From: Bradyrhizobium roseum
GTDB taxonomy: Bacteria > Pseudomonadota > Alphaproteobacteria > Rhizobiales > Xanthobacteraceae
NCBI RefSeq assembly: GCF_030413175.1
Contig: NZ_CP129212.1
Span: 682,001-746,000 of the forward strand
Length of the DNA: 64,000 bases
Reading direction: 5' to 3'
The translations under genes and the position numbers were made by a program. Shown here in pieces: positions 1 to 64,000 of this stretch. The notes below the pieces were generated by a model. That model saw nothing but the letters and a program-made list of their open reading frames with translations, ran no database searches and was not told where the DNA came from. The number at the start of each line of letters is the position of its first letter. The first letter of the stretch is position 1.

Positions 1-663
1 CAGCTTCTTGATTTCCTTCGGCAGGTCTTCGGCGATGTAATTGGTGATGACGACACGCGGCTCGTGCAGCACGACATGGCCGAGCGCGATACCGTCAGAG
101 AGGATCGCCCCTGATTTGTGCAGGGAGTGCCGCGCCGCCGGCTCCGCGCCCGGCTGCGCCAGCGCCGCCAGTTCGCCGGAGGCGATCATCTCCGCCAGCA
201 CCATGGCGGTGGTCTGCAGCGCCTCGACCTCTTCCTCGACATAGGTGCGCTTGGCGCGGTTCTGTACAACCAGCACGCCGAGCGTATTGCCGGCGCGCAG
301 GATCGGCACGCCGAGGAAGGAGTGGTAGATTTCCTCGCCGGTTTCAGGCCGGAACGAGAACGCCGGGTGGCTTTGCGCGTCCGAGAGGTTCAGCGGGCTG
401 GCTTCGCTGGAGACGAGACCGACCAGACCCTCGTGCGCGGTAAGTACCGTGCGGTGCACGGCGTCGCGGTTCAAGCCCTCGGTAGCATACAGTTCGAGCG
501 TGTTGTCGACGCGCAGCACGTAGCAGGAACAGACCTCGGCCACCATGTTGGCCGCGATCAGCACCACGATCTTGTCCAGGCGCTCCTGCGCCGAGACCTG
601 CTCCGCCATGGTTTCGCGGAGCCGTCTCAACAAGACGCGGGGGCCTCCCGACGCGCTCCGCAT
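1..663 (-). CDS. ptsP: Phosphoenolpyruvate-protein phosphotransferase PtsP (EI-Ntr), N-terminal part
   Basis: First enzyme of the nitrogen phosphotransferase system. It autophosphorylates from PEP and passes phosphate to NPr and then EIIA-Ntr in the cytoplasm. Only the first 221 residues are in the window; the gene runs off the left edge in frame. Residues about 18-165 form the N-terminal GAF domain typical of PtsP (for example EICSCYVLR-type and GVPILRAGNTLGVLVVQN segments). The start of the EI domain follows (HKSGAILSDGIALGHVV). The PEP-binding and catalytic His regions lie outside the window. Start ATG at 663 gives the conserved MRSASGGPRVLLRRLRET N-terminus. It lies about 300 bases downstream of lysC on the same strand, the usual alphaproteobacterial neighbourhood. 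Confidence 0.93.
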   Translation of the reverse strand, partial: MRSASGGPRVLLRRLRETMAEQVSAQERLDKIVVLIAANMVAEVCSCYVLRVDNTLELYATEGLNRDAVHRTVLTAHEGLVGLVSSEASPLNLSDAQSHPAFSFRPETGEEIYHSFLGVPILRAGNTLGVLVVQNRAKRTYVEEEVEALQTTAMVLAEMIASGELAALAQPGAEPAARHSLHKSGAILSDGIALGHVVLHEPRVVITNYIAEDLPKEIKKL

Positions 664-962
664 GTGCTGGTATCCTCCCCCCGCGAGTCCAGGCCGCCGG
701 GCCGGCGGCTGGCGTAAAACGCTCGAAAACAACAATTTTATTCATTCGGCGCGGTCGCAGGCACCTGATTCCAGCCGAATCGGGATTGCCAAAACCGTCG
801 CAAAGTTTGCGGCAACCCACCTCACAGGCCTATAGCCAATCGAGGCTTGTTTTGCCAAGCAAAACGCCTGCCAATACCAATAACGTGTGTGTCAGCGCCG
901 ATGCTGCGGGCGCGAAGCCCGCGAGCTGTCAGACCATGCGTCAAATTTGAGAGAAAATTGTT
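664..962. other. Intergenic region between lysC and ptsP
   Basis: These 299 bases separate the lysC stop from the ptsP start, both on the minus strand. A 6-bp GC stem with a 5-base loop (906-922, GCGGGC/GCCCGC) sits about 40 bases past the lysC stop. It lacks a T-run on the minus strand, so it is at best a weak terminator or processing hairpin. The ptsP promoter must also lie here, but no convincing -35/-10 pair was found. No convincing small gene is visible. Confidence 0.4.
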
Positions 963-2216
963 CTAGGCCTGATCGAGCCCGTAGAGGGTGTGCAGCGTAC
1001 GCACCGCCAACTCGGTATAGGCGGCGTCGATCAGCACCGAAAATTTGATCTCGGAGGTGGTGATGGCGCGGATGTTGATATTGCGCTCGGCCAGCGCCTT
1101 GAACGCCTTTGCCGCGACGCCGGCGTGGCTGCGCATGCCGCTGCCGATCACCGAGACCTTGGAGACGTCGGTGGCGCTGTCGAGCCTGGCGTAGCCGATC
1201 TTGTCCTTCGACGAGGTGATGGTGTCGCGGGCGCGGTTATAGTCGGAGGCCGGCACCGTGAAGGTGAGGTCGGTCGCCTTGCCGTCCTCGGAGACGTTCT
1301 GGACGATCATGTCGACATTGATGTTGGCGTCCGCCAGCGGCCCGAAGATCGCGGCGGCAACGCCGGGCTTGTCCTGGATCTGGCGCAGCGAAATCTGGGC
1401 TTCGTCCTTGGAGAAGGCGATACCGGTGACGACGTGGCTTTCCATGATTTCCTCCTCGCTGCAGATCAGCGTGCCCGGCGGCGTGCCGTGCGGGTCGATA
1501 TCCTCGGGCTTGTCGAAGCTGGAGCGGACGAACACCGGCATGTTGTGCACCATGCCGAGTTCCACCGATCGCACCTGGAGGACCTTGGCGCCCAGCGAGG
1601 CCAGTTCCAGCATGTCCTCGAAGGCGATCTTGTCGAGCCGCTTTGCCTTGGGAACCACCCGCGGGTCGGTCGTGTAGACGCCGTCGACGTCGGTATAGAT
1701 GTCGCAGCGATCGGCGCGAATCGCGGCCGCGATCGCTACCGCCGAGGTATCGGAGCCGCCGCGTCCGAGCGTAGTGATACGGTTGGTCTGCGGGTTGATG
1801 CCCTGGAAGCCGGCGATGACGGCGACCTCCTTGCGATCGGCGAAACGATTCATGATCTCGCTGCCGTCGATTTCGAGAATCCGCGCCGAGGCGTGGGCGT
1901 CCGAGGTCACAATCGGTATTTGCCAACCCTGCCAGGAGCGGGCCTGGATACCCATGCCCTGCAGCACGATAGCGAGCAGGCCGGACGTGACTTGTTCGCC
2001 GGACGCCACCACAGCGTCATATTCGCGGGCATCATGCAGCGGCGACGCGTCGCGGCACCAGTCCACGAGTTCGTTGGTCTTGCCGGACATGGCCGACACG
2101 ACGACGGCGACATCGTGCCCGGCGTCGACCTCGCGCTTGACGTGCCGCGCGACGTTGCGGATGCGTTCGATATTGGCGACGGACGTACCGCCGAATTTCA
2201 TCACGAGGCGGCCCAT
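963..2216 (-). CDS. lysC: Aspartate kinase
   Basis: Phosphorylates L-aspartate with ATP, the first committed step to lysine, threonine, methionine and diaminopimelate. The 417-residue protein opens with the kinase motif VMKFGGTS (residues 5-12). It also has SAMSGKTNELV, TLGRGGSDTSAVA (nucleotide site) and the aspartate-binding YTDVDGVYTTDPR. Two ACT domains fill the C-terminus from about residue 265 (VTGIAFSKDEAQISL, VSVIGSGMRSHAGVAAKAF), so feedback control by lysine and/or threonine is expected. ATG at 2216 was chosen because conserved sequence begins immediately (MGRLVMKFGG). The open frame continues upstream to 2546, but that extension resembles no aspartate kinase. Confidence 0.97.
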   Translation of the reverse strand: MGRLVMKFGGTSVANIERIRNVARHVKREVDAGHDVAVVVSAMSGKTNELVDWCRDASPLHDAREYDAVVASGEQVTSGLLAIVLQGMGIQARSWQGWQIPIVTSDAHASARILEIDGSEIMNRFADRKEVAVIAGFQGINPQTNRITTLGRGGSDTSAVAIAAAIRADRCDIYTDVDGVYTTDPRVVPKAKRLDKIAFEDMLELASLGAKVLQVRSVELGMVHNMPVFVRSSFDKPEDIDPHGTPPGTLICSEEEIMESHVVTGIAFSKDEAQISLRQIQDKPGVAAAIFGPLADANINVDMIVQNVSEDGKATDLTFTVPASDYNRARDTITSSKDKIGYARLDSATDVSKVSVIGSGMRSHAGVAAKAFKALAERNINIRAITTSEIKFSVLIDAAYTELAVRTLHTLYGLDQA

Positions 2217-2389
2217 GACGACGCGTGCATTCCCTGTGAGGATAAGTAAGGTGGCCCGCACGAAATTTGAGCGCCCGGGCCGAAAGCGGCGTATACATAG
2301 CGGCGCGGTTCGGGGCAAGCAACCAGCTTGGTTTCCGGACCAAAAATGTCGCAAATCGCTGGCGTAACGGGTTAATTCAGGACGGGCGT

Positions 2390-2869
2390 ATGGGCCGGTA
2401 TATCGACGAAATCCTTCAACCCGGCGAGAAGGTGCTGTATTCGACCAACGCGCACTGGATCTACTTCCTGCCGGCGATTCTGGGGTGGATTGCAGCCGCC
2501 GTCTTCCTCGTGGCCTCGGGCATGGTACCGCCGGGTTCTCCGGCACTGGTATGTCTGTCGCTCGCGGCGATTGCGGCCATCTTTGCGTTGTTCAAGACCG
2601 CGACCGCCTGGTTCCACCGCTGGACCACCGAGACCGACGTCACCAATTATCGCGTCGTCCACAAGACCGGTTTCATCCAGCGGCAGACGTTCGAGATGAG
2701 TGTGGACAAGGTCGAGAGCGTCGACGTCAACCAGAGCATCCTCGGCCGCCTCTTCAACTACGGCGACGTGACGGTGCTGGGGGTCGGCGAGGGCGGCAAG
2801 ACCCTCGACATGATTGCCTCGCCGCTGTCGTTCCGTAATGCCATCACCGCACGACCGGCCGGCGTATAA
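2390..2869 (+). CDS. Bacterial PH-domain (bPH2/YdbS-like) membrane protein
   Basis: A 159-residue inner-membrane protein. After a short cytoplasmic head (MGRYIDEILQPGEKVLY) come two transmembrane helices, about residues 22-46 and 52-77. A C-terminal bacterial pleckstrin-homology-like domain follows, with the family signature TNYRVVHKTGFIQR and ESVDVNQSILGRLFNYGDV. The molecular role of this family is not established; it is common and usually of about this length. The gene is divergent from lysC and stops 3 bases before the ubiG start, so it probably shares a transcript with ubiG. ATG at 2390 was preferred to upstream in-frame starts, which would add a non-conserved leader. Confidence 0.85.
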   Translation: MGRYIDEILQPGEKVLYSTNAHWIYFLPAILGWIAAAVFLVASGMVPPGSPALVCLSLAAIAAIFALFKTATAWFHRWTTETDVTNYRVVHKTGFIQRQTFEMSVDKVESVDVNQSILGRLFNYGDVTVLGVGEGGKTLDMIASPLSFRNAITARPAGV

Positions 2870-2872
2870 ATC

Positions 2873-3637
2873 ATGACCATGCAGCAGAATTCACCCGCTG
2901 GTCTTTCCACCGGCAGCTCGGTCGACCCGGCCGAAATCGCAAAATTCTCAAAACTCTCGGACGAGTGGTGGGACCCCAAGGGCAAGATGGCCCCGCTGCA
3001 CAAGATCAATCCGCTGCGGCTGGCCTATATCCGCGACGCCGCCTGCCGCAAGTTCGATCGCAACGCCAAGAGCCTGAGCTGCCTGTCGGGCCTGCGCATG
3101 CTCGATATCGGGTGCGGCGCGGGCCTGCTGTGCGAGCCGTTTACCCGGCTCGGCGCGCAGGTGATCGGGATCGACCCGTCTGCGACCAACATCGCCGCGG
3201 CCAAGCTGCATGCCGACAAGGCTCATCTGTCGATCGACTACCGCTGTACCACGATTGAGGAAATGGACGTGCGCGAGCGCTTCGACATCGTGCTGGCGAT
3301 GGAAGTGGTCGAGCACGTCACCGATGTCGGTGCCTTCCTCGCCCGCTGTTCAGCGATGATGAAGCCCGGCGGATTGATGGTGGTCTCGACGCTGAACCGC
3401 AACTGGAAGAGCTTTGCGCTCGCCATCGTCGGCGCCGAATACGTGCTGCGCTGGTTGCCGCGCGGCACCCATCAATGGGACAAGTTCGTTACCCCCGAGG
3501 AACTGGCGCAGCATCTCGCCAACAACAAGCTCACCATCACCGACCAGGCCGGCGTGGTCTACAATCCGCTTGCCGACCGCTGGAATATCTCGTCCGACAT
3601 GGGCGTGAACTACATGGTGGTGGCGGAGGGAGCGTAG
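2873..3637 (+). CDS. ubiG: Bifunctional 2-polyprenyl-6-hydroxyphenol methylase / 3-demethylubiquinol 3-O-methyltransferase
   Basis: Carries out both O-methylation steps of ubiquinone synthesis using S-adenosylmethionine, acting peripherally at the inner membrane. The 254-residue product shows the UbiG hallmark [11 protein letters not shown] (25-35) and SAM motif I LDIGCGAG (77-84). It also has the MEVVEHV post-motif II and the membrane-contact stretch [26 protein letters not shown], split here by function rather than position. The ending SDMGVNYMV is typical. It is tightly coupled to the PH-domain gene upstream. A palindromic repeat begins just past its stop. Confidence 0.97.
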
Positions 3638-3646
3638 GGTTCTATG

Positions 3647-3766
3647 GTCGTCCCGGCGAACGCCGGGATCCATACTCTGCGGCGCTAATCGGGTTACGAG
3701 ACTTCTATTATTCGTGCTCGCATGAGAGAGCACGGCGTATAGGTCCCGGCTCAAGGCCGGGACGAC
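3647..3766. repeat. Palindromic intergenic repeat, family A (GTCGTCCCGG ends)
   Basis: A 120-base element with terminal inverted repeats GTCGTCCCGG (3647-3656) and CCGGGACGAC (3757-3766). Each end holds its own hairpin: CCCGGC/GCCGGG around GAAC at 3652-3667, and around TCAAG at 3745-3761. A second copy with the same plan is at 32340-32461. It lies between ubiG and the EamA gene and could act as a transcript-end structure for ubiG. REP/MITE-like elements of this kind are abundant in Bradyrhizobium intergenic DNA. Confidence 0.8.
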
Positions 3767-3867
3767 TCGAGGACCTTGGCGCGCAATCCTGTCATGACGC
3801 CGATTCTGTTGACCTGACGCATCCCGCCCGCCACGGTGCCGCGACCTTACCCGCCGGTTTCCCCCAA

Positions 3868-4767
3868 ATGTTCACCGTCGCCTCGCTCTGGATTCCCTTC
3901 ACCATCGTCGCTGCGCTCGGCCAGGTCGCGCGCAATGCGATGCAACGATCGTTGACGGGGCCGCTCGGCACCTGGGGCGCGACCAATATCCGCTTCCTGT
4001 TCGGCTTCCCGTTCTCGATCGTGTTCTTTGTGGTTGTCGTGGCCGTCACCGGCGACGGCGTGCCTTGGCCGACGGCGACTTTCTGGCCGTGGCTGCTGTT
4101 GGGTGCGCTGAGCCAGATCCTCGCCACCGGCCTGATGCTGCTGGCGATGAACGATCGCTCGTTCGTGGTGACGACGGCCTACCTGAAGACCGAGGCGATC
4201 CAGACCGCGATCTTCGGCTTCATTTTTCTAGGCGATCATCTGACGCTGCTGAAGGTGGTTGCCATCATGATCGCCACCATCGGCGTGGTGATCACGGCGC
4301 TGCGGCCGGGCGGCGAGAAGGGGTTTGCCGAACTGAAGCCGACCATCATCGGCCTGGTCGCCGCCGGCTGTTTCGCGCTGTCGGCGATCGGCTTTCGCGG
4401 TGCCATCATCACGGTGCCGGGCGTGTCGTTCGTGACGGCAGCGTCCTACACGCTGGTGTGGGGATTGTTCGTGCAGACGCTGGTCCTGACCGTCTATCTG
4501 GTCGCCCGCGCGCCCGATGTGCTCAAGAAGATTTTTGGATTGTGGAAGCCATCGATGCTCGCGGGCTTCATGGGCGCGTTCGCCTCGCAGTTCTGGTTTT
4601 TGGCGTTCGCGCTGACGGCGGCGGCCAACGTGCGCACGCTGGCGTTGGTCGAGGTGCTGTTCGCGCAGGCCGTGTCGTATTATTCGTTCAAGCAGCCGCT
4701 GTCGGCGCGTGAACTGTTTGGCATCGCGCTGATCGTGGCGGGTGTGGCGCTGCTGGTGGCGGTGTAG
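3868..4767 (+). CDS. EamA/DMT-family membrane exporter
   Basis: A 299-residue integral membrane protein with about ten hydrophobic helices arranged as two EamA repeats, as in drug/metabolite transporters (for example SFVVTTAYLKTEAIQTAIFGF and the late ANVRTLALVEVLFAQAVSYYSF, a typical EamA helix region). It probably exports a small metabolite; the substrate cannot be read from sequence. ATG at 3868 was chosen because it places the first helix directly at the N-terminus. The open frame extends upstream through the repeat and is not credible as protein. It is flanked by palindromic repeats on both sides, so it is likely a single-gene unit. Confidence 0.85.
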   Translation: MFTVASLWIPFTIVAALGQVARNAMQRSLTGPLGTWGATNIRFLFGFPFSIVFFVVVVAVTGDGVPWPTATFWPWLLLGALSQILATGLMLLAMNDRSFVVTTAYLKTEAIQTAIFGFIFLGDHLTLLKVVAIMIATIGVVITALRPGGEKGFAELKPTIIGLVAAGCFALSAIGFRGAIITVPGVSFVTAASYTLVWGLFVQTLVLTVYLVARAPDVLKKIFGLWKPSMLAGFMGAFASQFWFLAFALTAAANVRTLALVEVLFAQAVSYYSFKQPLSARELFGIALIVAGVALLVAV

Positions 4768-4774
4768 CTCAAGT

Positions 4775-4927
4775 CGTCATTCCGGGGCGCGCGAAGCACG
4801 AACCCGGAATCCAAGCCGCCGCAAGGTCGGTCTAAATATGATAACGGGCACCAACCGCGTGGAGAGTTGGATTCTCAGATGTGCAATTGCACATCATAGT
4901 TCACGCTGCGCGTGCCCCGGAATGACG
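4775..4927. repeat. Palindromic intergenic repeat, family B (CGTCATTCCGGGGC ends)
   Basis: A 153-base element bounded by perfect 14-base inverted repeats, CGTCATTCCGGGGC at 4775-4788 and its complement at 4914-4927. It starts 7 bases after the EamA stop and ends 8 bases before the DUF1178 stop, filling a convergent gap. An internal perfect 18-base palindrome (4878-4895, GATGTGCAATTGCACATC) lies near the right arm. It is a MITE-like non-coding element, and the paired arms could fold into a bidirectional terminator. Confidence 0.8.
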
Positions 4928-4935
4928 GGCGAGGC

Positions 4936-5403
4936 TCAGTTCCGGTCGTCCGGCAGCACCGGCAGTGGGGAGACCTCGACGCCCTCGTCGATCAGTGCGC
5001 GCGCTTCTTCGGCTGAGGCCTCGCCGTAGATCGGGCGATGCTCGATATCGCCGTAATGCATCTTGCGCGCTTCGTTGGGGAACCGTTCGCCGACATTGTC
5101 GGCGTTCTTGACGATGTGATCGCGCAATTCCTTGATCTTGGCGCGTAGCTCGCGCTCCTGCGCCATCAGGAGCGGTGTTGATTCCGATGATGCCGTGACT
5201 TCGGCGGTCGGCGCCTGCGGGGCGGTATCGCGGCCCTTCTTGCTCACGATCCGCGGGGCCATGATGGCGCGCTCAACCTTGGCCGAGCCGCAGGAGGGGC
5301 AGCTCACCAGCTTGCGCTTCTCCTGGCTTTCGTAGGCCGCCGAGCTTTGAAACCAGCTTTCGAACGTATGGCCCTTCTCGCAGCGAAGGTTGTAGCGGAT
5401 CAT
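4936..5403 (-). CDS. DUF1178 family protein
   Basis: A 155-residue protein of unknown function. The N-terminus MIRYNLRCEKGHTFESWF and the CPSC pair (C8, C35, C38) suggest a small zinc-ribbon head that could bind metal or nucleic acid. The C-terminus is charged and ends in a conserved segment with FPNEARKMHYGD. Its start overlaps the nitrilase stop by 4 bases (ATGA), so it is translated from the comF-grxC-nit transcript. The family is widespread in alpha- and betaproteobacteria next to the same nitrilase-like gene, hinting at a shared but undefined role. Confidence 0.85.
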   Translation of the reverse strand: MIRYNLRCEKGHTFESWFQSSAAYESQEKRKLVSCPSCGSAKVERAIMAPRIVSKKGRDTAPQAPTAEVTASSESTPLLMAQERELRAKIKELRDHIVKNADNVGERFPNEARKMHYGDIEHRPIYGEASAEEARALIDEGVEVSPLPVLPDDRN

Positions 5404-6278
5404 ACCGAACCCCGGACGAGGTGCAGATGCTCCGGGCCCGCCTTGGGATCGGCGAGGCCGAAACGCCGGCCATGCTGCAGCGACGGCACGGTTTTGCGCG
5501 CGGTCTCGACCCTCGATGTGTCGATCTCGGCGAGGAATACGCCGGGCTCGACGCCGCCCTCGGCAAGAATCTCGCCCCAGGGCGCGATGATCAGCGAATG
5601 GCCGTAGGTCTCGCGCTTGTTCTCATGCATGCCGCACTGCGCGGCGGCGAACACGAAGCAGCCGGTCTCGATGGCGCGGGCGCGCAGCAGCGTGTGCCAA
5701 TGCGCCTCGCCGGTCTTGCGCGTGAACGCTGACGGCACCGTGAGGAACGACGCGCCGGCTTCGGCCAGCGCGCGATACAGCGCCGGAAAGCGCACGTCGT
5801 AGCAGATCGTCAGCCCGATGCGGCCCCACGGCAGATCCGAGATCACGGCCGTTTCGCCCGGCTGGTAGTTGGCGGATTCGCGATAGCTCTCGCCGCCGGG
5901 CAGGTCGATATCGAACATGTGGATCTTGTCGTAGCTCGCCAGCACGCTGCCATCGGGGGCGATCAGGAACGAGCGGTTGACGGCGCGATCCGGCGAGAAG
6001 CGCAGCGCCAGCGAGCCGATATGGAGATGGATTTTCAGCTCCTTCGCCAGATCGCGATAAGCCTTCAGCGAGAGGTCATCTTCCTCCGATGCCAGATGCT
6101 CGAACAGCGCCGTACGGTTCAGCTGCATCATGTTGCTCACCTCGGGGGTGAGCACGTAATCCGCCCCTTGGGCCGCGGCCTCGCGTATCAGTTTCGTGCC
6201 TTGCTCAAGGCTTGGCCCGGGCAACAATCCGGTGCGCATCTGCACCATGGCGGCGGTAAAGGTGGAACCATCGCTCAT
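5400..6278 (-). CDS. Carbon-nitrogen hydrolase, Nit1-like (probable deaminated-glutathione amidase)
   Basis: A 292-residue nitrilase-superfamily enzyme. The Glu-Lys-Cys triad is visible as E46 (VLTPEVSN), K118 (SYDKIHMFDID) and C159 (GLTICYDVRFP). The sequence closely fits the Nit1/NitFhit branch, whose known activity is hydrolysis of deaminated glutathione, a metabolite-repair reaction. Location next to a glutaredoxin gene supports a glutathione link, but substrate is inferred. Its start overlaps the grxC stop by 4 bases and its stop overlaps the DUF1178 start by 4 bases, so the three are translationally coupled. Confidence 0.9.
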   Translation of the reverse strand: MSDGSTFTAAMVQMRTGLLPGPSLEQGTKLIREAAAQGADYVLTPEVSNMMQLNRTALFEHLASEEDDLSLKAYRDLAKELKIHLHIGSLALRFSPDRAVNRSFLIAPDGSVLASYDKIHMFDIDLPGGESYRESANYQPGETAVISDLPWGRIGLTICYDVRFPALYRALAEAGASFLTVPSAFTRKTGEAHWHTLLRARAIETGCFVFAAAQCGMHENKRETYGHSLIIAPWGEILAEGGVEPGVFLAEIDTSRVETARKTVPSLQHGRRFGLADPKAGPEHLHLVRGSV

Positions 6279-6547
6279 GAGGAGGCCTTTTCTCCGGCGA
6301 GCAAGCCGTCGAGCTTGCCCGCGCGGTCCAGCGCGTAAAGCTCGTCACAGCCGCCGACATGGGTTGTGCCGATGAAGATTTGCGGAAAGGTCGAGCCGTG
6401 TCCGGCACGCTCGTACATCTGCTCGCGATAGGCCGGTTCGTCCGCCACGTTCAATTCGGTGAACGCGGCATTCTTGCGCGTCAGCAGTGATTTGGCGGCG
6501 GTGCAGTAGCCGCAGCCCGGGCGGGTGTAGATTTCAATGGCGGTCAT
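6275..6547 (-). CDS. grxC: Glutaredoxin 3 (dithiol, class I)
   Basis: A 90-residue glutathione-dependent thiol-disulfide oxidoreductase. The dithiol active site CGYC spans residues 12-15 after the first beta strand (IEIYTRPG). The cis-Pro element FPQIFIG and the glutathione-contact GGCDEL follow. Length is normal for GrxC. It sits 29 bases downstream of comF and overlaps the nitrilase gene, forming a comF-grxC-nit-DUF1178 operon. The cytoplasmic role is reduction of glutathionylated proteins and supply of electrons to reductases. Confidence 0.95.
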   Translation of the reverse strand: MTAIEIYTRPGCGYCTAAKSLLTRKNAAFTELNVADEPAYREQMYERAGHGSTFPQIFIGTTHVGGCDELYALDRAGKLDGLLAGEKASS

Positions 6548-6576
6548 GGGGCGCTCTGATTTGGCAAGTACTTGAA

Positions 6577-7386
6577 TTATATGGGAGCGCGGTGGCTGTC
6601 CACAACCCGCGCGAATACCAGCACGTCGACCTGCGCGGCCTTGGCGCGCAGCAGCGCCCGGGCGCAGGCGTCCGTCGTGGCGCCCGAGGTGAGCACGTCG
6701 TCGATCAGAACGACGCGGCGGCCGGCGATGTCAGCGCTGCGGTCCGGCGCGACCTTGAAGGCGCCCTGAACGTTGGTGGCGCGCTGCGGCCGCGACAGTC
6801 CGATCTGCTGCGCGGTTGGGCGGATGCGCCGGAGCGCCTCGGTGGCCAGTTTCACCCCGCTTTGGCGCGAAATCACCCGCGCCAGTGCGCCCGACTGGTT
6901 GTAGCGGCGGCTCCAGCCGCGCCGCCAGTGCAGCGGAACCGGCACCAGCACGTCGGCCTGGCCAAGCAATTCCTGTCCGGCGCGGGCCATCCAGCGGCCC
7001 ATGGCCGGCGCGAGATCGGTGCGGTCCTGGTATTTCAACGCATGCACCAGCGTGCGGGCGACGTCGTCATAGCGTACCGCGGCGCGGGCGCGCTGGTAGG
7101 CGGGTGGGCTGGCGATCGCCTCCATCGACAGCAGGTCCGGTCCCGGATCGTAAACAAAGGGTATCCCGAGCCGCGGGCAATAAGGCGGTTCGATGAACGA
7201 CAGCTTTGCCCAGCACGAAGCGCAGACGCCCTCGCCATCGACCGGCTCGCGGCAGGACACGCACTGCGTCGGCAGCGCGATGTCGAGCGCGAGTTTTGGC
7301 AGATGCGCGAACGCATCGCGACAGGCGTTCAACGCGCCGCGCAGGTGGCTGGTGACGGAGCGTGGTGGTGATGCCTCGGCGTCCAT
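6577..7386 (-). CDS. comF: ComF family phosphoribosyltransferase-like protein
   Basis: A 269-residue ComF/GntX-type protein. The N-terminus holds a four-Cys zinc finger (C42, C45, C55, C58). The C-terminus holds a PRTase fold with the PRPP-binding loop VVLIDDVLTSGATT at 225-238. The middle shows the family motif PVPLHWRRGWSRRYNQS. In competent bacteria ComF helps DNA uptake. In alphaproteobacteria its role is unclear, though domain structure is kept. It is the first gene of the four-gene minus-strand operon ending with DUF1178. Confidence 0.9.
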   Translation of the reverse strand: MDAEASPPRSVTSHLRGALNACRDAFAHLPKLALDIALPTQCVSCREPVDGEGVCASCWAKLSFIEPPYCPRLGIPFVYDPGPDLLSMEAIASPPAYQRARAAVRYDDVARTLVHALKYQDRTDLAPAMGRWMARAGQELLGQADVLVPVPLHWRRGWSRRYNQSGALARVISRQSGVKLATEALRRIRPTAQQIGLSRPQRATNVQGAFKVAPDRSADIAGRRVVLIDDVLTSGATTDACARALLRAKAAQVDVLVFARVVDSHRAPI

Positions 7387-7440
7387 GGGGGGAGGCTAGC
7401 GCCGGGGCGGGCGCGGCTCAAGCCGCAAGATGTTGTCACG

Positions 7441-8031
7441 CTACAACAGCATTTCGTTGTGCTGGCGTAATATCGCTCGCGCGCTGCGGGTCTCGCCGTG
7501 CTGGCTCGGCGCGATCGCATCATAGGCCAGCCGCATTTGGCGCGCTGCCGTCGCCGGCGCAACGGCGCCGATGCCAGTGCCAAGTCCCGGAACGAGCAAG
7601 GTCCGAATTGGCGTCTTCGTGCGTGCGTTGTGCGTCAGCACAGCAATCAACGCAGCCCGGAAGGCCAGATACACATTGACTGTCGCGCTGATGTTCGAGG
7701 GTATCCGCATCGTCGGCGCGCTAATCAAATATGGGATATAGTCGTGGCCGGTAGGCACGACTACGGCTTGCCCAACCGGCAGTTCGCCATAATGCTGCTC
7801 CGCGAGCAGGCCTTGCAGCGCTGTTTGAAGCTCCCACCCGAAATATTTCGAATACAGCAAGTCGATCCCACCATCCATGAAACCAAAGCTATTAGCCGGG
7901 CTAACGATGGCGTCCGCCTTGTGTTCGAAGATGTCGCCGCGAGATACGTGCACTTCGGGTACGTCGGCAAAAGCCTGTTCCCAAGCCTTGACGATGCCTG
8001 CATTGATGTCTCGAAGATGAACCGCGAGCAT
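7441..8031 (-). CDS. Macro-domain (ADP-ribose-binding) protein
   Basis: A 196-residue single-domain macro protein. Signatures are GDIF (32-35), the ribose-contact PANSFGFMDGG (45-55) and the phosphate loop PGLGTGIG (148-155). Such proteins bind or hydrolyse ADP-ribose derivatives; removal of ADP-ribose from proteins or tRNA-repair by-products is plausible. ATG at 8031 starts at the conserved domain edge. ATG at 8073, with GGAGG about 14 bases upstream, is an alternative that would add 14 residues. The gene is visibly less GC-rich than its neighbours and uses more A/T-ending codons, suggesting acquisition by transfer. Confidence 0.85.
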   Translation of the reverse strand: MLAVHLRDINAGIVKAWEQAFADVPEVHVSRGDIFEHKADAIVSPANSFGFMDGGIDLLYSKYFGWELQTALQGLLAEQHYGELPVGQAVVVPTGHDYIPYLISAPTMRIPSNISATVNVYLAFRAALIAVLTHNARTKTPIRTLLVPGLGTGIGAVAPATAARQMRLAYDAIAPSQHGETRSARAILRQHNEMLL

Positions 8032-8129
8032 GAGGAATATCCGTATCCGTATGACAAAAGAATAGCGGTCCATCTGGCAGCTCTCAACCTCCGGATTGCC
8101 AGCGTAGGGCGGGCAGCGTACCAACCGGC

Positions 8130-8969
8130 ATGGCTTCGAATCCGACCGCCGCGCCCATCCTGTTCGACCGCGCCTTGTTGCGCGCGCGGATGGAACGCGC
8201 GCGGCGTGGCGGACCAGCGACCTTTTTGCTCGATCGCATCCGGGAGGATTTTGAAGATCGGCTGCAGGCGGTGATGCGGAATTTTGCCGATGTCGCCGAT
8301 ATCTGGACGCCGGACGGATTGCTGCGAAAGCCGCTGGCCGATCGCTTCCAGTCGCTCACGCGCATCGATCCCGATCAATCGGAAGCGCTGCCGCTGCAAC
8401 CGCTATCGCTCGATCTGGCCGTCTCGGCGCTGGCGTTCCAGTTTGCGAACGATCTGCCGGGCGTGCTGGCGCAAATCCGCCGTGCGCTGCGGCCCGACGG
8501 GCTGCTGCTGGCGGCGATGATCGGCGGCGATACCTTGACCGAACTCCGGCAATCCTTTGCCGCGGCAGAAGCCGAATGCGAAAGCGGGGTGTCGCCGCGC
8601 GTCGCGCCGTTTGCGGATTTGCGCGATGTCGGCGCGCTGCTGCAGCGGGCGGGGCTGGCGCTGCCGGTCACCGACGTCGATCGCGTGGTGGTCCGCTACG
8701 ACAGCGCGTTTGCGCTGATGGCCGACCTCCGGCGGATGGGCGCCACCAATATCCTGATCGAGCGGCGGCGTACGCCGACCCGCCGCGCCACCATGCTGCG
8801 GATGGCGCAGATTTACGGCGAGCGATTTGCCGATGCGGACGGTCGCATCCGCGCGACCTTCGATGTCATCTGGCTGACCGGCTGGGCGCCGCATGAAAGC
8901 CAGCAGCAGCCGTTGAAGCCGGGGTCGGCGAAGGCGAGTCTGGAGGACGCAGTGAAGCGGAAGAAGTGA
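8130..8969 (+). CDS. BioC/NDUFAF5-like methyltransferase-fold protein
   Basis: A 279-residue protein whose C-terminal half matches the alphaproteobacterial relatives of NDUFAF5, a complex I assembly factor related to SAM methyltransferases. Conserved segments are LDLAVSALAFQFANDLPGV, RALRPDGLLLAAMIGGDTL, and MADLRRMGATNILIERRR, each seen in the translation. The usual glycine-rich SAM motif I is not seen. The place where D-x-G-x-G should be reads VADIWTPDGLLR (about 57-68). It may bind SAM by other contacts, or act as a hydroxylase or assembly factor. It is divergent from the macro-domain gene. Confidence 0.75.
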   Translation: MASNPTAAPILFDRALLRARMERARRGGPATFLLDRIREDFEDRLQAVMRNFADVADIWTPDGLLRKPLADRFQSLTRIDPDQSEALPLQPLSLDLAVSALAFQFANDLPGVLAQIRRALRPDGLLLAAMIGGDTLTELRQSFAAAEAECESGVSPRVAPFADLRDVGALLQRAGLALPVTDVDRVVVRYDSAFALMADLRRMGATNILIERRRTPTRRATMLRMAQIYGERFADADGRIRATFDVIWLTGWAPHESQQQPLKPGSAKASLEDAVKRKK

Positions 8970-8974
8970 TGCCT

Positions 8975-9063
8975 GTCATTGCCGGGCTTGACCCGGCAAT
9001 CCATCCGCTTCTCGAAGAGTCTTTCGAAGATGGATAGATGCGCGGGTCAAGCCCGCGCATGAC
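8975..9063. repeat. Palindromic intergenic repeat, family C
   Basis: An 89-base element with GTCAT/ATGAC ends holding two hairpins: TGCCGGG-CTTGA-CCCGGCA-type at about 8979-8999, and TGCGCGGG-TCAA-GCCCGCGCA-type at about 9037-9060. It fills the convergent gap between the methyltransferase stop and the mutT stop and could work as a two-way terminator. A fragment of the same repeat lies at about 55855-55890, ahead of the TPR-methyltransferase gene. Confidence 0.7.
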
Positions 9064-9086
9064 GATCGTGGGCGTTGCGCGCCCCG

Positions 9087-9497
9087 CTACATCAGCACAT
9101 CGATCAAATGCGGAATCAGCGGAATGTCCGCCGGCGGCATCGGGTAGTCGCGCAGCCTGTTGGCGCGGACCCAGGCCAGTTGCTGGCCTTCGCGCGCGAC
9201 GGCAAGGCCTTCCCAGCGCCGGCAGATGTACAGCGGCATCAGCAGGTGAAACGTCTCATAGGCGTAGCTGGCAAAGGTCAGCGGCGCGAGGCACGGCTCG
9301 CTGACCTCGATGCCGATTTCCTCGCGCAGCTCGCGGATCAAGGTTTGCTCCGGACGTTCGCCGGGCTCGACCTTGCCGCCGGGAAATTCCCACAAGCCCG
9401 CGAGCGCCTTGCCTTCCGGGCGCTGGGCGATCAGCACGCGCTTGTCGGCATCGACCAGCGCACAGGCGACGACGAGGGTGAGCTTGAGGTCGGCCAT
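9087..9497 (-). CDS. mutT: 8-oxo-dGTP diphosphatase MutT
   Basis: A 136-residue Nudix hydrolase that removes oxidised guanine nucleotides from the pool. The Nudix box runs from residue 40 to 62 (GGKVEPGERPEQ followed by RELREEIG), with the expected Glu residues for Mg binding. The N-terminal VVACALVDADKRVLIAQRP and later LMPLYICRRWEG are MutT-like. It starts 15 bases after argJ on the same strand, so it is likely cotranscribed with argJ, an arrangement frequent in Bradyrhizobium. Confidence 0.92.
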   Translation of the reverse strand: MADLKLTLVVACALVDADKRVLIAQRPEGKALAGLWEFPGGKVEPGERPEQTLIRELREEIGIEVSEPCLAPLTFASYAYETFHLLMPLYICRRWEGLAVAREGQQLAWVRANRLRDYPMPPADIPLIPHLIDVLM

Positions 9498-9512
9498 GCG
9501 ACGCGCTCTCGC

Positions 9513-10754
9513 CTATGACCGGTAGTCGCCGTTGATTGCGACATATTCCTTGGTGAGGTCGCAGGTCAGCACGCGGTCGCGGCCCTTGCCGAGGCCAAGC
9601 GTGACCTTGATCTGGATTTTCGGGTTCTTCATCACCTCGGAAACCTCGGCCTCGTCATAGGACGGGTCGCGCGCGCCGCTTTTGGCGACGCGGATGCCGT
9701 TGAACGAGATCGATAGCTTGTCGCGGTTGGCCGGTTCGCCGGCCTTGCCGACCGCCATCACCACGCGGCCCCAATTGGCGTCCTCGCCGGCGATCGCCGT
9801 CTTCACCAGCGGCGAATTCGCAATCGACATCGCGATTTTTCGCGCAGACATTTTGGTGGTCGCGCCTTCGACGACCACCTCGACCAGCTTGCGCGCGCCT
9901 TCGCCGTCGCGGGCGACCTGCTCGGCGAGGTCGGCCAGCACGGCGTGGAACGCCCTGGTAAACGCCTTCAGCCTGGGATCGCTGGCGCGGCTGATCTTCG
10001 GTGCACCGTTGGCGGCGGCCGCGCCGGTCGCGAAGGCCAGTAGCGTATCCGACGTCGATGTGTCGCTGTCGATGGTGATGGCGTTAAACGTGTCCTCGAC
10101 GCCGCCCTTGAGCAGCGACTGCAGCACGGCCGACGACAGCGGCGCGTCGGTGAAGATAAAGGACAGCATGGTTGCCATGTCGGGTGCGATCATGCCGGCG
10201 CCCTTGGCCATGCCGTTGATCGTGACCTTGGCCTTGCCGAGTTTCACGGTCGCGGTCGCCACCTTCGGAAAGGTGTCGGTGGTCATGATCGCCCTGGCGG
10301 CGTCCATCCAGTGGTCGGGCGTAGCGGCGTCCGCCAGCGTCGCCAGCACGCCGTCGAACTTGGTGGCGTCGAGCGGCTCGCCGATCACGCCGGTCGAGGC
10401 GAGGAACACGTCGGAGGTCGCGCAGCCGACCGCCTTCGACGCGATCTGCGCGGTCTGCGCGGTCGATTGCTTGCCGGTCTTGCCGGTGAAGGCGTTGGCG
10501 TTGCCGGAATTGACCACCAGCGCGCGGGCCTTGCCGCCTTTCAGCCTGGCGCGGCACCATTCGACCGGCGCGGAGGGGCATTTCGACTTGGTGAAGACGC
10601 CCGCGGCCGTGGTGCCCTTGTCCATCACGGCGAGCAGTACGTCGGTGCGGTTCTTGTAGCGGATTCCGGCGGCGGCGGTGGCGAGCTTGACGCCCGCAAT
10701 CGCCGGCATGTCGGGAACATCGGTCGGGGCGAGGGGGGAGACGGCAGTGGACAT
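9513..10754 (-). CDS. argJ: Bifunctional glutamate N-acetyltransferase / amino-acid acetyltransferase ArgJ
   Basis: Transfers acetyl from N-acetylornithine to glutamate, and can also use acetyl-CoA, in the cyclic arginine pathway. The 413-residue precursor self-cleaves before a Thr nucleophile. That Thr is residue 195 in [14 protein letters not shown], giving alpha and beta chains. Other family segments are [10 protein letters not shown] and ASTGVIGE. Length and all key motifs are normal. It follows the PpiC-type isomerase gene by 161 bases with a hairpin between them, and is followed closely by mutT. Confidence 0.97.
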
Positions 10755-10846
10755 GGAAGCACCTGTTCGGCCAGATCAAACCATAGCCGGACCAGCCCCG
10801 GCCATCGACGTCTTCAGGGCCGGTTAGCGACCCCCGGACATGAAAC

Positions 10847-10868
10847 GGCCGGGCGCTTCGGCCCGGCC
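10847..10868 (-). terminator. Hairpin downstream of the PpiC isomerase gene
   Basis: An 8-bp perfect GC stem GGCCGGGC/GCCCGGCC closed by the loop GCTTCG. It lies about 48 bases beyond the isomerase stop on the minus strand and is followed there by GTTTCA rather than a long T-run. A partial or Rho-assisted terminator is likely, so argJ may have its own promoter in the remaining gap. Confidence 0.5.
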
Positions 10869-10915
10869 ATAACGATGGTCAATACTATTGGTCTCGCTGA
10901 AGGAACAGCGATTTT

Positions 10916-11827
10916 TTACTTCTTCGCCGGCGGCGCCATCTTGGAATCCGACGGCTTCGGCGCGTCGGTCTTGGCGGCTTCGGCCGGCTTGTCCATGCGC
11001 TCGACCTTGGCGGTCTCGCGCAGCTTGGCGACGTACTCGGCCTGGGCCTTGCGCGTCACATAGGTCTCGATCTGGGCCTTGACCTGCTCGAACTCGGGGG
11101 CCTTGCGGGCGCGCTTTTCCTCGACCTTGATGATGTGCCAGCCGAATTGCGACTTGACCGGGTCGGAGATCTTGCCGGGCTCGAGCGTGAAGGCGACGGC
11201 GGAGAATTCCGGCACCATCTGCTCCTTGGTGAAGAAGCCGAGATCGCCGCCATCGGAGGCGCCCGGGTCCTTGGACTTTTTCTTGGCCAGTTCGGCGAAA
11301 TCGCCGCCCTTCTTCAGCTCTTCGGCGATCGCCTTGGCCTCGTCCTCGGTCTCGACCAGGATATGGCGGGCATGGACTTCCATTTCGCCGGTGATCTGCT
11401 TGGAGGCCTCCTCATAGACCTTCTTCATGGCCTCGTCGGTGGTCGCGGCCTTGCCCTCGGTGGCGAGCAGGCTGTCCATCAGGAGGCGGCTGCGGGTGAA
11501 GGCCAGACGCTTCTTGAAATCCTCGGAATTCTCGACCTTCTTGTCCTCGGCGGCCTTGGCGACGATTCTCAGGTCGATCAGGAACGCCAGCACGTTGTCC
11601 TTCTTGGTCGCCGGGTCCATCTGCGCGAGGCTGGGGCCCAGTTCCTCTTCCGCGAGCGCCACGTCGCTCTGGCGTATCTCGACACCGTTAACCTTGGCGA
11701 GAACGGGGTTGTCCTGGGCACGAACCGGCAGGCCGGCGGCCAGAATCGCGGCCAGGCAGGCCGTCGTGGCCAGGGTGGCGAGGCCGAAACGCAGTCCGGT
11801 TTTCGTTTCCGGGAACGAGGTGGTCAT
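10916..11827 (-). CDS. Periplasmic parvulin-type peptidyl-prolyl isomerase
   Basis: A 303-residue secreted PpiC/PrsA-like folding factor. Residues 1 to about 37 are a signal peptide ending near PVRAQ. An N-terminal chaperone region follows (40-140). The PpiC domain spans about 151-238 (VHARHILVETEDEAK, GGDLGFFTKEQMVPEF, SQFGWHIIKVEE). The tail is Lys/Pro/Ala-rich and low complexity. It probably assists folding of outer-membrane and periplasmic proteins, which fits its divergent pairing with secA. ATG at 11827 was chosen because it gives an immediate signal peptide. The longer open frame upstream is the secA regulatory region read backwards. Confidence 0.9.
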   Translation of the reverse strand: MTTSFPETKTGLRFGLATLATTACLAAILAAGLPVRAQDNPVLAKVNGVEIRQSDVALAEEELGPSLAQMDPATKKDNVLAFLIDLRIVAKAAEDKKVENSEDFKKRLAFTRSRLLMDSLLATEGKAATTDEAMKKVYEEASKQITGEMEVHARHILVETEDEAKAIAEELKKGGDFAELAKKKSKDPGASDGGDLGFFTKEQMVPEFSAVAFTLEPGKISDPVKSQFGWHIIKVEEKRARKAPEFEQVKAQIETYVTRKAQAEYVAKLRETAKVERMDKPAEAAKTDAPKPSDSKMAPPAKK

Positions 11828-11947
11828 GCAAAATCCTTGTCTTGAAGATGGGGGCGGCAAAGGCGGCGGGACACTCGCCCAATCATACGGCATTGGCAAC
11901 GCGAAAAGTCTGTCAAAATGATGAATTCCTTGACAGATGGCTGCACG

Positions 11948-11976
11948 TTGACAAGGTCCGAACCCAGCCATATCTG
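11948..11976 (+). promoter_or_regulatory. Probable sigma-70 promoter of secA
   Basis: TTGACA at 11948-11953, a 17-base spacer, and TATCTG at 11971-11976 form a good housekeeping promoter about 200 bases before the secA ATG. A second TTGACA lies at 11930, and a minus-strand TTGACA lies at 11911-11916 toward the isomerase gene. The whole 347-base divergent gap (11828-12174) otherwise shows no convincing gene. The long leader leaves room for regulation of secA, but no known riboswitch or secM-type peptide was recognised. Confidence 0.5.
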
Positions 11977-12174
11977 TGCCGGAACCACCAGCGGCGATAG
12001 CGCTTATTTTGCTGCGTTTTTTGCCGTTGAACCTTGGATTGCCCGATTCCCACTCATTTGGCGGATGACCCCCGGTTCGGGGCGTTCGCCTCGATGCGTC
12101 ACGGTGAGTTGATAGGCAACTTGGTGGACCACGTCGCGGTTGGTAACGCAAGTAACGGCAAAGGCAGGATTGGC

Positions 12175-15015
12175 ATGATCGGCGCGCTCGCCCGCAAGTT
12201 TTTCGGCTCCGCCAACGACCGGCGGGTGAAGGGATATCAGTCCCGCGTCAACGCCATCAATGCGCTTGAGCCCGAACTCGTCGCGCTGTCCGACGACGCG
12301 CTGAAAGCCCGCACCGCCGAATTCCGCCGGCAGCTCGCCGACGGCAAGTCACTCGACGATATCCTGGTGCCGGCCTTCGCCACCGTGCGCGAGGCCGCCA
12401 AGCGCACCCTCGGCCAGCGCCATTTCGACGTCCAGCTGATCGGCGGCATGGTGCTGCATGAGGGCGACATCGCCGAGATGAAGACCGGCGAAGGCAAGAC
12501 TCTGGTGGCGACGCTGGCGGTGTATCTCAATGCGCTTGCCGGCAAGGGCGTCCACGTCGTCACCGTCAACGACTACCTCGCCCGCCGCGATTCCGGCTGG
12601 ATGGGCCAGATCTATTCCTTCCTGGGCATGACCACCGGCGTCATCGTGCACGGCCTCGACGACGCCGAGCGCAAGACCGCCTATGCCTGCGACATCACCT
12701 ACGGCACCAACAACGAATACGGCTTCGACTATCTGCGCGACAACATGAAGTACCGCCTGGAGGACATGGTCCAGCGCGGGCACTATTACGCGATCGTCGA
12801 CGAAGTCGACTCGATCCTGATCGACGAGGCGCGTACGCCGCTGATCATCTCCGGTCCGCTCGACGACCGCTCGGACTTCTACAACACCATCGACACCTTC
12901 ATGCCGAAGCTGGAGAAGAAGACCGACTACGAGGTCGACGAGAAGCAGCGCACGGTGACGCTGACCGAAGGCGGCATGGAGAAGATCGAGACGCTGCTGC
13001 GCGATGCCGGCCAGCTCAAGGGCGAGTCGCTCTACGACGTCGAGAACGTCTCGGTCGTGCACCATGTCAACCAGGCGCTGCGGGCGCACTCGCTGTTCAC
13101 CCGCGACAAGGACTATATCGTCCGCGACGACGAAGTCATCATCATCGACGAGTTCACCGGCCGCATGATGCCGGGCCGGCGCTATTCGGAAGGCCTGCAC
13201 CAGGCACTCGAAGCCAAGGAGCACGTTACGGTCCAGCCGGAAAACCAGACGCTGGCCTCGATCACCTTCCAGAACTATTTCCGCATGTACGAGAAGCTCG
13301 CCGGCATGACCGGTACGGCCGCGACCGAAGCCGACGAACTGTTCGACATCTACAAGCTCGAGGTCCTGGAAATCCCGACCAACGTGCAGGTCGCGCGTCT
13401 CGACGAGGACGACGAGGTCTACCGCACCCAGGGCGAGAAATACGCGGCGATCCTGGCCGAGATCGAACGGGCCAACGCGCGGATGCAGCCGGTGCTGGTC
13501 GGCACCGCCTCGATCGAGAAGTCGGAAGTGCTGGCCGAGTATCTCAGGAAGAACGGCTACAAGCAGATCGATTTCGGCGCGGAACACGGCATGGAGAAGC
13601 TCTACGCCGCGGCGCGGGCGGGCAAGCCGGCAAAACTGTTCGCGGTGCTGAACGCGCGCTTCCACGAACAGGAAGCCTACATCGTCGCCGAAGCCGGTGT
13701 GCCCGGCGCGATCACGATTGCCACCAACATGGCCGGCCGCGGTACCGACATCAAGCTCGGCGGTTCGCTGGAGATGCGGATCCAGCAGGAGACCGGCAAC
13801 ATCACCGACGAGGCTGAGAAGGCCAGGAAGATCGAGCAGATCAAGGCTGACATCGAGCGCTTCCGCGAGATCGTGCTGAAGGCGGAGGAAACGGTCGAGA
13901 TCGAGCCCGCCAAGGGCTCCAAGCCGGCCAAGACCATTACCAAGCCAGGCGGCCTCTACATCATGGGCTCGGAGCGGCATGAATCCCGCCGCATCGACAA
14001 CCAGCTTCGCGGCCGTGCCGGCCGTCAGGGCGACCCCGGCCGCTCAAAATTCTTCCTGTCGCTGGAAGACGATCTGATGCGGATCTTCGGCTCCGACCGT
14101 CTCGACAGCATGCTGCAGCGGCTCGGCCTCAAAGAGGGCGAGGCCATCATCCATCCCTGGATCAACAAGGCGCTGGAGAAGGCGCAGCAGAAGGTCGAGG
14201 CCCGAAACTTCGACATCCGCAAGAACCTGCTCAAGTTCGACAACGTCCAGAACGACCAGCGCAAGGCGATCTTCGACCAGCGCATCGACCTGATGAAGGA
14301 CGACAGCGTCGCCGAGACCGTGACCGACATGCGTCATTCCTTCATCGACGACGTCGTCGCCAAGCACATTCCCGAGCATGCCTATGCCGAGCAGTGGGAT
14401 ACGGCTGGGCTGAAGGAAGAGTTGAAGCGCGTGCTCGACGTCGATCTGCCGGTTGACGAATGGGCCAAGGAAGAGGGCATCGCCGACGAGGAACTGCTGT
14501 CGCGGATCGAGAAGAACGTCGACGAGCGCATGGCGGCCAAGGTCGCACAGTGGGGCCCCGACGTGATGCGCTACGTCGAAAAGACCATCCTGCTGCAGAC
14601 GATGGACCATCTCTGGCGCGAGCACCTGATCATGCTCGACCATTTGCGCCAGGTGATCGGCCTGCGCGGTTACGGCCAGCGCGATCCGTTGCAGGAGTAC
14701 AAGCTCGAGGCCTTCAACCTGTTCGAGACGATGGGCGCGCATCTGCGCGAGGCAGTGACCGCGCAGCTGATCCGCGTCGAGATCGTGCCGCCGGAAGAGC
14801 AGCAGCCGGTGCTGCCGCCGATGGAAGCGCACAAGCTCGATCCGAACACCGGCGAAGACGAGATGGCGTTCGCCGGCGCCTCGCTGGTGCCGGATGCCAC
14901 CGCCGCCGCCCGCGACCCGAAGAACCCAGCCAGCTGGGGCAAGGTCGGCCGCAACGAGGATTGCCCGTGCGGGTCGGGGAAGAAGTACAAGCACTGCCAC
15001 GGCAGATATGCCTGA
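12175..15015 (+). CDS. secA: Preprotein translocase ATPase SecA
   Basis: Motor ATPase that drives unfolded preproteins through SecYEG. The 946-residue protein has all expected parts: Walker [10 protein letters not shown] (102-110), the DEAD-type [13 protein letters not shown], the preprotein crosslinking domain, [22 protein letters not shown] (motif VI), and the helical scaffold. The C-terminal zinc motif for SecB and lipid binding is C930, C932, C941, H942. ATG at 12175 gives the conserved [12 protein letters not shown] start; an upstream in-frame extension to 12034 is unrelated sequence. It is transcribed alone. Confidence 0.98.
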
Positions 15016-15020
15016 CCGCC

Positions 15021-15044
15021 GGTGCCGGCTCTCGAGCCGGCGCC
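15021..15044 (+). terminator. secA terminator-like hairpin
   Basis: A 10-bp stem GGTGCCGGCT/AGCCGGCGCC (one G-T pair) with a CTCG loop starts 6 bases after the secA stop. No T-run follows, so release may be Rho-dependent or the hairpin may protect the 3' end. Confidence 0.55.
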
Positions 15045-15059
15045 GCAGGCGAACACCCT

Positions 15060-15078
15060 GTCCGGCAGCGAGCCGGAC
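15060..15078 (-). terminator. Hairpin downstream of marR
   Basis: A 6-bp stem GTCCGG/CCGGAC with a 7-base loop lies 18 bases past the marR stop on the minus strand. With the adjacent secA hairpin it separates two convergent genes. It is weak as an intrinsic terminator. Confidence 0.35.
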
Positions 15079-15096
15079 ATCAGCCAGGTGCAGGCC

Positions 15097-15564
15097 TCAA
15101 TTCGAGCTGTCGATCAGGCTTTCCAGCAGCCGCTTGAGTTCGCTGGTCGGCTTGTCGCCGTAGCTTTCCAGGATGTGCTCCTCCTGGCTCACGGCCAGGG
15201 AATTCAGCCGCTTGCTCAGCGCCTTGCCGCGGTCGGAGACGTACATCAAGACCTTGCGGCGGTCCTTGGGGTCCTGAACGCGGTAGACCAGCGCGTCCGA
15301 CACCATGCGGTCGACCATCTTGGTCAGGGTCGGATGGTTGAGGAGCACGGCGTCCGCCAGTTCCCCCATGGAATGCCCTTTGCCGTCGGACAGCACCTTG
15401 AGGATGCGCCACTGCTCGACAGGTACGCCTTCCTTGCTCAGCCGCATCTCCAGCTGCCGGTTGATCTCCCGGTTGGCTTGCGCGAGCAGATAGGCGAGAT
15501 GTTCGGTGATGGGGGAGTTGTCTTTTGGCGGTTTGGCCACGGTTGAGACTTCGTCTTGATCCAA
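15097..15564 (-). CDS. MarR-family transcriptional regulator
   Basis: A 155-residue winged-helix repressor-type protein. The DNA-binding region spans about residues 55-120 (WRILKVLSDGKGHSMGELA, HPTLTKMVDRM, then the wing DPKDRRKVLMYVSDRG). The flanking N- and C-terminal helices form the dimer interface. It is divergent from an AmiC-like receptor, amidase and ABC importer, and the gap between them carries nested palindromes. It therefore probably controls that island and itself in response to an aromatic or amide ligand. The ligand is inferred. Confidence 0.88.
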   Translation of the reverse strand: MDQDEVSTVAKPPKDNSPITEHLAYLLAQANREINRQLEMRLSKEGVPVEQWRILKVLSDGKGHSMGELADAVLLNHPTLTKMVDRMVSDALVYRVQDPKDRRKVLMYVSDRGKALSKRLNSLAVSQEEHILESYGDKPTSELKRLLESLIDSSN

Positions 15565-15605
15565 ATGAGTGAATGTCCGGCAGCGAATGCCGTTTCTATA
15601 TGCAC

Positions 15606-15633
15606 TTCAATTGTTGAATATTCAATATTTTCC
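15606..15633. promoter_or_regulatory. Operator-like nested palindromes between marR and the amide island
   Basis: TTCAATTGTTGAA (15606-15618) and the perfect 12-base palindrome TTGAATATTCAA (15614-15625) overlap by one arm, in a locally AT-rich stretch of GC-rich DNA. AATATTTTCC follows at 15624-15633, and its reverse complement recurs in the dyad before the amidase gene. Position 42 bases ahead of the marR ATG and 94 ahead of the receptor gene suits binding by the MarR dimer. Confidence 0.6.
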
Positions 15634-15718
15634 AATAGGATATTTCACCAACTAACAAGGGCGGATGCCGCGGCCGCCTGCTGGATGCGTTCAGGTCTGG
15701 TGCCAGACAGGAGTTGGC

Positions 15719-16903
15719 GTGCCTTCGACGGAAAACTTCCCGGCTGCCGGCGGGTCTGCGTTTCCGCCGTCTTTGCTGTTGAGGAATTTGGCGTCGCCGG
15801 CGGTCGATCGCGCGTTGTCACCGGATGACCGTACCTTCGGGCGGCGTGGCGCGCGCAACAAGCTTCGTGTCGGCGGCTTCATCTGTTGCACCGGCTCACC
15901 CGGGGTTTGGGGGCCGTGCGCCACCAGCAGCGCGCAGTTGGCGGTCGCCGAGATCAACAGGCGTGGCGGCGTGCTTGGGCGCGAGATCGAACTGTCGATC
16001 TACGATGCCGGCGGGCCGATCGACGAAGTCGTGGACCGTGCCGAACAGGCCATTGCTTTCGACGAAGTCGACGTGATCGTCGGGCTGCACACCAGCGCGG
16101 TGCGTGTCGCGCTGCGCGATGTTATCACCCGCAACCGGATTCCCTACATCTACACACCTGTCTACGAGGGCGGCGAGCGGACGCCGGGCGTCATCGCGAT
16201 CGGCGAGACGCCGCGTTTTCAAAGCCGGCCGTCGATCCACTGGCTTGCCGAGGCCAAGAAGGCTTCGCGCTGGTACCTGATCGGCAGCGATTACGTCTGG
16301 CCGTGGCATTCGCATCGCGCGGTGAAGAGATACATCGCCGAGACCGGCGGACGGGTGGTCGGCGAAGAGTTCGTTCCCCTCGGCGAGGACAATCATGAGC
16401 CGCATCTGGCGCGCATTCGTGCCGCCAAACCCGACGTCGTGCTGATCTCGCTGATCGGCACCGACAGCATCACCTTCAACCGCGCCTTCGGTGAATGCGA
16501 TCTCGGCGCCACCACGCTGCGGCTGGCCGGCGCGATGGATGAGACCGTGCTGCTCGGCATCGGCGCCGACAACAGCGAGAACCTGTTCTGTGCTTCCGGC
16601 TATTTCCCCGGCATCGCTTCGCGCGCCAATGATGACTTCCAGAGCCGATATCGCACGATGTTCGGCCCGAATGCCCCGCCGATCGGCTCACTTGGTCAAT
16701 CCAGTTATGAGGGGCTCTGCCTCCTCGAAGCCGCGGCCAATCAGGCAGGCACGCTGACGGTCGGGCCGTTGCTCACGGCCGCGCGCAATCTCGTCTATCG
16801 CGGCGCCCGCGGTTCCGTCGCGATCCGCAATGGCCACGCCCGGATGCCGATGTATCTCGCCGAGGCCGACGGGCTCGACTTCAAGCTGATCAAGCCGATC
16901 TGA
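15719..16903 (+). CDS. AmiC-like amide/branched-chain ligand receptor, apparently without a signal peptide
   Basis: A 394-residue type I periplasmic-binding fold of the Peripla_BP_5/AmiC group. Segments include LRVGGFICCTGSPGVWGP, AVAEINRRGGVLGREIEL and IPYIYTPVYEGGERTPG, matching amide- and urea-type receptors. GTG at 15719, 5 bases after an AGGAG site, gives a polar N-terminus (PSTENFPAAGG) with no export signal. That fits a cytoplasmic sensor such as Pseudomonas AmiC rather than a transport receptor. A separate Tat-exported receptor exists in the same island, so this one is likely regulatory. A start farther upstream would still not give a clear signal sequence. Confidence 0.75.
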   Translation: MPSTENFPAAGGSAFPPSLLLRNLASPAVDRALSPDDRTFGRRGARNKLRVGGFICCTGSPGVWGPCATSSAQLAVAEINRRGGVLGREIELSIYDAGGPIDEVVDRAEQAIAFDEVDVIVGLHTSAVRVALRDVITRNRIPYIYTPVYEGGERTPGVIAIGETPRFQSRPSIHWLAEAKKASRWYLIGSDYVWPWHSHRAVKRYIAETGGRVVGEEFVPLGEDNHEPHLARIRAAKPDVVLISLIGTDSITFNRAFGECDLGATTLRLAGAMDETVLLGIGADNSENLFCASGYFPGIASRANDDFQSRYRTMFGPNAPPIGSLGQSSYEGLCLLEAAANQAGTLTVGPLLTAARNLVYRGARGSVAIRNGHARMPMYLAEADGLDFKLIKPI

Positions 16904-16945
16904 CGACGGGCCATGTACCGCAGGTGGGTGCTTTCAAAATAATGC

Positions 16946-16973
16946 TTGAAAAGGAAAATATTTCCGTTTTCAA
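16946..16973. promoter_or_regulatory. 28-base imperfect dyad upstream of the amidase gene
   Basis: TTGAAAA at 16946 and TTTTCAA at 16967 frame an element in which 24 of 28 positions are symmetric by hand count. The centre holds GGAAAATATT (16953-16962), the complement of a 10-mer in the marR-side operator. TTTCAA at 16932-16937 adds a further half-site. The AT-rich patch stands out from the surroundings. It probably is a second binding site for the island's regulator. Confidence 0.55.
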
Positions 16974-17051
16974 TACCGCGGTGATGGCTGCGCCGGACAT
17001 CAGGTCGATCGAGGTGCCGCGCAGAGGGACTCAAAGCTTCAGGAGAAGGCC

Positions 17052-18566
17052 GTGTCAGTCGCCCTACCAACCCCAATGCAACTTCGCGCGGTCGCCGAGC
17101 AGTGCGGCCTGTCGCTGACTGAGGAAGACGTCGCCTCGTTCCGCGGCCTGATGCAGGGCTCGATCGATGCCTACAATCTGGTGGCGGCGATGCCCGACGA
17201 GGTGCCGGAAGTGAAATATCCGCGTACGCCGGGCTACCGGCCGTCTCCCGAGGAGAATCCGCGCAACGCCTGGTACCGCAAATCGATCGTGAAGGGGGCG
17301 GCCTCCGGCAAGCTCAAGGGCAAGACCGTCGCCCTGAAGGACAACATCATGCTGGCCGGCGTGCCGATGATGAACGGGTCGGCCACGCTGGAAGGCTACG
17401 TGCCCGATTTCGACGCCACCATCGTCACGCGGATGCTCGATGCGGGCGCCGAGATTCTCGGCAAGGTGCACTGCGAATCCTTCTGCATGTCGGGCGGCAG
17501 CCACACCAACGCGGTTGGGCCTGTGCACAATCCGCACAAGATGGGCTATTCGGCCGGCGGCTCGTCCTCGGGTAGCGGCGTCGTCGTCGCGCTCGGCGAA
17601 GTCGACATGGCGATCGGCGGCGACCAGGGCGGTTCGATCCGCATGCCGTCGTCGTTCTGCGGCACCTACGGCATGAAGCCGACCTGGGGGCTGGTTCCCT
17701 ACACCGGGATCATGCCGATCGAAATCTTCGTCGATCATACCGGGCCGATGACGGCCACGGTCGCGGACAACGCGCTGCTGCTGGAGGTGCTCGCCGGCGA
17801 CGACGGCTACGATCCGCGCATCAAGGCGCCGAAAGTCGAGGAATACACCAAGGCGATCGGCGCCGGCGCCAAGGGCATGAAGATCGGCATCCTCAAGGAG
17901 GGTTTTGAACAGCCGAACGCGGAAACGGCCGTCAATGAAAGCGTGCGGGAGGCCGCCAAGCGGTTCAAGGATCTCGGCGCCTCCGTCGAGATGGTGTCGA
18001 TCCCGATGCACCTGACCGGGCCGGCGATCTGGACGCCGATCGGCACTGAGGGCATGACGCAGACCATGATGTATGGCGACGGCTACGGCCTGAGCCGCGG
18101 CGATCTCTATTCGACGTCGCTGATGGATTTCCATCGCGGCTGGCGGCGGCAGGCCGACTCGCTGTCGGAAACCACAAAACTGTTTCTGCTGCTCGGCACC
18201 TACATCAACAACAATTTTGGCCCGCGCTACTACGGCAAGGCGCTCAACATCTCCCGCCGGCTGACCGCCGCCTATGACAAGGCGTTCAAGGACTATGATC
18301 TCTTGCTGCTGCCGACGACGCCGATGAAGGCGACGCCGCTGCCGCCGGCCAATGCAAGCCGCGAGGACTATGTGGCCCGCGCGCTGGAAATGATCTCCAA
18401 CACCGCGCCGTTCGATATCACGCATCATCCGGCGATGTCGGTGCCCTGCGGCATGGTCGACGGCCTGCCCGTCGGGATGATGCTGGTCGGCCGCATGTTC
18501 GAGGAATCGACGATCTATCGCGCCGCGCATGCCTTCGAACAGATCGGCGACTGGAAAAAGATGTGA
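17052..18566 (+). CDS. Amidase-signature family amidase
   Basis: A 504-residue cytoplasmic amide hydrolase. The Ser-cisSer-Lys machinery is visible: Lys96 in VALKDNI, the GGSSSGSG loop (169-176) and nucleophile Ser195 in DQGGSIRMPS. Sequence style resembles acylamidases and nitrile-pathway amidases (EC 3.5.1.4); exact substrate cannot be told. The GTG start at 17052 follows AGGAGAAGG. It lies between the AmiC-like receptor and the ABC permease genes, so it probably cleaves the imported amide to ammonia and an acid. Confidence 0.9.
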   Translation: MSVALPTPMQLRAVAEQCGLSLTEEDVASFRGLMQGSIDAYNLVAAMPDEVPEVKYPRTPGYRPSPEENPRNAWYRKSIVKGAASGKLKGKTVALKDNIMLAGVPMMNGSATLEGYVPDFDATIVTRMLDAGAEILGKVHCESFCMSGGSHTNAVGPVHNPHKMGYSAGGSSSGSGVVVALGEVDMAIGGDQGGSIRMPSSFCGTYGMKPTWGLVPYTGIMPIEIFVDHTGPMTATVADNALLLEVLAGDDGYDPRIKAPKVEEYTKAIGAGAKGMKIGILKEGFEQPNAETAVNESVREAAKRFKDLGASVEMVSIPMHLTGPAIWTPIGTEGMTQTMMYGDGYGLSRGDLYSTSLMDFHRGWRRQADSLSETTKLFLLLGTYINNNFGPRYYGKALNISRRLTAAYDKAFKDYDLLLLPTTPMKATPLPPANASREDYVARALEMISNTAPFDITHHPAMSVPCGMVDGLPVGMMLVGRMFEESTIYRAAHAFEQIGDWKKM

Positions 18567-18601
18567 GGAGACCATCATTGCCGGTCGGCTGGACATAGGA
18601 C

Positions 18602-19459
18602 ATGGCGAGCACCTTCGTTGCGGCATTCGAGATCCTGAGTTTCGGCGCGATCATCGTCCTCGTCGTGCTGGGGCTCGGGATCATCGCCAGCATGATGGGG
18701 ATCTTCAATTTCGCGCAGGGTGAGTTCGTCCTGCTCGGTGCCTACGTGACCTACCTCGCCCATAGCCGCGGGCTGCCGATCTGGGCCGGCATGGCGGCCG
18801 CGCCGTTCATTGTCGGCGGCATCGGCTTCGTGCTCGAGGCGCTGATCATCCGGCGCTTCTATGCCGCGCCGATCGTCGCAATGCTGGGCACCTATGCGCT
18901 GGGCCTGATCGTCCGCGAAAGCGTGCGCGGCCTGATCGGCGGCTTCTATCTGACCGTGCCGGAGCCGATCGGCGGATCGATCGATATCGGCACGATGCAC
19001 ATCTCGGCGTGGCGCTTCACGATCGTCATCATCACCGTGCTGGTGATGGGAGGCTGCTATTTGCTGCTGTCGCGAACCAGCTTCGGCCTGCGCGTGCGCG
19101 CGACGCTGGAAAATCCTGCGCTGGCGCGGGCGTCGGGAATCTCCACGCCCCTGATCTACGGCGCCACCTTTGCCTTCGGCGCCGCGCTGGCGGGGCTTGC
19201 CGGTGCGTTGATCGTGCCGGTCTTCAGCCTGTTTGCCGATCTCGGCATTCGCTTCCTGATCCAGGGCTTCGTCGCGGTGATGGTCGGCGGCATCGGGTCG
19301 TTCATCGGGCCGGTTGCCGGCGCGGGCCTGATCGGGACGCTCAGTGCCGCGCTGCCCTGGGTCATGGCGCCCGTCGTTGCCGACGTTCTCGTTTTCGTAT
19401 TGGCCATCGTGTTCATCAAGTTCCGGCCGCAGGGCCTCATCGCTGGAAAAGGGGTTTAA
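18602..19459 (+). CDS. Branched-chain/amide ABC transporter permease (LivH/UrtB type)
   Basis: A 285-residue inner-membrane permease with about eight hydrophobic helices. Family markers include MGIFNFAQGEFVLLGAYV near the N-terminus, RATLENPALARASGI (coupling region for the ATPase) and the C-terminal FRPQGLI. It starts 35 bases after the amidase stop and ends 3 bases before the binding-protein gene, inside one operon. With the second permease it should form the membrane channel of the importer. Confidence 0.92.
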   Translation: MASTFVAAFEILSFGAIIVLVVLGLGIIASMMGIFNFAQGEFVLLGAYVTYLAHSRGLPIWAGMAAAPFIVGGIGFVLEALIIRRFYAAPIVAMLGTYALGLIVRESVRGLIGGFYLTVPEPIGGSIDIGTMHISAWRFTIVIITVLVMGGCYLLLSRTSFGLRVRATLENPALARASGISTPLIYGATFAFGAALAGLAGALIVPVFSLFADLGIRFLIQGFVAVMVGGIGSFIGPVAGAGLIGTLSAALPWVMAPVVADVLVFVLAIVFIKFRPQGLIAGKGV

Positions 19460-19462
19460 ATC

Positions 19463-20683
19463 ATGTTCGCTGATCGTCTTGATCTGACACGCCGTCGTTT
19501 CATGAGCGGCTTTGCCTTCACGGCTGGCGCGATCGCCACCGGCGCCGGAAGCTGGGTGATCCGGCCCGACTGGGCCAACGCCGCCGAGGGCGCGATCAAG
19601 GTCGGCATCGCCACCGACCTGACCGGCCCGATCGCCTATGCCGGCAACGCCGACGCCAACGTCGCCAAGATGGTCATCAAGCAGATCAACGACGCCGGTG
19701 GCCTGCTCGGCCGGCCGATCGAACTCTATATCGAGGATACCGCCTCCAACGAATCGGTCGCCGTCGGCAACGTCCGCAAGCTGATCCAGCGCGACAAGGT
19801 CGACATGGTGCTCGGCGGCATCACCTCTTCGATGCGCAACGCGATCAAGGACCCGATCGTGGCGCGCGGCAAGACGCTGTACATCTATCCGCAGCTTTAC
19901 GAAGGCAAGGAATGCACGCCCCATCTGTTCTGCACCGGGCCTACGCCGGCGCAGCAATGCGACGAGTTCATTCCCTGGTTGATCAAGAACGGCGGCAAGA
20001 AGTTCGCGTTGCCGAGCGCCAATTATGTCTGGCCGCACACGCTCAACGTCTATGCCCGCAAGGTGATCGAATCCAACGGCGGCGAGGTCGTGTTCGAGGA
20101 ATACTATCCGCTCGACCAGGTGGATTTTTCGTCGACCGTCAACCGCATCATTTCCAACAAGGTCGATGTGGTCTTCAACACCGTCATCCCGCCGGGCGTC
20201 GGTCCGTTCTTCAAGCAGCTCTACGAGGCCGGTTTCCTGAAGAACGGCGGCCGGCTCGCCTGCGTCTACTATGACGAGAACACGCTCAACATCAATCAGG
20301 CCGCCGAGATCGAGGGCCTTGCGAGCTGCCTCGACTATTTCAAGGTGCTGACCAAGGAGAACCCGTTCGACGCCAAGATCCAGGCCGCGTATGAGAAGGA
20401 TTTTCCTGGCAACTTCCTGTTCGCCGCCGGCAGTGCCGCGACCGGCACCTATCGCGGGCTGAAATTGTGGGAAGCCGCGGTCAAGGAAGCCGGCAAGATC
20501 GATCGCGAGGCGGTCTCCGCGGCCCTCGATCACGCCAAGATCGCTGAAGGACCGGGCGGACCGGCCGAGATGGTGCCGGGCAAGCGGCACTGCAAGATGA
20601 AGATGTATACGGCCGTCGCCAAGGGCGGAAATTACGAGATCGTCGGCCGTAGCAATGGTCTCGTCGATCCCAAGGAATGTTGA
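19463..20683 (+). CDS. Tat-exported ABC substrate-binding protein (Peripla_BP_5)
   Basis: A 406-residue periplasmic receptor. The twin-arginine signal is visible at LTRRRFMSG, followed by a hydrophobic stretch and a cleavage region near ANAAEG (about residue 40). The mature part has IKVGIATDLTGPIAYAG and QINDAGGLLGRPIEL, typical of amide/urea/branched-chain receptors. It is the probable transport receptor of this importer, in contrast to the signal-less paralogue at the head of the island. Tat export suggests folding before secretion. Confidence 0.9.
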   Translation: MFADRLDLTRRRFMSGFAFTAGAIATGAGSWVIRPDWANAAEGAIKVGIATDLTGPIAYAGNADANVAKMVIKQINDAGGLLGRPIELYIEDTASNESVAVGNVRKLIQRDKVDMVLGGITSSMRNAIKDPIVARGKTLYIYPQLYEGKECTPHLFCTGPTPAQQCDEFIPWLIKNGGKKFALPSANYVWPHTLNVYARKVIESNGGEVVFEEYYPLDQVDFSSTVNRIISNKVDVVFNTVIPPGVGPFFKQLYEAGFLKNGGRLACVYYDENTLNINQAAEIEGLASCLDYFKVLTKENPFDAKIQAAYEKDFPGNFLFAAGSAATGTYRGLKLWEAAVKEAGKIDREAVSAALDHAKIAEGPGGPAEMVPGKRHCKMKMYTAVAKGGNYEIVGRSNGLVDPKEC

Positions 20684-20701
20684 AGCAATGCTGAGTGATC
20701 G

Positions 20702-21796
20702 ATGGGCGCAGCAAAGCAGGCCCTCCGCGTGACAGTAAGCGAAGGGTCGGACGTGTCGATGGCTGACGATGGATCGAACCGGGCATTGCCGGCGCGACAG
20801 GCGGCAGGACTGAAGGTCCTGCCGATCGTGGAAGGATTGGTGCTGATCGTGGCGCTGGTCCTGCCGCTATTCCTGAAGGACTACCTCACGGTATTTGCCA
20901 CCCGTGTCGTCATTCTCGCGCTGTTTGCGCTCTCGTTCGACCTGGTGTGGGGATATGCCGGCATCATGAGCTTTGGCCAGGCCCTGTTTTTCGGCTCGGC
21001 CGGCTATGGAGTCGCATTGCTGGCGCGCGATCTCAACGTCACCTCGATCCTTTTGGTGTTGCCGGCGGGAACGCTGATCGGGCTCACCACCTCGCTGTTG
21101 CTCGGTGGATTTCTGCTGCTCGGCCGGCATCCTTCCAGCGTGATCTTCGTTGCGCTCGGCACGTTGACGGGATCCTACGCGGCCGATCGGCTGGCGCGGG
21201 GCTGGTACTATCTCGGCGGACAGAACGGCATCCCCTCGATTCCGCCGATGACGCTCGGCAGCTATGACCTGACCGAGGGGCCGGTCTATTACTACTTCGC
21301 GCTCGGCATCCTCACGATTTGCTATGTGCTGTGCCGCTTCCTGGTGCGCTCGCAGTTCGGCCTGGCGCTGGCCGGATTGCGTGAGAACGAGCCGCGCATC
21401 GCCTTCTTCGGCTACAAGACGCAACACCTCAAGGCGATCGTCTTTGCCGTCGGCGGCACTATCGCAGGGCTGGCCGGCAGCCTCTACGCATTCCACGAGG
21501 GCTTCGTCTGGCCCAACATGCTGGGTGTCGTGATCTCGACCCAGGTCGTGCTTTACGTTCTGTTCGGCGGATCGGGCACGCTGATCGGAGCGGTGATCGG
21601 CGCGGTGATCATCGAGGGCGTCAGCTTCTGGCTTTCGGACAACTACCGCGAGATCTGGCCGATCATCCTCGGCGTGCTGCTGCTGCTCGTGATCCTGTTC
21701 CGTCCGCTCGGACTGATCAGCTTCGTGCTCGGCGAGCGCGAGCGTGTCGGCAGTTTCGGGGCGAGGGCCCGGGAGAAGCGTCATGCCGCTCCTTGA
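20702..21796 (+). CDS. Branched-chain/amide ABC transporter permease (LivM/UrtC type)
   Basis: A 364-residue second permease with an N-terminal cytoplasmic tail and about nine helices. Markers are ALFALSFDLVWGYAGIMSFGQALFFG and the EAA-like loop ALAGLRENEPRIAFFGY, followed by a C-terminal FRPLGLISF. ATG at 20702 has a poor ribosome site. GTG at 20753, preceded by GAAGGG, or ATG at 20759, are credible shorter starts that remove 17-19 non-conserved residues. The stop overlaps the next ATPase gene by 14 bases. Confidence 0.88.
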   Translation: MGAAKQALRVTVSEGSDVSMADDGSNRALPARQAAGLKVLPIVEGLVLIVALVLPLFLKDYLTVFATRVVILALFALSFDLVWGYAGIMSFGQALFFGSAGYGVALLARDLNVTSILLVLPAGTLIGLTTSLLLGGFLLLGRHPSSVIFVALGTLTGSYAADRLARGWYYLGGQNGIPSIPPMTLGSYDLTEGPVYYYFALGILTICYVLCRFLVRSQFGLALAGLRENEPRIAFFGYKTQHLKAIVFAVGGTIAGLAGSLYAFHEGFVWPNMLGVVISTQVVLYVLFGGSGTLIGAVIGAVIIEGVSFWLSDNYREIWPIILGVLLLLVILFRPLGLISFVLGERERVGSFGARAREKRHAAP

Positions 21797-22517
21797 AGCC
21801 GTCGGCATCGGGAAGGTTTTCGGCAAGCTCACGGCGCTCGATGGCGCGTCGCTGACCGTGGAGGAGAACGAGTTTCACGGCCTGATCGGCCCGAACGGCT
21901 CCGGGAAAAGCACGTTGATGAAGTGCGTTGCCGGCGCCGAAACGCCGACCAGCGGCAAGGTCAGCTTCGTCAACCGCGATATCACGGCGCTGTCGCCGAC
22001 CGAGCGGGCGCGCGCCGGCATGAGCCTCAAATTCCAGATCACCAGCGTGCTGCCGACGCTGACGCTGTACGACAACATCCTGCTGGCGCTGCAGGCGCAG
22101 TCGTCGCTGATTGATCTCGTATTCTCGCGCACCCGCGGCGCGCTGCATGATCAGGTCATGACCATGTTGAGCCAGTTTCGCCTCGCCGATCGCGCGGATG
22201 ATGCCGCCGCAGCCTTGTCGCACGGGCAGCAGCAATGGCTCGAGATCGCCATGGCGCTCGCGGGCAAGCCGCGGCTGCTGCTGCTGGACGAACCGACCGG
22301 CGGCATGAGCCTCGAGGAGCGCCGCGTCACCGGCGAATTGCTGCAGCCGATCAAGCAGCATTGCTCGCTGGTCATCGTCGAGCACGATCTGGATTTCATC
22401 CGCGATATCTGCGACCGCCTGACCGTGCTCGACCAGGGCCGTGTGCTGGCGTCCGGCACCGTCGCGGAAATCCAGGCCAACAAGAGCGTCCAGGAGATTT
22501 ATCTGCGCCGTGCCTGA
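21783..22517 (+). CDS. ABC transporter ATPase (LivG/UrtD type)
   Basis: A 244-residue ATP-binding subunit. Walker A GPNGSGKST is at 36-44, the Q-loop and signature LSHGQQQWLEIAMAL follow, then Walker B LLLLDEPTGGMS and a switch His in VIVEHDLDFI. The ABC signature has His in place of the second Gly (LSHGQ), a variation common in this subfamily. ATG at 21783 has a GGGAGAAG site and overlaps the permease stop, so it is translationally coupled. Confidence 0.93.
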   Translation: MPLLEAVGIGKVFGKLTALDGASLTVEENEFHGLIGPNGSGKSTLMKCVAGAETPTSGKVSFVNRDITALSPTERARAGMSLKFQITSVLPTLTLYDNILLALQAQSSLIDLVFSRTRGALHDQVMTMLSQFRLADRADDAAAALSHGQQQWLEIAMALAGKPRLLLLDEPTGGMSLEERRVTGELLQPIKQHCSLVIVEHDLDFIRDICDRLTVLDQGRVLASGTVAEIQANKSVQEIYLRRA

Positions 22518-23211
22518 ACCAACATTCCTCGACATAAGACATCTCGACGCCGGCTATGGCCGCAGCCAGGTCCTGTTCGATGTCAACATCGGCATCCCCT
22601 GGCGCGGCGGGGTGGCGGTTCTCGGCCGCAACGGCGCCGGCAAGACCACGTTGATGAAGACCATCGTCGGCGAACTCGCAAGTTCGAAGGGCGAACTGTT
22701 CTTCGACGGCCGCGATATCACCCGCCGCCGCACCGAGGAGCGCGTCCGCTCCGGCATCGGTTATGTCCCGCAGGAGCATTCGGTGTTTGCCCGCCTCTCG
22801 GTGCGCGACAATCTGTCGGTCGGATCGCTGTCCAATTCCGATCCGACCGCCATCGACCGGGTGCTCGCCATCTTTCCGAAACTCGGACAGCGGCTCGACC
22901 AGCCGGCCGGCACGCTGTCGGGCGGCGAGCGCAAGATGCTGGCGATCGGGCGTGCGTTGTTGGGTGATCCCAAATTGCTGTTGCTGGACGAACCGACGGA
23001 AGGCGTGTGGATCGGCGTGATCGAGGAAATCACAGAGCGGCTCATCGCGTTGGCCAAGGAGATATCGGTCGTCATCGTCGAGCAGCATCTCGATCTCGCG
23101 CTGCGCGTGGCCGACTATGCTTATGTGCTCGACCGCGGCCGGGTGGCGCTGCAGGGCGCCGCCGGCGAAGTCCGCAGCGATCCGGAATTGCTGCGATATC
23201 TCGCGCCATAG
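22510..23211 (+). CDS. ABC transporter ATPase (LivF/UrtE type)
   Basis: A 233-residue ATP-binding subunit with Walker A GRNGAGKT (39-46), signature LSGGERKMLAIGRAL and Walker B LLLLDEPTEG. The GTG start at 22510 overlaps the previous stop by 8 bases, so coupling is tight. After DEPTEG most LivF proteins continue with a Gln-Pro pair; here the sequence is VWIG, a small departure at the D-loop. This is the last gene of the amide island; the next gene is convergent. Confidence 0.92.
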   Translation: MPEPTFLDIRHLDAGYGRSQVLFDVNIGIPWRGGVAVLGRNGAGKTTLMKTIVGELASSKGELFFDGRDITRRRTEERVRSGIGYVPQEHSVFARLSVRDNLSVGSLSNSDPTAIDRVLAIFPKLGQRLDQPAGTLSGGERKMLAIGRALLGDPKLLLLDEPTEGVWIGVIEEITERLIALAKEISVVIVEQHLDLALRVADYAYVLDRGRVALQGAAGEVRSDPELLRYLAP

Positions 23212-23268
23212 CGCGCGCAAGCGCTGGCTGCGCGGACGTTGGTTGCCGATTCGATGGAACGTCCGCGC

Positions 23269-24738
23269 TTATCTCACCGCGCCAAAACGGCTGTCGAACG
23301 AGTTCGGCGGCACGATCGGGGCGGAGCCGGCCACGTTCCTGTCCTTGGCGGCGGGGGTAGCGGTATCCACCGACGGCTTCAGCGGCGGGCGGGGGGCAGC
23401 GGCGGCTTGCTTGGTGTCGTGCTTCGGTGCCGCGGTCTTCGGCGCTTCCGGCTTCGGCGGCTGCTTGGCCTCCGCCTTTGGCTTCGAGGGCGGGGTGCTG
23501 GCGGTGGCGTCCGCGCCGCCGCCGAGGCCGACCTTGCGGGCGAGGTTGGAGAAAAAGCCGCCTTCTTCCTGCGCCGCCGGTGCTGCGTTGGCGACCCGGG
23601 TAGGCGCGGCGGCGGCCGGCGCTGCGGCGAGCTTCGGCTGCTCCGGTGCGCCCATCAGCAAATTCTCGGAAGGTGCCCGGTCGGCAGGCGCCCGCGGCGG
23701 GTTGACGTGCGAGGGAACGGTGCCGGGGGCCCGGGCCATCAGCGACAGCGATGAGCCGTCGCCCGGCTCCGAAAGACCGGTGCTGCCTTCGGGCACACGG
23801 GCGGCGAACACGCGATGCATGCCGCCGTCGATGCCGGTGTTGATCTTGGCGACCGGCGTGCCCTTGGCGACCAGCCGCGCGGTCTCGGCGATGTCGGTGG
23901 CCTGCTTCTCGCGCACGGCGTCGGCGACGTCGTCCGCAATCGCGTAGTCAGGGCATTTGCCTGCAGCGTCGAACACGAGCTCTTTGGTCGCGCCCGGCTT
24001 CTTGATCGGGTCGAAGACGTATTTCTTTTCGCAGAATTCGACCTTCGGCTCGTGCTTCGTCACCTCGAAATGATCATTGCCGTCCTTGATCATCCGCCAG
24101 AACGGCATGTTCGGATTGTTGCGGTGCTTGGCGAGGTTGGCCGGCGTCATTTTGAACGGATAGGCCTGCAGCTGGAACTGCTTCTGGCCGCCGAAGAAGG
24201 ATTCGCGGCCCAGCGAATAGATCTCCGCAATCTGCTCGTCGGTCATCGCGTAGCAGCCGCGCGAGGAACAGTCGCCATGCACCATCAGTTGCGAGCCGGT
24301 GCGGCCCAGCGCCTTGTCGAAGGCGTTCGGGTAGCCGGTGTTGAAGGACAGGTAATAGGCCGACTGCGGGTTCATCTGCGCCGGCGAAATCGAATAGAAA
24401 CCTTCCGGCGCCTGGCGGTCGCCTTCCTTCACCTTGGGTCCGAGATCGCCGGACCAGCGGCAGATCGGGTAGGTCTTCAGCAGCGCGAAGCGGCCGGAGC
24501 GGTCCTGCTTCCAGATTTCCAGTTCGGCTTCCTGCTTGAACAGGCGGACAAGGATCGGCGACTGCAGGTCCATGTCCTTCGCTGCCATGTCGGCGACCAG
24601 CTTCGGCGGCACCGGCTGGTTGGCCTTGGCGTTGTTGGCGAGCGAGATGTCGTTGCTATTGCAACTGGCCATCAGCACGCCCGCGCCCAAGAGGGCAGCC
24701 GACGTCACGAGCGCGCGAACAAACGAGCGGTTATTCAA
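23269..24738 (-). CDS. YafK-type L,D-transpeptidase lipoprotein with long Pro/Ala-rich tail
   Basis: A 489-residue envelope protein. A lipobox LMASC places the lipidated Cys at residue 26, so it is probably anchored in a membrane. The catalytic YkuD region contains H154-G and S-R-G-C162 (HGDCSSRGCYAM), so Cys162 is the expected nucleophile. Such enzymes cross-link or trim peptidoglycan, or handle linkage to lipoproteins. From about residue 330 the protein becomes a Pro/Ala/Lys-rich, probably disordered tail that may span the cell wall. The tail is long for the family. Confidence 0.88.
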   Translation of the reverse strand: MNNRSFVRALVTSAALLGAGVLMASCNSNDISLANNAKANQPVPPKLVADMAAKDMDLQSPILVRLFKQEAELEIWKQDRSGRFALLKTYPICRWSGDLGPKVKEGDRQAPEGFYSISPAQMNPQSAYYLSFNTGYPNAFDKALGRTGSQLMVHGDCSSRGCYAMTDEQIAEIYSLGRESFFGGQKQFQLQAYPFKMTPANLAKHRNNPNMPFWRMIKDGNDHFEVTKHEPKVEFCEKKYVFDPIKKPGATKELVFDAAGKCPDYAIADDVADAVREKQATDIAETARLVAKGTPVAKINTGIDGGMHRVFAARVPEGSTGLSEPGDGSSLSLMARAPGTVPSHVNPPRAPADRAPSENLLMGAPEQPKLAAAPAAAAPTRVANAAPAAQEEGGFFSNLARKVGLGGGADATASTPPSKPKAEAKQPPKPEAPKTAAPKHDTKQAAAAPRPPLKPSVDTATPAAKDRNVAGSAPIVPPNSFDSRFGAVR

Positions 24739-25006
24739 AGGCTAAGCTCCACACCCACCGGACATTTTCGCACCCCAAACCACAGCGAATATGCCCTGAA
24801 GCCAATGCATAAAATTGTACCCTTTGACCTTTCGCGCCGCAACCGCAACGCGCCGCACGGGCCGCTTCTACGGCCGGCATGGTCAACGGGAGTTTAAAGA
24901 CCGGGTCTGGGCCTAATTAGGGCCGAATCAGGTGATCCGGCGAAATAAAGCCGCTTTTTGGGAGAGGTGACGCCAAGCGAATCGGGTCGACCGGAGGCGA
25001 GGCCGA

Positions 25007-25969
25007 TCAGCTCAGCTTGCGGCCGATATCGAGGAATTTCTGTCGCCGCTGCTGGCGGACGCCGGCCGCGTCCAGATTGCGGAATTCGTTGAAGGCCTCG
25101 GCGATGGCGTCGCCGGTGGCCGAAATCATCGCGGCGGAATCGCGGTGGGCCCCGCCGGACGGTTCCTTCAGGATCCGGTCGATCACGCCGAATCGCAGCA
25201 TGTCCTGGGCGGTGATCTTCATGCCGTTGGCCACTTCCTGCGCCTTGGTGCCGTCGCGCCACAGGATCGAGGAGGCGGCCTCCGGCGAGATCACGCTGTA
25301 GATCGCGTGTTCGAACATCAGCACCTTGTTTGCGGTGGTGATGGCGATGGCGCCGCCCGACATGCCCTCGCCGGTGATGATCGCGACATTGGGCACGCCA
25401 AGCGACAAGCAGGTGTCGGTCGAGCGCGCGATCGCTTCGGCCACGCCGCGTTCCTCGGCGCCGATGCCGGGATAGGCGCCGGCGGAATCGACCAGCGACA
25501 GCACGGGAATGCCGAAACGGTCGGCCATTTCCATCAGCCGCACCGCCTTGCGATAGCCCTCGGGCCGCGCCATGCCGAAATTGTGCTTGATGCGGCCGTC
25601 GGTGGTGGCGCCCTTTTCCTGGCCCATCACGCAGATCGGCTCGCCGCGGAAGCGGCCAAAGCCGCCCACCAGCGCCTCGTCCTCGGCAAACTTGCGGTCG
25701 CCGGCCATCGGGGTGAATTCCGTCATCAGCGCGCTGACGAAATCGGTGAAATGCGGCCGCTGCGGATGGCGGGCCACCAGGGTCTTCTGCCACGGCGTGA
25801 GGTTGGCGTAGAGGTCCGACAGCGCCTGCTGCGCCTTGTCCTCGATGCGCGCGATTTCGTCGCCGATGTCGCTGCCGGTCGCCGCCAGGGCGCGCAGTTC
25901 ATCGACCTTGGCCTCTAGCTCAGCGACGGGTTTTTCAAAATCGAGATAGCTGCGCATCTGATCCGGCAT
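25007..25969 (-). CDS. accA: Acetyl-CoA carboxylase carboxyltransferase subunit alpha
   Basis: Carboxyltransferase half of acetyl-CoA carboxylase, making malonyl-CoA with AccD. The 320-residue product has the family segments YLDFEKPVAELE, ARHPQRPHF, GRIKHNFGMARPEGYRKA, SLVDSAGAYPGIGAEERG, and EGMSGGAIAI. ATG at 25969 (MPDQMRSYLDFEKP) is preferred; a GTG six bases upstream would add two residues. It is transcribed as a single gene, downstream of xerD on the same strand with about 200 bases between them. The 268-base gap to the transpeptidase gene shows no clear gene. Confidence 0.97.
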   Translation of the reverse strand: MPDQMRSYLDFEKPVAELEAKVDELRALAATGSDIGDEIARIEDKAQQALSDLYANLTPWQKTLVARHPQRPHFTDFVSALMTEFTPMAGDRKFAEDEALVGGFGRFRGEPICVMGQEKGATTDGRIKHNFGMARPEGYRKAVRLMEMADRFGIPVLSLVDSAGAYPGIGAEERGVAEAIARSTDTCLSLGVPNVAIITGEGMSGGAIAITTANKVLMFEHAIYSVISPEAASSILWRDGTKAQEVANGMKITAQDMLRFGVIDRILKEPSGGAHRDSAAMISATGDAIAEAFNEFRNLDAAGVRQQRRQKFLDIGRKLS

Positions 25970-26169
25970 CGACACAATATAGGGAACAACGTGCTTTGAG
26001 GCGAAGCGGTTTCGATTCGCTTAAGGAAAGCACGCATCTTCAATGATTTAGCACGCATCTCGGTCCGGTGGCTCGGCTTGCCGAAAGCGCGCCAAACATG
26101 GCCGTGGGGCGAGAAACGGCTGTTTCGTTGGAGACGAAGCGGAAGTCAAGGCGGGTGTTGCGGAGAAGC

Positions 26170-27132
26170 TTATTTCTCCGCCAGCGGGTGCAGGTCGCGC
26201 ACCAGGCTTTTGAGCCGCTCTTCGACCACATGGGTATAGATCTGGGTGGTCGAAATGTCGGTATGGCCGAGCAGCGTCTGCACGATGCGCAGGTCGGCGC
26301 CGTTATGCAGCAAATGGCTGGCAAAGGCGTGGCGCAGCACGTGCGGGGAAACCAGCCGTGGCGCCAACCCCGATGCCGCCGCCAGTTCCTTCAGGTCGCG
26401 AGCAAAATGCTGCCGCGTCAGATGGCCGCTCTCGCCGAAGGAGGGAAACAGCCATTTGGACGCGACGGCGTTTTTCTTGTTCGCGGGCTTGAGTCCTTCC
26501 ATCGCGGCGAGATAATCGGCCATCGCCTGCCGCGATGCGTCGTTGAGCGGCACCAGCCGTTCCTTGTTGCCCTTGCCGCGCACCACGATCATGCGGGCGT
26601 CGCGCCGCGCCGCCGACAGCGGCAGCGCCACCAGTTCCGAGACGCGCAAGCCGGTGGCGTAGAGCACCTCCAGCAGGCAATACAGCCGCATCGCGCGCAA
26701 ACGCGCCTGAGGCGAAGCGCTTTCGGCCTCGGTCAATTGCTTTGCCCGCGTCAGCATGCGGTCGACATCTGCGATCGACAGCACTTTGGGCAGGCCGCGG
26801 CCCCGTTTAGGGCCGGACAGGATCGCCGCCGGATCGTCGCTGCGGATGCGCTCATTCAGGAGAAATCGAAACAGATGCCGCATCGCCGACAGCCGGCGCG
26901 CCACGCTGGAAGACTTGAAGCCTCTGACATCGAGGTCGGCGAGGTAGTCGCGCAGCACATCGGTCCCGGCGCCGGCAAAGTTTTGGCCCGTGCGGCCGAG
27001 AAAGTCGGAAAAATCCGTGAGATCGCGGCGGTAGGCGTCGAGCGTGTTGACGCCCGCCCCCTGTTCAGCCGCGAGCATGTCGAGGAACAGGTCCGTCAGT
27101 CTCGCGTCTGTCGCCGTCTTGCTGGAACGCAT
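26170..27132 (-). CDS. xerD: Site-specific tyrosine recombinase XerD
   Basis: Resolves chromosome dimers at dif with XerC at the FtsK-active septum. The 320-residue protein has the N-terminal SAM-like domain (1-110) and the catalytic set R163 (ATGLRVSE), K187 (RGKGNKER), H264 and R267 (SPHVLRHAFASHLL), H290 (LLGHTDIS) and Tyr299 (TQIYTHV). ATG at 27132 begins MRSSKTATDARL; an in-frame GTG at 27144 is possible. It precedes accA on the minus strand and lies back-to-back with aroK, with a small membrane peptide gene in between. The absence of phage genes nearby supports a housekeeping role. Confidence 0.95.
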   Translation of the reverse strand: MRSSKTATDARLTDLFLDMLAAEQGAGVNTLDAYRRDLTDFSDFLGRTGQNFAGAGTDVLRDYLADLDVRGFKSSSVARRLSAMRHLFRFLLNERIRSDDPAAILSGPKRGRGLPKVLSIADVDRMLTRAKQLTEAESASPQARLRAMRLYCLLEVLYATGLRVSELVALPLSAARRDARMIVVRGKGNKERLVPLNDASRQAMADYLAAMEGLKPANKKNAVASKWLFPSFGESGHLTRQHFARDLKELAAASGLAPRLVSPHVLRHAFASHLLHNGADLRIVQTLLGHTDISTTQIYTHVVEERLKSLVRDLHPLAEK

Positions 27133-27200
27133 TGCCCCCGACACCCCCGTTACGGGATGCCGCCCCCGAATCCGCCTGTCACAGAATCAGACGATAGCGG

Positions 27201-27347
27201 CTATTTCTTGAGGAACCTGTCTGCGGGGATAGTGACCGTCATTTCCCGGGGCTTTGGGGTGACGAAATTCGCCAGCGAAAAAATCACGCCATAGATCACC
27301 CCGGCGATGAGGCCGACGACCGTCAGAAAGCGGAACAAACTGGGCAT
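27201..27347 (-). CDS. Small single-pass membrane protein, 48 residues
   Basis: A short gene encoding MPSLFRFLTVVGLIAGVIYG and on to a C-terminus PADRFLKK. Residues about 5-28 form one hydrophobic helix, followed by a polar tail (TPKPREMTVTIP) that would face the periplasm or cytoplasm. Coding signal: the frame is free of stops and the peptide layout is coherent. Small proteins of this type at this position are, to my memory, conserved in Bradyrhizobium and relatives. Function is unknown. It lies between xerD and aroK and is divergent from aroK. Confidence 0.7.
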   Translation of the reverse strand: MPSLFRFLTVVGLIAGVIYGVIFSLANFVTPKPREMTVTIPADRFLKK

Positions 27348-27491
27348 TGGGGGGCTCAGGGCGACGAATTAACCAATGAAATCATCCAACATGTTCCCAT
27401 CCCTGTGGCAAGAGTCTCTGGCGGGGGCGTCAATGGGGGTAGTATAGGTGTCGAAGCTGCGGGCAAGTCCCGCAAAACCGAAGGGTTTTCG

Positions 27492-28124
27492 ATGTCCGAG
27501 ACCGCCGCACCGGCACCGGCGAGCCCCAGCCTGGAGGCCGACATCACGTCGGCGCTGGGACGGCGTTCGGTCGTGCTGGTCGGCATGATGGGCGCCGGCA
27601 AGTCGACCATCGGCCGGCGGCTGGCGGCCCGGCTCCACCTGCCGTTTCTGGACGCCGATATCGAGATCGAGGCCGCGGCCAGGATGTCGATCCCGGAAAT
27701 TTTCGAGACCCATGGCGAGCCGTATTTCCGGGACGGAGAAGCGCGGGTCATCGCGCGGCTGCTCGACGGCGGTCCGGCCGTGATTGCCACCGGCGGCGGT
27801 GCCGTGATGCGCAAGGAGACCCGCGACCGCATCCGCGACAACGCGGTATCGATCTGGCTTAAAGCGGACCTCGACGTCATCATGAAACGTGTCAGGCGAC
27901 GCGCCGACCGGCCGCTGTTGCAGACCGAGGACCCGACGGGGACCGTCAGTCGCCTGCTCGAAGCCCGTGAGCCTCTCTATGCCACGGCCGATCTCACGAT
28001 CGGCTCGCGCGACGTGCCGCACGAGCGCATCGTCGACGAATGTGTCGATGCCCTGCGCGCCCGCCTGTGCCCCGCCGCCCCTCCTGCCCAGCCGACAACC
28101 GACGGGATCAGCGTCACGCCATGA
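27492..28124 (+). CDS. aroK: Shikimate kinase
   Basis: Phosphorylates shikimate at O3 in aromatic amino acid synthesis. The 210-residue protein has Walker A GMMGAGKST (31-39), the shikimate-binding DADIEIE, the GGGAVMR loop (ATGGGAVM) and the lid RRRADRPLL. ATG at 27492 gives MSETAAPAPASP; an N-terminal extension of about 20 residues before the kinase core is normal in Rhizobiales. Its stop overlaps the aroB start as ATGA, so the two shikimate-pathway genes are coupled. Confidence 0.96.
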   Translation: MSETAAPAPASPSLEADITSALGRRSVVLVGMMGAGKSTIGRRLAARLHLPFLDADIEIEAAARMSIPEIFETHGEPYFRDGEARVIARLLDGGPAVIATGGGAVMRKETRDRIRDNAVSIWLKADLDVIMKRVRRRADRPLLQTEDPTGTVSRLLEAREPLYATADLTIGSRDVPHERIVDECVDALRARLCPAAPPAQPTTDGISVTP

Positions 28125-29263
28125 CCGCACCACTGAAGCACTCCGCCGATATCACGGTCGACGTCGCGCTCGGCGACCGCGCCTACGATATCGTCATCGG
28201 CCGTGGTGTGCTGTCCTCGCTCGGCGCGCGCGTTGCCGCGCTGCGACCGGGCGTGCGCACCGCGATCGTCACCGACCGCACCGTAGCCAAGCACTGGCTG
28301 GAGCCGGCAGAGCGCTCGCTAGCCGAATCCGGCATTCCCACCTCGCGCGTCGTCGTCGAGGAAGGCGAGGGGTCGAAGACCTATGCCGTTCTCGAAAAGG
28401 TGTCCGAGGCGCTGATCGCTGCGAAGATCGAGCGCAACGATCTCGTCATCGCGCTGGGCGGCGGCGTGGTCGGCGATCTCGCCGGCTTCGCGGCCGCGAT
28501 CCTGCGGCGTGGCGTGGATTTCGTACAGGTGCCGACCTCGCTCCTGGCGCAGGTGGATTCCTCCGTCGGCGGCAAGACCGGCATCAACTCGCCGCAGGGC
28601 AAGAACCTGCTCGGTGCGTTTCATCAGCCGGTTCTTGTGATCGCCGACACCTCCGTGCTCGACACGCTGTCGCCGCGCCAATTCCGCGCCGGCTATGCCG
28701 AGGTCGCCAAATATGGCGTGCTCGGCGACGAAGCGTTTTTCAGCTGGCTCGAGGCCAACCATGCCGACATCTTCTCAGGCGGTGCGGCGCGCGAGCACGC
28801 GATCGCCACCTCCTGCCGCGCCAAGGCTGCGATCGTTTCCCGCGACGAGCGCGAGAACGGCGAACGCGCGCTGCTCAATCTCGGGCACACGTTTGGTCAT
28901 GCGCTGGAAGCCGCGACCGGCTTTTCCGATCGCCTGTTCCACGGCGAGGGCGTTTCCGTCGGCATGGTGCTGGCGGCGGAATTTTCCGCGCAACTTGGCA
29001 TGATCTCCGCGGCCGATGCCGCGCGTGTCGAACGTCACCTTGCGACCGTCGGTCTGCCGACCCGTCTGCAGGACATCGCGGGCTTCGCGCAGGAAGGCTT
29101 GGCGGACGCGGACGCGCTGATGGCGCTGATGGCGCAGGACAAGAAGGTCAAGCGCGGCAAGCTGACCTTCATCCTGCTGCAGGCGATCGGCCGCGCGGTG
29201 GTCGAAAACGACGTCGAGCCGGCGCTTGTGCGCGACTTCCTGCAACAGAAGCTGTCGGGATGA
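28121..29263 (+). CDS. aroB: 3-dehydroquinate synthase
   Basis: Converts DAHP to 3-dehydroquinate with NAD and a divalent metal. The 380-residue enzyme shows GGGVVGDLAGFAAA (NAD site), the QVPTSLLAQVDSSVGGKTG stretch, GYAEVAKYG and the metal-binding LGHTFGHALE with the later FHGEGVSVGM. Length and motifs are normal. It overlaps aroK by 4 bases and is followed after 61 bases by the CorC-type gene, likely in the same transcript. Confidence 0.97.
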   Translation: MTAPLKHSADITVDVALGDRAYDIVIGRGVLSSLGARVAALRPGVRTAIVTDRTVAKHWLEPAERSLAESGIPTSRVVVEEGEGSKTYAVLEKVSEALIAAKIERNDLVIALGGGVVGDLAGFAAAILRRGVDFVQVPTSLLAQVDSSVGGKTGINSPQGKNLLGAFHQPVLVIADTSVLDTLSPRQFRAGYAEVAKYGVLGDEAFFSWLEANHADIFSGGAAREHAIATSCRAKAAIVSRDERENGERALLNLGHTFGHALEAATGFSDRLFHGEGVSVGMVLAAEFSAQLGMISAADAARVERHLATVGLPTRLQDIAGFAQEGLADADALMALMAQDKKVKRGKLTFILLQAIGRAVVENDVEPALVRDFLQQKLSG

Positions 29264-29324
29264 GAACGGGATTGCCGGGACGCGGCGCGGCGCAAGCAAT
29301 GCGCGGAGCCTTCACGAGGCAGGC

Positions 29325-30677
29325 ATGAGTTCGACTGCATTCAACCTGCTGCTGGCGTTCCTGCTGCTCGCCGCCAACGCGTTCTATGTCGCTGCCGAAT
29401 TTGCGCTGGTCAAGAGCCGTGGCTTTCGCATCAGGGCGATGGTCGAACAGGACCGGTTCGGGGCGCGCCTGCTGCACGACATGATGGGTAATATCGAGGC
29501 CTATCTGGCGTGTTGCCAGCTCGGCATCACCATGGCCTCGCTCGGTCTCGGCTGGGTCGGCGAACCCACGGTTTCAGCGCTGCTCGAGCCGTTGCTGATT
29601 CCGCTCGGATTGTCGGAACGCACCCTGCACTTCGTGTCGTTCACGGCGGGCTTTCTGGTATTCTCCTCGCTGCATATCGTGATCGGCGAGCAGGTGCCGA
29701 AAACGCTCGCGATCCGCCAGCCGATGCCGGTCTCGCAATGGATCGCCTACCCGCTGTATCTGTCCTATCTGATCTTCTACCCGCTGAACTGGCTGCTCAA
29801 CGCCGCCTCGCGCGGCATCCTGCGCATGCTCGGCGTCAAGGAATCCTCGCAGCACGAAATTTTGACCGACTCCGAGATCGAGGGGCTGGTGGAGGAATCC
29901 GCCGTGCATGGCGGCATCGAAAGCGGCGAGGCCGAATATATCCACAATGTCTTCCGCTTCGGCGATCTCGCCGTCTCCGACGTCATGGTCCATCGCACCG
30001 CGATGGTGATGATCAACGCCGATCTGCCGGCGGAAGAACTGGTGCGCGAGGTGCTGGCGACCGAATACACCCGCATCCCGCTATGGCGCGACAAACCGGA
30101 GAACATCATCGGCGTGCTGCACGCCAAGGACCTGTTGCGCGCGATCCGCGCCTCCGAGGGCGACACGTCGCGCATCAACGCCACCGCCATCATGCTGCCG
30201 CCCTGGTTCGTGCCGGAGATGCGCCCACTCTCCGAACAGCTGAAGGCGTTCCGCCGCCGCAAGACCCATTTTGCCCTCGTCGTCGATGAGTATGGCGAGG
30301 TCGAAGGCATGGTGACGCTGGAGGACATCCTGGAGGAGATCGTCGGCGATATCTCCGACGAGCACGACGTCGTGGTGGCCGGCGTCCGCGTCCAGGCCGA
30401 CGGCTCGGTGGTGGTGGATGGCTCGGTGCCGATCCGCGACCTCAACCGTGCCATGAACTGGCATCTGCCGGACGAGGAGGCGACCACCGTCGCGGGCCTC
30501 GTGATTCACGAAGCGCGCTCGATCCCCGAGCGCGGCCAGAATTTTACCTTCCATGGTTGCCGCTTCCGCGTGCTGCGGCGTGAGCGCAATCGCATCACGG
30601 CGCTCAAGATCACGCCACTGCCGCGCGACGCCGAGGGTGAGGATCCGAAGCCGAGACGGGCCGGGACGGCGTTCTGA
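29325..30677 (+). CDS. CNNM/HlyC/CorC family transporter-like membrane protein
   Basis: A 450-residue inner-membrane protein with a DUF21/CNNM domain (about 1-190, several helices), a CBS pair (about 210-340) and a C-terminal CorC_HlyC domain (about 355-435, starting near TVAGLVIHEARSIPERG). Homologues influence Mg or Co efflux and, in the old naming, haemolysis. The pair of CBS domains suggests adenine-nucleotide control. ATG at 29325 is directly before the first helix. It closes the aroK-aroB transcript; the shikimate link is positional only. Confidence 0.88.
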   Translation: MSSTAFNLLLAFLLLAANAFYVAAEFALVKSRGFRIRAMVEQDRFGARLLHDMMGNIEAYLACCQLGITMASLGLGWVGEPTVSALLEPLLIPLGLSERTLHFVSFTAGFLVFSSLHIVIGEQVPKTLAIRQPMPVSQWIAYPLYLSYLIFYPLNWLLNAASRGILRMLGVKESSQHEILTDSEIEGLVEESAVHGGIESGEAEYIHNVFRFGDLAVSDVMVHRTAMVMINADLPAEELVREVLATEYTRIPLWRDKPENIIGVLHAKDLLRAIRASEGDTSRINATAIMLPPWFVPEMRPLSEQLKAFRRRKTHFALVVDEYGEVEGMVTLEDILEEIVGDISDEHDVVVAGVRVQADGSVVVDGSVPIRDLNRAMNWHLPDEEATTVAGLVIHEARSIPERGQNFTFHGCRFRVLRRERNRITALKITPLPRDAEGEDPKPRRAGTAF

Positions 30678-30731
30678 GCGTCTCCGGTTGTGCCATCCCG
30701 GGCGATCCGCACAAGAAGCTGGACGATCACC

Positions 30732-31250
30732 TCACGCCAGATAGCCGATCGCTTCCGCGAGCAGACGTCCGGGTGGATGCGCCGATGTATCCAGTGTCAA
30801 CCTTGCGTCGGTCCAGGCTTCATATTCTGTCCGGCGCTGCTCGACCCTGGCCCACGTGACCTCGGCCATCCCCTCGATTCCACGCATTCGCGCCTCGATC
30901 CGCCGGCGGTGCGTCGCTTCATCCGCACACACGCATTCGATGATCGCGAGGTCGGCGTGATATTTCGCAGCGAGGTTTCGCCATACGGCGCGTGGCGCCT
31001 CGACCGGGTTCACGGCGTCGATCACGACGGACTGCCCGCGCCGCAGATGCTCCTCGGTCAGGGCTTGCGCAACGACATAGGCGGCGATCCCGGTTTGATC
31101 CCGGGGCAGGCCGCCGCGCCACATCGCCGCTTCGATCGGATCGATTGAGAACAGCGGCAGCGAAAAATGCCGAGAAAGTCCTTCCGCCAGCGTGCTCTTT
31201 CCGGAACCCGGCAGTCCTGCCAAAACAATGAGCTTCTGCGACGTTTTCAT
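30732..31250 (-). CDS. P-loop small-molecule kinase-like protein (AAA_33)
   Basis: A 172-residue ATP-binding protein. Walker A GLPGSGKST is at 12-20, a Walker-B-like VVIDAVNP is in the middle, and a lid-like Arg-rich part THRRRIEARMRG follows. The fold resembles gluconate or adenylylsulfate kinase-type enzymes, and many such genes are annotated only as AAA family ATPase. Substrate is unknown. It is a single minus-strand gene between the CorC gene (convergent) and bolA (same strand, 34 bases upstream), so it may be cotranscribed with bolA. Confidence 0.8.
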   Translation of the reverse strand: MKTSQKLIVLAGLPGSGKSTLAEGLSRHFSLPLFSIDPIEAAMWRGGLPRDQTGIAAYVVAQALTEEHLRRGQSVVIDAVNPVEAPRAVWRNLAAKYHADLAIIECVCADEATHRRRIEARMRGIEGMAEVTWARVEQRRTEYEAWTDARLTLDTSAHPPGRLLAEAIGYLA

Positions 31251-31284
31251 CGGATGCTCATATTCTTGCGGCCAGCGCTCCAGA

Positions 31285-31563
31285 CTACCGGCCGGCGGTT
31301 TCTCCCGGCGCCTGCGCCTTGATCGCGAGCGCGTGAACGGAGCCCTTGAGTTCCGCGTCTAGCGTCGCATTTACCATGCGGTGGCGTTCAATCCGGCTCT
31401 TCCCTTCGAAGGCCGGAGACACGATATTGACCCTGAAATGCGTTTCGCCGCCTTCCCGGTGACCCGCATGACCCTCATGCAGATGAGATTCGTCCGTGAC
31501 GTCGAGGCTTTCCGGAATGAAAGCTTCACGCAACTTGTTTAAGATAGCGTCTTTGGTGCTCAT
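31285..31563 (-). CDS. bolA: BolA family protein
   Basis: A 92-residue BolA/IbaG-like protein. It carries FIPESLDVTDESHLHEGHAG, the loop expected to hold the Fe-S ligand His residues, and SRIERHRMVNATLDAEL near the helix. BolA proteins pair with monothiol glutaredoxins in iron-sulfur handling and stress morphology. ATG at 31563 was chosen since the conserved MSTKDAILNKLREAF begins there; an upstream frame extension to 31689 would run into the promoter gap shared with the J-domain gene. Confidence 0.93.
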   Translation of the reverse strand: MSTKDAILNKLREAFIPESLDVTDESHLHEGHAGHREGGETHFRVNIVSPAFEGKSRIERHRMVNATLDAELKGSVHALAIKAQAPGETAGR

Positions 31564-31673
31564 GATGGCGTCAGATAATTCCGTTATCAGCTTTTCGTCA
31601 ATGACGCATCCGAACAGAGGTATTGGCAATGTCAAGACTTGAAGCCTTGAGCATTGCGTAGTCAAAGTTAGCC

Positions 31674-32321
31674 ATGGCAATTGATTCATCCAAATTCTTC
31701 GACTCCATTCGCATCAAGCCCAACAAGCAGAGCGCGAAGCAGCAGGCGCAGGCGCGCGAGGAAGCCGCCATGTGCGAGTGGGCGGGCTGCCCGAACAAGG
31801 GCCCTCATCGCGCGCCGAAGGGCCGGGAGAATTCGCGGGAGTATTTTCACTTCTGTCTCAACCACGTCCGCGAATACAACCAGAACTACAATTTCTTCCA
31901 GGGCATGAACGCCGACGCCGTCGCGCGCTACCAGAAGGATGCGCTGACCGGCCACCGTCCGACCTGGAAGATGGGCGCCAACACGGCCGGCAAGAAGGGC
32001 AAGCAGGCCGCCGAGGATTTCGACGGCGCCTCCGATCCGTTCAGCATGTTCTCCGAACTCAACGGCCGCGGCCGCTGGCGGCCAGGCCCAGGCGCCGAGG
32101 CCAAGGTCGAAACCCGCAAGGTGATGAACGCCGAGCGCAAGGCGCTGCAGGTGATGGGCCTCACCGCCGAAGCCACCCTCGAGGACGTCAAGGCCAAGTA
32201 CAAGGCGCTGGTCAAGCAGCACCACCCCGACGCCAATGGCGGCGACCGCTCCACCGAGGACCGCCTGATCGAGATCATCAAGGCGTATAATTATCTGAAG
32301 ACGGTGGTGCGCGGCGCGTAG
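31674..32321 (+). CDS. J-domain (DnaJ-like) protein with N-terminal Cys/His cluster
   Basis: A 215-residue co-chaperone. The C-terminal J domain (about 155-212) has the essential HPD at 184-186, so it should stimulate a DnaK ATPase. The N-terminal 70 residues contain C34, C39, H45, C61 and H64 in a Pro/Gly-poor setting, resembling a zinc-binding knuckle. DnaJ repeats and the G/F region are missing. Such proteins are conserved in Rhizobiales. It is divergent from bolA with a 110-base gap that must hold both promoters. Client or partner is unknown. Confidence 0.88.
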   Translation: MAIDSSKFFDSIRIKPNKQSAKQQAQAREEAAMCEWAGCPNKGPHRAPKGRENSREYFHFCLNHVREYNQNYNFFQGMNADAVARYQKDALTGHRPTWKMGANTAGKKGKQAAEDFDGASDPFSMFSELNGRGRWRPGPGAEAKVETRKVMNAERKALQVMGLTAEATLEDVKAKYKALVKQHHPDANGGDRSTEDRLIEIIKAYNYLKTVVRGA

Positions 32322-32339
32322 TTGCCAGCCAAGTCTCTC

Positions 32340-32461
32340 GTCGTCCCGGCGAACGCCGGAACCTATATGCCGCAGCCTCTCGATTGAGAACCGTAGTCGG
32401 CGAACTCCTTCAACCCACCTCCGCCTGTGGTTATGGATTCCGGCTCAAGGCCGGGATGACG
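32340..32461. repeat. Palindromic intergenic repeat, family A, second copy
   Basis: A 122-base element of the same plan as 3647-3766. It starts CGTCGTCCCGGCGAACGCCG and ends with CCGGGATGACG, and each end can form a hairpin. It separates the J-domain gene from the convergent citrate synthase gene. The two copies differ in their centres but keep the arms, which is typical of mobile non-autonomous repeats. Confidence 0.75.
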
Positions 32462-32504
32462 GCGGAGTTTGTGGCTCCGCCGTCACTTAAACTACCGGCG
32501 CCTC

Positions 32505-33596
32505 TCACCCCGGCATCGGCCCGATATACGCCGAACTCGGCCGTATCAACCTGCCGCCGCGCTGCTGCTCACGCGCATGCGCGGTCCAGCCGGCGGCGCG
32601 GGCGACGGCAAAAATCGGCGTGAACGCCTGACGCGGGATCTTCAGCGCGTCGAGCAGGATCGCGGTGAAGAACTCCACATTGGTATCGAGCGGGCGGTCG
32701 GGATTCTTCTTCCGCAACGCGCTGCGGATATAGGCCTCGACCTCGCCGGCAAACGGCAGGTCGGTGCCTTCGCCGGCCAACTGTTCGATCGCGCTTTTCA
32801 GCACGTCGGCGCGCGGATCGCGGACGCGGTAGACGCGATGGCCAAATCCCATCAGCCGCTCGCCGCGCGCCAGCGCGCTGTCGACCCAGGGCTTGATGCG
32901 CTCGCGGGAGCCGATCGCGTCGAGCATTTCCAGCACCGGCTCCGGCGCGCCGCCATGCAGCGGCCCGGTCAGCGCGCAATAGCCGGCGGTGACGGCGGCG
33001 AACAAATCGGCTTGCGTCGACGCCACCACCCGCGTCGCGAAGGTGGAGGCGTTCATGCCGTGGTCGCACACCGTGACCAAATAGGCGTCCAGTGCCGCCA
33101 CCTCGCGCGCGTTCGGCTTGCGGCCGAGCATCATCGACAGTGTGTCGGCGGCATGGCTGGCGGTGGGATCGGGCGCGACCGGTTCGCCGCCCCTGACCTG
33201 CTGCACCAGGGCGCCGGCGATCACCGGAAACGCGCCGACGATGGTGGCCTCGTGCGCCAGGCCTGCTTCCGCGCGAAGCCCCGCGACCGCCGCGCGAAAA
33301 CCATCGACGATCGAGAGCCCGCGCGTGATGCCGAGCAGGTCCGGTAGCCGCGCAAAGGCGCGTTCGCGGCCGGCGCCGAGCGCGGCGCGGACCGCGGCTT
33401 CGCCGACCGGCTGGCCGGTGCCGCCGCTCCATAGCCGGGCGGTCACGCCTTCAAACCCGGTCTTGCGGGCAAGGTCGCCGACCCGCTCGCCGGCGATGAT
33501 CAGTTCGCCGCGCTCGCCGTCGACATGGCTGAGCACGGTTTCTGCGGCGGGAATTCCGTCCAGGCCGATCGGGGTCTTTGAAAGCTGGATGTTCAT
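32505..33596 (-). CDS. Citrate synthase-like enzyme (no HTH)
   Basis: A 363-residue member of the citrate/2-methylcitrate synthase family. Catalytic His214 is in GPLHGGA and His253 in FGHRVYRVRDPR. The third catalytic position is Glu308 (TNVEFF) where classic citrate synthase has Asp. DHGMNAST (178-185) and the Arg-containing GWTAH end are present. Length is short of the TCA enzyme by about 70 residues, as in the small citrate synthase-like group. ATG at 33596 has an AGGAGGG site. It is divergent from an HTH-fused paralogue. Confidence 0.88.
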   Translation of the reverse strand: MNIQLSKTPIGLDGIPAAETVLSHVDGERGELIIAGERVGDLARKTGFEGVTARLWSGGTGQPVGEAAVRAALGAGRERAFARLPDLLGITRGLSIVDGFRAAVAGLRAEAGLAHEATIVGAFPVIAGALVQQVRGGEPVAPDPTASHAADTLSMMLGRKPNAREVAALDAYLVTVCDHGMNASTFATRVVASTQADLFAAVTAGYCALTGPLHGGAPEPVLEMLDAIGSRERIKPWVDSALARGERLMGFGHRVYRVRDPRADVLKSAIEQLAGEGTDLPFAGEVEAYIRSALRKKNPDRPLDTNVEFFTAILLDALKIPRQAFTPIFAVARAAGWTAHAREQQRGGRLIRPSSAYIGPMPG

Positions 33597-33632
33597 GAGA
33601 GCCCTCCTTTGTCGGTTTCAAAGTCGAGCCTC

Positions 33633-33667
33633 TCGACAGATTGATCAATCTTGATTATGTAAATCAA
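33633..33667 (+). promoter_or_regulatory. Promoter with nested palindromes before the HTH-citrate synthase gene
   Basis: TCGACA (33633-33638), a 17-base spacer and TATGTA (33656-33661) form a promoter whose start point would be at or one base before the ATG at 33669, so the mRNA may be leaderless. A perfect 14-base palindrome, AGATTGATCAATCT (33638-33651), occupies the spacer. A second dyad, TTGATT-ATGTA-AATCAA (33651-33667), covers the -10. Binding here could repress or, MerR-like, remodel the promoter. Confidence 0.55.
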
Positions 33668-33668
33668 T

Positions 33669-34886
33669 ATGAAAAAATCCGCCGGCCTGTACCTCTCGGC
33701 GCGCGAGGCCTCGGCCGAACTCGCGATTTCGCAGGCCACCCTCTACGCCTACGTCAGCCGTGGGCTGATCCGCTCGGAGCCGTCGGAGGATTCCCGCAGC
33801 CACCGCTACCGGGCCGAGGACGTCCGCACGCTGAAGGAGCGGCGCACGCCGGCGCCCGAGCCGCGCGGCATGCGCAGTTTCGACGCCGATCTGCCGATGC
33901 TGGATTCGGCCGTCGGGACCATCACCGAGGACGGCGCGATCTATCGCGGCGTCAACTGCATCGATCTGGCCGAGCGCGACACCCTCGAACACGCCGCGAC
34001 GCTGTTGTGGGACGTCACCGGCGTCGATCCGTTCGAGCAGGACAATTGCCCTGTTGTGTCGGATGAAATGCGCGCTGTCGCCGAGGCCACGAGCAAGGCC
34101 AACGCGATCGATCGCGCGATATCCGTGCTGGCGCTGGCGGCCGCTGCCGACCCGCGCGCCTTCACCCGGGCGCCCGACGGACGCGCGATGGTCGGTGGCC
34201 GCATCGTGCGGCTGGTGGTCGCGACCATGCTGAACGCGAAATCATCGGCAAAACCGCTTCACGTGCAGATCGCACGCGTCTGGGCCCCTGACAACAAGCA
34301 TGCGCCGGACCTGATCCGCCGCGCGCTAGTGCTGCTGGCGGATCACGAACTGAACGCCTCGACCTTCACCGTCCGCTGTGCGGCCTCGACCGGACTCAAC
34401 CTCTTTGACTCCGTGATCGCCGGCCTGGTGGCGCTGAAGGGCCCGAAGCACGGCGGCGCCGGCGTGCTGGCGGCGCAGCTCCTGAAGACGCTGGCGAATG
34501 GCGAGGTCGCTCCCGTAATCCGCGAGCGCGTCGCGCTCGGCGAACGTTTTGCCGGCTTCGGTCACGGCGTCTACAAGCACGGCGATCCCCGCGCGCGGGC
34601 GCTGCTGGCGGCGCTGGCGCGCTGCGGCGCGGACCGCAAGTTCACCCATGAAATCCCCGAGAGCATTGCCGAAGCCACCGGCGAGTTCGTCAATATCGAC
34701 TACGCGCTGGCCGTGCTGGTGCACACGCTCGGCCTGCCCCCCGGCCATGAACTGGTGCTGTTCGCCATGGCGCGGACGGTGGGGTGGATCGCGCATGCCT
34801 GCGAACAATTGCAGCACGGCCGGCTGATCCGGCCCCGCGCGCGCTATGTCGGTCCGGCGCCCGGGCGCGGCCCGGGGCGGGCCTGA
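33669..34886 (+). CDS. Citrate synthase-like protein with N-terminal MerR-type helix-turn-helix
   Basis: A 405-residue fusion. Residues 6-58 form an HTH (LYLSAREASAELAISQATLYAYVSR, written here as spanning 8-31, then HRYRAEDVRTL). A linker rich in Pro/Arg follows, then a citrate synthase fold from about residue 70. His261 (KGPKHGGA), His299 (FGHG) and Asp344 (VNID) are in the catalytic positions. The residue after His299 is Gly, while the partner and most synthases have Arg there. A DNA-binding enzyme or an enzyme-derived sensor is likely. No Shine-Dalgarno is visible before ATG 33669. Confidence 0.85.
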   Translation: MKKSAGLYLSAREASAELAISQATLYAYVSRGLIRSEPSEDSRSHRYRAEDVRTLKERRTPAPEPRGMRSFDADLPMLDSAVGTITEDGAIYRGVNCIDLAERDTLEHAATLLWDVTGVDPFEQDNCPVVSDEMRAVAEATSKANAIDRAISVLALAAAADPRAFTRAPDGRAMVGGRIVRLVVATMLNAKSSAKPLHVQIARVWAPDNKHAPDLIRRALVLLADHELNASTFTVRCAASTGLNLFDSVIAGLVALKGPKHGGAGVLAAQLLKTLANGEVAPVIRERVALGERFAGFGHGVYKHGDPRARALLAALARCGADRKFTHEIPESIAEATGEFVNIDYALAVLVHTLGLPPGHELVLFAMARTVGWIAHACEQLQHGRLIRPRARYVGPAPGRGPGRA

Positions 34887-35528
34887 TCAGGAAGCCTTTG
34901 CGATCCGGCGGCGGCGCAACGCCCAGACGCCGAGGGCCATGATCGCGGCCGCGAACACGGCAAGCATCCACAAATGCTTGCCGACGTGCTGGTGGTGCGG
35001 CAGGCCGGCATAGTGATGCAGGGCCGAGACCGCGAGCACGCCCGGCAGCACATGCGCGCCCGCCCAGGCCAACACCGCGGGAATATTGACGCCGAAGAAC
35101 AGCGCGGGGCGCATCCCGAGCGCGCCCGCCGTGACCGGCACGAAAGCGCGGATCGGAGGCACAAAACGCCCGAAAAACACCGCCAACGTCCCCCAGCGAT
35201 GGAAAAACGCCTCGCTCTGCGCCATTGCGGCGGGATATCTCGCCATCGGCCAGGCATTGAGGATTTCGCGTTGCGCGCGGTGGCCGGTCCAGAACGCCGA
35301 ACCGTCGCCGATCAGGGCGCCTGTGATCGCCGCCGCCAGCACACCCCACAGCGTCAGTTCGCCGCCCGGCACCAGCGCGCTCAGGGCCAGGATGATGGTC
35401 GAGCCCGGCACCAGCGCCCCCACCACGGGGGTGGCCTCGAACAGGGCCGCCATAAATAATGTCAGATAGGCCAGCCACGGGTGGGCGGAAACAAATGCAA
35501 TCACGGGATCAAGGAACGAAGTCACCAT
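34887..35528 (-). CDS. DedA family membrane protein
   Basis: A 213-residue polytopic inner-membrane protein of the DedA/VTT group. Markers are the re-entrant region VVGALVPGSTII, LIGDGSAFWTGHR and the FGRFVPPIRAFVPVTAGA helix-loop with its conserved Arg residues. Homologues help keep membrane potential and flip phospholipids or undecaprenyl phosphate. Its stop directly abuts the HTH-citrate synthase stop (34886/34887), so the two genes are convergent with no spacer. Confidence 0.9.
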   Translation of the reverse strand: MVTSFLDPVIAFVSAHPWLAYLTLFMAALFEATPVVGALVPGSTIILALSALVPGGELTLWGVLAAAITGALIGDGSAFWTGHRAQREILNAWPMARYPAAMAQSEAFFHRWGTLAVFFGRFVPPIRAFVPVTAGALGMRPALFFGVNIPAVLAWAGAHVLPGVLAVSALHHYAGLPHHQHVGKHLWMLAVFAAAIMALGVWALRRRRIAKAS

Positions 35529-35825
35529 CTGCCTTCCGCCAAAGGGGCTAACGCACCAGAGCTATCAAGCCCTGACCACGGCTGAAAGTGCCTGAGAGGC
35601 CCGATTTCAGCCGGCGGGGCACCCAGGTAGGCAAAAGTGCGGCGTGATTCGCAGGGCAGCCCTCCAAAAACCTGATACACAGCCTATCTAGATGATAAGG
35701 CGACGGAACTTTCATTTCGCCGCGGGCTTCTGCCGGCCCGTGCTCTCTGCTAAGTTGACCCAAGCCCCCATCCGCAGCCATTCAACAAATCTGGTTTCGG
35801 GAACGCCCGGGATCTCGGAGGATTG
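35529..35825. other. Divergent gap between dedA and cobS, with a hairpin at 35579-35613
   Basis: A 297-base region between dedA (minus) and cobS (plus). A 9-bp stem CGGCTGAAA/TTTCAGCCG with a 17-base loop lies at 35579-35613, 51 bases ahead of dedA, and would be in its leader. No cobalamin riboswitch box was recognised. A short open frame exists on the minus strand here but lacks a good ribosome site and coherent protein features. Confidence 0.4.
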
Positions 35826-36824
35826 ATGACGACCGCCGCCATGAGCAAAGTTACGCAGCCCGCCGGATTGCCCGACATGAAGGTGTCCGTTCGGCAGGTA
35901 TTTGGAATCGATACTGATCTCGAAGTGCCCGCCTATTCGGAAGTCGATCCGCATGTGCCGGATGTCGATGCTGACTACCGGTTTGACCGCGCCACCACGC
36001 TCGCGATCCTCGCCGGTTTCGCCCACAACCGTCGCGTCATGGTCACCGGCTATCACGGCACCGGCAAGTCGACGCATATCGAACAGGTCGCAGCACGGCT
36101 GAACTGGCCCTGCGTGCGCGTCAACCTCGACAGCCACATCAGCCGTATCGACCTCGTCGGCAAGGACTCGATCGTGGTCCGTGACGGCAAGCAGGTCACT
36201 GAATTCCGCGACGGCATCCTGCCCTGGGCGCTGCAACACAATATCGCGCTTGTGTTCGACGAATATGACGCCGGCCGTCCCGACGTGATGTTCGTGATCC
36301 AGCGCGTGCTGGAAGTCTCTGGCCGCCTGACGCTGCTCGACCAGAACAAGGTGATCAAGCCGCATCCGGCATTCCGGCTGTTCTCGACCGCCAACACGGT
36401 CGGCCTCGGCGATACGTCGGGCCTCTATCACGGCACCCAGCAGATCAACCAGGGCCAGATGGACCGCTGGTCGATCGTCACCACGCTGAATTATCTGGCG
36501 CATGACGAGGAAGTCGAGATCGTGCTCGCGAAGGCCAAGCACTATCGCACGCAGGAAGGCCGCGACATCGTCAACAAGATGGTGCGGCTCGCCGATCTCA
36601 CCCGCAACGCGTTCGCCAATGGCGACCTCTCGACGGTGATGAGCCCGCGCACGGTGATCACCTGGGCCGAGAACGCCGACATCTTCAGCGATATCGGCTT
36701 CGCGTTCCGCGTCACCTTCCTCAACAAGTGCGACGAACTGGAACGGCCGCTGGTGGCCGAATTCTATCAGCGCTGCTTCAATCAGGAGCTGCCCGAGAGC
36801 TCGGTGAACGTGGCGCTGAGCTAG
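35826..36824 (+). CDS. cobS: Cobaltochelatase ATPase subunit CobS
   Basis: AAA+ subunit of the aerobic CobNST chelatase that inserts cobalt into hydrogenobyrinate a,c-diamide. The 332-residue protein has Walker A GYHGTGKS (75-82), Walker [10 protein letters not shown] (about 138-146), the sensor [14 protein letters not shown], and a conserved C-terminus ([18 protein letters not shown]). ATG at 35826 follows GGAGGATTG; an earlier TTG at 35823 is possible. cobT lies about 1 kb downstream; usually the two are adjacent, and here an insertion divides them. Confidence 0.95.
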
Positions 36825-36835
36825 CGGTCGTCCCG

Positions 36836-37246
36836 GTGGAAGTCCGGATCGAGACGACTTACGGCGCGACGAAAAAATTCGTTGCAGCCGGTCTCGAGGC
36901 CTTCAATTGTGAGCATCAGGCGGGCAGTCCGCCGAAATCGTTCGCGGTCACAGTGAGGGAGAACGAAACTGTTCGAGGCGGTTTGGTCGCCGAAGGTGTC
37001 GGCCATTGGATGGTCTTCACTCTGCTGTGGGTGGAGGAGCGATATCGTCGCCGCGGCTTTGGAGCCTGATTGCTTCGCGCTGCGGAAGCTGAGTCGAAAA
37101 ACAGGGGTGCAGTTGGTGTTCTCGTCGATACCTATTCGTTTCAGGCGCCGGCCTTCTACAGGAAGAACGGCTACGCGGCCTACGGGCAGGTTGACGATTT
37201 TCCCGAAGCCGGAATGATCTGGTTCCGATTCAAGAAAGCGCTCTGA
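36836..37246 (+). pseudogene. GNAT acetyltransferase interrupted by an in-frame stop
   Basis: A 137-codon frame reads as a GNAT N-acetyltransferase except for TGA at 37067-37069, directly after the acetyl-CoA motif RYRRRGFGA. Before it: VRIETTYGATKKFVAAGLEAFN and VAEGVGHWMVFTLLWVEE. After it, in the same frame: LLRAAEAES, DTYSFQAPAFYRKNGYAAYG and IWFRFKKAL, a classic GNAT ending. The missing codon is usually Arg or similar, and CGA to TGA is a single transition. GTG at 36836 is the likely old start, 11 bases after cobS. Recent decay, a sequencing error, or readthrough are all possible. Confidence 0.8.
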
Positions 37247-37287
37247 TCGATTGGCACCGTTGGATTCTGCAAAAGAAAGCGAATGCG

Positions 37288-37791
37288 ATGAGCACGACGA
37301 CCAGCAAGGTCCGTCCCGGATCGAACGAAACATCGACCGCGTCCGCCCGCTACGAGGACGATCTCTACGGCTGGGTCGAGGCTCAGGTCGCGCTGCTGAA
37401 GGCCGGTCGGCTGGCCGAAGTCGACGCGGAGAATATAGCTGAGGAACTGGCGGACGTGGGGCACGATCAGTACGACAAACTGGAAAGTGCGTTGAGCATC
37501 CTGATGATGCACCTTTTGAAATGGGACCATCAACCGACGCATCGATCGCGAAGTTGGTTGAATACTGTGCACGAGCAGCGGAAACGGATTGCGCGCGTCC
37601 TGCGCAAGAACCCGAGCCTCAAGTCGCGCATTCCAGAGGCGACAGAAGAGGGGTATGAGGATGCGCGGGACAACGCTGCGGCCGAAACCGGGATCGCTAA
37701 AAAGCTCTTCCCGAAAGTCTGCCCTTATGACTGGTCCGTTATTACGACGCGTGTCATCGAATTTGACGATCTCCGGTCGCCGGAAGAATAA
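37288..37791 (+). CDS. DUF29 family protein with cobT-like N-terminus
   Basis: A 167-residue protein. From about residue 21 it is a DUF29 domain (ARYEDDLYGWVEAQVALLKAGR, ENIAEELADVG, MMHLLKWDHQP, WSVITTRVIEF), function unknown. The first 18 residues (MSTTTSKVRPGSNETSTA) are extra for DUF29 and resemble the first 18 of the downstream cobT product ([18 protein letters not shown]); 38 of the first 54 bases are identical. The gene probably captured a cobT 5' end. It lies in the insert between cobS and cobT, with base composition a little lower in GC than its neighbours. Confidence 0.85.
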   Translation: MSTTTSKVRPGSNETSTASARYEDDLYGWVEAQVALLKAGRLAEVDAENIAEELADVGHDQYDKLESALSILMMHLLKWDHQPTHRSRSWLNTVHEQRKRIARVLRKNPSLKSRIPEATEEGYEDARDNAAAETGIAKKLFPKVCPYDWSVITTRVIEFDDLRSPEE

Positions 37792-37818
37792 CATGCTGCT
37801 GGAGCTTCGGGCGATCCC

Positions 37819-39717
37819 ATGACCACCTCCAACTCCAAATTCCGTACCGGATCCAAGGAAGCGCCGACCGAGCCGTTCAAGCGCGCGGTGACCTCCTGTT
37901 TGCGCGCGATCGCCAAGGCGCCGGAACTCGACGTGACGTTCGCGGCCGAACGTCCCGGGCTCGCGCCCGGCAAGGCGCGGCTGCCGGAGCCCGCCCGCAA
38001 GATGACCCGGCGGGATGCTGCGATCGTGCGCGGCCACGCCGATTCGATCGCGCTCAAGCTCGCCTGCCACGATCCCAAGGTGCACCGCAAGCTGATGCCG
38101 GGAAACCCGCAGGCGCGCGGCGTGTTCGAGGCGGTGGAGCAGGCGCGCGTCGAGGCGATCGGTTCGCGCCGGATGGCGGGGGTCGCGAAAAACCTGACCG
38201 CGATGCTCGACGATCATTTTCACCGCGGCAAGTATGACGAGATCACCGACCGCGCCGACGCGCCGTTGTCGGATGCGCTGGCGATGCTGGTGCGCGAGCG
38301 TCTGACGGGGCTGGCGCCGCCGGCGGCGGCGAAGAAGATGGTCGATCTCTGGCGGCCGGCGCTGGAAGACAAGATCGGCGCCCGGCTCGACCAGCTCAGC
38401 CGCGTCACCGAGGACCAGGCCAAGTTCGGCGATCTCGTGCATGACCTGCTGTCGGCGCTCGACCTCGGCGACGACCGCGATGCGGACGCCGATGATGACG
38501 AGAACGACGAGAACCAGGATGGCGAGAACGATCAGTCCGGCGCCGAGGGTTCGCCCGATTCCGATGCCGCGCAGGAAATGAGCGCCGATCAGGCGCAAGC
38601 CTCCACCGACGAAATGTCGGAGAGCGCGATGGAAAGCGCACAGGCCTCCACGTCCGACACGTTCGACGACGGCGAACTCGGCGACGACGAGACGCCGGGT
38701 GAGGCGACGCGACCGAATTCGCGCGGCGCCAACGAGCCGCGTGGGCCGGAATATCACGCCTTTGCGCCAAAATTCGACGAGGTGATTGCGGCCGAAGATC
38801 TCTGCGATCACGACGAACTGGAGCGCCTGCGCAGCTATCTCGACAAGCAGCTCGCACACCTGCAGGGCATCGTCGCGCGGCTCGCCAACCGGCTGCAGCG
38901 CCGACTGATGGCGCAGCAGAACCGCGCCTGGGAGTTCGATCTCGAGGAAGGCATCCTCGATCCGGCGCGGCTGTCGCGCGTCGTCACGGATCCCTATCAT
39001 CCGCTGTCCTTCATGCATGAGAAGGAAGCGACCTTCCGCGACACCGTGGTGACGCTGCTGCTCGACAATTCCGGTTCGATGCGCGGCCGCCCCATTACGG
39101 TGGCGGCGACCTGTGCCGACATTCTCGCGCGTACGCTGGAGCGCTGCGGCGTCAAGGTCGAGATTCTCGGCTTTACCACCCGTGCCTGGAAGGGCGGGCA
39201 GTCGCGCGAGGCGTGGCTGGCCGCTGGTAAACCGGCCAATCCCGGCCGCCTCAACGATCTCCGCCACATCATCTACAAGTCGGCCGACGCGCCCTGGCGG
39301 CGCGCGCGCAAGAATCTCGGGTTGATGATGCGCGAAGGCTTGTTGAAGGAAAACATCGACGGCGAGGCGCTCGACTGGGCGCACAAGCGGCTGCTCGGCC
39401 GGCCCGAACAGCGCAAGATCCTGATGATGATCTCGGACGGTGCGCCGGTCGACGATTCCACGCTGTCGGTCAATCCCGGCAACTACCTCGAACGGCATCT
39501 GCGCCACATCATCGAGGAGATCGAGACCCGTTCGCCGGTCGAACTGATCGCGATCGGCATCGGCCACGACGTTACGCGCTACTATCGCCGCGCTGTCACC
39601 ATCGTCGATGCCGAAGAACTCGGCGGCGCGATCACCGAAAAGCTCGCCGAACTGTTCAGCGAGACCCATGTCGCCGCGCCCACCACGGGCCGCCGGCCGC
39701 GCCGGCTGCATTCGTGA
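37819..39717 (+). CDS. cobT: Cobaltochelatase subunit CobT
   Basis: Partner of CobS and CobN in aerobic cobalt insertion for vitamin B12. The 632-residue protein has an N-terminal alpha-helical region, a very acidic low-complexity linker (about 215-300, rich in D/E/S/A/Q) and a C-terminal von Willebrand A domain with MIDAS motif DNSGSMRG. Later segments [14 protein letters not shown] and [12 protein letters not shown] are characteristic. It is preceded by an insert that separates it from cobS and is followed 4 bases later by a phytase-like gene. Confidence 0.95.
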
Positions 39718-39721
39718 GAGC

Positions 39722-40792
39722 ATGCGCACGCCGATAGGCCGCCGCTGGCTGTTGACGTATGCGGCGGCGGGGCTTTCGGTGGCTGCTGTCCCCGGGGTGG
39801 CGCTGGCGCAAACGGCCGTGCAGCGGCCACCGAAGCCGGCCGTCCCGGACGAATTCGCGGTCACCGCGCCGGTTTCGATCGAGGTCAATGCCCGGCCGCT
39901 GCCCTCCTTCGACACCCGCGACCGCTCGCGTGCGCGGTTCGGCCAACTCGAATACCGTAGCGGGCTGATCCTGACCTCGCGGTTTCGCGGTTTTGGCGGA
40001 TTGTCCGGCCTGCGGCTCGACACGAAGGGCGAGCGCGTCATCGCGATCAGCGACAAGGGCGGCTGGTTCACCGGCCGTATCCTCTACAAGGGCCGCGACA
40101 TGATCGGGCTCGACGACGTCGAGGCCTCGCCGATGCTGGGCCCCGACGGCAAGCCGATCACCTCGCGTGGCTGGTTCGATACCGAGGCGCTCGCGCTCGA
40201 CGGTTCGCTGGCCTATGTCGGCATCGAGCGCGCCAACCAGTTGCTGCGCTTCGATTTCGCCAAGGGTTTTACCCGGGCGCTGGCCGAAACCGTGCCGCTG
40301 CCGCCGGCGGCGCGCAGGCTGCCACACAACAAGGGCATCGAGGCGCTGGTGGCCGTGCCGAAGAACCTGCCCTTGGCGGGGACGTTGATCGCGCTCTCCG
40401 AACGCGGCCTTGACGCCCAAGGCAATATTCTGGGCTTTCTGATCGGCGGGAAGTCGCCCGGGCAGTTTTCGATCCGCCGTACCGAGAATTTCGATATCAG
40501 CGACGCGGTGTTGCTGCCAACCGGCGCGCTGTTGATCCTGGAGCGCAAATTCTCCTGGCTCGGCGGCGTCGGCATCCGCATCCGCCGCGTCGCGCTTGCC
40601 TCCGTCGTCCCGGGTGCCGTCATCGACGGGCCTTCGATCTTCGAGGCCGATCTCGGCGATGAAATCGACAACATGGAAGGCATCGATGCCCATGTCACTC
40701 CGGAGGGCGACACCGTGCTGACGCTGATCTCGGATGACAATTTCTCGCTGATCCAGCGTAATCTGCTGCTGCAATTCACGCTGGTGGAGTAG
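39722..40792 (+). CDS. Secreted esterase-like activity of phytase family protein
   Basis: A 356-residue exported protein. A signal peptide runs through residues 1 to about 29 (RRWLLTYAAAGLSVAAVPGVALA). The mature part matches the phytase-like esterase family (PF13449-type), with repeated beta-strand blocks: GFGGLSGLRLDTKGERVIAIS, GWFDTEALALDGSLAYVGIE and DIDNMEGIDAH-like text near the C-terminus. A beta-propeller phosphatase or esterase is expected. It starts 4 bases after cobT, so it is cotranscribed; such a gene follows cobT in related genomes, with no known link to B12. Confidence 0.82.
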   Translation: MRTPIGRRWLLTYAAAGLSVAAVPGVALAQTAVQRPPKPAVPDEFAVTAPVSIEVNARPLPSFDTRDRSRARFGQLEYRSGLILTSRFRGFGGLSGLRLDTKGERVIAISDKGGWFTGRILYKGRDMIGLDDVEASPMLGPDGKPITSRGWFDTEALALDGSLAYVGIERANQLLRFDFAKGFTRALAETVPLPPAARRLPHNKGIEALVAVPKNLPLAGTLIALSERGLDAQGNILGFLIGGKSPGQFSIRRTENFDISDAVLLPTGALLILERKFSWLGGVGIRIRRVALASVVPGAVIDGPSIFEADLGDEIDNMEGIDAHVTPEGDTVLTLISDDNFSLIQRNLLLQFTLVE

Positions 40793-40793
40793 C

Positions 40794-40805
40794 GGGGGGG
40801 GGGGG
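40794..40805. repeat. 12-base G homopolymer
   Basis: An uninterrupted run of 12 G (40794-40805) begins one base after the phytase-like stop codon and lies 51 bases before the TctC start. Runs of this size slip during replication and can vary in length between cells. It is outside coding sequence, so any effect would be on the spacing of a promoter for the TctC gene. It may also be an assembly uncertainty. Confidence 0.7.
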
Positions 40806-40856
40806 TAATAACGGAACGGTTCTTGCAGCGCTCCAGGCGATGAAACGGAGCTTTTG

Positions 40857-41840
40857 ATGAACAAGTCTCTTCGCGTTATTTGCGTATTTCTCAGCTTTTG
40901 GGCAGTCGTTACCGCCCCCGCCGCACAGGCGCAAACCCAGCCAACGGGTTGGCCGACGCGGCTGATCAAGGCGACCATTCCGTTCGGCGCGGGCAGCGCG
41001 GCCGACGTGGTGCCGCGGCTGGTGTTCGAGCGTCTCGCAGTCGAGCTCGGTCAATCGATCGTGATCGAAAACCGCGCCGGCGGCGGCGGCATGGTCGGTT
41101 CGGCGCTGGTCGCGAAATCCGATCCCGACGGCTACAGCCTTCTCGCCCAGTCGTCGGCGCTGACGATCGCACCGGCGATCTTTCCGAGTGCGACCTTTGA
41201 CCCCACCCGCGACCTCGCCTCCGTGTTCATGATCGGATCCAGCGCCAACGTGATGATCGTGCCGAAGGAGCGGCCCTGGAAGACCATCCAGGACTTCATC
41301 GCCGACGCCAAGGCCAAGCCCGGCTCGATCTCGTTCGGTTCGGTCGGCATCGGCAGCGCCGTGCATATCTCGAGCGAAAAATTCCGCTTCGCTGCCGGGA
41401 TTGAAGCCACGCATGTGCCGTATCGCGCCGGCCCGGAAGTGATCGCCGACATCCTCGGTGGGCGGATCGACCTGTATTTCTGCCCGCTGGCGACCGCGCT
41501 GCCGCTGATCCGCGAGGGCCAGGTCCGCGCGCTGGTGGTCTCGACGGCCAAGCGCGTCGCCGAACTGCCCGACGTGCCGACGCCGGTCGAGATCGGGTTG
41601 AAGGACGCCGACAGCAACATCTGGTTCGGTGTGCTCGCGCCGGCCAAGACGCCGCGCGAGATCGTCGAAAAACTGTACGCGGCGAGCGAGAAGGTGCTGG
41701 CCGATCCGGCGATGCAGGCGAGCCTGAAAAAGCTCGGCCTCGAACCGATGCCGATGAAGCCGGCCGAGATGGACGACCTTCTCAAGCGCGAGATGGCGGC
41801 GAATCTGGAGCTGATCAAGGCTGCGGGCATCAAGCCGTAG
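40857..41840 (+). CDS. Tripartite tricarboxylate transporter substrate-binding protein (TctC/Bug family), orphan
   Basis: A 327-residue periplasmic binding protein. Residues 1 to about 26 are a signal peptide (VICVFLSFWAVVTAPAAQAQ). The Bug signatures IPFGAGSAADVVPR, ENRAGGGGMVGSALVAKSDPDGY and HVPYRAGPEVIADILGG follow. No TctA or TctB membrane genes are nearby, which is common for the greatly expanded Bug family. Ligand is probably a carboxylate or amide but is unknown. ATG at 40857 follows ACGGAG; a TTG 3 bases earlier is less likely. Confidence 0.9.
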   Translation: MNKSLRVICVFLSFWAVVTAPAAQAQTQPTGWPTRLIKATIPFGAGSAADVVPRLVFERLAVELGQSIVIENRAGGGGMVGSALVAKSDPDGYSLLAQSSALTIAPAIFPSATFDPTRDLASVFMIGSSANVMIVPKERPWKTIQDFIADAKAKPGSISFGSVGIGSAVHISSEKFRFAAGIEATHVPYRAGPEVIADILGGRIDLYFCPLATALPLIREGQVRALVVSTAKRVAELPDVPTPVEIGLKDADSNIWFGVLAPAKTPREIVEKLYAASEKVLADPAMQASLKKLGLEPMPMKPAEMDDLLKREMAANLELIKAAGIKP

Positions 41841-41923
41841 GGGAGGGTTGCGCTCCCGGCGGCTGGAGGGGAGGGAAGCGGCTCGACCATGATGCGATCC
41901 GAAGAAGTCGCATCTATTTGTTT

Positions 41924-41972
41924 GAGCATGATCTTTTCGAAAAACCGGTTTCCACTTTTTCGGATCATGCTC
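41924..41972. repeat. Palindromic repeat, family D (GAGCATGATC ends)
   Basis: A 49-base element with 10-base inverted arms GAGCATGATC (41924-41933) and GATCATGCTC (41963-41972). The centre includes the half-palindrome AACCGGTTTCC. This sequence is recognisable as a very frequent intergenic repeat in Rhizobiales. It sits between the TctC gene and the OYE-type gene, in a gap of 174 bases that has nothing else distinctive. Confidence 0.75.
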
Positions 41973-42014
41973 TAGCATCGCGGCCAGCTTCCCTCCGGTC
42001 CGGATCCCATTCCC

Positions 42015-43127
42015 ATGAGCGCCCTGTTTACCCCGATCAAGCTGCGCGGCCTTGACCTTGCCAACCGGATCATGGTGGCGCCGATGTGCCAGTACTCGGC
42101 CGTCGACGGCGAGGCCAATGACTGGCACTTCACCCACATCAATTCGCTGGCGCTGTCGGGGGCCGCGATCTTCTGCATCGAGGCCACCGCGGTGGAACCG
42201 ATCGGCCGCATCACCCCCGGCTGCCTCGGCCTTTACAACGACGCCACCGAGGCCGCGCTGAAGCCGGTCCTTGCCTCGGTGCGCAAGCGCTCGAAGGCCG
42301 CAATCATGATCCAGCTGGCGCATGCCGGCCGCAAGGCATCGAGCCACACGCCGTGGGATGGCGGGCAACTGATCCCGGTGGCCGAAGGCGGCTGGCGGCC
42401 GGAAGGCCCCTCGGCGATCCCGCACAAGGAGGGCGAGACGCCGCCGCTGGCGTTCGACGCGGCGGGACTGAAGCGGGTGCGCGAAGCTTTTGTCGCTGCA
42501 GCGAAGCGTTCCGAGCGGCTCGGGATCGACGCCATCGAGGTGCATGCCGCGCACGGCTATCTGCTTCATCAATTCCTGTCGCCGATCGCCAACCGGCGCA
42601 CCGACGAGTATGGCGGCGCGTTGCCGAACCGCATGCGGTTTCCGCTCGAAGTGTTCGACGCGGTGCGCGAGGCGTTCCCGCACGATAAGCCGGTCGGCAT
42701 CCGCGTCTCCTGCACCGACTGGGTCGAAGGCGGCTGGGATCTGCCGCAGACCATTGAATTCGCCGGGGAATTGAAGAAGCGCGGCGTCGACTGGATCGAC
42801 GCATCCTCGGGCGGCGTTTCGCCACTGCAAAAAATCCCGCTCGGTCCCGGCTATCAGGTGCCGTTCGCGCAGGCCATCAAGGAGGCCACCGGTCTTACGA
42901 CGATCGCCGTCGGCCTGATCACCGAGCCGAAGCAGGCCGAGGAGATCATCGCTTCCGGCAAGGCCGACATGGTCGCGCTGGCGCGCGGCATTCTCTACGA
43001 CCCGCGCTGGGGCTGGCACGCCGCCGCCGAACTCGGCGGCGAAGTTTTCGCACCGCCGCAATACTGGCGCTCGCAGCCCTCCACGCAAAAGGCGCTGTTC
43101 GGCACCACGACATTCGGCACGAGGTAG
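42015..43127 (+). CDS. Old Yellow Enzyme family NADH:flavin oxidoreductase (YqjM-like)
   Basis: A 370-residue FMN-dependent ene-reductase. Features are MVAPMCQYSAVDGEANDWH (FMN phosphate region), LAHAGRKAS, the catalytic HAAHGYLLHQFLSP segment (His pair for substrate carbonyl) and RRTDEYGGALPNR. It ends in VALARGILYDPRWG. This belongs to the thermophilic-like or YqjM class, which reduces activated C=C bonds and helps in xenobiotic detoxification. ATG at 42015 is the first with conserved sequence. It lies alone between repeats. Confidence 0.92.
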   Translation: MSALFTPIKLRGLDLANRIMVAPMCQYSAVDGEANDWHFTHINSLALSGAAIFCIEATAVEPIGRITPGCLGLYNDATEAALKPVLASVRKRSKAAIMIQLAHAGRKASSHTPWDGGQLIPVAEGGWRPEGPSAIPHKEGETPPLAFDAAGLKRVREAFVAAAKRSERLGIDAIEVHAAHGYLLHQFLSPIANRRTDEYGGALPNRMRFPLEVFDAVREAFPHDKPVGIRVSCTDWVEGGWDLPQTIEFAGELKKRGVDWIDASSGGVSPLQKIPLGPGYQVPFAQAIKEATGLTTIAVGLITEPKQAEEIIASGKADMVALARGILYDPRWGWHAAAELGGEVFAPPQYWRSQPSTQKALFGTTTFGTR

Positions 43128-43156
43128 CGGCATACGCCGCTCTTCCTTCCCCTCTC

Positions 43157-43197
43157 TTGTCCGCCGAAGCCTTGGCGAAGGCGGATGTGGGAGAAGG
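43157..43197. repeat. 41-base repeat, family E, copy 1
   Basis: A 41-base sequence beginning TTGTCCGCCGAAGC and ending GGGAGAAGG, with one base different from copy 2 at 44453-44493. The two copies are direct repeats flanking the luciferase-like gene. Each contains a CCGCC/GGCGG stem. The surrounding gap of about 200 bases (43128-43329) holds no convincing gene. Confidence 0.75.
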
Positions 43198-43329
43198 GAT
43201 GCGCGCGTCACACCGCCGCGGACCTCTGCCTCGCCATTTCGTCATATCTCGGCCACAGCCTCGGCATGCTATGCTCTCGCTGGCGCGCGACAGACGCGCT
43301 TTCAACAAAACACATAGCGAGGACGCCCC

Positions 43330-44430
43330 ATGGAGATCGGATATTTCACGATGCCGTCCCATCCGCCGGAGTGCGGGTTGAAGGAGGGTCACGACTGGGA
43401 TCTGCAGACGCTGCGGTGGCTCGATGAACTCGGCTACCAGGAAGCCTGGATCGGCGAACACCACACCGCGCCGTGGGAACCGCATCCCTCGCCGGATCTC
43501 ATTCTCGCGCAAGCATTTTTGCAGACAAAGAACATCCGCCTCGGTCCAGGCGGATTTCTTTTGCCCTACCACCATCCGGCCGAACTCGCCAACCGCGTCG
43601 CCATGCTCGATCACCTGTCCGGCGGGCGGCTGAATTTCGGCATTGCCGCATCGGGCCTGCCGAGCGACTGGGCAATGTTCAACGTCGACGGCATGTCGGG
43701 CCAGAACCGCGACATGACGCGCGAGGCGCTGGAGATCATCCTGAAAATGTGGACCGAGGATGCGCCATGGTCCTACAAGGGCAAGTACTGGACGGTGAAC
43801 AAGCCGGATGTGATGTTCGACTTCCTCAAACCCCACATCAAGCCGCTGCAGCCGCCGCATCCGCCGATCGGTGTCGCCGGCCTCTCGAAAGGCTCGGACA
43901 CGCTGAAACTCGCCGGTGAGCGCGGCTACATCCCGATGAGCCTCAACCTCAACCCGGCCTATGTCGGCAGCCACTGGGAAGCGGTCGAGATCGGCGCGGC
44001 CAAAACCGGCCGCAAGCCGAACCGCAGCGACTGGCGCATGGTGCGCGAGGTGTTCGTCGCCGATACCGACGAGGAAGCGTGGCGACTGTCGGTCGGCGAC
44101 ATGATGGGCAGGATGATGAACGAATACTTCCTGCCGCTGCTCGGCCATTTCGGCTTCAAGGATTATCTCAAGGCCAATCCCAATGTGCCGGACTCCGACG
44201 TGACAGCGGAATATTGCGCGCGCAACAACTGGATCGTGGGCTCGCCTTCGACGGTCGCCGAGAAGATCGAAAAGATCTATCACGAGGTCGGCGGCTTTGG
44301 CACGTTGCTGGTGTTCGGCTTCGACTACAAGCACAAGCCGGAGGCCTGGCACAACTCGCTGCGGCTGTTGAAGCAGGAAGTGATGCCGCGGCTGAACCAT
44401 CTCAACCCCGATATGATCAGGGCGGCTTGA
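43330..44430 (+). CDS. Luciferase-like (LLM class) flavin-dependent monooxygenase
   Basis: A 366-residue TIM-barrel flavoenzyme of the bacterial-luciferase superfamily. Seen are MEIGYFTMPSHPPE, the flavin-contact EAWIGEHHTAPWEP, LLPYHHPAELANRVAMLDHLSGGR split in two motifs, and NWIVGSPSTVAEKIEKIY near the C-terminus. Such enzymes use FMNH2 from a separate reductase to oxidise alkanes, ketones, sulfonates or similar compounds. Substrate is unknown. It is flanked by two direct copies of a 41-base repeat. Confidence 0.88.
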   Translation: MEIGYFTMPSHPPECGLKEGHDWDLQTLRWLDELGYQEAWIGEHHTAPWEPHPSPDLILAQAFLQTKNIRLGPGGFLLPYHHPAELANRVAMLDHLSGGRLNFGIAASGLPSDWAMFNVDGMSGQNRDMTREALEIILKMWTEDAPWSYKGKYWTVNKPDVMFDFLKPHIKPLQPPHPPIGVAGLSKGSDTLKLAGERGYIPMSLNLNPAYVGSHWEAVEIGAAKTGRKPNRSDWRMVREVFVADTDEEAWRLSVGDMMGRMMNEYFLPLLGHFGFKDYLKANPNVPDSDVTAEYCARNNWIVGSPSTVAEKIEKIYHEVGGFGTLLVFGFDYKHKPEAWHNSLRLLKQEVMPRLNHLNPDMIRAA

Positions 44431-44452
44431 GATTGTTTTCCCTTCTCCCCTC

Positions 44453-44602
44453 TTGTCCGCCGAAGCTTTGGCGAAGGCGGATGTGGGAGAAGGTGCCGGA
44501 GCGAAGCGGAGGGCGGATGGGGGGTATGTCTCAGCGAGTCATGGACGTTGAGAGAACCCCTCCTTCGGCCTTCGCGCCACCTTCTTCCACAAGGGAAGAA
44601 GG
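44453..44602. repeat. 41-base repeat, family E, copy 2, with adjoining hairpin
   Basis: The 41-base core at 44453-44493 matches copy 1 in 40 of 41 bases. Beyond it, a CCTTCTTCC/GGAAGAAGG hairpin at 44580-44602 lies 14 bases past the DUF2336 stop on the minus strand and may terminate that gene. The stretch between them is the extended form of the same repeat seen in related genomes. Confidence 0.65.
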
Positions 44603-44616
44603 CAAGAGCGTTCTGC

Positions 44617-45741
44617 TCACCCTACCTTCGGCGGGGCGTCGGCGGCGCGAACTTGCCAGAATTTCAGGAGGCGGCGGGCGCTTTCGAGCGTCAGCTTGCC
44701 GTATTGCTCTTTCGCCTTCGCCAGTTCGTAGCGGCCCATGCAGCCCGAGGCGAAGCGGCTGTTGAGCACGGCGTCGACCGTTTCCCAACTCAGCCCTGCG
44801 ACGCGGCAGGGGATCAGTACGCCGTCGTCGCGCAGGCTCTGCATCACCGGGCGGATCACGTCGATTGCCGAGCCCGACAGTTCGGCCAGCGCCGCGACCG
44901 TTTCGGCGTATTTGTGCTCCTTCGCCAACGCCAGCAGCATCGGCTCGTTGAGCTTGCCGTTCTTGGCCAGTGCCGCAACGAAGCGGCGGGCCGCGGTGAA
45001 ATCGCGCGTGCGCGCCATCTCGCGGTTGGCGCCGGCGGCGGCCAGCGCGATCGCGTTCCTGATTTCCTCGAACAGATGCGGCGGCGCGCGTGACAATAGC
45101 CGCGTGCGCACCGCTTCGGTGGCGCTGCGCAGCAATTGCGTGCGTAGCTCGGCCGGCAAATCCACGCGGATGCCGGTTTCGACCGCCAGGTCGGGGTCGT
45201 GCTCCGCCTGCTTCAGCACGATGGCGTAGCCGGATGCCGACATCCGGGCGCCGGGATTGGTGACAAGCCGCCGGCTCACGGAAGGGTAATGCCGCTTCAA
45301 GAGCGCATCGGTGACGATCTCGGTCAGCCACCAGCGCCCGGAGATCGCCAGCAGATGCGGCTCGCCCTTGGTCTGCGCCAGCGCGATCAGGTCTTCGGCC
45401 GTCAGCCGCGCCGATTCCGTCAACACCGGCCGCGCGATCGTGATTTCGTCATTGTTGGCCAGGCGGCGGACCACGTTGGCGGGCGCCTGCTTGGTGGAGG
45501 CGAGCTGTGTGCTCATTTCAGCGAGCGCGATCCGCGCCGAGACGTCGGCCAGCGCGCGCAGTTCGACGGTGCGAATCAGCCGTTCGAGCACGTCGCCGAA
45601 CAGCTCGATCTGTTCGCCGGAATAGCCGTCGGCGGAACGCAGAAACAGGTCGGTGACCTGTTTCAGCGTATCCAGATGTTTGTCGGCGGAGCCGGCCGTG
45701 ACGGCCGCCTCGACCTCGTCGGCGATCGATCGTTCCAACAT
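44617..45741 (-). CDS. DUF2336 domain-containing protein
   Basis: A 374-residue mainly helical cytoplasmic protein. The DUF2336 region is built of repeating helices that look like an alpha-solenoid (LADVSARIALAEMST, NDEITIARPVLTESARLTAEDLIALAQ). No enzyme motif is seen. Some alphaproteobacterial relatives lie near stress or motility genes, but no function is established. ATG at 45741 is chosen because the conserved MLERSIADEVEAAVTAGS begins there; the longer frame upstream is not conserved-looking. Confidence 0.8.
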   Translation of the reverse strand: MLERSIADEVEAAVTAGSADKHLDTLKQVTDLFLRSADGYSGEQIELFGDVLERLIRTVELRALADVSARIALAEMSTQLASTKQAPANVVRRLANNDEITIARPVLTESARLTAEDLIALAQTKGEPHLLAISGRWWLTEIVTDALLKRHYPSVSRRLVTNPGARMSASGYAIVLKQAEHDPDLAVETGIRVDLPAELRTQLLRSATEAVRTRLLSRAPPHLFEEIRNAIALAAAGANREMARTRDFTAARRFVAALAKNGKLNEPMLLALAKEHKYAETVAALAELSGSAIDVIRPVMQSLRDDGVLIPCRVAGLSWETVDAVLNSRFASGCMGRYELAKAKEQYGKLTLESARRLLKFWQVRAADAPPKVG

Positions 45742-45979
45742 CGCTCGTCCTGAGCGTTTCAAGCCGGTTCTGGCAGCAGGACGCAGAGAATAGGGGGCAG
45801 TGCTGAACGTTGCGTAAACCATTGGGGTCGCGCGGCGGCGGCAATGCGGCCGAACCGGTACGAAAGGGCGGGTGTTCGTTCCGCGCAGGCCGCCTTGCAA
45901 AGGCGCCACGGCGGTTGTGCTGGCGCAAAAGCTGCGGTCAGATGGCGATAACGACAAGAATTCATAGGGAAATACCGCC

Positions 45980-47749
45980 ATGCTGGACCGGCCGGATCTG
46001 CCGCCTGATGAAAGCCACCGTGAAATTACGGAAGCCTGGCTTGCCGCATTCCGCACGGCGCTGGAACGGCGGTCGGCGGCGGAATTGTCCTGGTTGTTCG
46101 TGGCCGACAGCCACTGGCGCAATCTGTTCGGCTTGTCCTGGCAATTTGCGACCTTCAGCGGCCAACGCACGGTCGCGGCCGAACTGGTGGCGCGTTCGGT
46201 CTGGGCCCGGGCGCACGGCTTTCGTCTCGACACGGCGCGGCTTTTGCCGCGCGCGGCGAAAGTCGGCGGTCGCGAGGTTCTGGAGGCGATCTTTGCCTTC
46301 GAAACCGTCAACGGCCCCGGCTATGGCGCCGTCCGGCTGCTGCGCGAAGAAGACGGCGTGGCGCGCGCCTGGACAATCTCGACCTCGCTCGATTTCGATG
46401 CCATCTGCGCCGCGCGCGAGGCGGCCGCCGCGACGTCCCATATCAGGGATTTTGCCGGCCCGGACTGGCTCGAGCAGCGGCGGGTTTCCGCCGCTTACGA
46501 CGATCGGGACCCCGACGTGCTGATCGTCGGCGGCGGCCACGCCGGCATTTCGGTGGCGGTGGAGGCCCGGCGCATCGGTCTGTCGGCGCTGGTGGTCGAC
46601 CGCATGGCGCGGATCGGCGACAATTGGCGGCTGCGGTATCGCGGGCTGAAGCTGCACAACAAGACGCCGGTCAATCATTTGCGCTACCTGCCGTTCCCCA
46701 GGACCTTTCCGGATTACATCCCGAAGGACCAGATCGCGAACTGGCTGGAAAGCTATGTCGACATCATGGAGGTCGACTTCTGGACGCATACCGCGTTCGA
46801 CGGCGCCGATTACAACGAGGCCACGCAGCGCTGGACCGCGCGGCTGACGCGCGAGGGCGAGGTGCGCACGCTCAAACCAAAGCACATCGTGCTGGCGACC
46901 AGCGTCAGCGGCACGCCGAACATTCCCGAGATCGAAGGCATCGAGAATTTCCAGGGCGAGGTGCTGCACTCCAGCGGCTTCAAGGCGGGCCGGGAATGGG
47001 CCGGGCGGCCGGTCATCGTGTTCGGTACCGGCACCAGCGCGCATGACATCTGCCAGGAGTTGCAGGCCGCGGGCGCCGACGTCACCATGGTGCAGCGCAG
47101 CCCGACCATGGTCGTCAATGTCGAGCCGGCGCAGCTTTACGACAAGGCCTATCTCGGCGACGGTCCGTCCATCGCGTCCCGTGACATCCTCAATTCGGGC
47201 GTGCCGCTGCCGGTGATGAAGCTGGCGCACAAGCTGGTCACCGACGAGGTAAAGCGTCTCGACGCGCCGTTGTTGACGCGGCTGGAGGCGGCCGGCTTCC
47301 GGCTCGAATATGGCGAGGATGGCACCGGATGGCCGCTGAAGTTTCGTACCCGCGGCGGCGGCTATTACTTCAACGTCGGCGCCTCCGAGCTGATCGCCGA
47401 CGGCAAGATCAAGCTGATCCAGGCCGCCGACATCGAAGCCTATGTGGCCGATGGTTTGAAGCTGCGCGACGGTACCGTGCGCAAGGCCGATCTCCTCGTG
47501 CTCGCCACCGGCTACAAGGGGCCAGATCACTTGCTCACGCAATTGTTTGGCGCGGAGGTAGCAACGCGTGTCGGCCGCGTCTGGGGCTTTGACGACGCCA
47601 CGTCGGAACTGCGCAACATGTGGACGCGCACCCCGCAACCGGGCCTGTGGTTCGTCGGTGGCGCGTTTTCCCAAGCCCGGATCTACAGCCGCTACGTCGC
47701 GCTGCAGATCGACGCGATCGAAGCGGGAAGGTTGGCGAAGGCGGGATGA
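45980..47749 (+). CDS. Flavin-containing monooxygenase-like protein with extra N-terminal domain
   Basis: A 589-residue flavoprotein. The first 150 or so residues form a separate domain like NTF2/SnoaL (WLFVADSHWRNLFGLSW-type). The FAD-binding Rossmann motif IVGGGHAGIS begins at 182, and the NADPH motif VFGTGTSAHDI at about 349. The FMO-type YLPFPRTFPDYIP segment and the C-terminal LATGYKGPDHLL, WFVGGAFSQAR are present. Likely oxidises N, S or ketones (Baeyer-Villiger). Substrate is unknown. The start MLDRPDLPPDE fits a short linker before the N-terminal domain. Confidence 0.86.
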   Translation: MLDRPDLPPDESHREITEAWLAAFRTALERRSAAELSWLFVADSHWRNLFGLSWQFATFSGQRTVAAELVARSVWARAHGFRLDTARLLPRAAKVGGREVLEAIFAFETVNGPGYGAVRLLREEDGVARAWTISTSLDFDAICAAREAAAATSHIRDFAGPDWLEQRRVSAAYDDRDPDVLIVGGGHAGISVAVEARRIGLSALVVDRMARIGDNWRLRYRGLKLHNKTPVNHLRYLPFPRTFPDYIPKDQIANWLESYVDIMEVDFWTHTAFDGADYNEATQRWTARLTREGEVRTLKPKHIVLATSVSGTPNIPEIEGIENFQGEVLHSSGFKAGREWAGRPVIVFGTGTSAHDICQELQAAGADVTMVQRSPTMVVNVEPAQLYDKAYLGDGPSIASRDILNSGVPLPVMKLAHKLVTDEVKRLDAPLLTRLEAAGFRLEYGEDGTGWPLKFRTRGGGYYFNVGASELIADGKIKLIQAADIEAYVADGLKLRDGTVRKADLLVLATGYKGPDHLLTQLFGAEVATRVGRVWGFDDATSELRNMWTRTPQPGLWFVGGAFSQARIYSRYVALQIDAIEAGRLAKAG

Positions 47750-47833
47750 GGGTGTCTTTCCGCAGCTACAATCCTTTGCCCATCTCGCTGCCGCTTCGCG
47801 TCCGCGATTCACCTGCTCGCACAACCAGCGCAA

Positions 47834-48352
47834 TCAGGGCTTGGTCACCCGCCCCGCCGCTCGCACCTCATTTGCAAAGCGGTGCCAGATCTCCGGCCGC
47901 CAGCTTCCATTGGCGGCGCCGGAGGTCGAAGGCAGTATCCACACCCTGGTGTCGCCGATCGCCTCCACCTGCTGGCCATAGTCCCGCTTGCCGTCGAAGA
48001 ATTTCTGGCCGGCGGTCTTGCTGGTGAAGGCGAGGAATGTTGGACGGAATGTCGCGATCGCCGTACTCAGCCGGGCGCGATCCGCTGCGGTCAGTTTGGG
48101 AAGTGTGTCGCGATCCATCCCGGCGCCCGCTTTCACCAGATCGGTCAAGCCGATGCCATGCTGCAGCAGGTCGCGATACTGATGCGGCTGCAGCCGTTCC
48201 GGTGTCAGCTTCGTCTCGTGCAAAATCTTCCAGAACTTGTTTTGCGGGTGCGCGTAGTAGGCCCGCTCGGCAGCGGATGTCGTTCCGGCAGCGGTCCCGC
48301 ACAACACAAGGCGCAGCGAATGTTGCAGCAGGTCGCTCAGCACGTCGGTCAC
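47834..48352 (-). CDS. Mug-family mismatch-specific (G:U/T) DNA glycosylase
   Basis: A 172-residue uracil-DNA glycosylase superfamily 2 member. The active-site loop reads CGTAAGT (18-24), and the intercalation motif area has LPSTSGAANG. The Asn of the classic GINPG motif is absent here; the CGTAAGT form is seen in alphaproteobacterial relatives, so activity should be tested, not assumed. It probably removes mismatched uracil or thymine. It is 12 bases downstream of the S24-family gene on the same strand, suggesting joint expression. Confidence 0.82.
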   Translation of the reverse strand: MTDVLSDLLQHSLRLVLCGTAAGTTSAAERAYYAHPQNKFWKILHETKLTPERLQPHQYRDLLQHGIGLTDLVKAGAGMDRDTLPKLTAADRARLSTAIATFRPTFLAFTSKTAGQKFFDGKRDYGQQVEAIGDTRVWILPSTSGAANGSWRPEIWHRFANEVRAAGRVTKP

Positions 48353-48364
48353 GGCGTGACAATC

Positions 48365-49018
48365 CTACTGGCTCATCCAGACAATCCGTGCGATCCAGGC
48401 GACCTCGTCGGCGTTAACGACGCGGTCGGCCTGGGTCGGATTCAGCGAAGCCAGTTCCAGCGTCTTTGTCGTTCGGCGCTTCAATTCCTTGACCATCACC
48501 TCGCCGTCCGACGTCTTGAGCACCACGCGGTCGCCGCGTCGGATCGGCGTTCCTGGCGACACCACGATGATGTCGCCGTCACGATAGACCGGCTTCATCG
48601 CGTCGCCCGAGATCTCCAGCGCATAGACGTGCTCGTCGGAGGCCTGCGGCAGCGTCACCTCGCCCCAGCCGCGGCCCGCCGGAAAGCCGCTGGCGTCGAA
48701 ATGGCCGCCACTGCCGGCCTGCGCGAGCGCGAGCAGCGGAACCGATTGCAGGCCGCGCGCGCCGTCGCCGATCAACTGTACAAAAATTTCGATCGAGGAA
48801 TTGGTCGCCGCCAGGGCCTTGGACACCGATTCGGTGGAAGGCCAGCGCTCGCGGCCGTCGGCGGTGATGCGCTTCGACTTGTTGAAGGTGGTGGGGTCGA
48901 GGCCTGAGCGTTTGGCGAGGCCGGATGGCGACATTCCGGCGCGTTCGGCCAGCCGGTCGAGCGCGCTCCAGACCTGGGCGTGGGTCAGAATGCGCTGAGC
49001 CTTGGGGTGCCTGGCCAT
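48365..49018 (-). CDS. HTH plus S24 LexA-like regulator with Ala at the catalytic Ser
   Basis: A 217-residue protein. The N-terminal part (about 18-50) is an XRE-type HTH; the C-terminal part is an S24 peptidase fold. In LexA-like proteins the nucleophile lies in GDSM; here the codon is GCG, giving GDAM with Ala140. The general-base Lys168 (VVLKTSDG) and an Ala-Gly pair at 101-102 (cleavage-site-like) remain. Self-cleavage is therefore unlikely. It probably works as a non-cleavable regulator, possibly of the Mug-type gene behind it. Confidence 0.82.
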   Translation of the reverse strand: MARHPKAQRILTHAQVWSALDRLAERAGMSPSGLAKRSGLDPTTFNKSKRITADGRERWPSTESVSKALAATNSSIEIFVQLIGDGARGLQSVPLLALAQAGSGGHFDASGFPAGRGWGEVTLPQASDEHVYALEISGDAMKPVYRDGDIIVVSPGTPIRRGDRVVLKTSDGEVMVKELKRRTTKTLELASLNPTQADRVVNADEVAWIARIVWMSQ

Positions 49019-49192
49019 ATAAAATCCGGGAATCGCCTAGGAATTATTGCCTCATTCCGCTCCGCGGCGCAAATCTTCCCCCACGCCTGATGCGGCAGCG
49101 CTTGAGTTGCCGGGCTGCCGCCTTTACGGTCGACCGCCACCCGGCCATTTTCCGGGAAATCCCATCCGTCTCAACGACAAGCCCGGAAAGCC

Positions 49193-49537
49193 GTGCGCAC
49201 CATCTATAAAATCACTCCCGCCTCGGCCTGGCGCGAGGCCGAACGGCAAGGTGTCTACCGGGGCAGCAGCGACGATCTGCGCGACGGTTACATTCACTTC
49301 TCCACGGCGTCTCAAGTCGCCGAGACGGCGCGCAAGCATTATGTCGGTCAGACCGGCCTGTTCCTCGTCGCGGTCGATGCGCATGCGCTTGGCGACGCCC
49401 TGCGCTGGGAACCGTCGCGCAACGGTGAATTGTTCCCGCATCTCTATGGTGAACTCGATCTCGGCGCCGTGACAGCCATCCTCGACATGCGCGCGCGGTC
49501 TGACGGCACGCATGATATTCCGGAACTGATGCCGTGA
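49193..49537 (+). CDS. DUF952 family protein
   Basis: A 114-residue protein related to a small group with ADP-ribosyltransferase-like shape; the family function is unknown. Typical segments are TIYKITPASAWREAERQGVY, DGYIHFSTASQVAETA and LFPHLYGELDL. The GTG start at 49193 fits conserved MRTIYKI. It overlaps pyrD by 4 bases (GTGA), so the two are translationally coupled, a common arrangement in Rhizobiales. Confidence 0.87.
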   Translation: MRTIYKITPASAWREAERQGVYRGSSDDLRDGYIHFSTASQVAETARKHYVGQTGLFLVAVDAHALGDALRWEPSRNGELFPHLYGELDLGAVTAILDMRARSDGTHDIPELMP

Positions 49538-50631
49538 TCCGCGCCTTCGATGCCTTTTCGCTGCCGCTGCTGCGCTGGTTCGATCCGGAGGACGCGCATC
49601 GCATGGCGATCCAGGGCCTGCGGCTGCTGCCGCCGGTCAAGCCGCGCGCCGACGACCACAAGCTGGCGGTGCGCGCCTTCGGCCTGAATTTCCCCAATCC
49701 GATCGGCATGGCCGCGGGCTTCGACAAGAGCGCGGAGGTGCCCGACGCACTGTTGCGGCTCGGCTTCGGCTTCGTCGAGATCGGCACCGTAACGCCGAAG
49801 CCGCAGGCCGGCAATCCGCGGCCGCGGCTGTTTCGCCTGGAGCGGGATGAAGCCGTGATCAACCGCATGGGCTTCAACAATGACGGCGCGGAAGCCGCGC
49901 TGCGCCGCCTTGCCGCGCGCGCTCATCACGGCGGCATCGTAGGTGTCAATGTCGGGGCCAACAAGGATTCGACCGACCGCGTCGCCGACTACGTCAAGCT
50001 GATCGAGACGTTCGCGCCGGTCGCGAGCTATTTCACGGTCAACGTCTCCTCGCCGAATACGCCAGGCCTGCGCAACCTGCAGCAATCGGCGGCGCTCGAC
50101 GATTTGTTGGCCAAGGTGATCGATGCGCGCGAACGCGTGCGCAAGAATGCCGGCGATTCACCCGTGCTGCTGAAGATCGCCCCGGACCTGAGCCTGACCG
50201 AACTCGACGACGTCGTGCACATCGCGCGCTCCCGCCGCGTCGACGGCATGATCGTCGCCAACACCACGCTGGCGCGGCCCTCGTCGCTGCGTGAACAGTC
50301 CCGCGCCAGTGAGCAGGGCGGCTTGTCCGGCCGACCGTTGTTTCGACTGTCGACCCGCATGGTGGCCGAGACCTATGTCCGCACGGAGGGCGCATTTCCG
50401 TTGATCGGCGTCGGCGGCATTGATTCCGGCGGCGCGGCGCTGACGAAAATCCGCGCCGGCGCCAGCCTGATCCAGCTCTACTCGTCGCTGGTCTACAAGG
50501 GGCTCGGGCTGGTCGAGGACATCAAGAACGATCTGGCTTCGACCTTGCTGCGCACCGGGCGGGATTCGCTGTCGGAGATCGTTGGCGCGGATGCCGCGGC
50601 GATCACGGCCGAGGATTGGCCGGTGAAGTGA
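49534..50631 (+). CDS. pyrD: Dihydroorotate dehydrogenase (quinone), class 2
   Basis: Oxidises dihydroorotate to orotate with ubiquinone as acceptor, fourth step of pyrimidine synthesis, at the inner membrane. The 365-residue enzyme has the FMN loop AAGFDKSAEV, GTVTPKPQAGNPRPRLFRL, the catalytic Ser segment NVSSPNTPGLR and GVGGIDSGGAA. The N-terminal helical part (MIRAFDAFSLPLLRWFDPEDAHRMA in its first 25 residues) is the quinone-tunnel domain of class 2. It starts with GTG at 49534. Confidence 0.96.
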   Translation: MIRAFDAFSLPLLRWFDPEDAHRMAIQGLRLLPPVKPRADDHKLAVRAFGLNFPNPIGMAAGFDKSAEVPDALLRLGFGFVEIGTVTPKPQAGNPRPRLFRLERDEAVINRMGFNNDGAEAALRRLAARAHHGGIVGVNVGANKDSTDRVADYVKLIETFAPVASYFTVNVSSPNTPGLRNLQQSAALDDLLAKVIDARERVRKNAGDSPVLLKIAPDLSLTELDDVVHIARSRRVDGMIVANTTLARPSSLREQSRASEQGGLSGRPLFRLSTRMVAETYVRTEGAFPLIGVGGIDSGGAALTKIRAGASLIQLYSSLVYKGLGLVEDIKNDLASTLLRTGRDSLSEIVGADAAAITAEDWPVK

Positions 50632-50637
50632 TTCGGG

Positions 50638-51963
50638 CTACGGACCGAACGACTTCCGCAACAACACCGGATATCTCAGCGCTTCCAGCCCGCCGCGGGC
50701 GGCGTAGTGCACCAGCAGTGCGCCCCATAGCCCGGCATTGCCGAATGATCGCAGCGCAAACCACGCGCCGAGGAAGATCACGAGCGACAGCACCATCAGG
50801 TTGCGCATGTCGCGCGCCCAGGTCGCGCCGATATAGATGCCGTCGAACGCAAACGCGAACACGCCGAGCAGCGGTGCAAAGATTACGAACGGGAGATAAT
50901 AGCGTGCGATGCGACGTACTTCTTCGCTCGCCGCCATCACATCGATGAAAAAAGTCCCGAAAAGCAGGAAACAGGCGGCGACCGCGAGCGCGAAACCAAA
51001 ACCCCACCTCACGATGAGCTTGACGGCGCCGGCAAAGGCATCCCTGTCGCGCGCGCCGTAGGCACGGCCGCAGAGCTGCTCGGCGGCGTTGGCGAGACCA
51101 TCGAGGAAAAAGGCGCTGATCAGCAGGAAATTGTTGAGCACCGCGTTGGCGGCGAGCGTCACGTCGCCGGCGCGGGCACCTTGAGCGGTAAAGAACAAAA
51201 AGGCCGCGATCAGCGACGCGGTGCGGATCATGATGTCGCGGTTGACCGCGAGCATGCGCATCAGCTTGGCGCGGTCGAACAGCAATGCGCGGGAAGCCGC
51301 GAACTGCCCGTTCGAAAGGTGGCGTGCGATCAGCAGTCCAAGGACGAGGCCGGCGGCTTCAGCAATCAGCGCGGCGATGGCGGCGCCGGCGATGCCGAAA
51401 TCGAACACCAGCACCAGCAGAACGGTCGCCGCCATGTTGATGAGGTTGATGGTGACCTGAGTGCCCAGCGCCAGTCTGGCGCGGGCCTGTCCGATCAGCC
51501 AGCCCAGCACGACATAGTTGCCCAGCGCCAGCGGCGAGGACCAGATCCGGATCACGAAATACGTCTTTGCCGCGCGCGTGACGCCATCGCTGCCGCCCAT
51601 CGCGTTGAGCAGAACCGTGGCGAGCGGGATCTGCAGGACGATCAGCGCAGCCCCAACCAGCGCTGCGACGATAAGCCCACGCAACAGGATAGCGCGCAAT
51701 TCATTCGTCTCGCCGGCGCCGAGCGATTGCGCGGTGAAGGCGACCGTGCTCATCCGCAAGAATCCGAACAGCCAGAACATGCAGTCGAACAACACGGAGG
51801 CCATGGCGACGCCGCCCAGCAGCGTGGCGTCGCCGAGCCGGCCGATCGCCGTGGTCGAGACGATGCCGATCAGGGGCGTCGTCAGGTTCGCGACCATCGC
51901 GGGACCGGCGATGGCGAACACCTGCGCGGTCGTGACTTTGGACGGCGTTACGGGAGAGTGCAT
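50638..51963 (-). CDS. MATE family efflux transporter
   Basis: A 441-residue inner-membrane antiporter with about twelve helices. Twin halves start near AIAGPAMVANLTTPLIG and ARAGDVTLAANAVLNNF, both typical of the MATE (NorM/DinF) family. It likely expels cationic compounds in exchange for H+ or Na+. Substrate unknown. The gene is convergent with pyrD (6-base gap) and starts 2 bases after the MBL hydrolase stop region (51966) on the opposite side of its own start, so both minus-strand genes may be separate units. Confidence 0.92.
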   Translation of the reverse strand: MHSPVTPSKVTTAQVFAIAGPAMVANLTTPLIGIVSTTAIGRLGDATLLGGVAMASVLFDCMFWLFGFLRMSTVAFTAQSLGAGETNELRAILLRGLIVAALVGAALIVLQIPLATVLLNAMGGSDGVTRAAKTYFVIRIWSSPLALGNYVVLGWLIGQARARLALGTQVTINLINMAATVLLVLVFDFGIAGAAIAALIAEAAGLVLGLLIARHLSNGQFAASRALLFDRAKLMRMLAVNRDIMIRTASLIAAFLFFTAQGARAGDVTLAANAVLNNFLLISAFFLDGLANAAEQLCGRAYGARDRDAFAGAVKLIVRWGFGFALAVAACFLLFGTFFIDVMAASEEVRRIARYYLPFVIFAPLLGVFAFAFDGIYIGATWARDMRNLMVLSLVIFLGAWFALRSFGNAGLWGALLVHYAARGGLEALRYPVLLRKSFGP

Positions 51964-51965
51964 GC

Positions 51966-52700
51966 CTACAACTCGACGGCCATGCCGTCATGGGCCGCGA
52001 GATAGGGCAGTTCGCCGACGCGAGCGAGCATGTCCTCGCTCATATGCGTCAGTACCAGCCGCTTAGCGTTGATCTCAGGCAAGCGCGCTTCCAGCGTCTT
52101 CAGGCTGAGATGGTTCTTGACGATCTTGTCATAGTAATACGCCTCGGCAATGAACAGGTCCGCGCCGCGCGCCGCCGGGATCAGCGTGTCCGTCCACTCG
52201 GTATCGGCGCTGTAGGTAATGACGCGGCCCTCCGCCTCGATGCGATAGGCCAGGAACGGTCCGCCGGATTCGCCGTGGACCACCGGATAGGGCGTCACCT
52301 TGACCTCGCCAAAAATCCTGCTGTGCTCGGGTTCGAGCGCGACGACCGAAAGATCGAAGCGCGGCTTTGTTTTGGAGGAATGCTCGAACAGCGTTTCCAT
52401 CAGCGCGGCGAGCTTGGTCTCGATGCCCTGCGGGCCGGCAATCACAAGCGGACGGGCGCGCCGTGTGAATTGCGCGTCCAGCAGCAGGAATGGCAGTCCG
52501 CCAAAATGGTCGCCGTGGAAATGCGTGATCAGGACCAGGTCGATGCTCTCGCGCGCGATGCCGAGCCGCTTCAGCGCCGGCAGCGACGACGCCCCGCAAT
52601 CGATCAGGAAATTGACGTGGTTGCCCGTGACATGGAAGCAGGTGTTGAACCTGCCTCCGGAACCGAACGCGTCGCCGCAGCCGACAAATCGCAATTGCAT
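51966..52700 (-). CDS. MBL-fold metallohydrolase (RNase Z-like)
   Basis: A 244-residue beta-lactamase-fold hydrolase. The metal motif HFHGDH places H60, H62, D64 and H65. Further ligands follow in VVHGESGG, SADTEW and LTHMSE. The pattern is close to RNase Z-type and phosphodiesterase-like MBL proteins, but length and the missing flexible arm leave substrate uncertain. It precedes the MATE gene on the minus strand and follows a DUF6460-like gene by 24 bases, so the three may share a transcript. Confidence 0.85.
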   Translation of the reverse strand: MQLRFVGCGDAFGSGGRFNTCFHVTGNHVNFLIDCGASSLPALKRLGIARESIDLVLITHFHGDHFGGLPFLLLDAQFTRRARPLVIAGPQGIETKLAALMETLFEHSSKTKPRFDLSVVALEPEHSRIFGEVKVTPYPVVHGESGGPFLAYRIEAEGRVITYSADTEWTDTLIPAARGADLFIAEAYYYDKIVKNHLSLKTLEARLPEINAKRLVLTHMSEDMLARVGELPYLAAHDGMAVEL

Positions 52701-52724
52701 CGGCTGCAGCCTTGCCGGTCCGAC

Positions 52725-53027
52725 CTATCGCCCGCGCGGTGTGCCGAACAGCCGCGATAGCAGCCAGATCGGGATCACGATCACGGCGCCGAGCAGGAAG
52801 TAGCGCCACAGCCAGTTGACCGCGTCGAAGCCGAGATCCCACAGCCGCTGGAACAGCATGCGGATGCTGATGAGGATGTTCCAGGGGTCGAAGCCGATGG
52901 CGGCGAGCACCACGCCGACCAGAATCGACAGCATGATCAGCCGGAACGCGACCGACAGCGGCGAGCCGCCGAGGAATCGGTACAAGCCGTCATTGCTGGC
53001 CGGCAGGTCTCGTACGTCGTTCGGCAT
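52725..53027 (-). CDS. DUF6460-type small membrane protein
   Basis: A 100-residue protein with two hydrophobic helices, about residues 30-48 (FRLIMLSILVGVVLAAIGF) and 77-93 (YFLLGAVIVIPIWLLSRL). Function is unknown. ATG at 53027 has a strong GGGAGAAA site and gives MPNDVRDLPASNDGLYRFLGG split by a short linker; an earlier start at 53054 is possible. It sits between the ligase gene and the MBL gene, all on the minus strand. Confidence 0.78.
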   Translation of the reverse strand: MPNDVRDLPASNDGLYRFLGGSPLSVAFRLIMLSILVGVVLAAIGFDPWNILISIRMLFQRLWDLGFDAVNWLWRYFLLGAVIVIPIWLLSRLFGTPRGR

Positions 53028-53127
53028 CGGTTTCTCCCGCGGAATGGTCCGCAACAGTATAGAGCACGGCGAGGCAAATGGGGAACCCGCGTCTCGCCGT
53101 CAATGGCTGCCATGCGACAGCGGAACG

Positions 53128-54780
53128 TTAATTTGCCGTCACGTCTTTCAGCATCCGTTCCAGCGTCTCCAGCCGGTCGGCCTCGCGCGGTGGCTTGTCC
53201 CAGCGCAGCCGGCTGATGCGGGGAAACCGCATCGCGACGCCGGATTTGTGCCGCGGCGAGCGCGCCAGCCCCTCGAACGCCACTTCCAGCACCAGCCCCT
53301 GCTCCGGCTCGTGCACGACATGGCGGACCGGACCGAACTTTTCGGTCGTGTTGCGGCGGACGAAACGGTCGATCTGCAGCAGTTCCTCATCGGTGAAGCC
53401 GAAATAAGCCTTGCCCACCGGCACCAGCTGCTCGCCGTCCTCGCCCGAAGTCCAGACGCCAAACGTGTAGTCGGAATAGTAGGACGAGCGCTTGCCATGG
53501 CCGCGCTGCGCATACATCAGGACGGCGTCGATGATGTGCGGATCGCGCTTCCATTTCCACCACTGGCCCTTCGGCCGCCCTGGCAAATAGGGCGCGTCGC
53601 GCCGCTTCAGCATCACGCCTTCCACGGCTTCAGCATCTTCGCCCGCGCCGGCGCTTGCGGGATCGGCCCGCGCGGCCATCAGCGCCTCCCAGCTTTCGAA
53701 GGCGATCGTCGGCGACAGGTCGATACGCGGGTCATCCAGCTTCTTGATGAATTTATCGAGATGCGCGCGGCGCTCGGCGAACGGCAGTTCGCGCAAATCG
53801 TTCTCATCGTCTCCGAGCAGATCGTAGGCGCGCAGGTGAATCGGGAATTCCTTGATCAGCTTTGGCGAAACGGCTTTCCGGTTCAGCCGCTGCTGCAGCA
53901 CGTTGAAGGTCTGGACCCGGCCCTCGCGCAACACCAGCAGTTCACCGTCGATGGCGCCGGGCAGACGGAGCGAGGGGACCAGGTCGGGAAAGCTTTTGGT
54001 AATGTCCTCGCCGGTGCGTGAGTAGAGCCGTGCCTGCATGTGCCCGCTTTCGTCGCGGCCCGAGACAGCCTGCACGCGAATGCCGTCCCATTTCCATTCA
54101 GCGACGAAGTCCGCGGGATCGAGACTGGCAAAGTCCGTATCCTCGATCGCATGTGCCAGCATCACCGGGCGGAACGGCGCTGGATCGAGGTTGACCGGCT
54201 TTTCACCGCGGCCTTCCAGCCAGGCGAACAGGTCGAGATAGGGCGGGGCAAGTCCGGGCCAGATCAGTTCGACGTCGTGAGGGTCCTTGTCGCTGAGGGC
54301 GGCCGCCGCGGTCTTCGCCAGCCGCGCCGAAATCCCGATTCGCATCGCGCCCGTGACGAGTTTCAGCAGCGCCCAGCGGCCGGTCTCGTCGAGTTCGTCG
54401 AGCCAGCGCGCGAGCTGTTTTGGCAGTTCGGTCTTGCCGAGGGTGCGCAGCGTGGTGACGACCTCGGAGAGGGTGGGGGGAGGCCGGTTGTTGTGGCCGG
54501 GCAGCGGGGCTTTAGGCCACATCAGCGCGACCGTCTCCGAGAGGTCGCCGACATAGTCGTACGACAGCCCGAACAGTACGGGGTCGGTACGATCCATGAT
54601 CAGATCGCGGATCAGCCCCGGCTTGGCGTGCTTGAACGACAGCGCGCCGGTCAGCGCGGCGAGCGCGTAGCCGCGGTCGGGATCGGGTGTGTCATGCAGG
54701 TAGGCCGTAAGCAGCCGCAGCTTGTTGTTGCGGCCGGGCTCGTAGGCGAGGCGGTCGAGCAGGTCGGCGAAACGGTTCAT
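53128..54780 (-). CDS. ATP-dependent DNA ligase of the ligase-associated repair cluster
   Basis: A 550-residue ligase. The adenylation motif K-x-D-G is EWKWDG with Lys230, Asp232 and Gly233. Later motifs include IDGELLVLREG (motif III-like), GVMLKRRDAPYLPGR (IV region) and WWKWKRD (V). The N-terminal DNA-binding domain is present, and no polymerase or nuclease domain is fused, unlike LigD. The family is the type known from Pseudomonas putida PP_1105. Its start overlaps the exonuclease stop by 4 bases. Together with the helicase and PdeM genes 3.5-8 kb away it makes the four-gene repair set. Confidence 0.9.
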   Translation of the reverse strand: MNRFADLLDRLAYEPGRNNKLRLLTAYLHDTPDPDRGYALAALTGALSFKHAKPGLIRDLIMDRTDPVLFGLSYDYVGDLSETVALMWPKAPLPGHNNRPPPTLSEVVTTLRTLGKTELPKQLARWLDELDETGRWALLKLVTGAMRIGISARLAKTAAAALSDKDPHDVELIWPGLAPPYLDLFAWLEGRGEKPVNLDPAPFRPVMLAHAIEDTDFASLDPADFVAEWKWDGIRVQAVSGRDESGHMQARLYSRTGEDITKSFPDLVPSLRLPGAIDGELLVLREGRVQTFNVLQQRLNRKAVSPKLIKEFPIHLRAYDLLGDDENDLRELPFAERRAHLDKFIKKLDDPRIDLSPTIAFESWEALMAARADPASAGAGEDAEAVEGVMLKRRDAPYLPGRPKGQWWKWKRDPHIIDAVLMYAQRGHGKRSSYYSDYTFGVWTSGEDGEQLVPVGKAYFGFTDEELLQIDRFVRRNTTEKFGPVRHVVHEPEQGLVLEVAFEGLARSPRHKSGVAMRFPRISRLRWDKPPREADRLETLERMLKDVTAN

Positions 54781-55814
54781 GCCTCGGCCTCGTCGGCCAC
54801 TGCCGGCTCGTGCTCTTCCTCATCGCCATAGCCGACCAGGTCGAGCGGCTGTGCAGCAAGCCCGCGCGACTTGCACCAGTGCACCAGCGCGTCTTCCTGC
54901 CCGTGCGTGACCCAGACCTCGCCGGCGCCCGTGGCCGCGATGGTGGCGGTCAGGCCGTCCCAGTCGGCGTGGTCGGAGATCACCAACGGCAGCTCGATGC
55001 CGCGCTGCCGGGCGCGCGCCCGTACCCGCATCCAGCCCGAGGCGAATGCCGTGACCGGATCGGGGAAGCGCCGCGTCCAGACATCAGATGTGGCCGAGGG
55101 CGGCGCCAGCGTGATGGTGCCGGCGAGATCGGCCTTCTTCACGCCTTTCACGGCGCGCAGCTCGCCGAGCGCGATGCCGCGGCTTTCATAGTAATACGTG
55201 ATCTTTTCCATCGCGCCATGCAGATAGATTGGGGCGTCATGGCCGGCCTCGCGCAGTAGCGCGATCACGCGCTGCGCCTTGCCGAGCGAATAGGCGCCGA
55301 CCAGATGCGCGCGCTCCGGAAACAGCGCCACCGATGCCAGCAGCTTCCTCACCTCATCCGCCGCATCGCCGTGACGGAACACCGGCAGGCCGAACGTCGC
55401 TTCTGTAATGAAGACGTCGCAGGGTACCACTTCGAACGGCGTGCAGGTCGGATCTTTGGCATCCTTGTAATCACCGGAGGCGACGATGCAGGTGTCCTCG
55501 CAGGTCACGGCGACCTGCGCGGAGCCCAGTACATGGCCGGCCGGATGGAATTTGATCCTGACGTCGCCGAGCGTCATTTCCTCGCCGTAGCGGATAGCCT
55601 GTGTCGTTCGCGCAAAATTGTCGCCGTAGCGCAGCCGCATCATGTCGAGCGTTTCCTGCGTGGCGAGTACGGCGCCATGGCCCGGCCGGGCGTGATCGGA
55701 ATGGCCGTGCGTGATCACGGCGCGCTCCACCGGGCGCACCGGGTCGATATGAAAGCCGCCGGGCTTGCAGCACAGGCCGGCGGGAACGGGCATCAGGATG
55801 TCTTGCGGGCGCAT
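54777..55814 (-). CDS. Ligase-associated DNA exonuclease (MBL/beta-CASP)
   Basis: A 345-residue metallo-beta-lactamase/beta-CASP nuclease of the Artemis/SNM1-like class. Metal motif is THGHSDHA with H36, H38, D40 and H41. Further ligands lie in PAGHVLGSAQ, ASGDYKD and the beta-CASP region (YSLGKAQR, HGAMEKITYY, ISDHADWDGL). It probably trims DNA ends before ligation. It is cotranscribed with the ligase (ATGA overlap). ATG at 55814 gives MRPQDILMPVPAGL. The acidic C-terminus is ordinary for the group. Confidence 0.9.
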   Translation of the reverse strand: MRPQDILMPVPAGLCCKPGGFHIDPVRPVERAVITHGHSDHARPGHGAVLATQETLDMMRLRYGDNFARTTQAIRYGEEMTLGDVRIKFHPAGHVLGSAQVAVTCEDTCIVASGDYKDAKDPTCTPFEVVPCDVFITEATFGLPVFRHGDAADEVRKLLASVALFPERAHLVGAYSLGKAQRVIALLREAGHDAPIYLHGAMEKITYYYESRGIALGELRAVKGVKKADLAGTITLAPPSATSDVWTRRFPDPVTAFASGWMRVRARARQRGIELPLVISDHADWDGLTATIAATGAGEVWVTHGQEDALVHWCKSRGLAAQPLDLVGYGDEEEHEPAVADEAEA

Positions 55815-55909
55815 GCGGCGTTATATAGGAGGTCTTGCGTCGAATTTTACCCGCCATGCGCCGGCTTGACCCGCGCATCCATCCTGGAACCCATACTTTC
55901 CTGGAAGTC

Positions 55910-56836
55910 ATGCCCTCGCGCCTGTTTCTCTCCTCCGGCGATCTGATGGCCGACCGCCGCTTCGATTTCGCGCGCGATCTGCAATTGAAGGGCGATCTGG
56001 CGGCCGCGGCCGATCTGCTGCTGCAGGCGATCGAGCTGGCGCCGAATTTCACGTCGGCCTGGTTCACGCTCGGCGGCATCCGCGAAGAACTCGGCGAGCA
56101 TGATGCCGCCGTCGTGGCCTATCAAAAGGCGCAGGCCAGCGATCCCGGCGACCGCCACGGCGCCGGGCTTCGCTTGATGCGGCTTGGCGCCGAGCCGGTG
56201 TCCGGCATGCCGCAGGCCTATGTGCAGACATTGTTCGATCAGTACGCGCCGCGGTTCGAAGCCTCCCTGGTGGGCGATCTCGGCTACCGCGGCCCGGCGC
56301 TGCTGTTCAAGGCGGTGCTGTCGGTGCGATCGGCGGCCCGCAGGCCGGCGCTCTTTGATCGAGCCATCGATCTTGGCTGCGGAACCGGGCTTGCCGCAGC
56401 GGCCTTCGCCCGCACGGTCGATCATTTCATCGGCGTCGACCTCTCGCCGCGCATGATCGAGCGGGCGCGGGCCACTTCGCTCTATGCGGAACTCGAGGTC
56501 GCCGACATGCTGCAAGGCCTGCGCGCGCGGCCGGACGCCAGTGTCGACCTCATTCTGGCCGCGGACGCCGTGGTGTACGTCGCCGAACTCGCGCCTGTCG
56601 TCGCAGAGGCCGCCCGTGTGCTGACCGCGGGCGGGCTGTTTGCCTTTACCGCCGAAACCCATGACGGCGAAGGCGTCGTGATCGGCAGCGGGCTGCGCTA
56701 TGCCCACGCCGCGGCTTACGTCCGCGCCACGGTCGAATCCGCCGGCCTCCAATTAGCGCTGCTGGAAAATAGCTCGGCGCGGAACGAGGATAATGCCCCC
56801 GTGCCGGGCTTGGTCGCCGTCGCCGCTAAAACTTGA
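55910..56836 (+). CDS. TPR-containing SAM-dependent methyltransferase
   Basis: A 308-residue protein. The N-terminal 80 residues look like tetratricopeptide helices (DLAAAADLLLQAIELAPNFTSAWF, DAAVVAYQKAQASDPG). The SAM motif I AIDLGCGTGLA appears at about 152. Methylation target is unknown. An open frame extends upstream to 55835, but that part reads into a copy of the family C repeat, so ATG at 55910 is preferred. It lies between the two halves of the ligase-associated repair set, divergent from the exonuclease gene. Confidence 0.85.
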   Translation: MPSRLFLSSGDLMADRRFDFARDLQLKGDLAAAADLLLQAIELAPNFTSAWFTLGGIREELGEHDAAVVAYQKAQASDPGDRHGAGLRLMRLGAEPVSGMPQAYVQTLFDQYAPRFEASLVGDLGYRGPALLFKAVLSVRSAARRPALFDRAIDLGCGTGLAAAAFARTVDHFIGVDLSPRMIERARATSLYAELEVADMLQGLRARPDASVDLILAADAVVYVAELAPVVAEAARVLTAGGLFAFTAETHDGEGVVIGSGLRYAHAAAYVRATVESAGLQLALLENSSARNEDNAPVPGLVAVAAKT

Positions 56837-56941
56837 GTCTAGGCGCTACGCGCCCACCGAATGGCGCATTGCGTGCGGCATGTCAGCTATTGCCAGTGAC
56901 GCCGGAATGCCGGATCAAGACTGCCATAAGGGAGAGATACA

Positions 56942-58171
56942 ATGAACAAGAAGCAGACCCGGCGCGAATTCGGCGCCACCGCGCTCGGCGCCATCCTCGC
57001 ATCGACGCTGCCCGCACCCTTCGTCTGGGCGCAGACAAAGAAATACGATCCGGGCGCCAGCGACACCGAAATCAAGCTTGGGCAGACCGTGCCGCATTCG
57101 GGTCCCGGCTCGCTCTACGGCGTGCTGGGCCGGGTCGGCGAGGCCTATTTCCAGATGCTGAACGAGAAGGGCGGCATCAACGGTCGCAAGGTGAAATTCT
57201 TCTCGATGGACGACGCCTACAGCGCGCCGAAATGCGTCGAGGCGACGCGGCGGCTGGTCGAGCAGGAGGAGGTGCTGGCGCTGTATGGCTCGCTCGGCAC
57301 CGCGCCGCAGACCGCCGTGCACAAATATCTCAATTCGAAGGGCGTGCCGCAGCTGCTGCTCAATACCGGCGCGTCGAAATGGAACGACCCGAAGAACTTC
57401 AAATGGACCATGGCGGGCCTGCCGCTGTATCCGACCGAGGCGCGCATCCTCGCCAAGCACGTGATCGGCGCCAAGCCGAACGCCAAGGTCGGCATCCTCT
57501 ACCAGAACGACGATTTCGGCCGTGACTTCCTCGGCCCCTTCAAGAAGGTGCTGGCCGACGCCGGCGGCACCGCCAAGGTGATTATGGAACAGAGCTATGA
57601 TTTGACCGAGCCGACGGTCGATTCACAGCTCATCAACCTCTCCAAATCCGGCGCGGATGTGTTCTACAACATCTCGACCGGCAAGGCGTCGTCGCAGTCG
57701 ATCCGCAAGGTGGCGGAACTCGGCTGGAAGCCGCTGCATTTGCTGTCCGCGGGATCGACCGGGCGTTCGATCCTCAGCGCGGCCGGCCTCGAGAACTGCA
57801 CCGGTATCGTTGCCATCCGGTACGCCAAGGAAGTCGGCGTGCCGCGCTTCGAGAAGGATCCGGACGTGATGGCGTTCGAGGAACTGCGCAAGAAATATCT
57901 GCCCACGGTCGATCCGGACAACACCATCGCCTTCGCCGGCTATGGCCAGGTCGCGTCGATGGCGGAAATCCTGCGCCGCTGCGGTGACGAACTCACCCGC
58001 GCCAACGTGCTCAAGCACGCCACGACGCTGGCGGGCTTCCACTCGCCGTATTTCCTCGACGGCGTCAATTTCAGCTACACGCCCGACGACTACACGCCGA
58101 TGAAGACGCTCTACATCTCGGAGTTCAACGGCAAGGATTGGGATATTTCGGACAAGCCGGTGACGGAGTAG
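56942..58171 (+). CDS. ABC transporter substrate-binding protein (branched-chain amino acid type), orphan
   Basis: A 409-residue periplasmic receptor. A twin-arginine signal TRREFGATALGA is at the N-terminus, with cleavage near FVWAQ (about residue 32). The mature part has IKLGQTVPHSGPGS, GEAYFQMLNEKGGINGRKV, and a C-terminal YTPDDYTPMKTLYI. No permease or ATPase gene is adjacent, so it must pair with components elsewhere, or act as a sensor. ATG follows GGGAGAGA. It stands between repair genes without apparent functional link. Confidence 0.88.
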   Translation: MNKKQTRREFGATALGAILASTLPAPFVWAQTKKYDPGASDTEIKLGQTVPHSGPGSLYGVLGRVGEAYFQMLNEKGGINGRKVKFFSMDDAYSAPKCVEATRRLVEQEEVLALYGSLGTAPQTAVHKYLNSKGVPQLLLNTGASKWNDPKNFKWTMAGLPLYPTEARILAKHVIGAKPNAKVGILYQNDDFGRDFLGPFKKVLADAGGTAKVIMEQSYDLTEPTVDSQLINLSKSGADVFYNISTGKASSQSIRKVAELGWKPLHLLSAGSTGRSILSAAGLENCTGIVAIRYAKEVGVPRFEKDPDVMAFEELRKKYLPTVDPDNTIAFAGYGQVASMAEILRRCGDELTRANVLKHATTLAGFHSPYFLDGVNFSYTPDDYTPMKTLYISEFNGKDWDISDKPVTE

Positions 58172-58179
58172 GAGACGCT

Positions 58180-58320
58180 CCCTCTCCCCGTTCTTCACGG
58201 GGAAGAGGGCAGGGGTGAGGGGCTCTCTCAACGCGCTGGGTTCGCCGAGAGAGCCCGTCGCCCGGATTGCTTCGCCATCCGACCTTTCCCCGCAACGAGC
58301 GGGGCGAGGTGACTTCCGAG
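58180..58320. repeat. Hairpin-rich intergenic repeat, family F
   Basis: The gap between the receptor gene and the helicase gene holds a 12-bp-scale hairpin (CCCTCTCCCCGT/ACGGGGAAGAGGG with a bulge, 58180-58209), then a 9-bp stem GGCTCTCTC/GAGAGAGCC (58221-58255), and further GC inverted stretches to 58320. The first may terminate the receptor transcript. Helicase expression would then start in the remaining 40 bases or inside the repeat. Confidence 0.65.
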
Positions 58321-58360
58321 GCCCCTCGACGAACCCACCCTGACGGCTTACCTCTGCTCC

Positions 58361-60934
58361 GTGCCGTCGCCCGATCCCTTGCCCTTCACGCCGCTTGAAA
58401 CGGCTGCGCTCTTGCCCGACCGCTTTCGGCGCTGGTTCGCCGCGCGCGGCTGGTCGCCTCGCGAGCATCAGTTGGCGCTGCTGGAAAAAGCCGGCAACGA
58501 CCGCTCCGCGCTGCTGATTGCCCCGACCGGCGCCGGCAAGACGCTGGCCGGGTTCTTGCCGACGCTGGTGGAGCTTTCCGCGGCCTCCAAGGGCGCGGCC
58601 GAGAAAAACCTCATCTCCACCGGCAGCACCGTGAAGCGCACGGGTGGCCTCCACACCCTCTACATCTCGCCACTGAAAGCGCTCGCGGTCGACATCGCGC
58701 GCAATCTGGAAACGCCGATCGCCGAAATGGGCCTGCCGATCAAGGTCGAGACCCGCACCGGCGACACGCCGGCCTCGCGACGGCAGCGGCAGCGGCGCTA
58801 TCCGCCGGACATCATGCTCACCACGCCGGAGCAGCTGGCGCTGCTGCTGTCGTCGGATGACGCGCCGTTCCTGTTCTCCTCGCTCAAACGCATCGTGCTC
58901 GACGAGTTGCATGCGCTGGTGACCTCCAAGCGCGGCGATCTGTTATCGCTCGGGCTGGCGCGGCTGTGGCGGCTGGCGCCCGACATGCGCGCGATCGGTC
59001 TCTCCGCGACGGTGGCCGAGCCGGAATCGCTGGCGCGGTTCCTGGTGCCGCAGCACGACGGCAGGCACGTCTCCGCCGATATCGTCTTGGCCGGTGGCGC
59101 GGCGGCGCCCGTGGTCGAGATGCTGGACACCAAGGAGCGCCTGCCATGGGCCGGGCACACCGCGCGCCATGCGCTGGGCGAAATGTACGAGCTGATCAAG
59201 CGCAACAAGACCACGCTCATCTTCGTCAACACCCGTAGCCAGGCCGAAATGCTGTTCCAGGATTTCTGGCGCATGAACGACGACGGCCTCGCGATTGCGC
59301 TGCATCACGGCTCGCTCGACGTCGCCCAGCGCCGCAAGGTCGAGGACGCGATGGCGGCGGGAAAACTGCGCGGCGTGGTCTGCACGTCCTCGCTCGACCT
59401 CGGCATCGACTGGGGCGATATCGATCTCGTCATCAATGTCGGCGCGCCCAAGGGATCCTCGCGCCTGATGCAACGGATCGGACGCGCCAACCACCGGCTT
59501 GACGAGCCGTCGCGCGCGGTGTTGATCCCGGCCAATCGCTTCGAGGTGCTGGAATGCCGCGTCGCGATCGATGCGATCGCCGAGAATGCGCAGGACACAC
59601 CGCCGCTCCGGACCGGCGCGCTCGACGTTCTGGCGCAGCACGTGCTCGGCTGCGCCTGCGGCGAGCCGTTCCTGTCCGACGAGCTCCATGCGGAGGTGCT
59701 GACCGCGGCGCCCTATGCGTCGCTGACGCGAGCCGACTTCGACGACGTGGTCGATTTCGTCGCCACCGGTGGCTACGCGCTAAAAACCTACGAACGCTTC
59801 GCCCGCATCAAGCAGGACAAGCAGGGTCGCTGGCGCGTCGCCAATCCAAAAGTGCGGCAGAGTTATCGTCTCAACGTCGGCACCATCGTCGAGGACGTTA
59901 TGATGAAAGTCCGTCTCGTGCGCGGACGCGGCGGCGGCAAGGGCTCGACCGGCGTGATCGCTCGCGGCGGACGGATGCTCGGCGAGATCGAGGAAGCCTT
60001 CATCGAAGGTCTCGTGCTCAGCGACACCTTCGTGTTCGGCGGCGAGGTCGTGCGCTACGAGGCGCTGGCGGAAGACGTGGTCTACGTCTCGCGGGCCAAC
60101 GACAAGGATGCGAAAGTGCCGTCTTACATGGGCGGCAAGTTTCCGCTCTCGACCTATCTGGCCGAGCGCGTTCGAAAATTGCTGGATGACCGGCGCCAGT
60201 GGGACGCGTTGCCCGAGCAGGTGCGCGACTGGCTGTCCTTGCAAAAGAGCGTTTCCCGCGTTCCGGCGGTGCGCGAGCTTTTGATCGAGACCTTTCCGCG
60301 CGCCAACAAGCATTATCTGGTCTGCTATCCTTTCGAGGGACGGCTGGCGCACCAGACGCTGGGCATGCTGCTGACGCGTCGGCTGGAGCGGGCACGGGTG
60401 CGGCCGCTCGGCTTTGTCGCCAACGAGTATGCGCTTGCAGTCTGGGGCCTCGGCGACATCTCGCACATGATCCGCCAGGGCAAGCTCGATTTCGATGCGC
60501 TGTTCGAGCCCGACATGCTCGGGGACGATCTCGAAGCGTGGCTCGCCGAATCAGCACTGATGAAGCGCACGTTTCGCACCTGCGCGGTGATCGCGGGTCT
60601 GATCGCGCGGCGTTTCGTCGGCGAGGAAAAATCCCGCCGTCAGGTGCTTTTTTCGACCGATCTGATCTACGATGTCCTGCGCAAGCACCAGCCCGATCAC
60701 GTGCTGCTGCGCGCCGCGCGCGCCGATGCGGCGACGGGGTTGCTCGACCTGAAGCGATTGGGTGATATGCTCTCGCGCATCCAGGGGCGAATCGTTCATC
60801 GGGAACTCGACCGCGTTTCCCCGCTCGCCGTCCCCGTGATGCTGGAAATCGGCCGCGAGTCAGTTTATGGCGAAGCAGCGGATGAGTTGCTGGCGGAAGC
60901 CGCCGAGGAGCTCGTCAAAGAGGCGACAAGATAG
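58361..60934 (+). CDS. Lhr-type DEXH helicase, ligase-associated
   Basis: An 857-residue superfamily 2 helicase, shorter than full Lhr. Walker A APTGAGKT is at 54-61 and DELH at 181-184; later motifs are STSDLDLGIDW-like (seen as CTSSLDLGIDWG), RIGRANHR (motif VI) and a C-terminal winged-helix and Lhr-like region. It likely remodels DNA or RNA-DNA structures for the ligase and exonuclease. GTG at 58361 is the start. pdeM follows after 11 bases, forming one operon. Confidence 0.93.
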   Translation: MPSPDPLPFTPLETAALLPDRFRRWFAARGWSPREHQLALLEKAGNDRSALLIAPTGAGKTLAGFLPTLVELSAASKGAAEKNLISTGSTVKRTGGLHTLYISPLKALAVDIARNLETPIAEMGLPIKVETRTGDTPASRRQRQRRYPPDIMLTTPEQLALLLSSDDAPFLFSSLKRIVLDELHALVTSKRGDLLSLGLARLWRLAPDMRAIGLSATVAEPESLARFLVPQHDGRHVSADIVLAGGAAAPVVEMLDTKERLPWAGHTARHALGEMYELIKRNKTTLIFVNTRSQAEMLFQDFWRMNDDGLAIALHHGSLDVAQRRKVEDAMAAGKLRGVVCTSSLDLGIDWGDIDLVINVGAPKGSSRLMQRIGRANHRLDEPSRAVLIPANRFEVLECRVAIDAIAENAQDTPPLRTGALDVLAQHVLGCACGEPFLSDELHAEVLTAAPYASLTRADFDDVVDFVATGGYALKTYERFARIKQDKQGRWRVANPKVRQSYRLNVGTIVEDVMMKVRLVRGRGGGKGSTGVIARGGRMLGEIEEAFIEGLVLSDTFVFGGEVVRYEALAEDVVYVSRANDKDAKVPSYMGGKFPLSTYLAERVRKLLDDRRQWDALPEQVRDWLSLQKSVSRVPAVRELLIETFPRANKHYLVCYPFEGRLAHQTLGMLLTRRLERARVRPLGFVANEYALAVWGLGDISHMIRQGKLDFDALFEPDMLGDDLEAWLAESALMKRTFRTCAVIAGLIARRFVGEEKSRRQVLFSTDLIYDVLRKHQPDHVLLRAARADAATGLLDLKRLGDMLSRIQGRIVHRELDRVSPLAVPVMLEIGRESVYGEAADELLAEAAEELVKEATR

Positions 60935-60945
60935 ACAGGTAGAAC

Positions 60946-61656
60946 GTGATCGCAGTTGCGCAATCTTCGGGGGATGATCAAGACGTGCGCGCCTCAAAGG
61001 TTACGATCGCAGACGTCACGTTCCTCGCCGATCTCTCCGGCGCGCTGTTCTGGCAGGCGCAGCGGCTGCTGATTGTTTCCGACCTGCATCTGGAAAAGGG
61101 ATCGAGCTATGCCAGGCGCGGCGTGCTGCTGCCGCCCTATGACACGCTCGCGACGCTGAGCCGGCTCACTGCGGTTATTGCGCGGCACGACCCACGCATG
61201 GTGATCGCGCTCGGCGACAGTTTTCACGATCGCGACGCCCATGAGCGCCTGTCGACATCGAATCGCGAGATGCTTGCCGCCATGCAAATGCGGCGCGACT
61301 GGATCTGGATCTCGGGCAACCATGATCCGGCGCTGCCGCCCGATCTCGGCGGTACGGTGGCGAGCGAGGTCGCAATCGGCCCGATCGTGTTTCGTCATGA
61401 GCCGACCGGGGCCGCGGGTGAGATCGCCGGCCATCTGCACCCCAAGGCGCGGGTCGCCACCCGCGGCCGTTCGATGGAACGGCGATGTTTTGCTTCCGAC
61501 GGCGAGCGCGCGGTGATGCCGGCGTTCGGGGCCTACACCGGAGGATTGAGCATCCGCGATGCGGCATTCGCCAGAATTTTCCGCAATGCCGGCCTGATGG
61601 CGCACGTGCTCGGCGACAGCCGGTTGCACGCAATCTCGGCGTCACGCTGCCATTGA
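60946..61656 (+). CDS. pdeM: Ligase-associated metallophosphoesterase PdeM
   Basis: A 236-residue calcineurin-type phosphoesterase. Metal motifs are SDLHLEKG (D46, H48), GDSFHD, GNHD and the late GHLHPKA. The usual role is predicted DNA end processing in the ligase-associated repair set. GTG at 60946 is the likely start, 11 bases after the helicase stop. It completes the fourth member of the set, with ligase and exonuclease 5-8 kb upstream on the other strand. Confidence 0.88.
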   Translation: MIAVAQSSGDDQDVRASKVTIADVTFLADLSGALFWQAQRLLIVSDLHLEKGSSYARRGVLLPPYDTLATLSRLTAVIARHDPRMVIALGDSFHDRDAHERLSTSNREMLAAMQMRRDWIWISGNHDPALPPDLGGTVASEVAIGPIVFRHEPTGAAGEIAGHLHPKARVATRGRSMERRCFASDGERAVMPAFGAYTGGLSIRDAAFARIFRNAGLMAHVLGDSRLHAISASRCH

Positions 61657-61680
61657 CGATCGCTTGTCGAATGGTGCGGC

Positions 61681-62514
61681 TCAGATGCCGGGCGGCCCGA
61701 ACATCGCGCGAAACTTTGCCCGTGCGCCTGCGGCCTTCCTGACGTCATGGAACATCGCGACCCATTCGCCAAGCGCGATCCGGACCGGGTTGAAGGACCG
61801 CTTGCCGCCGACCAGTCCGTAGCGCAGGGCCTCACCCGCAGGTGCCTCTGCAAACGTGCCGAACAGCCGATCGAATACGACCAGGATACCGCCAAAATTC
61901 TTGTCGAGGCAGGGCTCGTTCGACGCGTGATGCACGCGATGGTGTGCCGGCGTGTTGAGGACGTATTCAAGCGGGCCCAGCCGCGGCGCCAGTTCGGTGT
62001 GAATGAAGAACTGATAGGTCAGGTTGATGCCGAGCATCGCGACGACGGCGAATGGATGAAACCCGATCCAGACCAGCGGCAGGAAGAACAGAAAATTGCC
62101 GGAGATGTTGCCGGTCCAGCCGAGCCGGATCGCCGCCGTCAGGTTGAACCTGGTCGGCGAATGATGGACCCGGTGCGTTGCCCACATCCAGCGGACCCGA
62201 TGCGAGGCGCGATGCTGCCAGTAATAGAGAAACTCGCTGCCGACAAACAGTCCGAGCATGGCAGGTAGGCTCGTCGCGGAGAAGTCGAACAGCCGGTGCT
62301 GATAAACGAAGGCGAACGGGATCGCGACGATGCCGGCCTCGAGAAGGCGAACCAGATTCTGCACCACCGCGACGCCGAGCGTCGCGGCACTTTCGCGCCA
62401 GTCATGCGTCTCGCGATGCACGAGGCGGCCAAGTCCGTATTCCAGCGCCATGAAGCCCAGCGCCGTCAGCAGGATCAGGCCGCGAAAGGCGGGGCCGGGG
62501 AACAACGGCTCCAT
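61681..62514 (-). CDS. Sterol desaturase / fatty acid hydroxylase family protein
   Basis: A 277-residue integral membrane di-iron enzyme. Histidine clusters are HRASHR, HRVHHS and HHRVHHASN, the metal set of the family. About four hydrophobic helices surround them. Substrate may be a fatty acid, carotenoid or hopanoid; nothing narrows it. ATG at 62514 opens MEPLFPGPAFRGLILLT; a longer frame is not conserved-looking. It is convergent with pdeM (24-base gap) and followed upstream by small secreted-protein genes. Confidence 0.9.
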   Translation of the reverse strand: MEPLFPGPAFRGLILLTALGFMALEYGLGRLVHRETHDWRESAATLGVAVVQNLVRLLEAGIVAIPFAFVYQHRLFDFSATSLPAMLGLFVGSEFLYYWQHRASHRVRWMWATHRVHHSPTRFNLTAAIRLGWTGNISGNFLFFLPLVWIGFHPFAVVAMLGINLTYQFFIHTELAPRLGPLEYVLNTPAHHRVHHASNEPCLDKNFGGILVVFDRLFGTFAEAPAGEALRYGLVGGKRSFNPVRIALGEWVAMFHDVRKAAGARAKFRAMFGPPGI

Positions 62515-62530
62515 GGTTGCAGGCTCCCTG

Positions 62531-62845
62531 CTATTTCGGTATCGCGCCGGCGGCTGCCGCGCTGTTCCTGAGCGCATCTGCGCGCGGCATGGCCTGGCCG
62601 CAGGCGGCGCTGAGCTGGTGCGAGTGCTCGTGCAGGCAGGCAAGTATCCGCCCGCCGCCGGGTTGCACGCCCGCGCACAGGCGGTCGTAATCGCTGCGAC
62701 AAACCAGCATCAGCGTCTTCGCTTCACTGCGCATTTGCGGCGACAGCTGCGCCTGCGCCGAACAAGCCACGGGGAACGCGGCCGATATAACAGCTGAACC
62801 GGCCAGCGTGAGAGCCGGAATCGAAGGTATGGAAAACCTGGGCAT
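62531..62845 (-). CDS. Small secreted Cys-rich repeat protein
   Basis: A 104-residue protein with a signal peptide (PSIPALTLAGSAVISAAFPVAC spans about 7-28, cleavage near AQAQ). The mature part has four Cys in a pattern like the Cys-rich GLG1/FGFR repeat (CRSDYDRLCAGVQPGG, ACLHEHSHQLSAACGQ). ATG at 62845 is 6 bases from AGGAG; the ATG just before it, at 62848, is 3 bases from that site. Function unknown. It is encoded 16 bases upstream of the desaturase start on the same strand. Confidence 0.75.
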   Translation of the reverse strand: MPRFSIPSIPALTLAGSAVISAAFPVACSAQAQLSPQMRSEAKTLMLVCRSDYDRLCAGVQPGGGRILACLHEHSHQLSAACGQAMPRADALRNSAAAAGAIPK

Positions 62846-62928
62846 CATGATCTCCTGTAAGTGACCGGGACAGTGGCGGGAGCCGCGACCGCCCGAGGCA
62901 ATCAAGCGTCGGGCGATCGCTGCTGCCG

Positions 62929-63153
62929 TCAGTAGCGGGTGACGGTGCCCTGACGGGTGTAGGAGTTGCCGTAGGGGCCGGTGCGGGTCACGGAGCGCGT
63001 GCAGCTACCGTTGGCGCAGCCGCCCGAAGCCTGAACACTCGACGTTCCGCGCGGGCCGGTCGCAGTTCCGGAGCGGGTCCAGGCGCTGGCGTCGGCGACG
63101 GCAGCGATCGAAAGGGCGCCGGCAAGCGTGGACATGGCGATGAGCTTCTTCAT
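62929..63153 (-). CDS. Small secreted Gly/Thr/Ser-rich protein
   Basis: A 74-residue protein. Signal peptide is MKKLIAMSTLAGALSIAAVA with cleavage near ADASA. The mature peptide is rich in G, T, S and R with short repeats TGPRGTSS and TGPYGNSY, and a CxxGSC pair. It looks extracytoplasmic and possibly structural; function unknown. ATG at 63153 has a GGAGA site. It is divergent from the response regulator gene. Confidence 0.7.
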   Translation of the reverse strand: MKKLIAMSTLAGALSIAAVADASAWTRSGTATGPRGTSSVQASGGCANGSCTRSVTRTGPYGNSYTRQGTVTRY

Positions 63154-63339
63154 GGTCGCGGTCTCCTCGATGGATGAAGGCTGCCGTTGCGGTAGCCATG
63201 CGAGGAGCATGCGGGCGCCATGTCAGCCGGATATTGCCGCGGAGAAACGGTTGGTATCGTTTTGTCGACCGGATGTAACAGTGTGTAACAACGCCGCTTC
63301 GGGCCTTGCACGGCGCGCGACCATGTCCACAATAAGGCC

Positions 63340-64000
63340 ATGACCGCGCCCTCTGCTTCACTTTTGATCGTGGAAGACGATCCCGAAATCCGCCGCCTGC
63401 TCGCCGATTTTCTGCAGCAGGAAGGATTCGAGGTCGAGTGTGCCGACAGCGGCAAGGCGATGGACGCGGTGCTGCAACGGCTGCGTCCGGATCTGCTGGT
63501 GCTCGACCTGATGCTGCCGGGCGAGGACGGGCTTTCGATCTGCCGGCGGCTTCGTGCGGACGACAATATCCCGATCCTGATGCTGACGGCGAAGAGCGAC
63601 GAGATCGATCGCGTGGTCGGCCTGGAAATGGGCGCCGACGATTATCTGGCCAAGCCTTTTGCGCCGCGCGAGTTGCTGGCGCGGGTCCGCGCTATTCTTC
63701 GTCGCGCCAGGGCGGCGCCGGCCAAGCTGCCGGTGCGGCGCTACGCGTTCGACAAGTTCGTGATCGATCTCGACGCGCGCAGCATCGAGTTCGGTGATTC
63801 CAGTCAGGATTCCCTGCAGCTCACCAGCGCTGAATTCGATCTGTTGGGCTGCTTCGTGCAGCGGCCACGCCGCGTGCTGACGCGCGACCAGATCCTCGAC
63901 TGGACCCGCGGACGTTCCGCCGAACCGTTCGACCGCACCGTCGACATGCTGATCTCGCGCCTGCGCAAGAAGCTCGATGCCGCAAGCCCCGGCTCGGGGT
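63340..64000 (+). CDS. OmpR/KdpE-type response regulator, cut by the window edge
   Basis: Two-component regulator; 220 codons are visible and the gene continues off the right edge. The receiver has D13, D14, phospho-acceptor D56 (LVLDLMLPGEDG), T83 and K105 (YLAKPF). A winged-helix DNA-binding domain follows (LTSAEFDLLGCF, TVDMLISRLRKK). A partner kinase probably lies outside the window. The 186-base gap before it has no recognisable gene. ATG at 63340 has no strong Shine-Dalgarno but conserved sequence begins at once. Confidence 0.92.
   Translation, partial: MTAPSASLLIVEDDPEIRRLLADFLQQEGFEVECADSGKAMDAVLQRLRPDLLVLDLMLPGEDGLSICRRLRADDNIPILMLTAKSDEIDRVVGLEMGADDYLAKPFAPRELLARVRAILRRARAAPAKLPVRRYAFDKFVIDLDARSIEFGDSSQDSLQLTSAEFDLLGCFVQRPRRVLTRDQILDWTRGRSAEPFDRTVDMLISRLRKKLDAASPGSG

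Follow-up and report, generated by a model that had tools for sequence, protein, structure and literature searches.

A helix-turn-helix–citrate synthase fusion of Bradyrhizobium roseum and the conserved 24-bp box at its start codon: a predicted autoregulated transcription factor

The fusion gene, its divergent neighbour and the gap between them

The window analysed in this study is the whole stretch of 64,000 nucleotides that corresponds to positions 682001-746000 of the single-contig 7.3-Mb genome of Bradyrhizobium roseum. An open reading frame on its plus strand (33669-34886; 405 amino acids plus the stop codon) encodes a protein in which a MerR-like winged helix-turn-helix (HTH) is joined to a citrate-synthase domain. 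The earlier note on this DNA had recognized this fusion correctly and had placed the start of the feature at 33597. This position belongs to the intergenic gap, as the open reading frame begins at 33669 and an in-frame stop codon lies just 5′ of it, at 33660-33662. The stop codon of the fusion gene abuts that of a convergent VTT-domain gene (34887-35528) with 0 bases between them (34884-34889).

The Pfam analysis of the fusion protein assigned residues 75-390 (33891-34838) to Citrate_synt with 208 bits. The HTH_17 model matched residues 8-59 (33690-33845) with 23.7 bits, just under its gathering score of 27, and MerR_1 matched residues 10-56 with 20.7 bits, just below its cut-off of 21.6. HTH_17 was the best HTH model in all 10 relatives scanned and exceeded its cut-off in four of them, and MerR_1 did so in 3 of the 10. 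The HTH region carries the family signature TLYAYVSRG. In the AlphaFold2 model of the protein (mean pLDDT 84, pTM 0.76), residues 11-59 form a helix, a second helix, two strands and a further helix, residues 60-76 (33846-33896) form a low-confidence segment (pLDDT below 50) predicted to be a flexible linker, and the citrate-synthase fold follows. The coiled-coil dimer helix of MerR proteins is absent from the model, in which residue 59 is followed by the linker and then by citrate synthase. A Foldseek search showed that the solved structures nearest to the model are PrpC enzymes, the matches being 2-methylcitrate and citrate synthases with E down to 5e-15. The HTH part alone gave no match to PDB sequences at E up to 5. 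Among the 50 plasmid records listed of 74, such genes go by the names 'citrate synthase family protein', 'citrate synthase' or 'citrate/2-methylcitrate synthase'.

The divergent gene on the minus strand (32505-33596) encodes the HTH-free paralogue that had been described before. Citrate_synt is its sole Pfam domain, its score of 430 bits lies above the cut-off of 332 for the citrate synthase family NF009005, and its best solved relative is 2c6x, CITRATE SYNTHASE 1. The AAGGAGG motif at 33604-33610 (minus strand), noticed by eye, is the likely ribosome-binding site of this CitA-like gene. Its product has Glu in place of the catalytic Asp of citrate synthases (NVEFF), and all 17 of the CitA partners that were aligned have Glu at this position. 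One further citrate-synthase match was found in the genome, at 3494197.

The two genes are separated by an intergenic gap of 72 bp. The perfect 14-base palindrome AGATTGATCAATCT, as reported earlier, is present exactly at 33638-33651, and so is a second dyad, the inverted repeat TTGATT-N5-AATCAA at 33651-33667, which covers a -10-like hexamer. This hexamer, TATGTA (33656-33661, plus strand), was seen by eye and lies 17 bp from the -35-like TCGACA (33633-33638, plus strand), the last base of which is shared with the palindrome. The promoter that had been proposed from these elements stood in part: both hexamers are present at the stated spacing, but the sigma-70 consensus scan of 33500-33800 called no promoter, TCGACA being absent from its calls, and four of the six -10 columns are variable among relatives. 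If the promoter is real, the transcript of the fusion gene would begin at the ATG or right beside it and would be leaderless, which fits both the in-frame stop codon just upstream and the lack of a visible ribosome-binding site. An RNA element was set aside since the Rfam scan of 32000-36500 returned no match at E up to 0.5.

Conservation and specificity of the 24-bp box

For the comparative analysis, 105 loci encoding HTH-citrate synthase fusions were collected, of which 53 were of the Bradyrhizobium type and 52 were others. Entries from the window's own genome (L001-L003, L050) and matches without the HTH part (L065-L076, L079) were left out. The 105 loci include the same or nearly the same strains (L042 and L061 with identical proteins; L016 and L052), so the counts given below are not independent.

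The palindrome proved not to be the conserved unit, as the exact 14-mer was found in only 35 of the 53 Bradyrhizobium-type loci. The ATTGATCAAT part was present in 44, TTGATCAATCTTGATTA in 49, and a 24-bp box to the right of the 14-mer in 50 of them; the orthologous gaps thus do carry the palindromic region to which the earlier note had drawn attention. In the window, the box is TCAATCTTGAT-TATGTAA-ATCAAT (33645-33668, plus strand), a predicted operator that abuts the start codon and whose right part is formed by the TTGATT-N5-AATCAA repeat. Its consensus is TCAATnTTGAT-N7-ATCAAY. All 50 boxes end directly at the ATG. Among the 40 distinct 45-base upstream sequences of this type, columns -28 to -12 and -6 to -1 were near-constant and columns -11 to -7 varied. 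The TCGACA hexamer was well kept among these close orthologues. Meanwhile, the reported -10 element TATGTA (-13 to -8) comprises two fixed columns and four that rank with the most variable columns in the block.

The 200 bp upstream of the fusion genes contained the exact box in 80 of the 105 loci and a version with one mismatch in 10 more. In L106 and L115, the exact box spans the automatically chosen start codon, and these two were added to the 90. The box with at most one mismatch was therefore present upstream in 92 of 105 loci (53/53 of the Bradyrhizobium type and 39/52 of the others), compared with 0 of 2100 dinucleotide shuffles. Its origin lies well before Bradyrhizobium. Outside the Bradyrhizobium-type loci, the distance from the box to the ATG ranged from -2 to 58. 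The core TTGATCAA, which lies within the palindrome and extends the box leftward when it precedes the next TTGA, was found in 49 of the 53 Bradyrhizobium-type loci and in 7 of the 52 others, including all five loci with prpB or acnD partners described below. Outside the phylum, a plasmid copy from Deinococcus has TCAATCTTGAT-N6-ATCAAG just upstream of the start.

The box, at up to one mismatch, was missing right upstream of the fusion in 13 of the 105 loci. L043 and L049 have three mismatches, L121 has N6 instead of N7, and in L119 the box lies 2.9 kb upstream; no box was found at L044, L046, L047, L077, L078, L096, L114, L116 and L122. The fusion genes of genomes G513 and G433 (L178 and L179) are also without it. 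The annotation of one box-bearing gene deserves a comment: in Agrobacterium fabrum C58 (plasmid pAt, ATU_RS25370, L181:3887-5164), the RefSeq start lies upstream of an exact box (3948-3971) and overlaps the beginning of its divergent citrate synthase neighbour, so that it has probably been placed too far upstream.

The exact box was then sought in 398 proteobacterial genomes. The search returned 45 sites in 44 genomes, against 2 sites for the reversed-pattern control, and 40 of the 45 precede an HTH-citrate synthase match by no more than 150 bp. One more site, found in G464, precedes the second fusion gene of this genome by 2.9 kb and is situated between a divergent 2-hydroxyacid dehydrogenase gene and a run of SDR, MFS and HTH-citrate synthase genes; it was read as intergenic, though a mechanical antisense open reading frame covers it. 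The remaining four sites (L171-L174) fall inside open reading frames of genomes with no HTH-citrate synthase among the matches listed, and as operators they were set aside as chance occurrences. One of them (L171:1835-1858) is near the 3′ end of an open reading frame which by eye has an AcnB-like start. Two others (L172:2240-2263 and L173:2212-2235, both minus strand) occupy a like place in similar, by eye secretin-like, open reading frames of two genomes of one genus, and were also taken as chance.

Fusions were among the matches listed for at least 51 of the 398 genomes, and weaker ones may be missing from this number. The exact box occurred in 40 of these 51 genomes and in 4 of the 347 others (Fisher p 4e-40, a value overstated by the relatedness of the genomes). 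Given an expectation of 0.07 matches to AGATTGATCAATCT in the window when up to two mismatches are allowed, the conservation across the 53 and the 105 loci and this specificity in 398 genomes, the chance that the palindrome arose by accident is negligible, and conservation led us to discard this explanation. A wide regulon was set aside as well: where a genome has fusions, its exact sites never outnumber the fusion genes listed for it, and the genome of the window has one exact site and 0 sites at one mismatch. Its 7 sites at two mismatches (reversed control, 0) tell against the local reading proposed below.

Partner genes, active-site residues and the recognition helix

The gene divergent from the fusion is citA in 53 of 53 Bradyrhizobium-type loci and in 26 of the 52 others, the gaps being 45-108 bp by the chosen starts. 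The partners at the remaining 26 loci were identified by family scan; a dagger (†) marks those assigned only by eye or through their resemblance to a scanned partner. Four loci have a prpB partner (L084, L087, L089, L090†) and, further on in the same direction, a citrate-synthase match; the one next to prpB of L087 (L153) was scanned and scored above the 2-methylcitrate synthase cut-off. The partner in L091 is acnD. These five prpB/acnD loci lie outside the class to which the window's genome belongs, and the window's own fusion adjoins citA, not prp genes. A class III CoA-transferase is the partner in five loci (L062, L083, L086†, L092, L108), tctC, coding for a tricarboxylate receptor, in two (L063, L121), a 2-hydroxyacid dehydrogenase in three (L064, L117†, L118, in the last followed by tctC) and an SDR†-MFS run in L119. 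Other neighbours are the citrate symporter gene citMHS near five Pseudomonas-type loci (L114, scanned; L044†, L046†, L047†, L116†), a cation efflux gene (L096, L122), a methyltransferase-like† gene (L115) and a same-strand TctC-like† gene (L077, L078). As a side observation, the best Pfam stretch of four CoA-transferase partners (L157:8594-9994, L160:5821-7230, L161:5018-6406 and L167:4619-6025) starts at residue 208-215, and what precedes it may represent a degenerate second domain.

The box was retained while the partner changed between citA, prpB, acnD, CoA-transferase, tctC and hydroxyacid dehydrogenase. A maximum-likelihood tree was built from 65 fusion rows, 62 of them shared with the residue alignment described below, and 5 CitA rows. 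The CitA rows were set apart from the fusions (100/100), the prpB/acnD group formed one clade of 5 (starred in the tree), and the fusions with citA partners appeared in several separate places; long branches come together close to the CitA join and also at L121, which makes the deep placements unsure. Judged by these sequence comparisons, the box travels with the fusion gene and not with its partner.

The active-site residues were compared in an alignment of 67 fusion proteins, namely the window's own and 66 from the 105 loci. The arginines that bind oxaloacetate or citrate in citrate synthase (329, 401 and 421 of the pig enzyme) were kept in 67, 66 and 67 of the 67 proteins. The catalytic His, His and Asp, likewise numbered after the pig enzyme, were kept in 59, 62 and 60, and members lacking catalytic residues still had the substrate arginines. 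Catalytic losses were found in lineages whose box is absent or variant (L044, L047, L114, L116, L077, L078, L121, L122, L096). L088 is the exception, with the box present and Asn replacing the second His. The proteins of L178 and L179 are more decayed and were examined by short-motif searches alone, which found DPR and RPR strings; an R-x-x-G-W arginine motif was not found in L178, so that the binding arginines may not be universal in the fusions. These two and L122 (G264), whose scanned neighbour is the cation efflux gene, belong to one genus with decayed citrate-synthase motifs and no box.

As the protein of the window has all six residues, its own sequence makes catalysis possible. It might be a working citrate or methylcitrate synthase with a second job, the repression of its own promoter; in such a trigger enzyme, catalysis would be part of the signal. 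The retention of the catalytic residues in most of the family, and the fact that the best structural neighbours are PrpC enzymes, agree with this. On the other side, the arginines persist in aligned members that have lost the catalytic residues, none of the cut-offs of the 21 NCBIfam families listed was reached (e.g. TIGR01800, 162 vs 421 bits), and an enzyme paralogue adjoins the fusion. We regard the two-job reading as a real possibility, though one with the odds against it.

The boxless Pseudomonas-type clade has the recognition helix YVGRK, and the box-bearing members have YVSRG or close variants; this association concerns one clade and counts as one event. L077, L078, L096 and L122 are boxless yet have a normal-looking recognition helix. 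Upstream of three boxless Pseudomonas-type genes with citMHS nearby (L047, L114, L116), another conserved stretch with a TTTACA...TGTAAA dyad was seen by eye.

These data bear on the question of whether the box could be the site of another regulator or a mere promoter, and the HTH a relic. The box does overlap the promoter region and contains TATAAT in 7 of the 105 loci, and some boxless fusion genes keep the helix. However, the exact box was found in just four of the 347 genomes without a listed fusion, each time inside an open reading frame, it follows the fusion gene across changing neighbours, and the helix is altered in the boxless Pseudomonas-type clade. This reading is very improbable.

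The proposed regulator and its relation to known systems

Taken together, the comparisons argue that the fusion is probably a local, autoregulated transcription factor which acts through the box and whose citrate-synthase dimer senses a tricarboxylate such as citrate or 2-methylcitrate. The earlier note had suggested that the fusion controls itself and its divergent neighbour through the DNA of the gap; with 50 of the 53 close orthologous gaps containing the box, the comparative evidence makes this very probable. In the proposed mechanism, the union of a MerR-like winged HTH with citrate synthase would yield a transcription factor that binds the single box (33645-33668) in the 72-bp gap through the paired half-sites TTGAT/ATCAA. 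Citrate synthase is a constitutive dimer, and by analogy the fusion would dimerize via its citrate-synthase domain, which would supply the two-fold symmetry for the paired half-sites. The bound protein would control its own gene and the divergent citrate synthase gene. Its default action at its own gene would most likely be repression, as the box covers the promoter spacer, the -10 element and the gene start; repression of the partner gene would be less strongly supported than that of its own gene. Finally, ligand binding in the pocket may drive the open-to-closed movement of the citrate-synthase dimer, which would shift the HTHs and alter DNA binding.

The mode of action proposed earlier, in which the protein works in the spacer as MerR regulators do, did not hold up as well. 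A true MerR activator that twists the promoter spacer would account for the MerR-like HTH and for a box lying between and over the -35-like and -10-like hexamers. However, MerR activators need a stretched spacer of 19-20 bp. The spacer here is 17 bp and repression fits it better than MerR-type activation; moreover, the -10 columns are variable, the box-to-ATG distance differs widely outside the Bradyrhizobium-type loci, and the predicted structure proceeds from the HTH through a linker to the citrate-synthase domain with no MerR coiled coil. We thus consider such an activator improbable. The fusion resembles the MerR family in its first helix-turn-helix and wing (the MerR_1 match of 20.7 bits, just below the cut-off), and differs from it in the missing dimer helix of the model and in the spacer length.

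The kept substrate arginines and the neighbouring genes point to a tricarboxylate-type ligand, which may be citrate, 2-methylcitrate or oxaloacetate. Many of the partners and neighbours handle tricarboxylates (citA, prpB, prpC, acnD, tctC, citMHS); the CoA-transferase (five loci) and 2-hydroxyacid dehydrogenase (three loci) partners fit such a ligand less directly. Acyl-CoA or citrate had been named as the signal before, and of these the tricarboxylate is favoured by the prpB, acnD, tctC and citMHS neighbours, and acyl-CoA less so. Sensing of acetyl- or propionyl-CoA would agree with the ability of the citrate-synthase fold to bind acyl-CoA, with the prpB-prpC and class III CoA-transferase partners, which are linked to acyl-CoA, and with the use of propionyl-CoA by PrpR of M. 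tuberculosis, as stated in PMC9765439. Nevertheless, the carboxylate-binding arginines are the most constant of the pocket residues checked, and what the neighbouring TctC and citMHS carry are tricarboxylates rather than CoA esters, so that an acyl-CoA ligand is unlikely.

Enzyme-derived transcription factors are a known kind of regulator that includes BirA, MocR/GabR, PutA and NadR. As in these proteins, a DNA-binding piece is fused in the present case to a whole enzyme domain that would serve as the sensor; to our knowledge, none of the four is known with a citrate-synthase domain. Two features of the kind were found in the fusion: a DNA-binding domain joined to an enzyme domain, according to Pfam and the structural model, and a specific predicted operator tied to the gene, according to comparative genomics alone. 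In fold and active-site motifs, the fusion is like the CitA-type citrate synthases (2c6x; M. tuberculosis 6wgy and 8gmf) and PrpC (3o8j), and unlike them it has an N-terminal HTH and is placed by the tree in a clade separate from that of the five CitA rows.

The PrpR regulators of the 2-methylcitrate cycle offer another comparison. According to PMC9765439, they are of the Fis type in Salmonella, of the GntR type in Pseudomonas aeruginosa and of the Fe-S type in M. tuberculosis. The PrpR proteins of Salmonella and Corynebacterium have 2-methylcitrate as their co-activator, and the GntR-type PrpR of Pseudomonas is a repressor. A methylcitrate-sensing regulator is plausible in the light of this co-activation and of the repressor role in Pseudomonas. 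The five prpB/acnD relatives are like PrpR in that the fusion gene is local and is proposed to respond to a pathway intermediate such as 2-methylcitrate. Unlike PrpR, the fusion has as its presumed sensor a homologue of the synthase of the pathway itself, a feature not stated for any of these PrpR proteins, and in the lineage of the window it is paired with citA and not with prp genes. We file the fusion as a predicted enzyme-derived transcription factor, the citrate-synthase version of which was not found described in the titles and abstract openings of the papers listed by the literature searches; the study of malonate and propionate catabolism by Suvorova, Ravcheev and Gelfand (2012, J Bacteriol) may predict the regulator or its motif.

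With somewhat less assurance than for the local regulator, we favour the wider view that these fusions form a widespread class of bacterial regulators in which a complete citrate-synthase dimer is the tricarboxylate sensor. An ancestral fusion gene of this kind would have been passed, together with its 24-bp operator, between pathways, from citrate synthase to the methylcitrate cycle, tricarboxylate uptake and CoA transfer, with some lineages losing the catalytic residues while the arginines stayed. The class would have been hidden by names such as 'citrate synthase family protein', and the regulator reading would correct the annotation of many such genes. The prediction is testable, as it comprises an operator, named loci (Bradyrhizobium sp. 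BTAi1, L041; Agrobacterium fabrum C58, ATU_RS25370, L181) and candidate ligands, and the fusion might serve as a biosensor of citrate or 2-methylcitrate. The general view is that central carbon metabolism is monitored mostly by dedicated sensors; in this case, the founding enzyme of the pathway seems itself to have been turned into a sensor and a switch.
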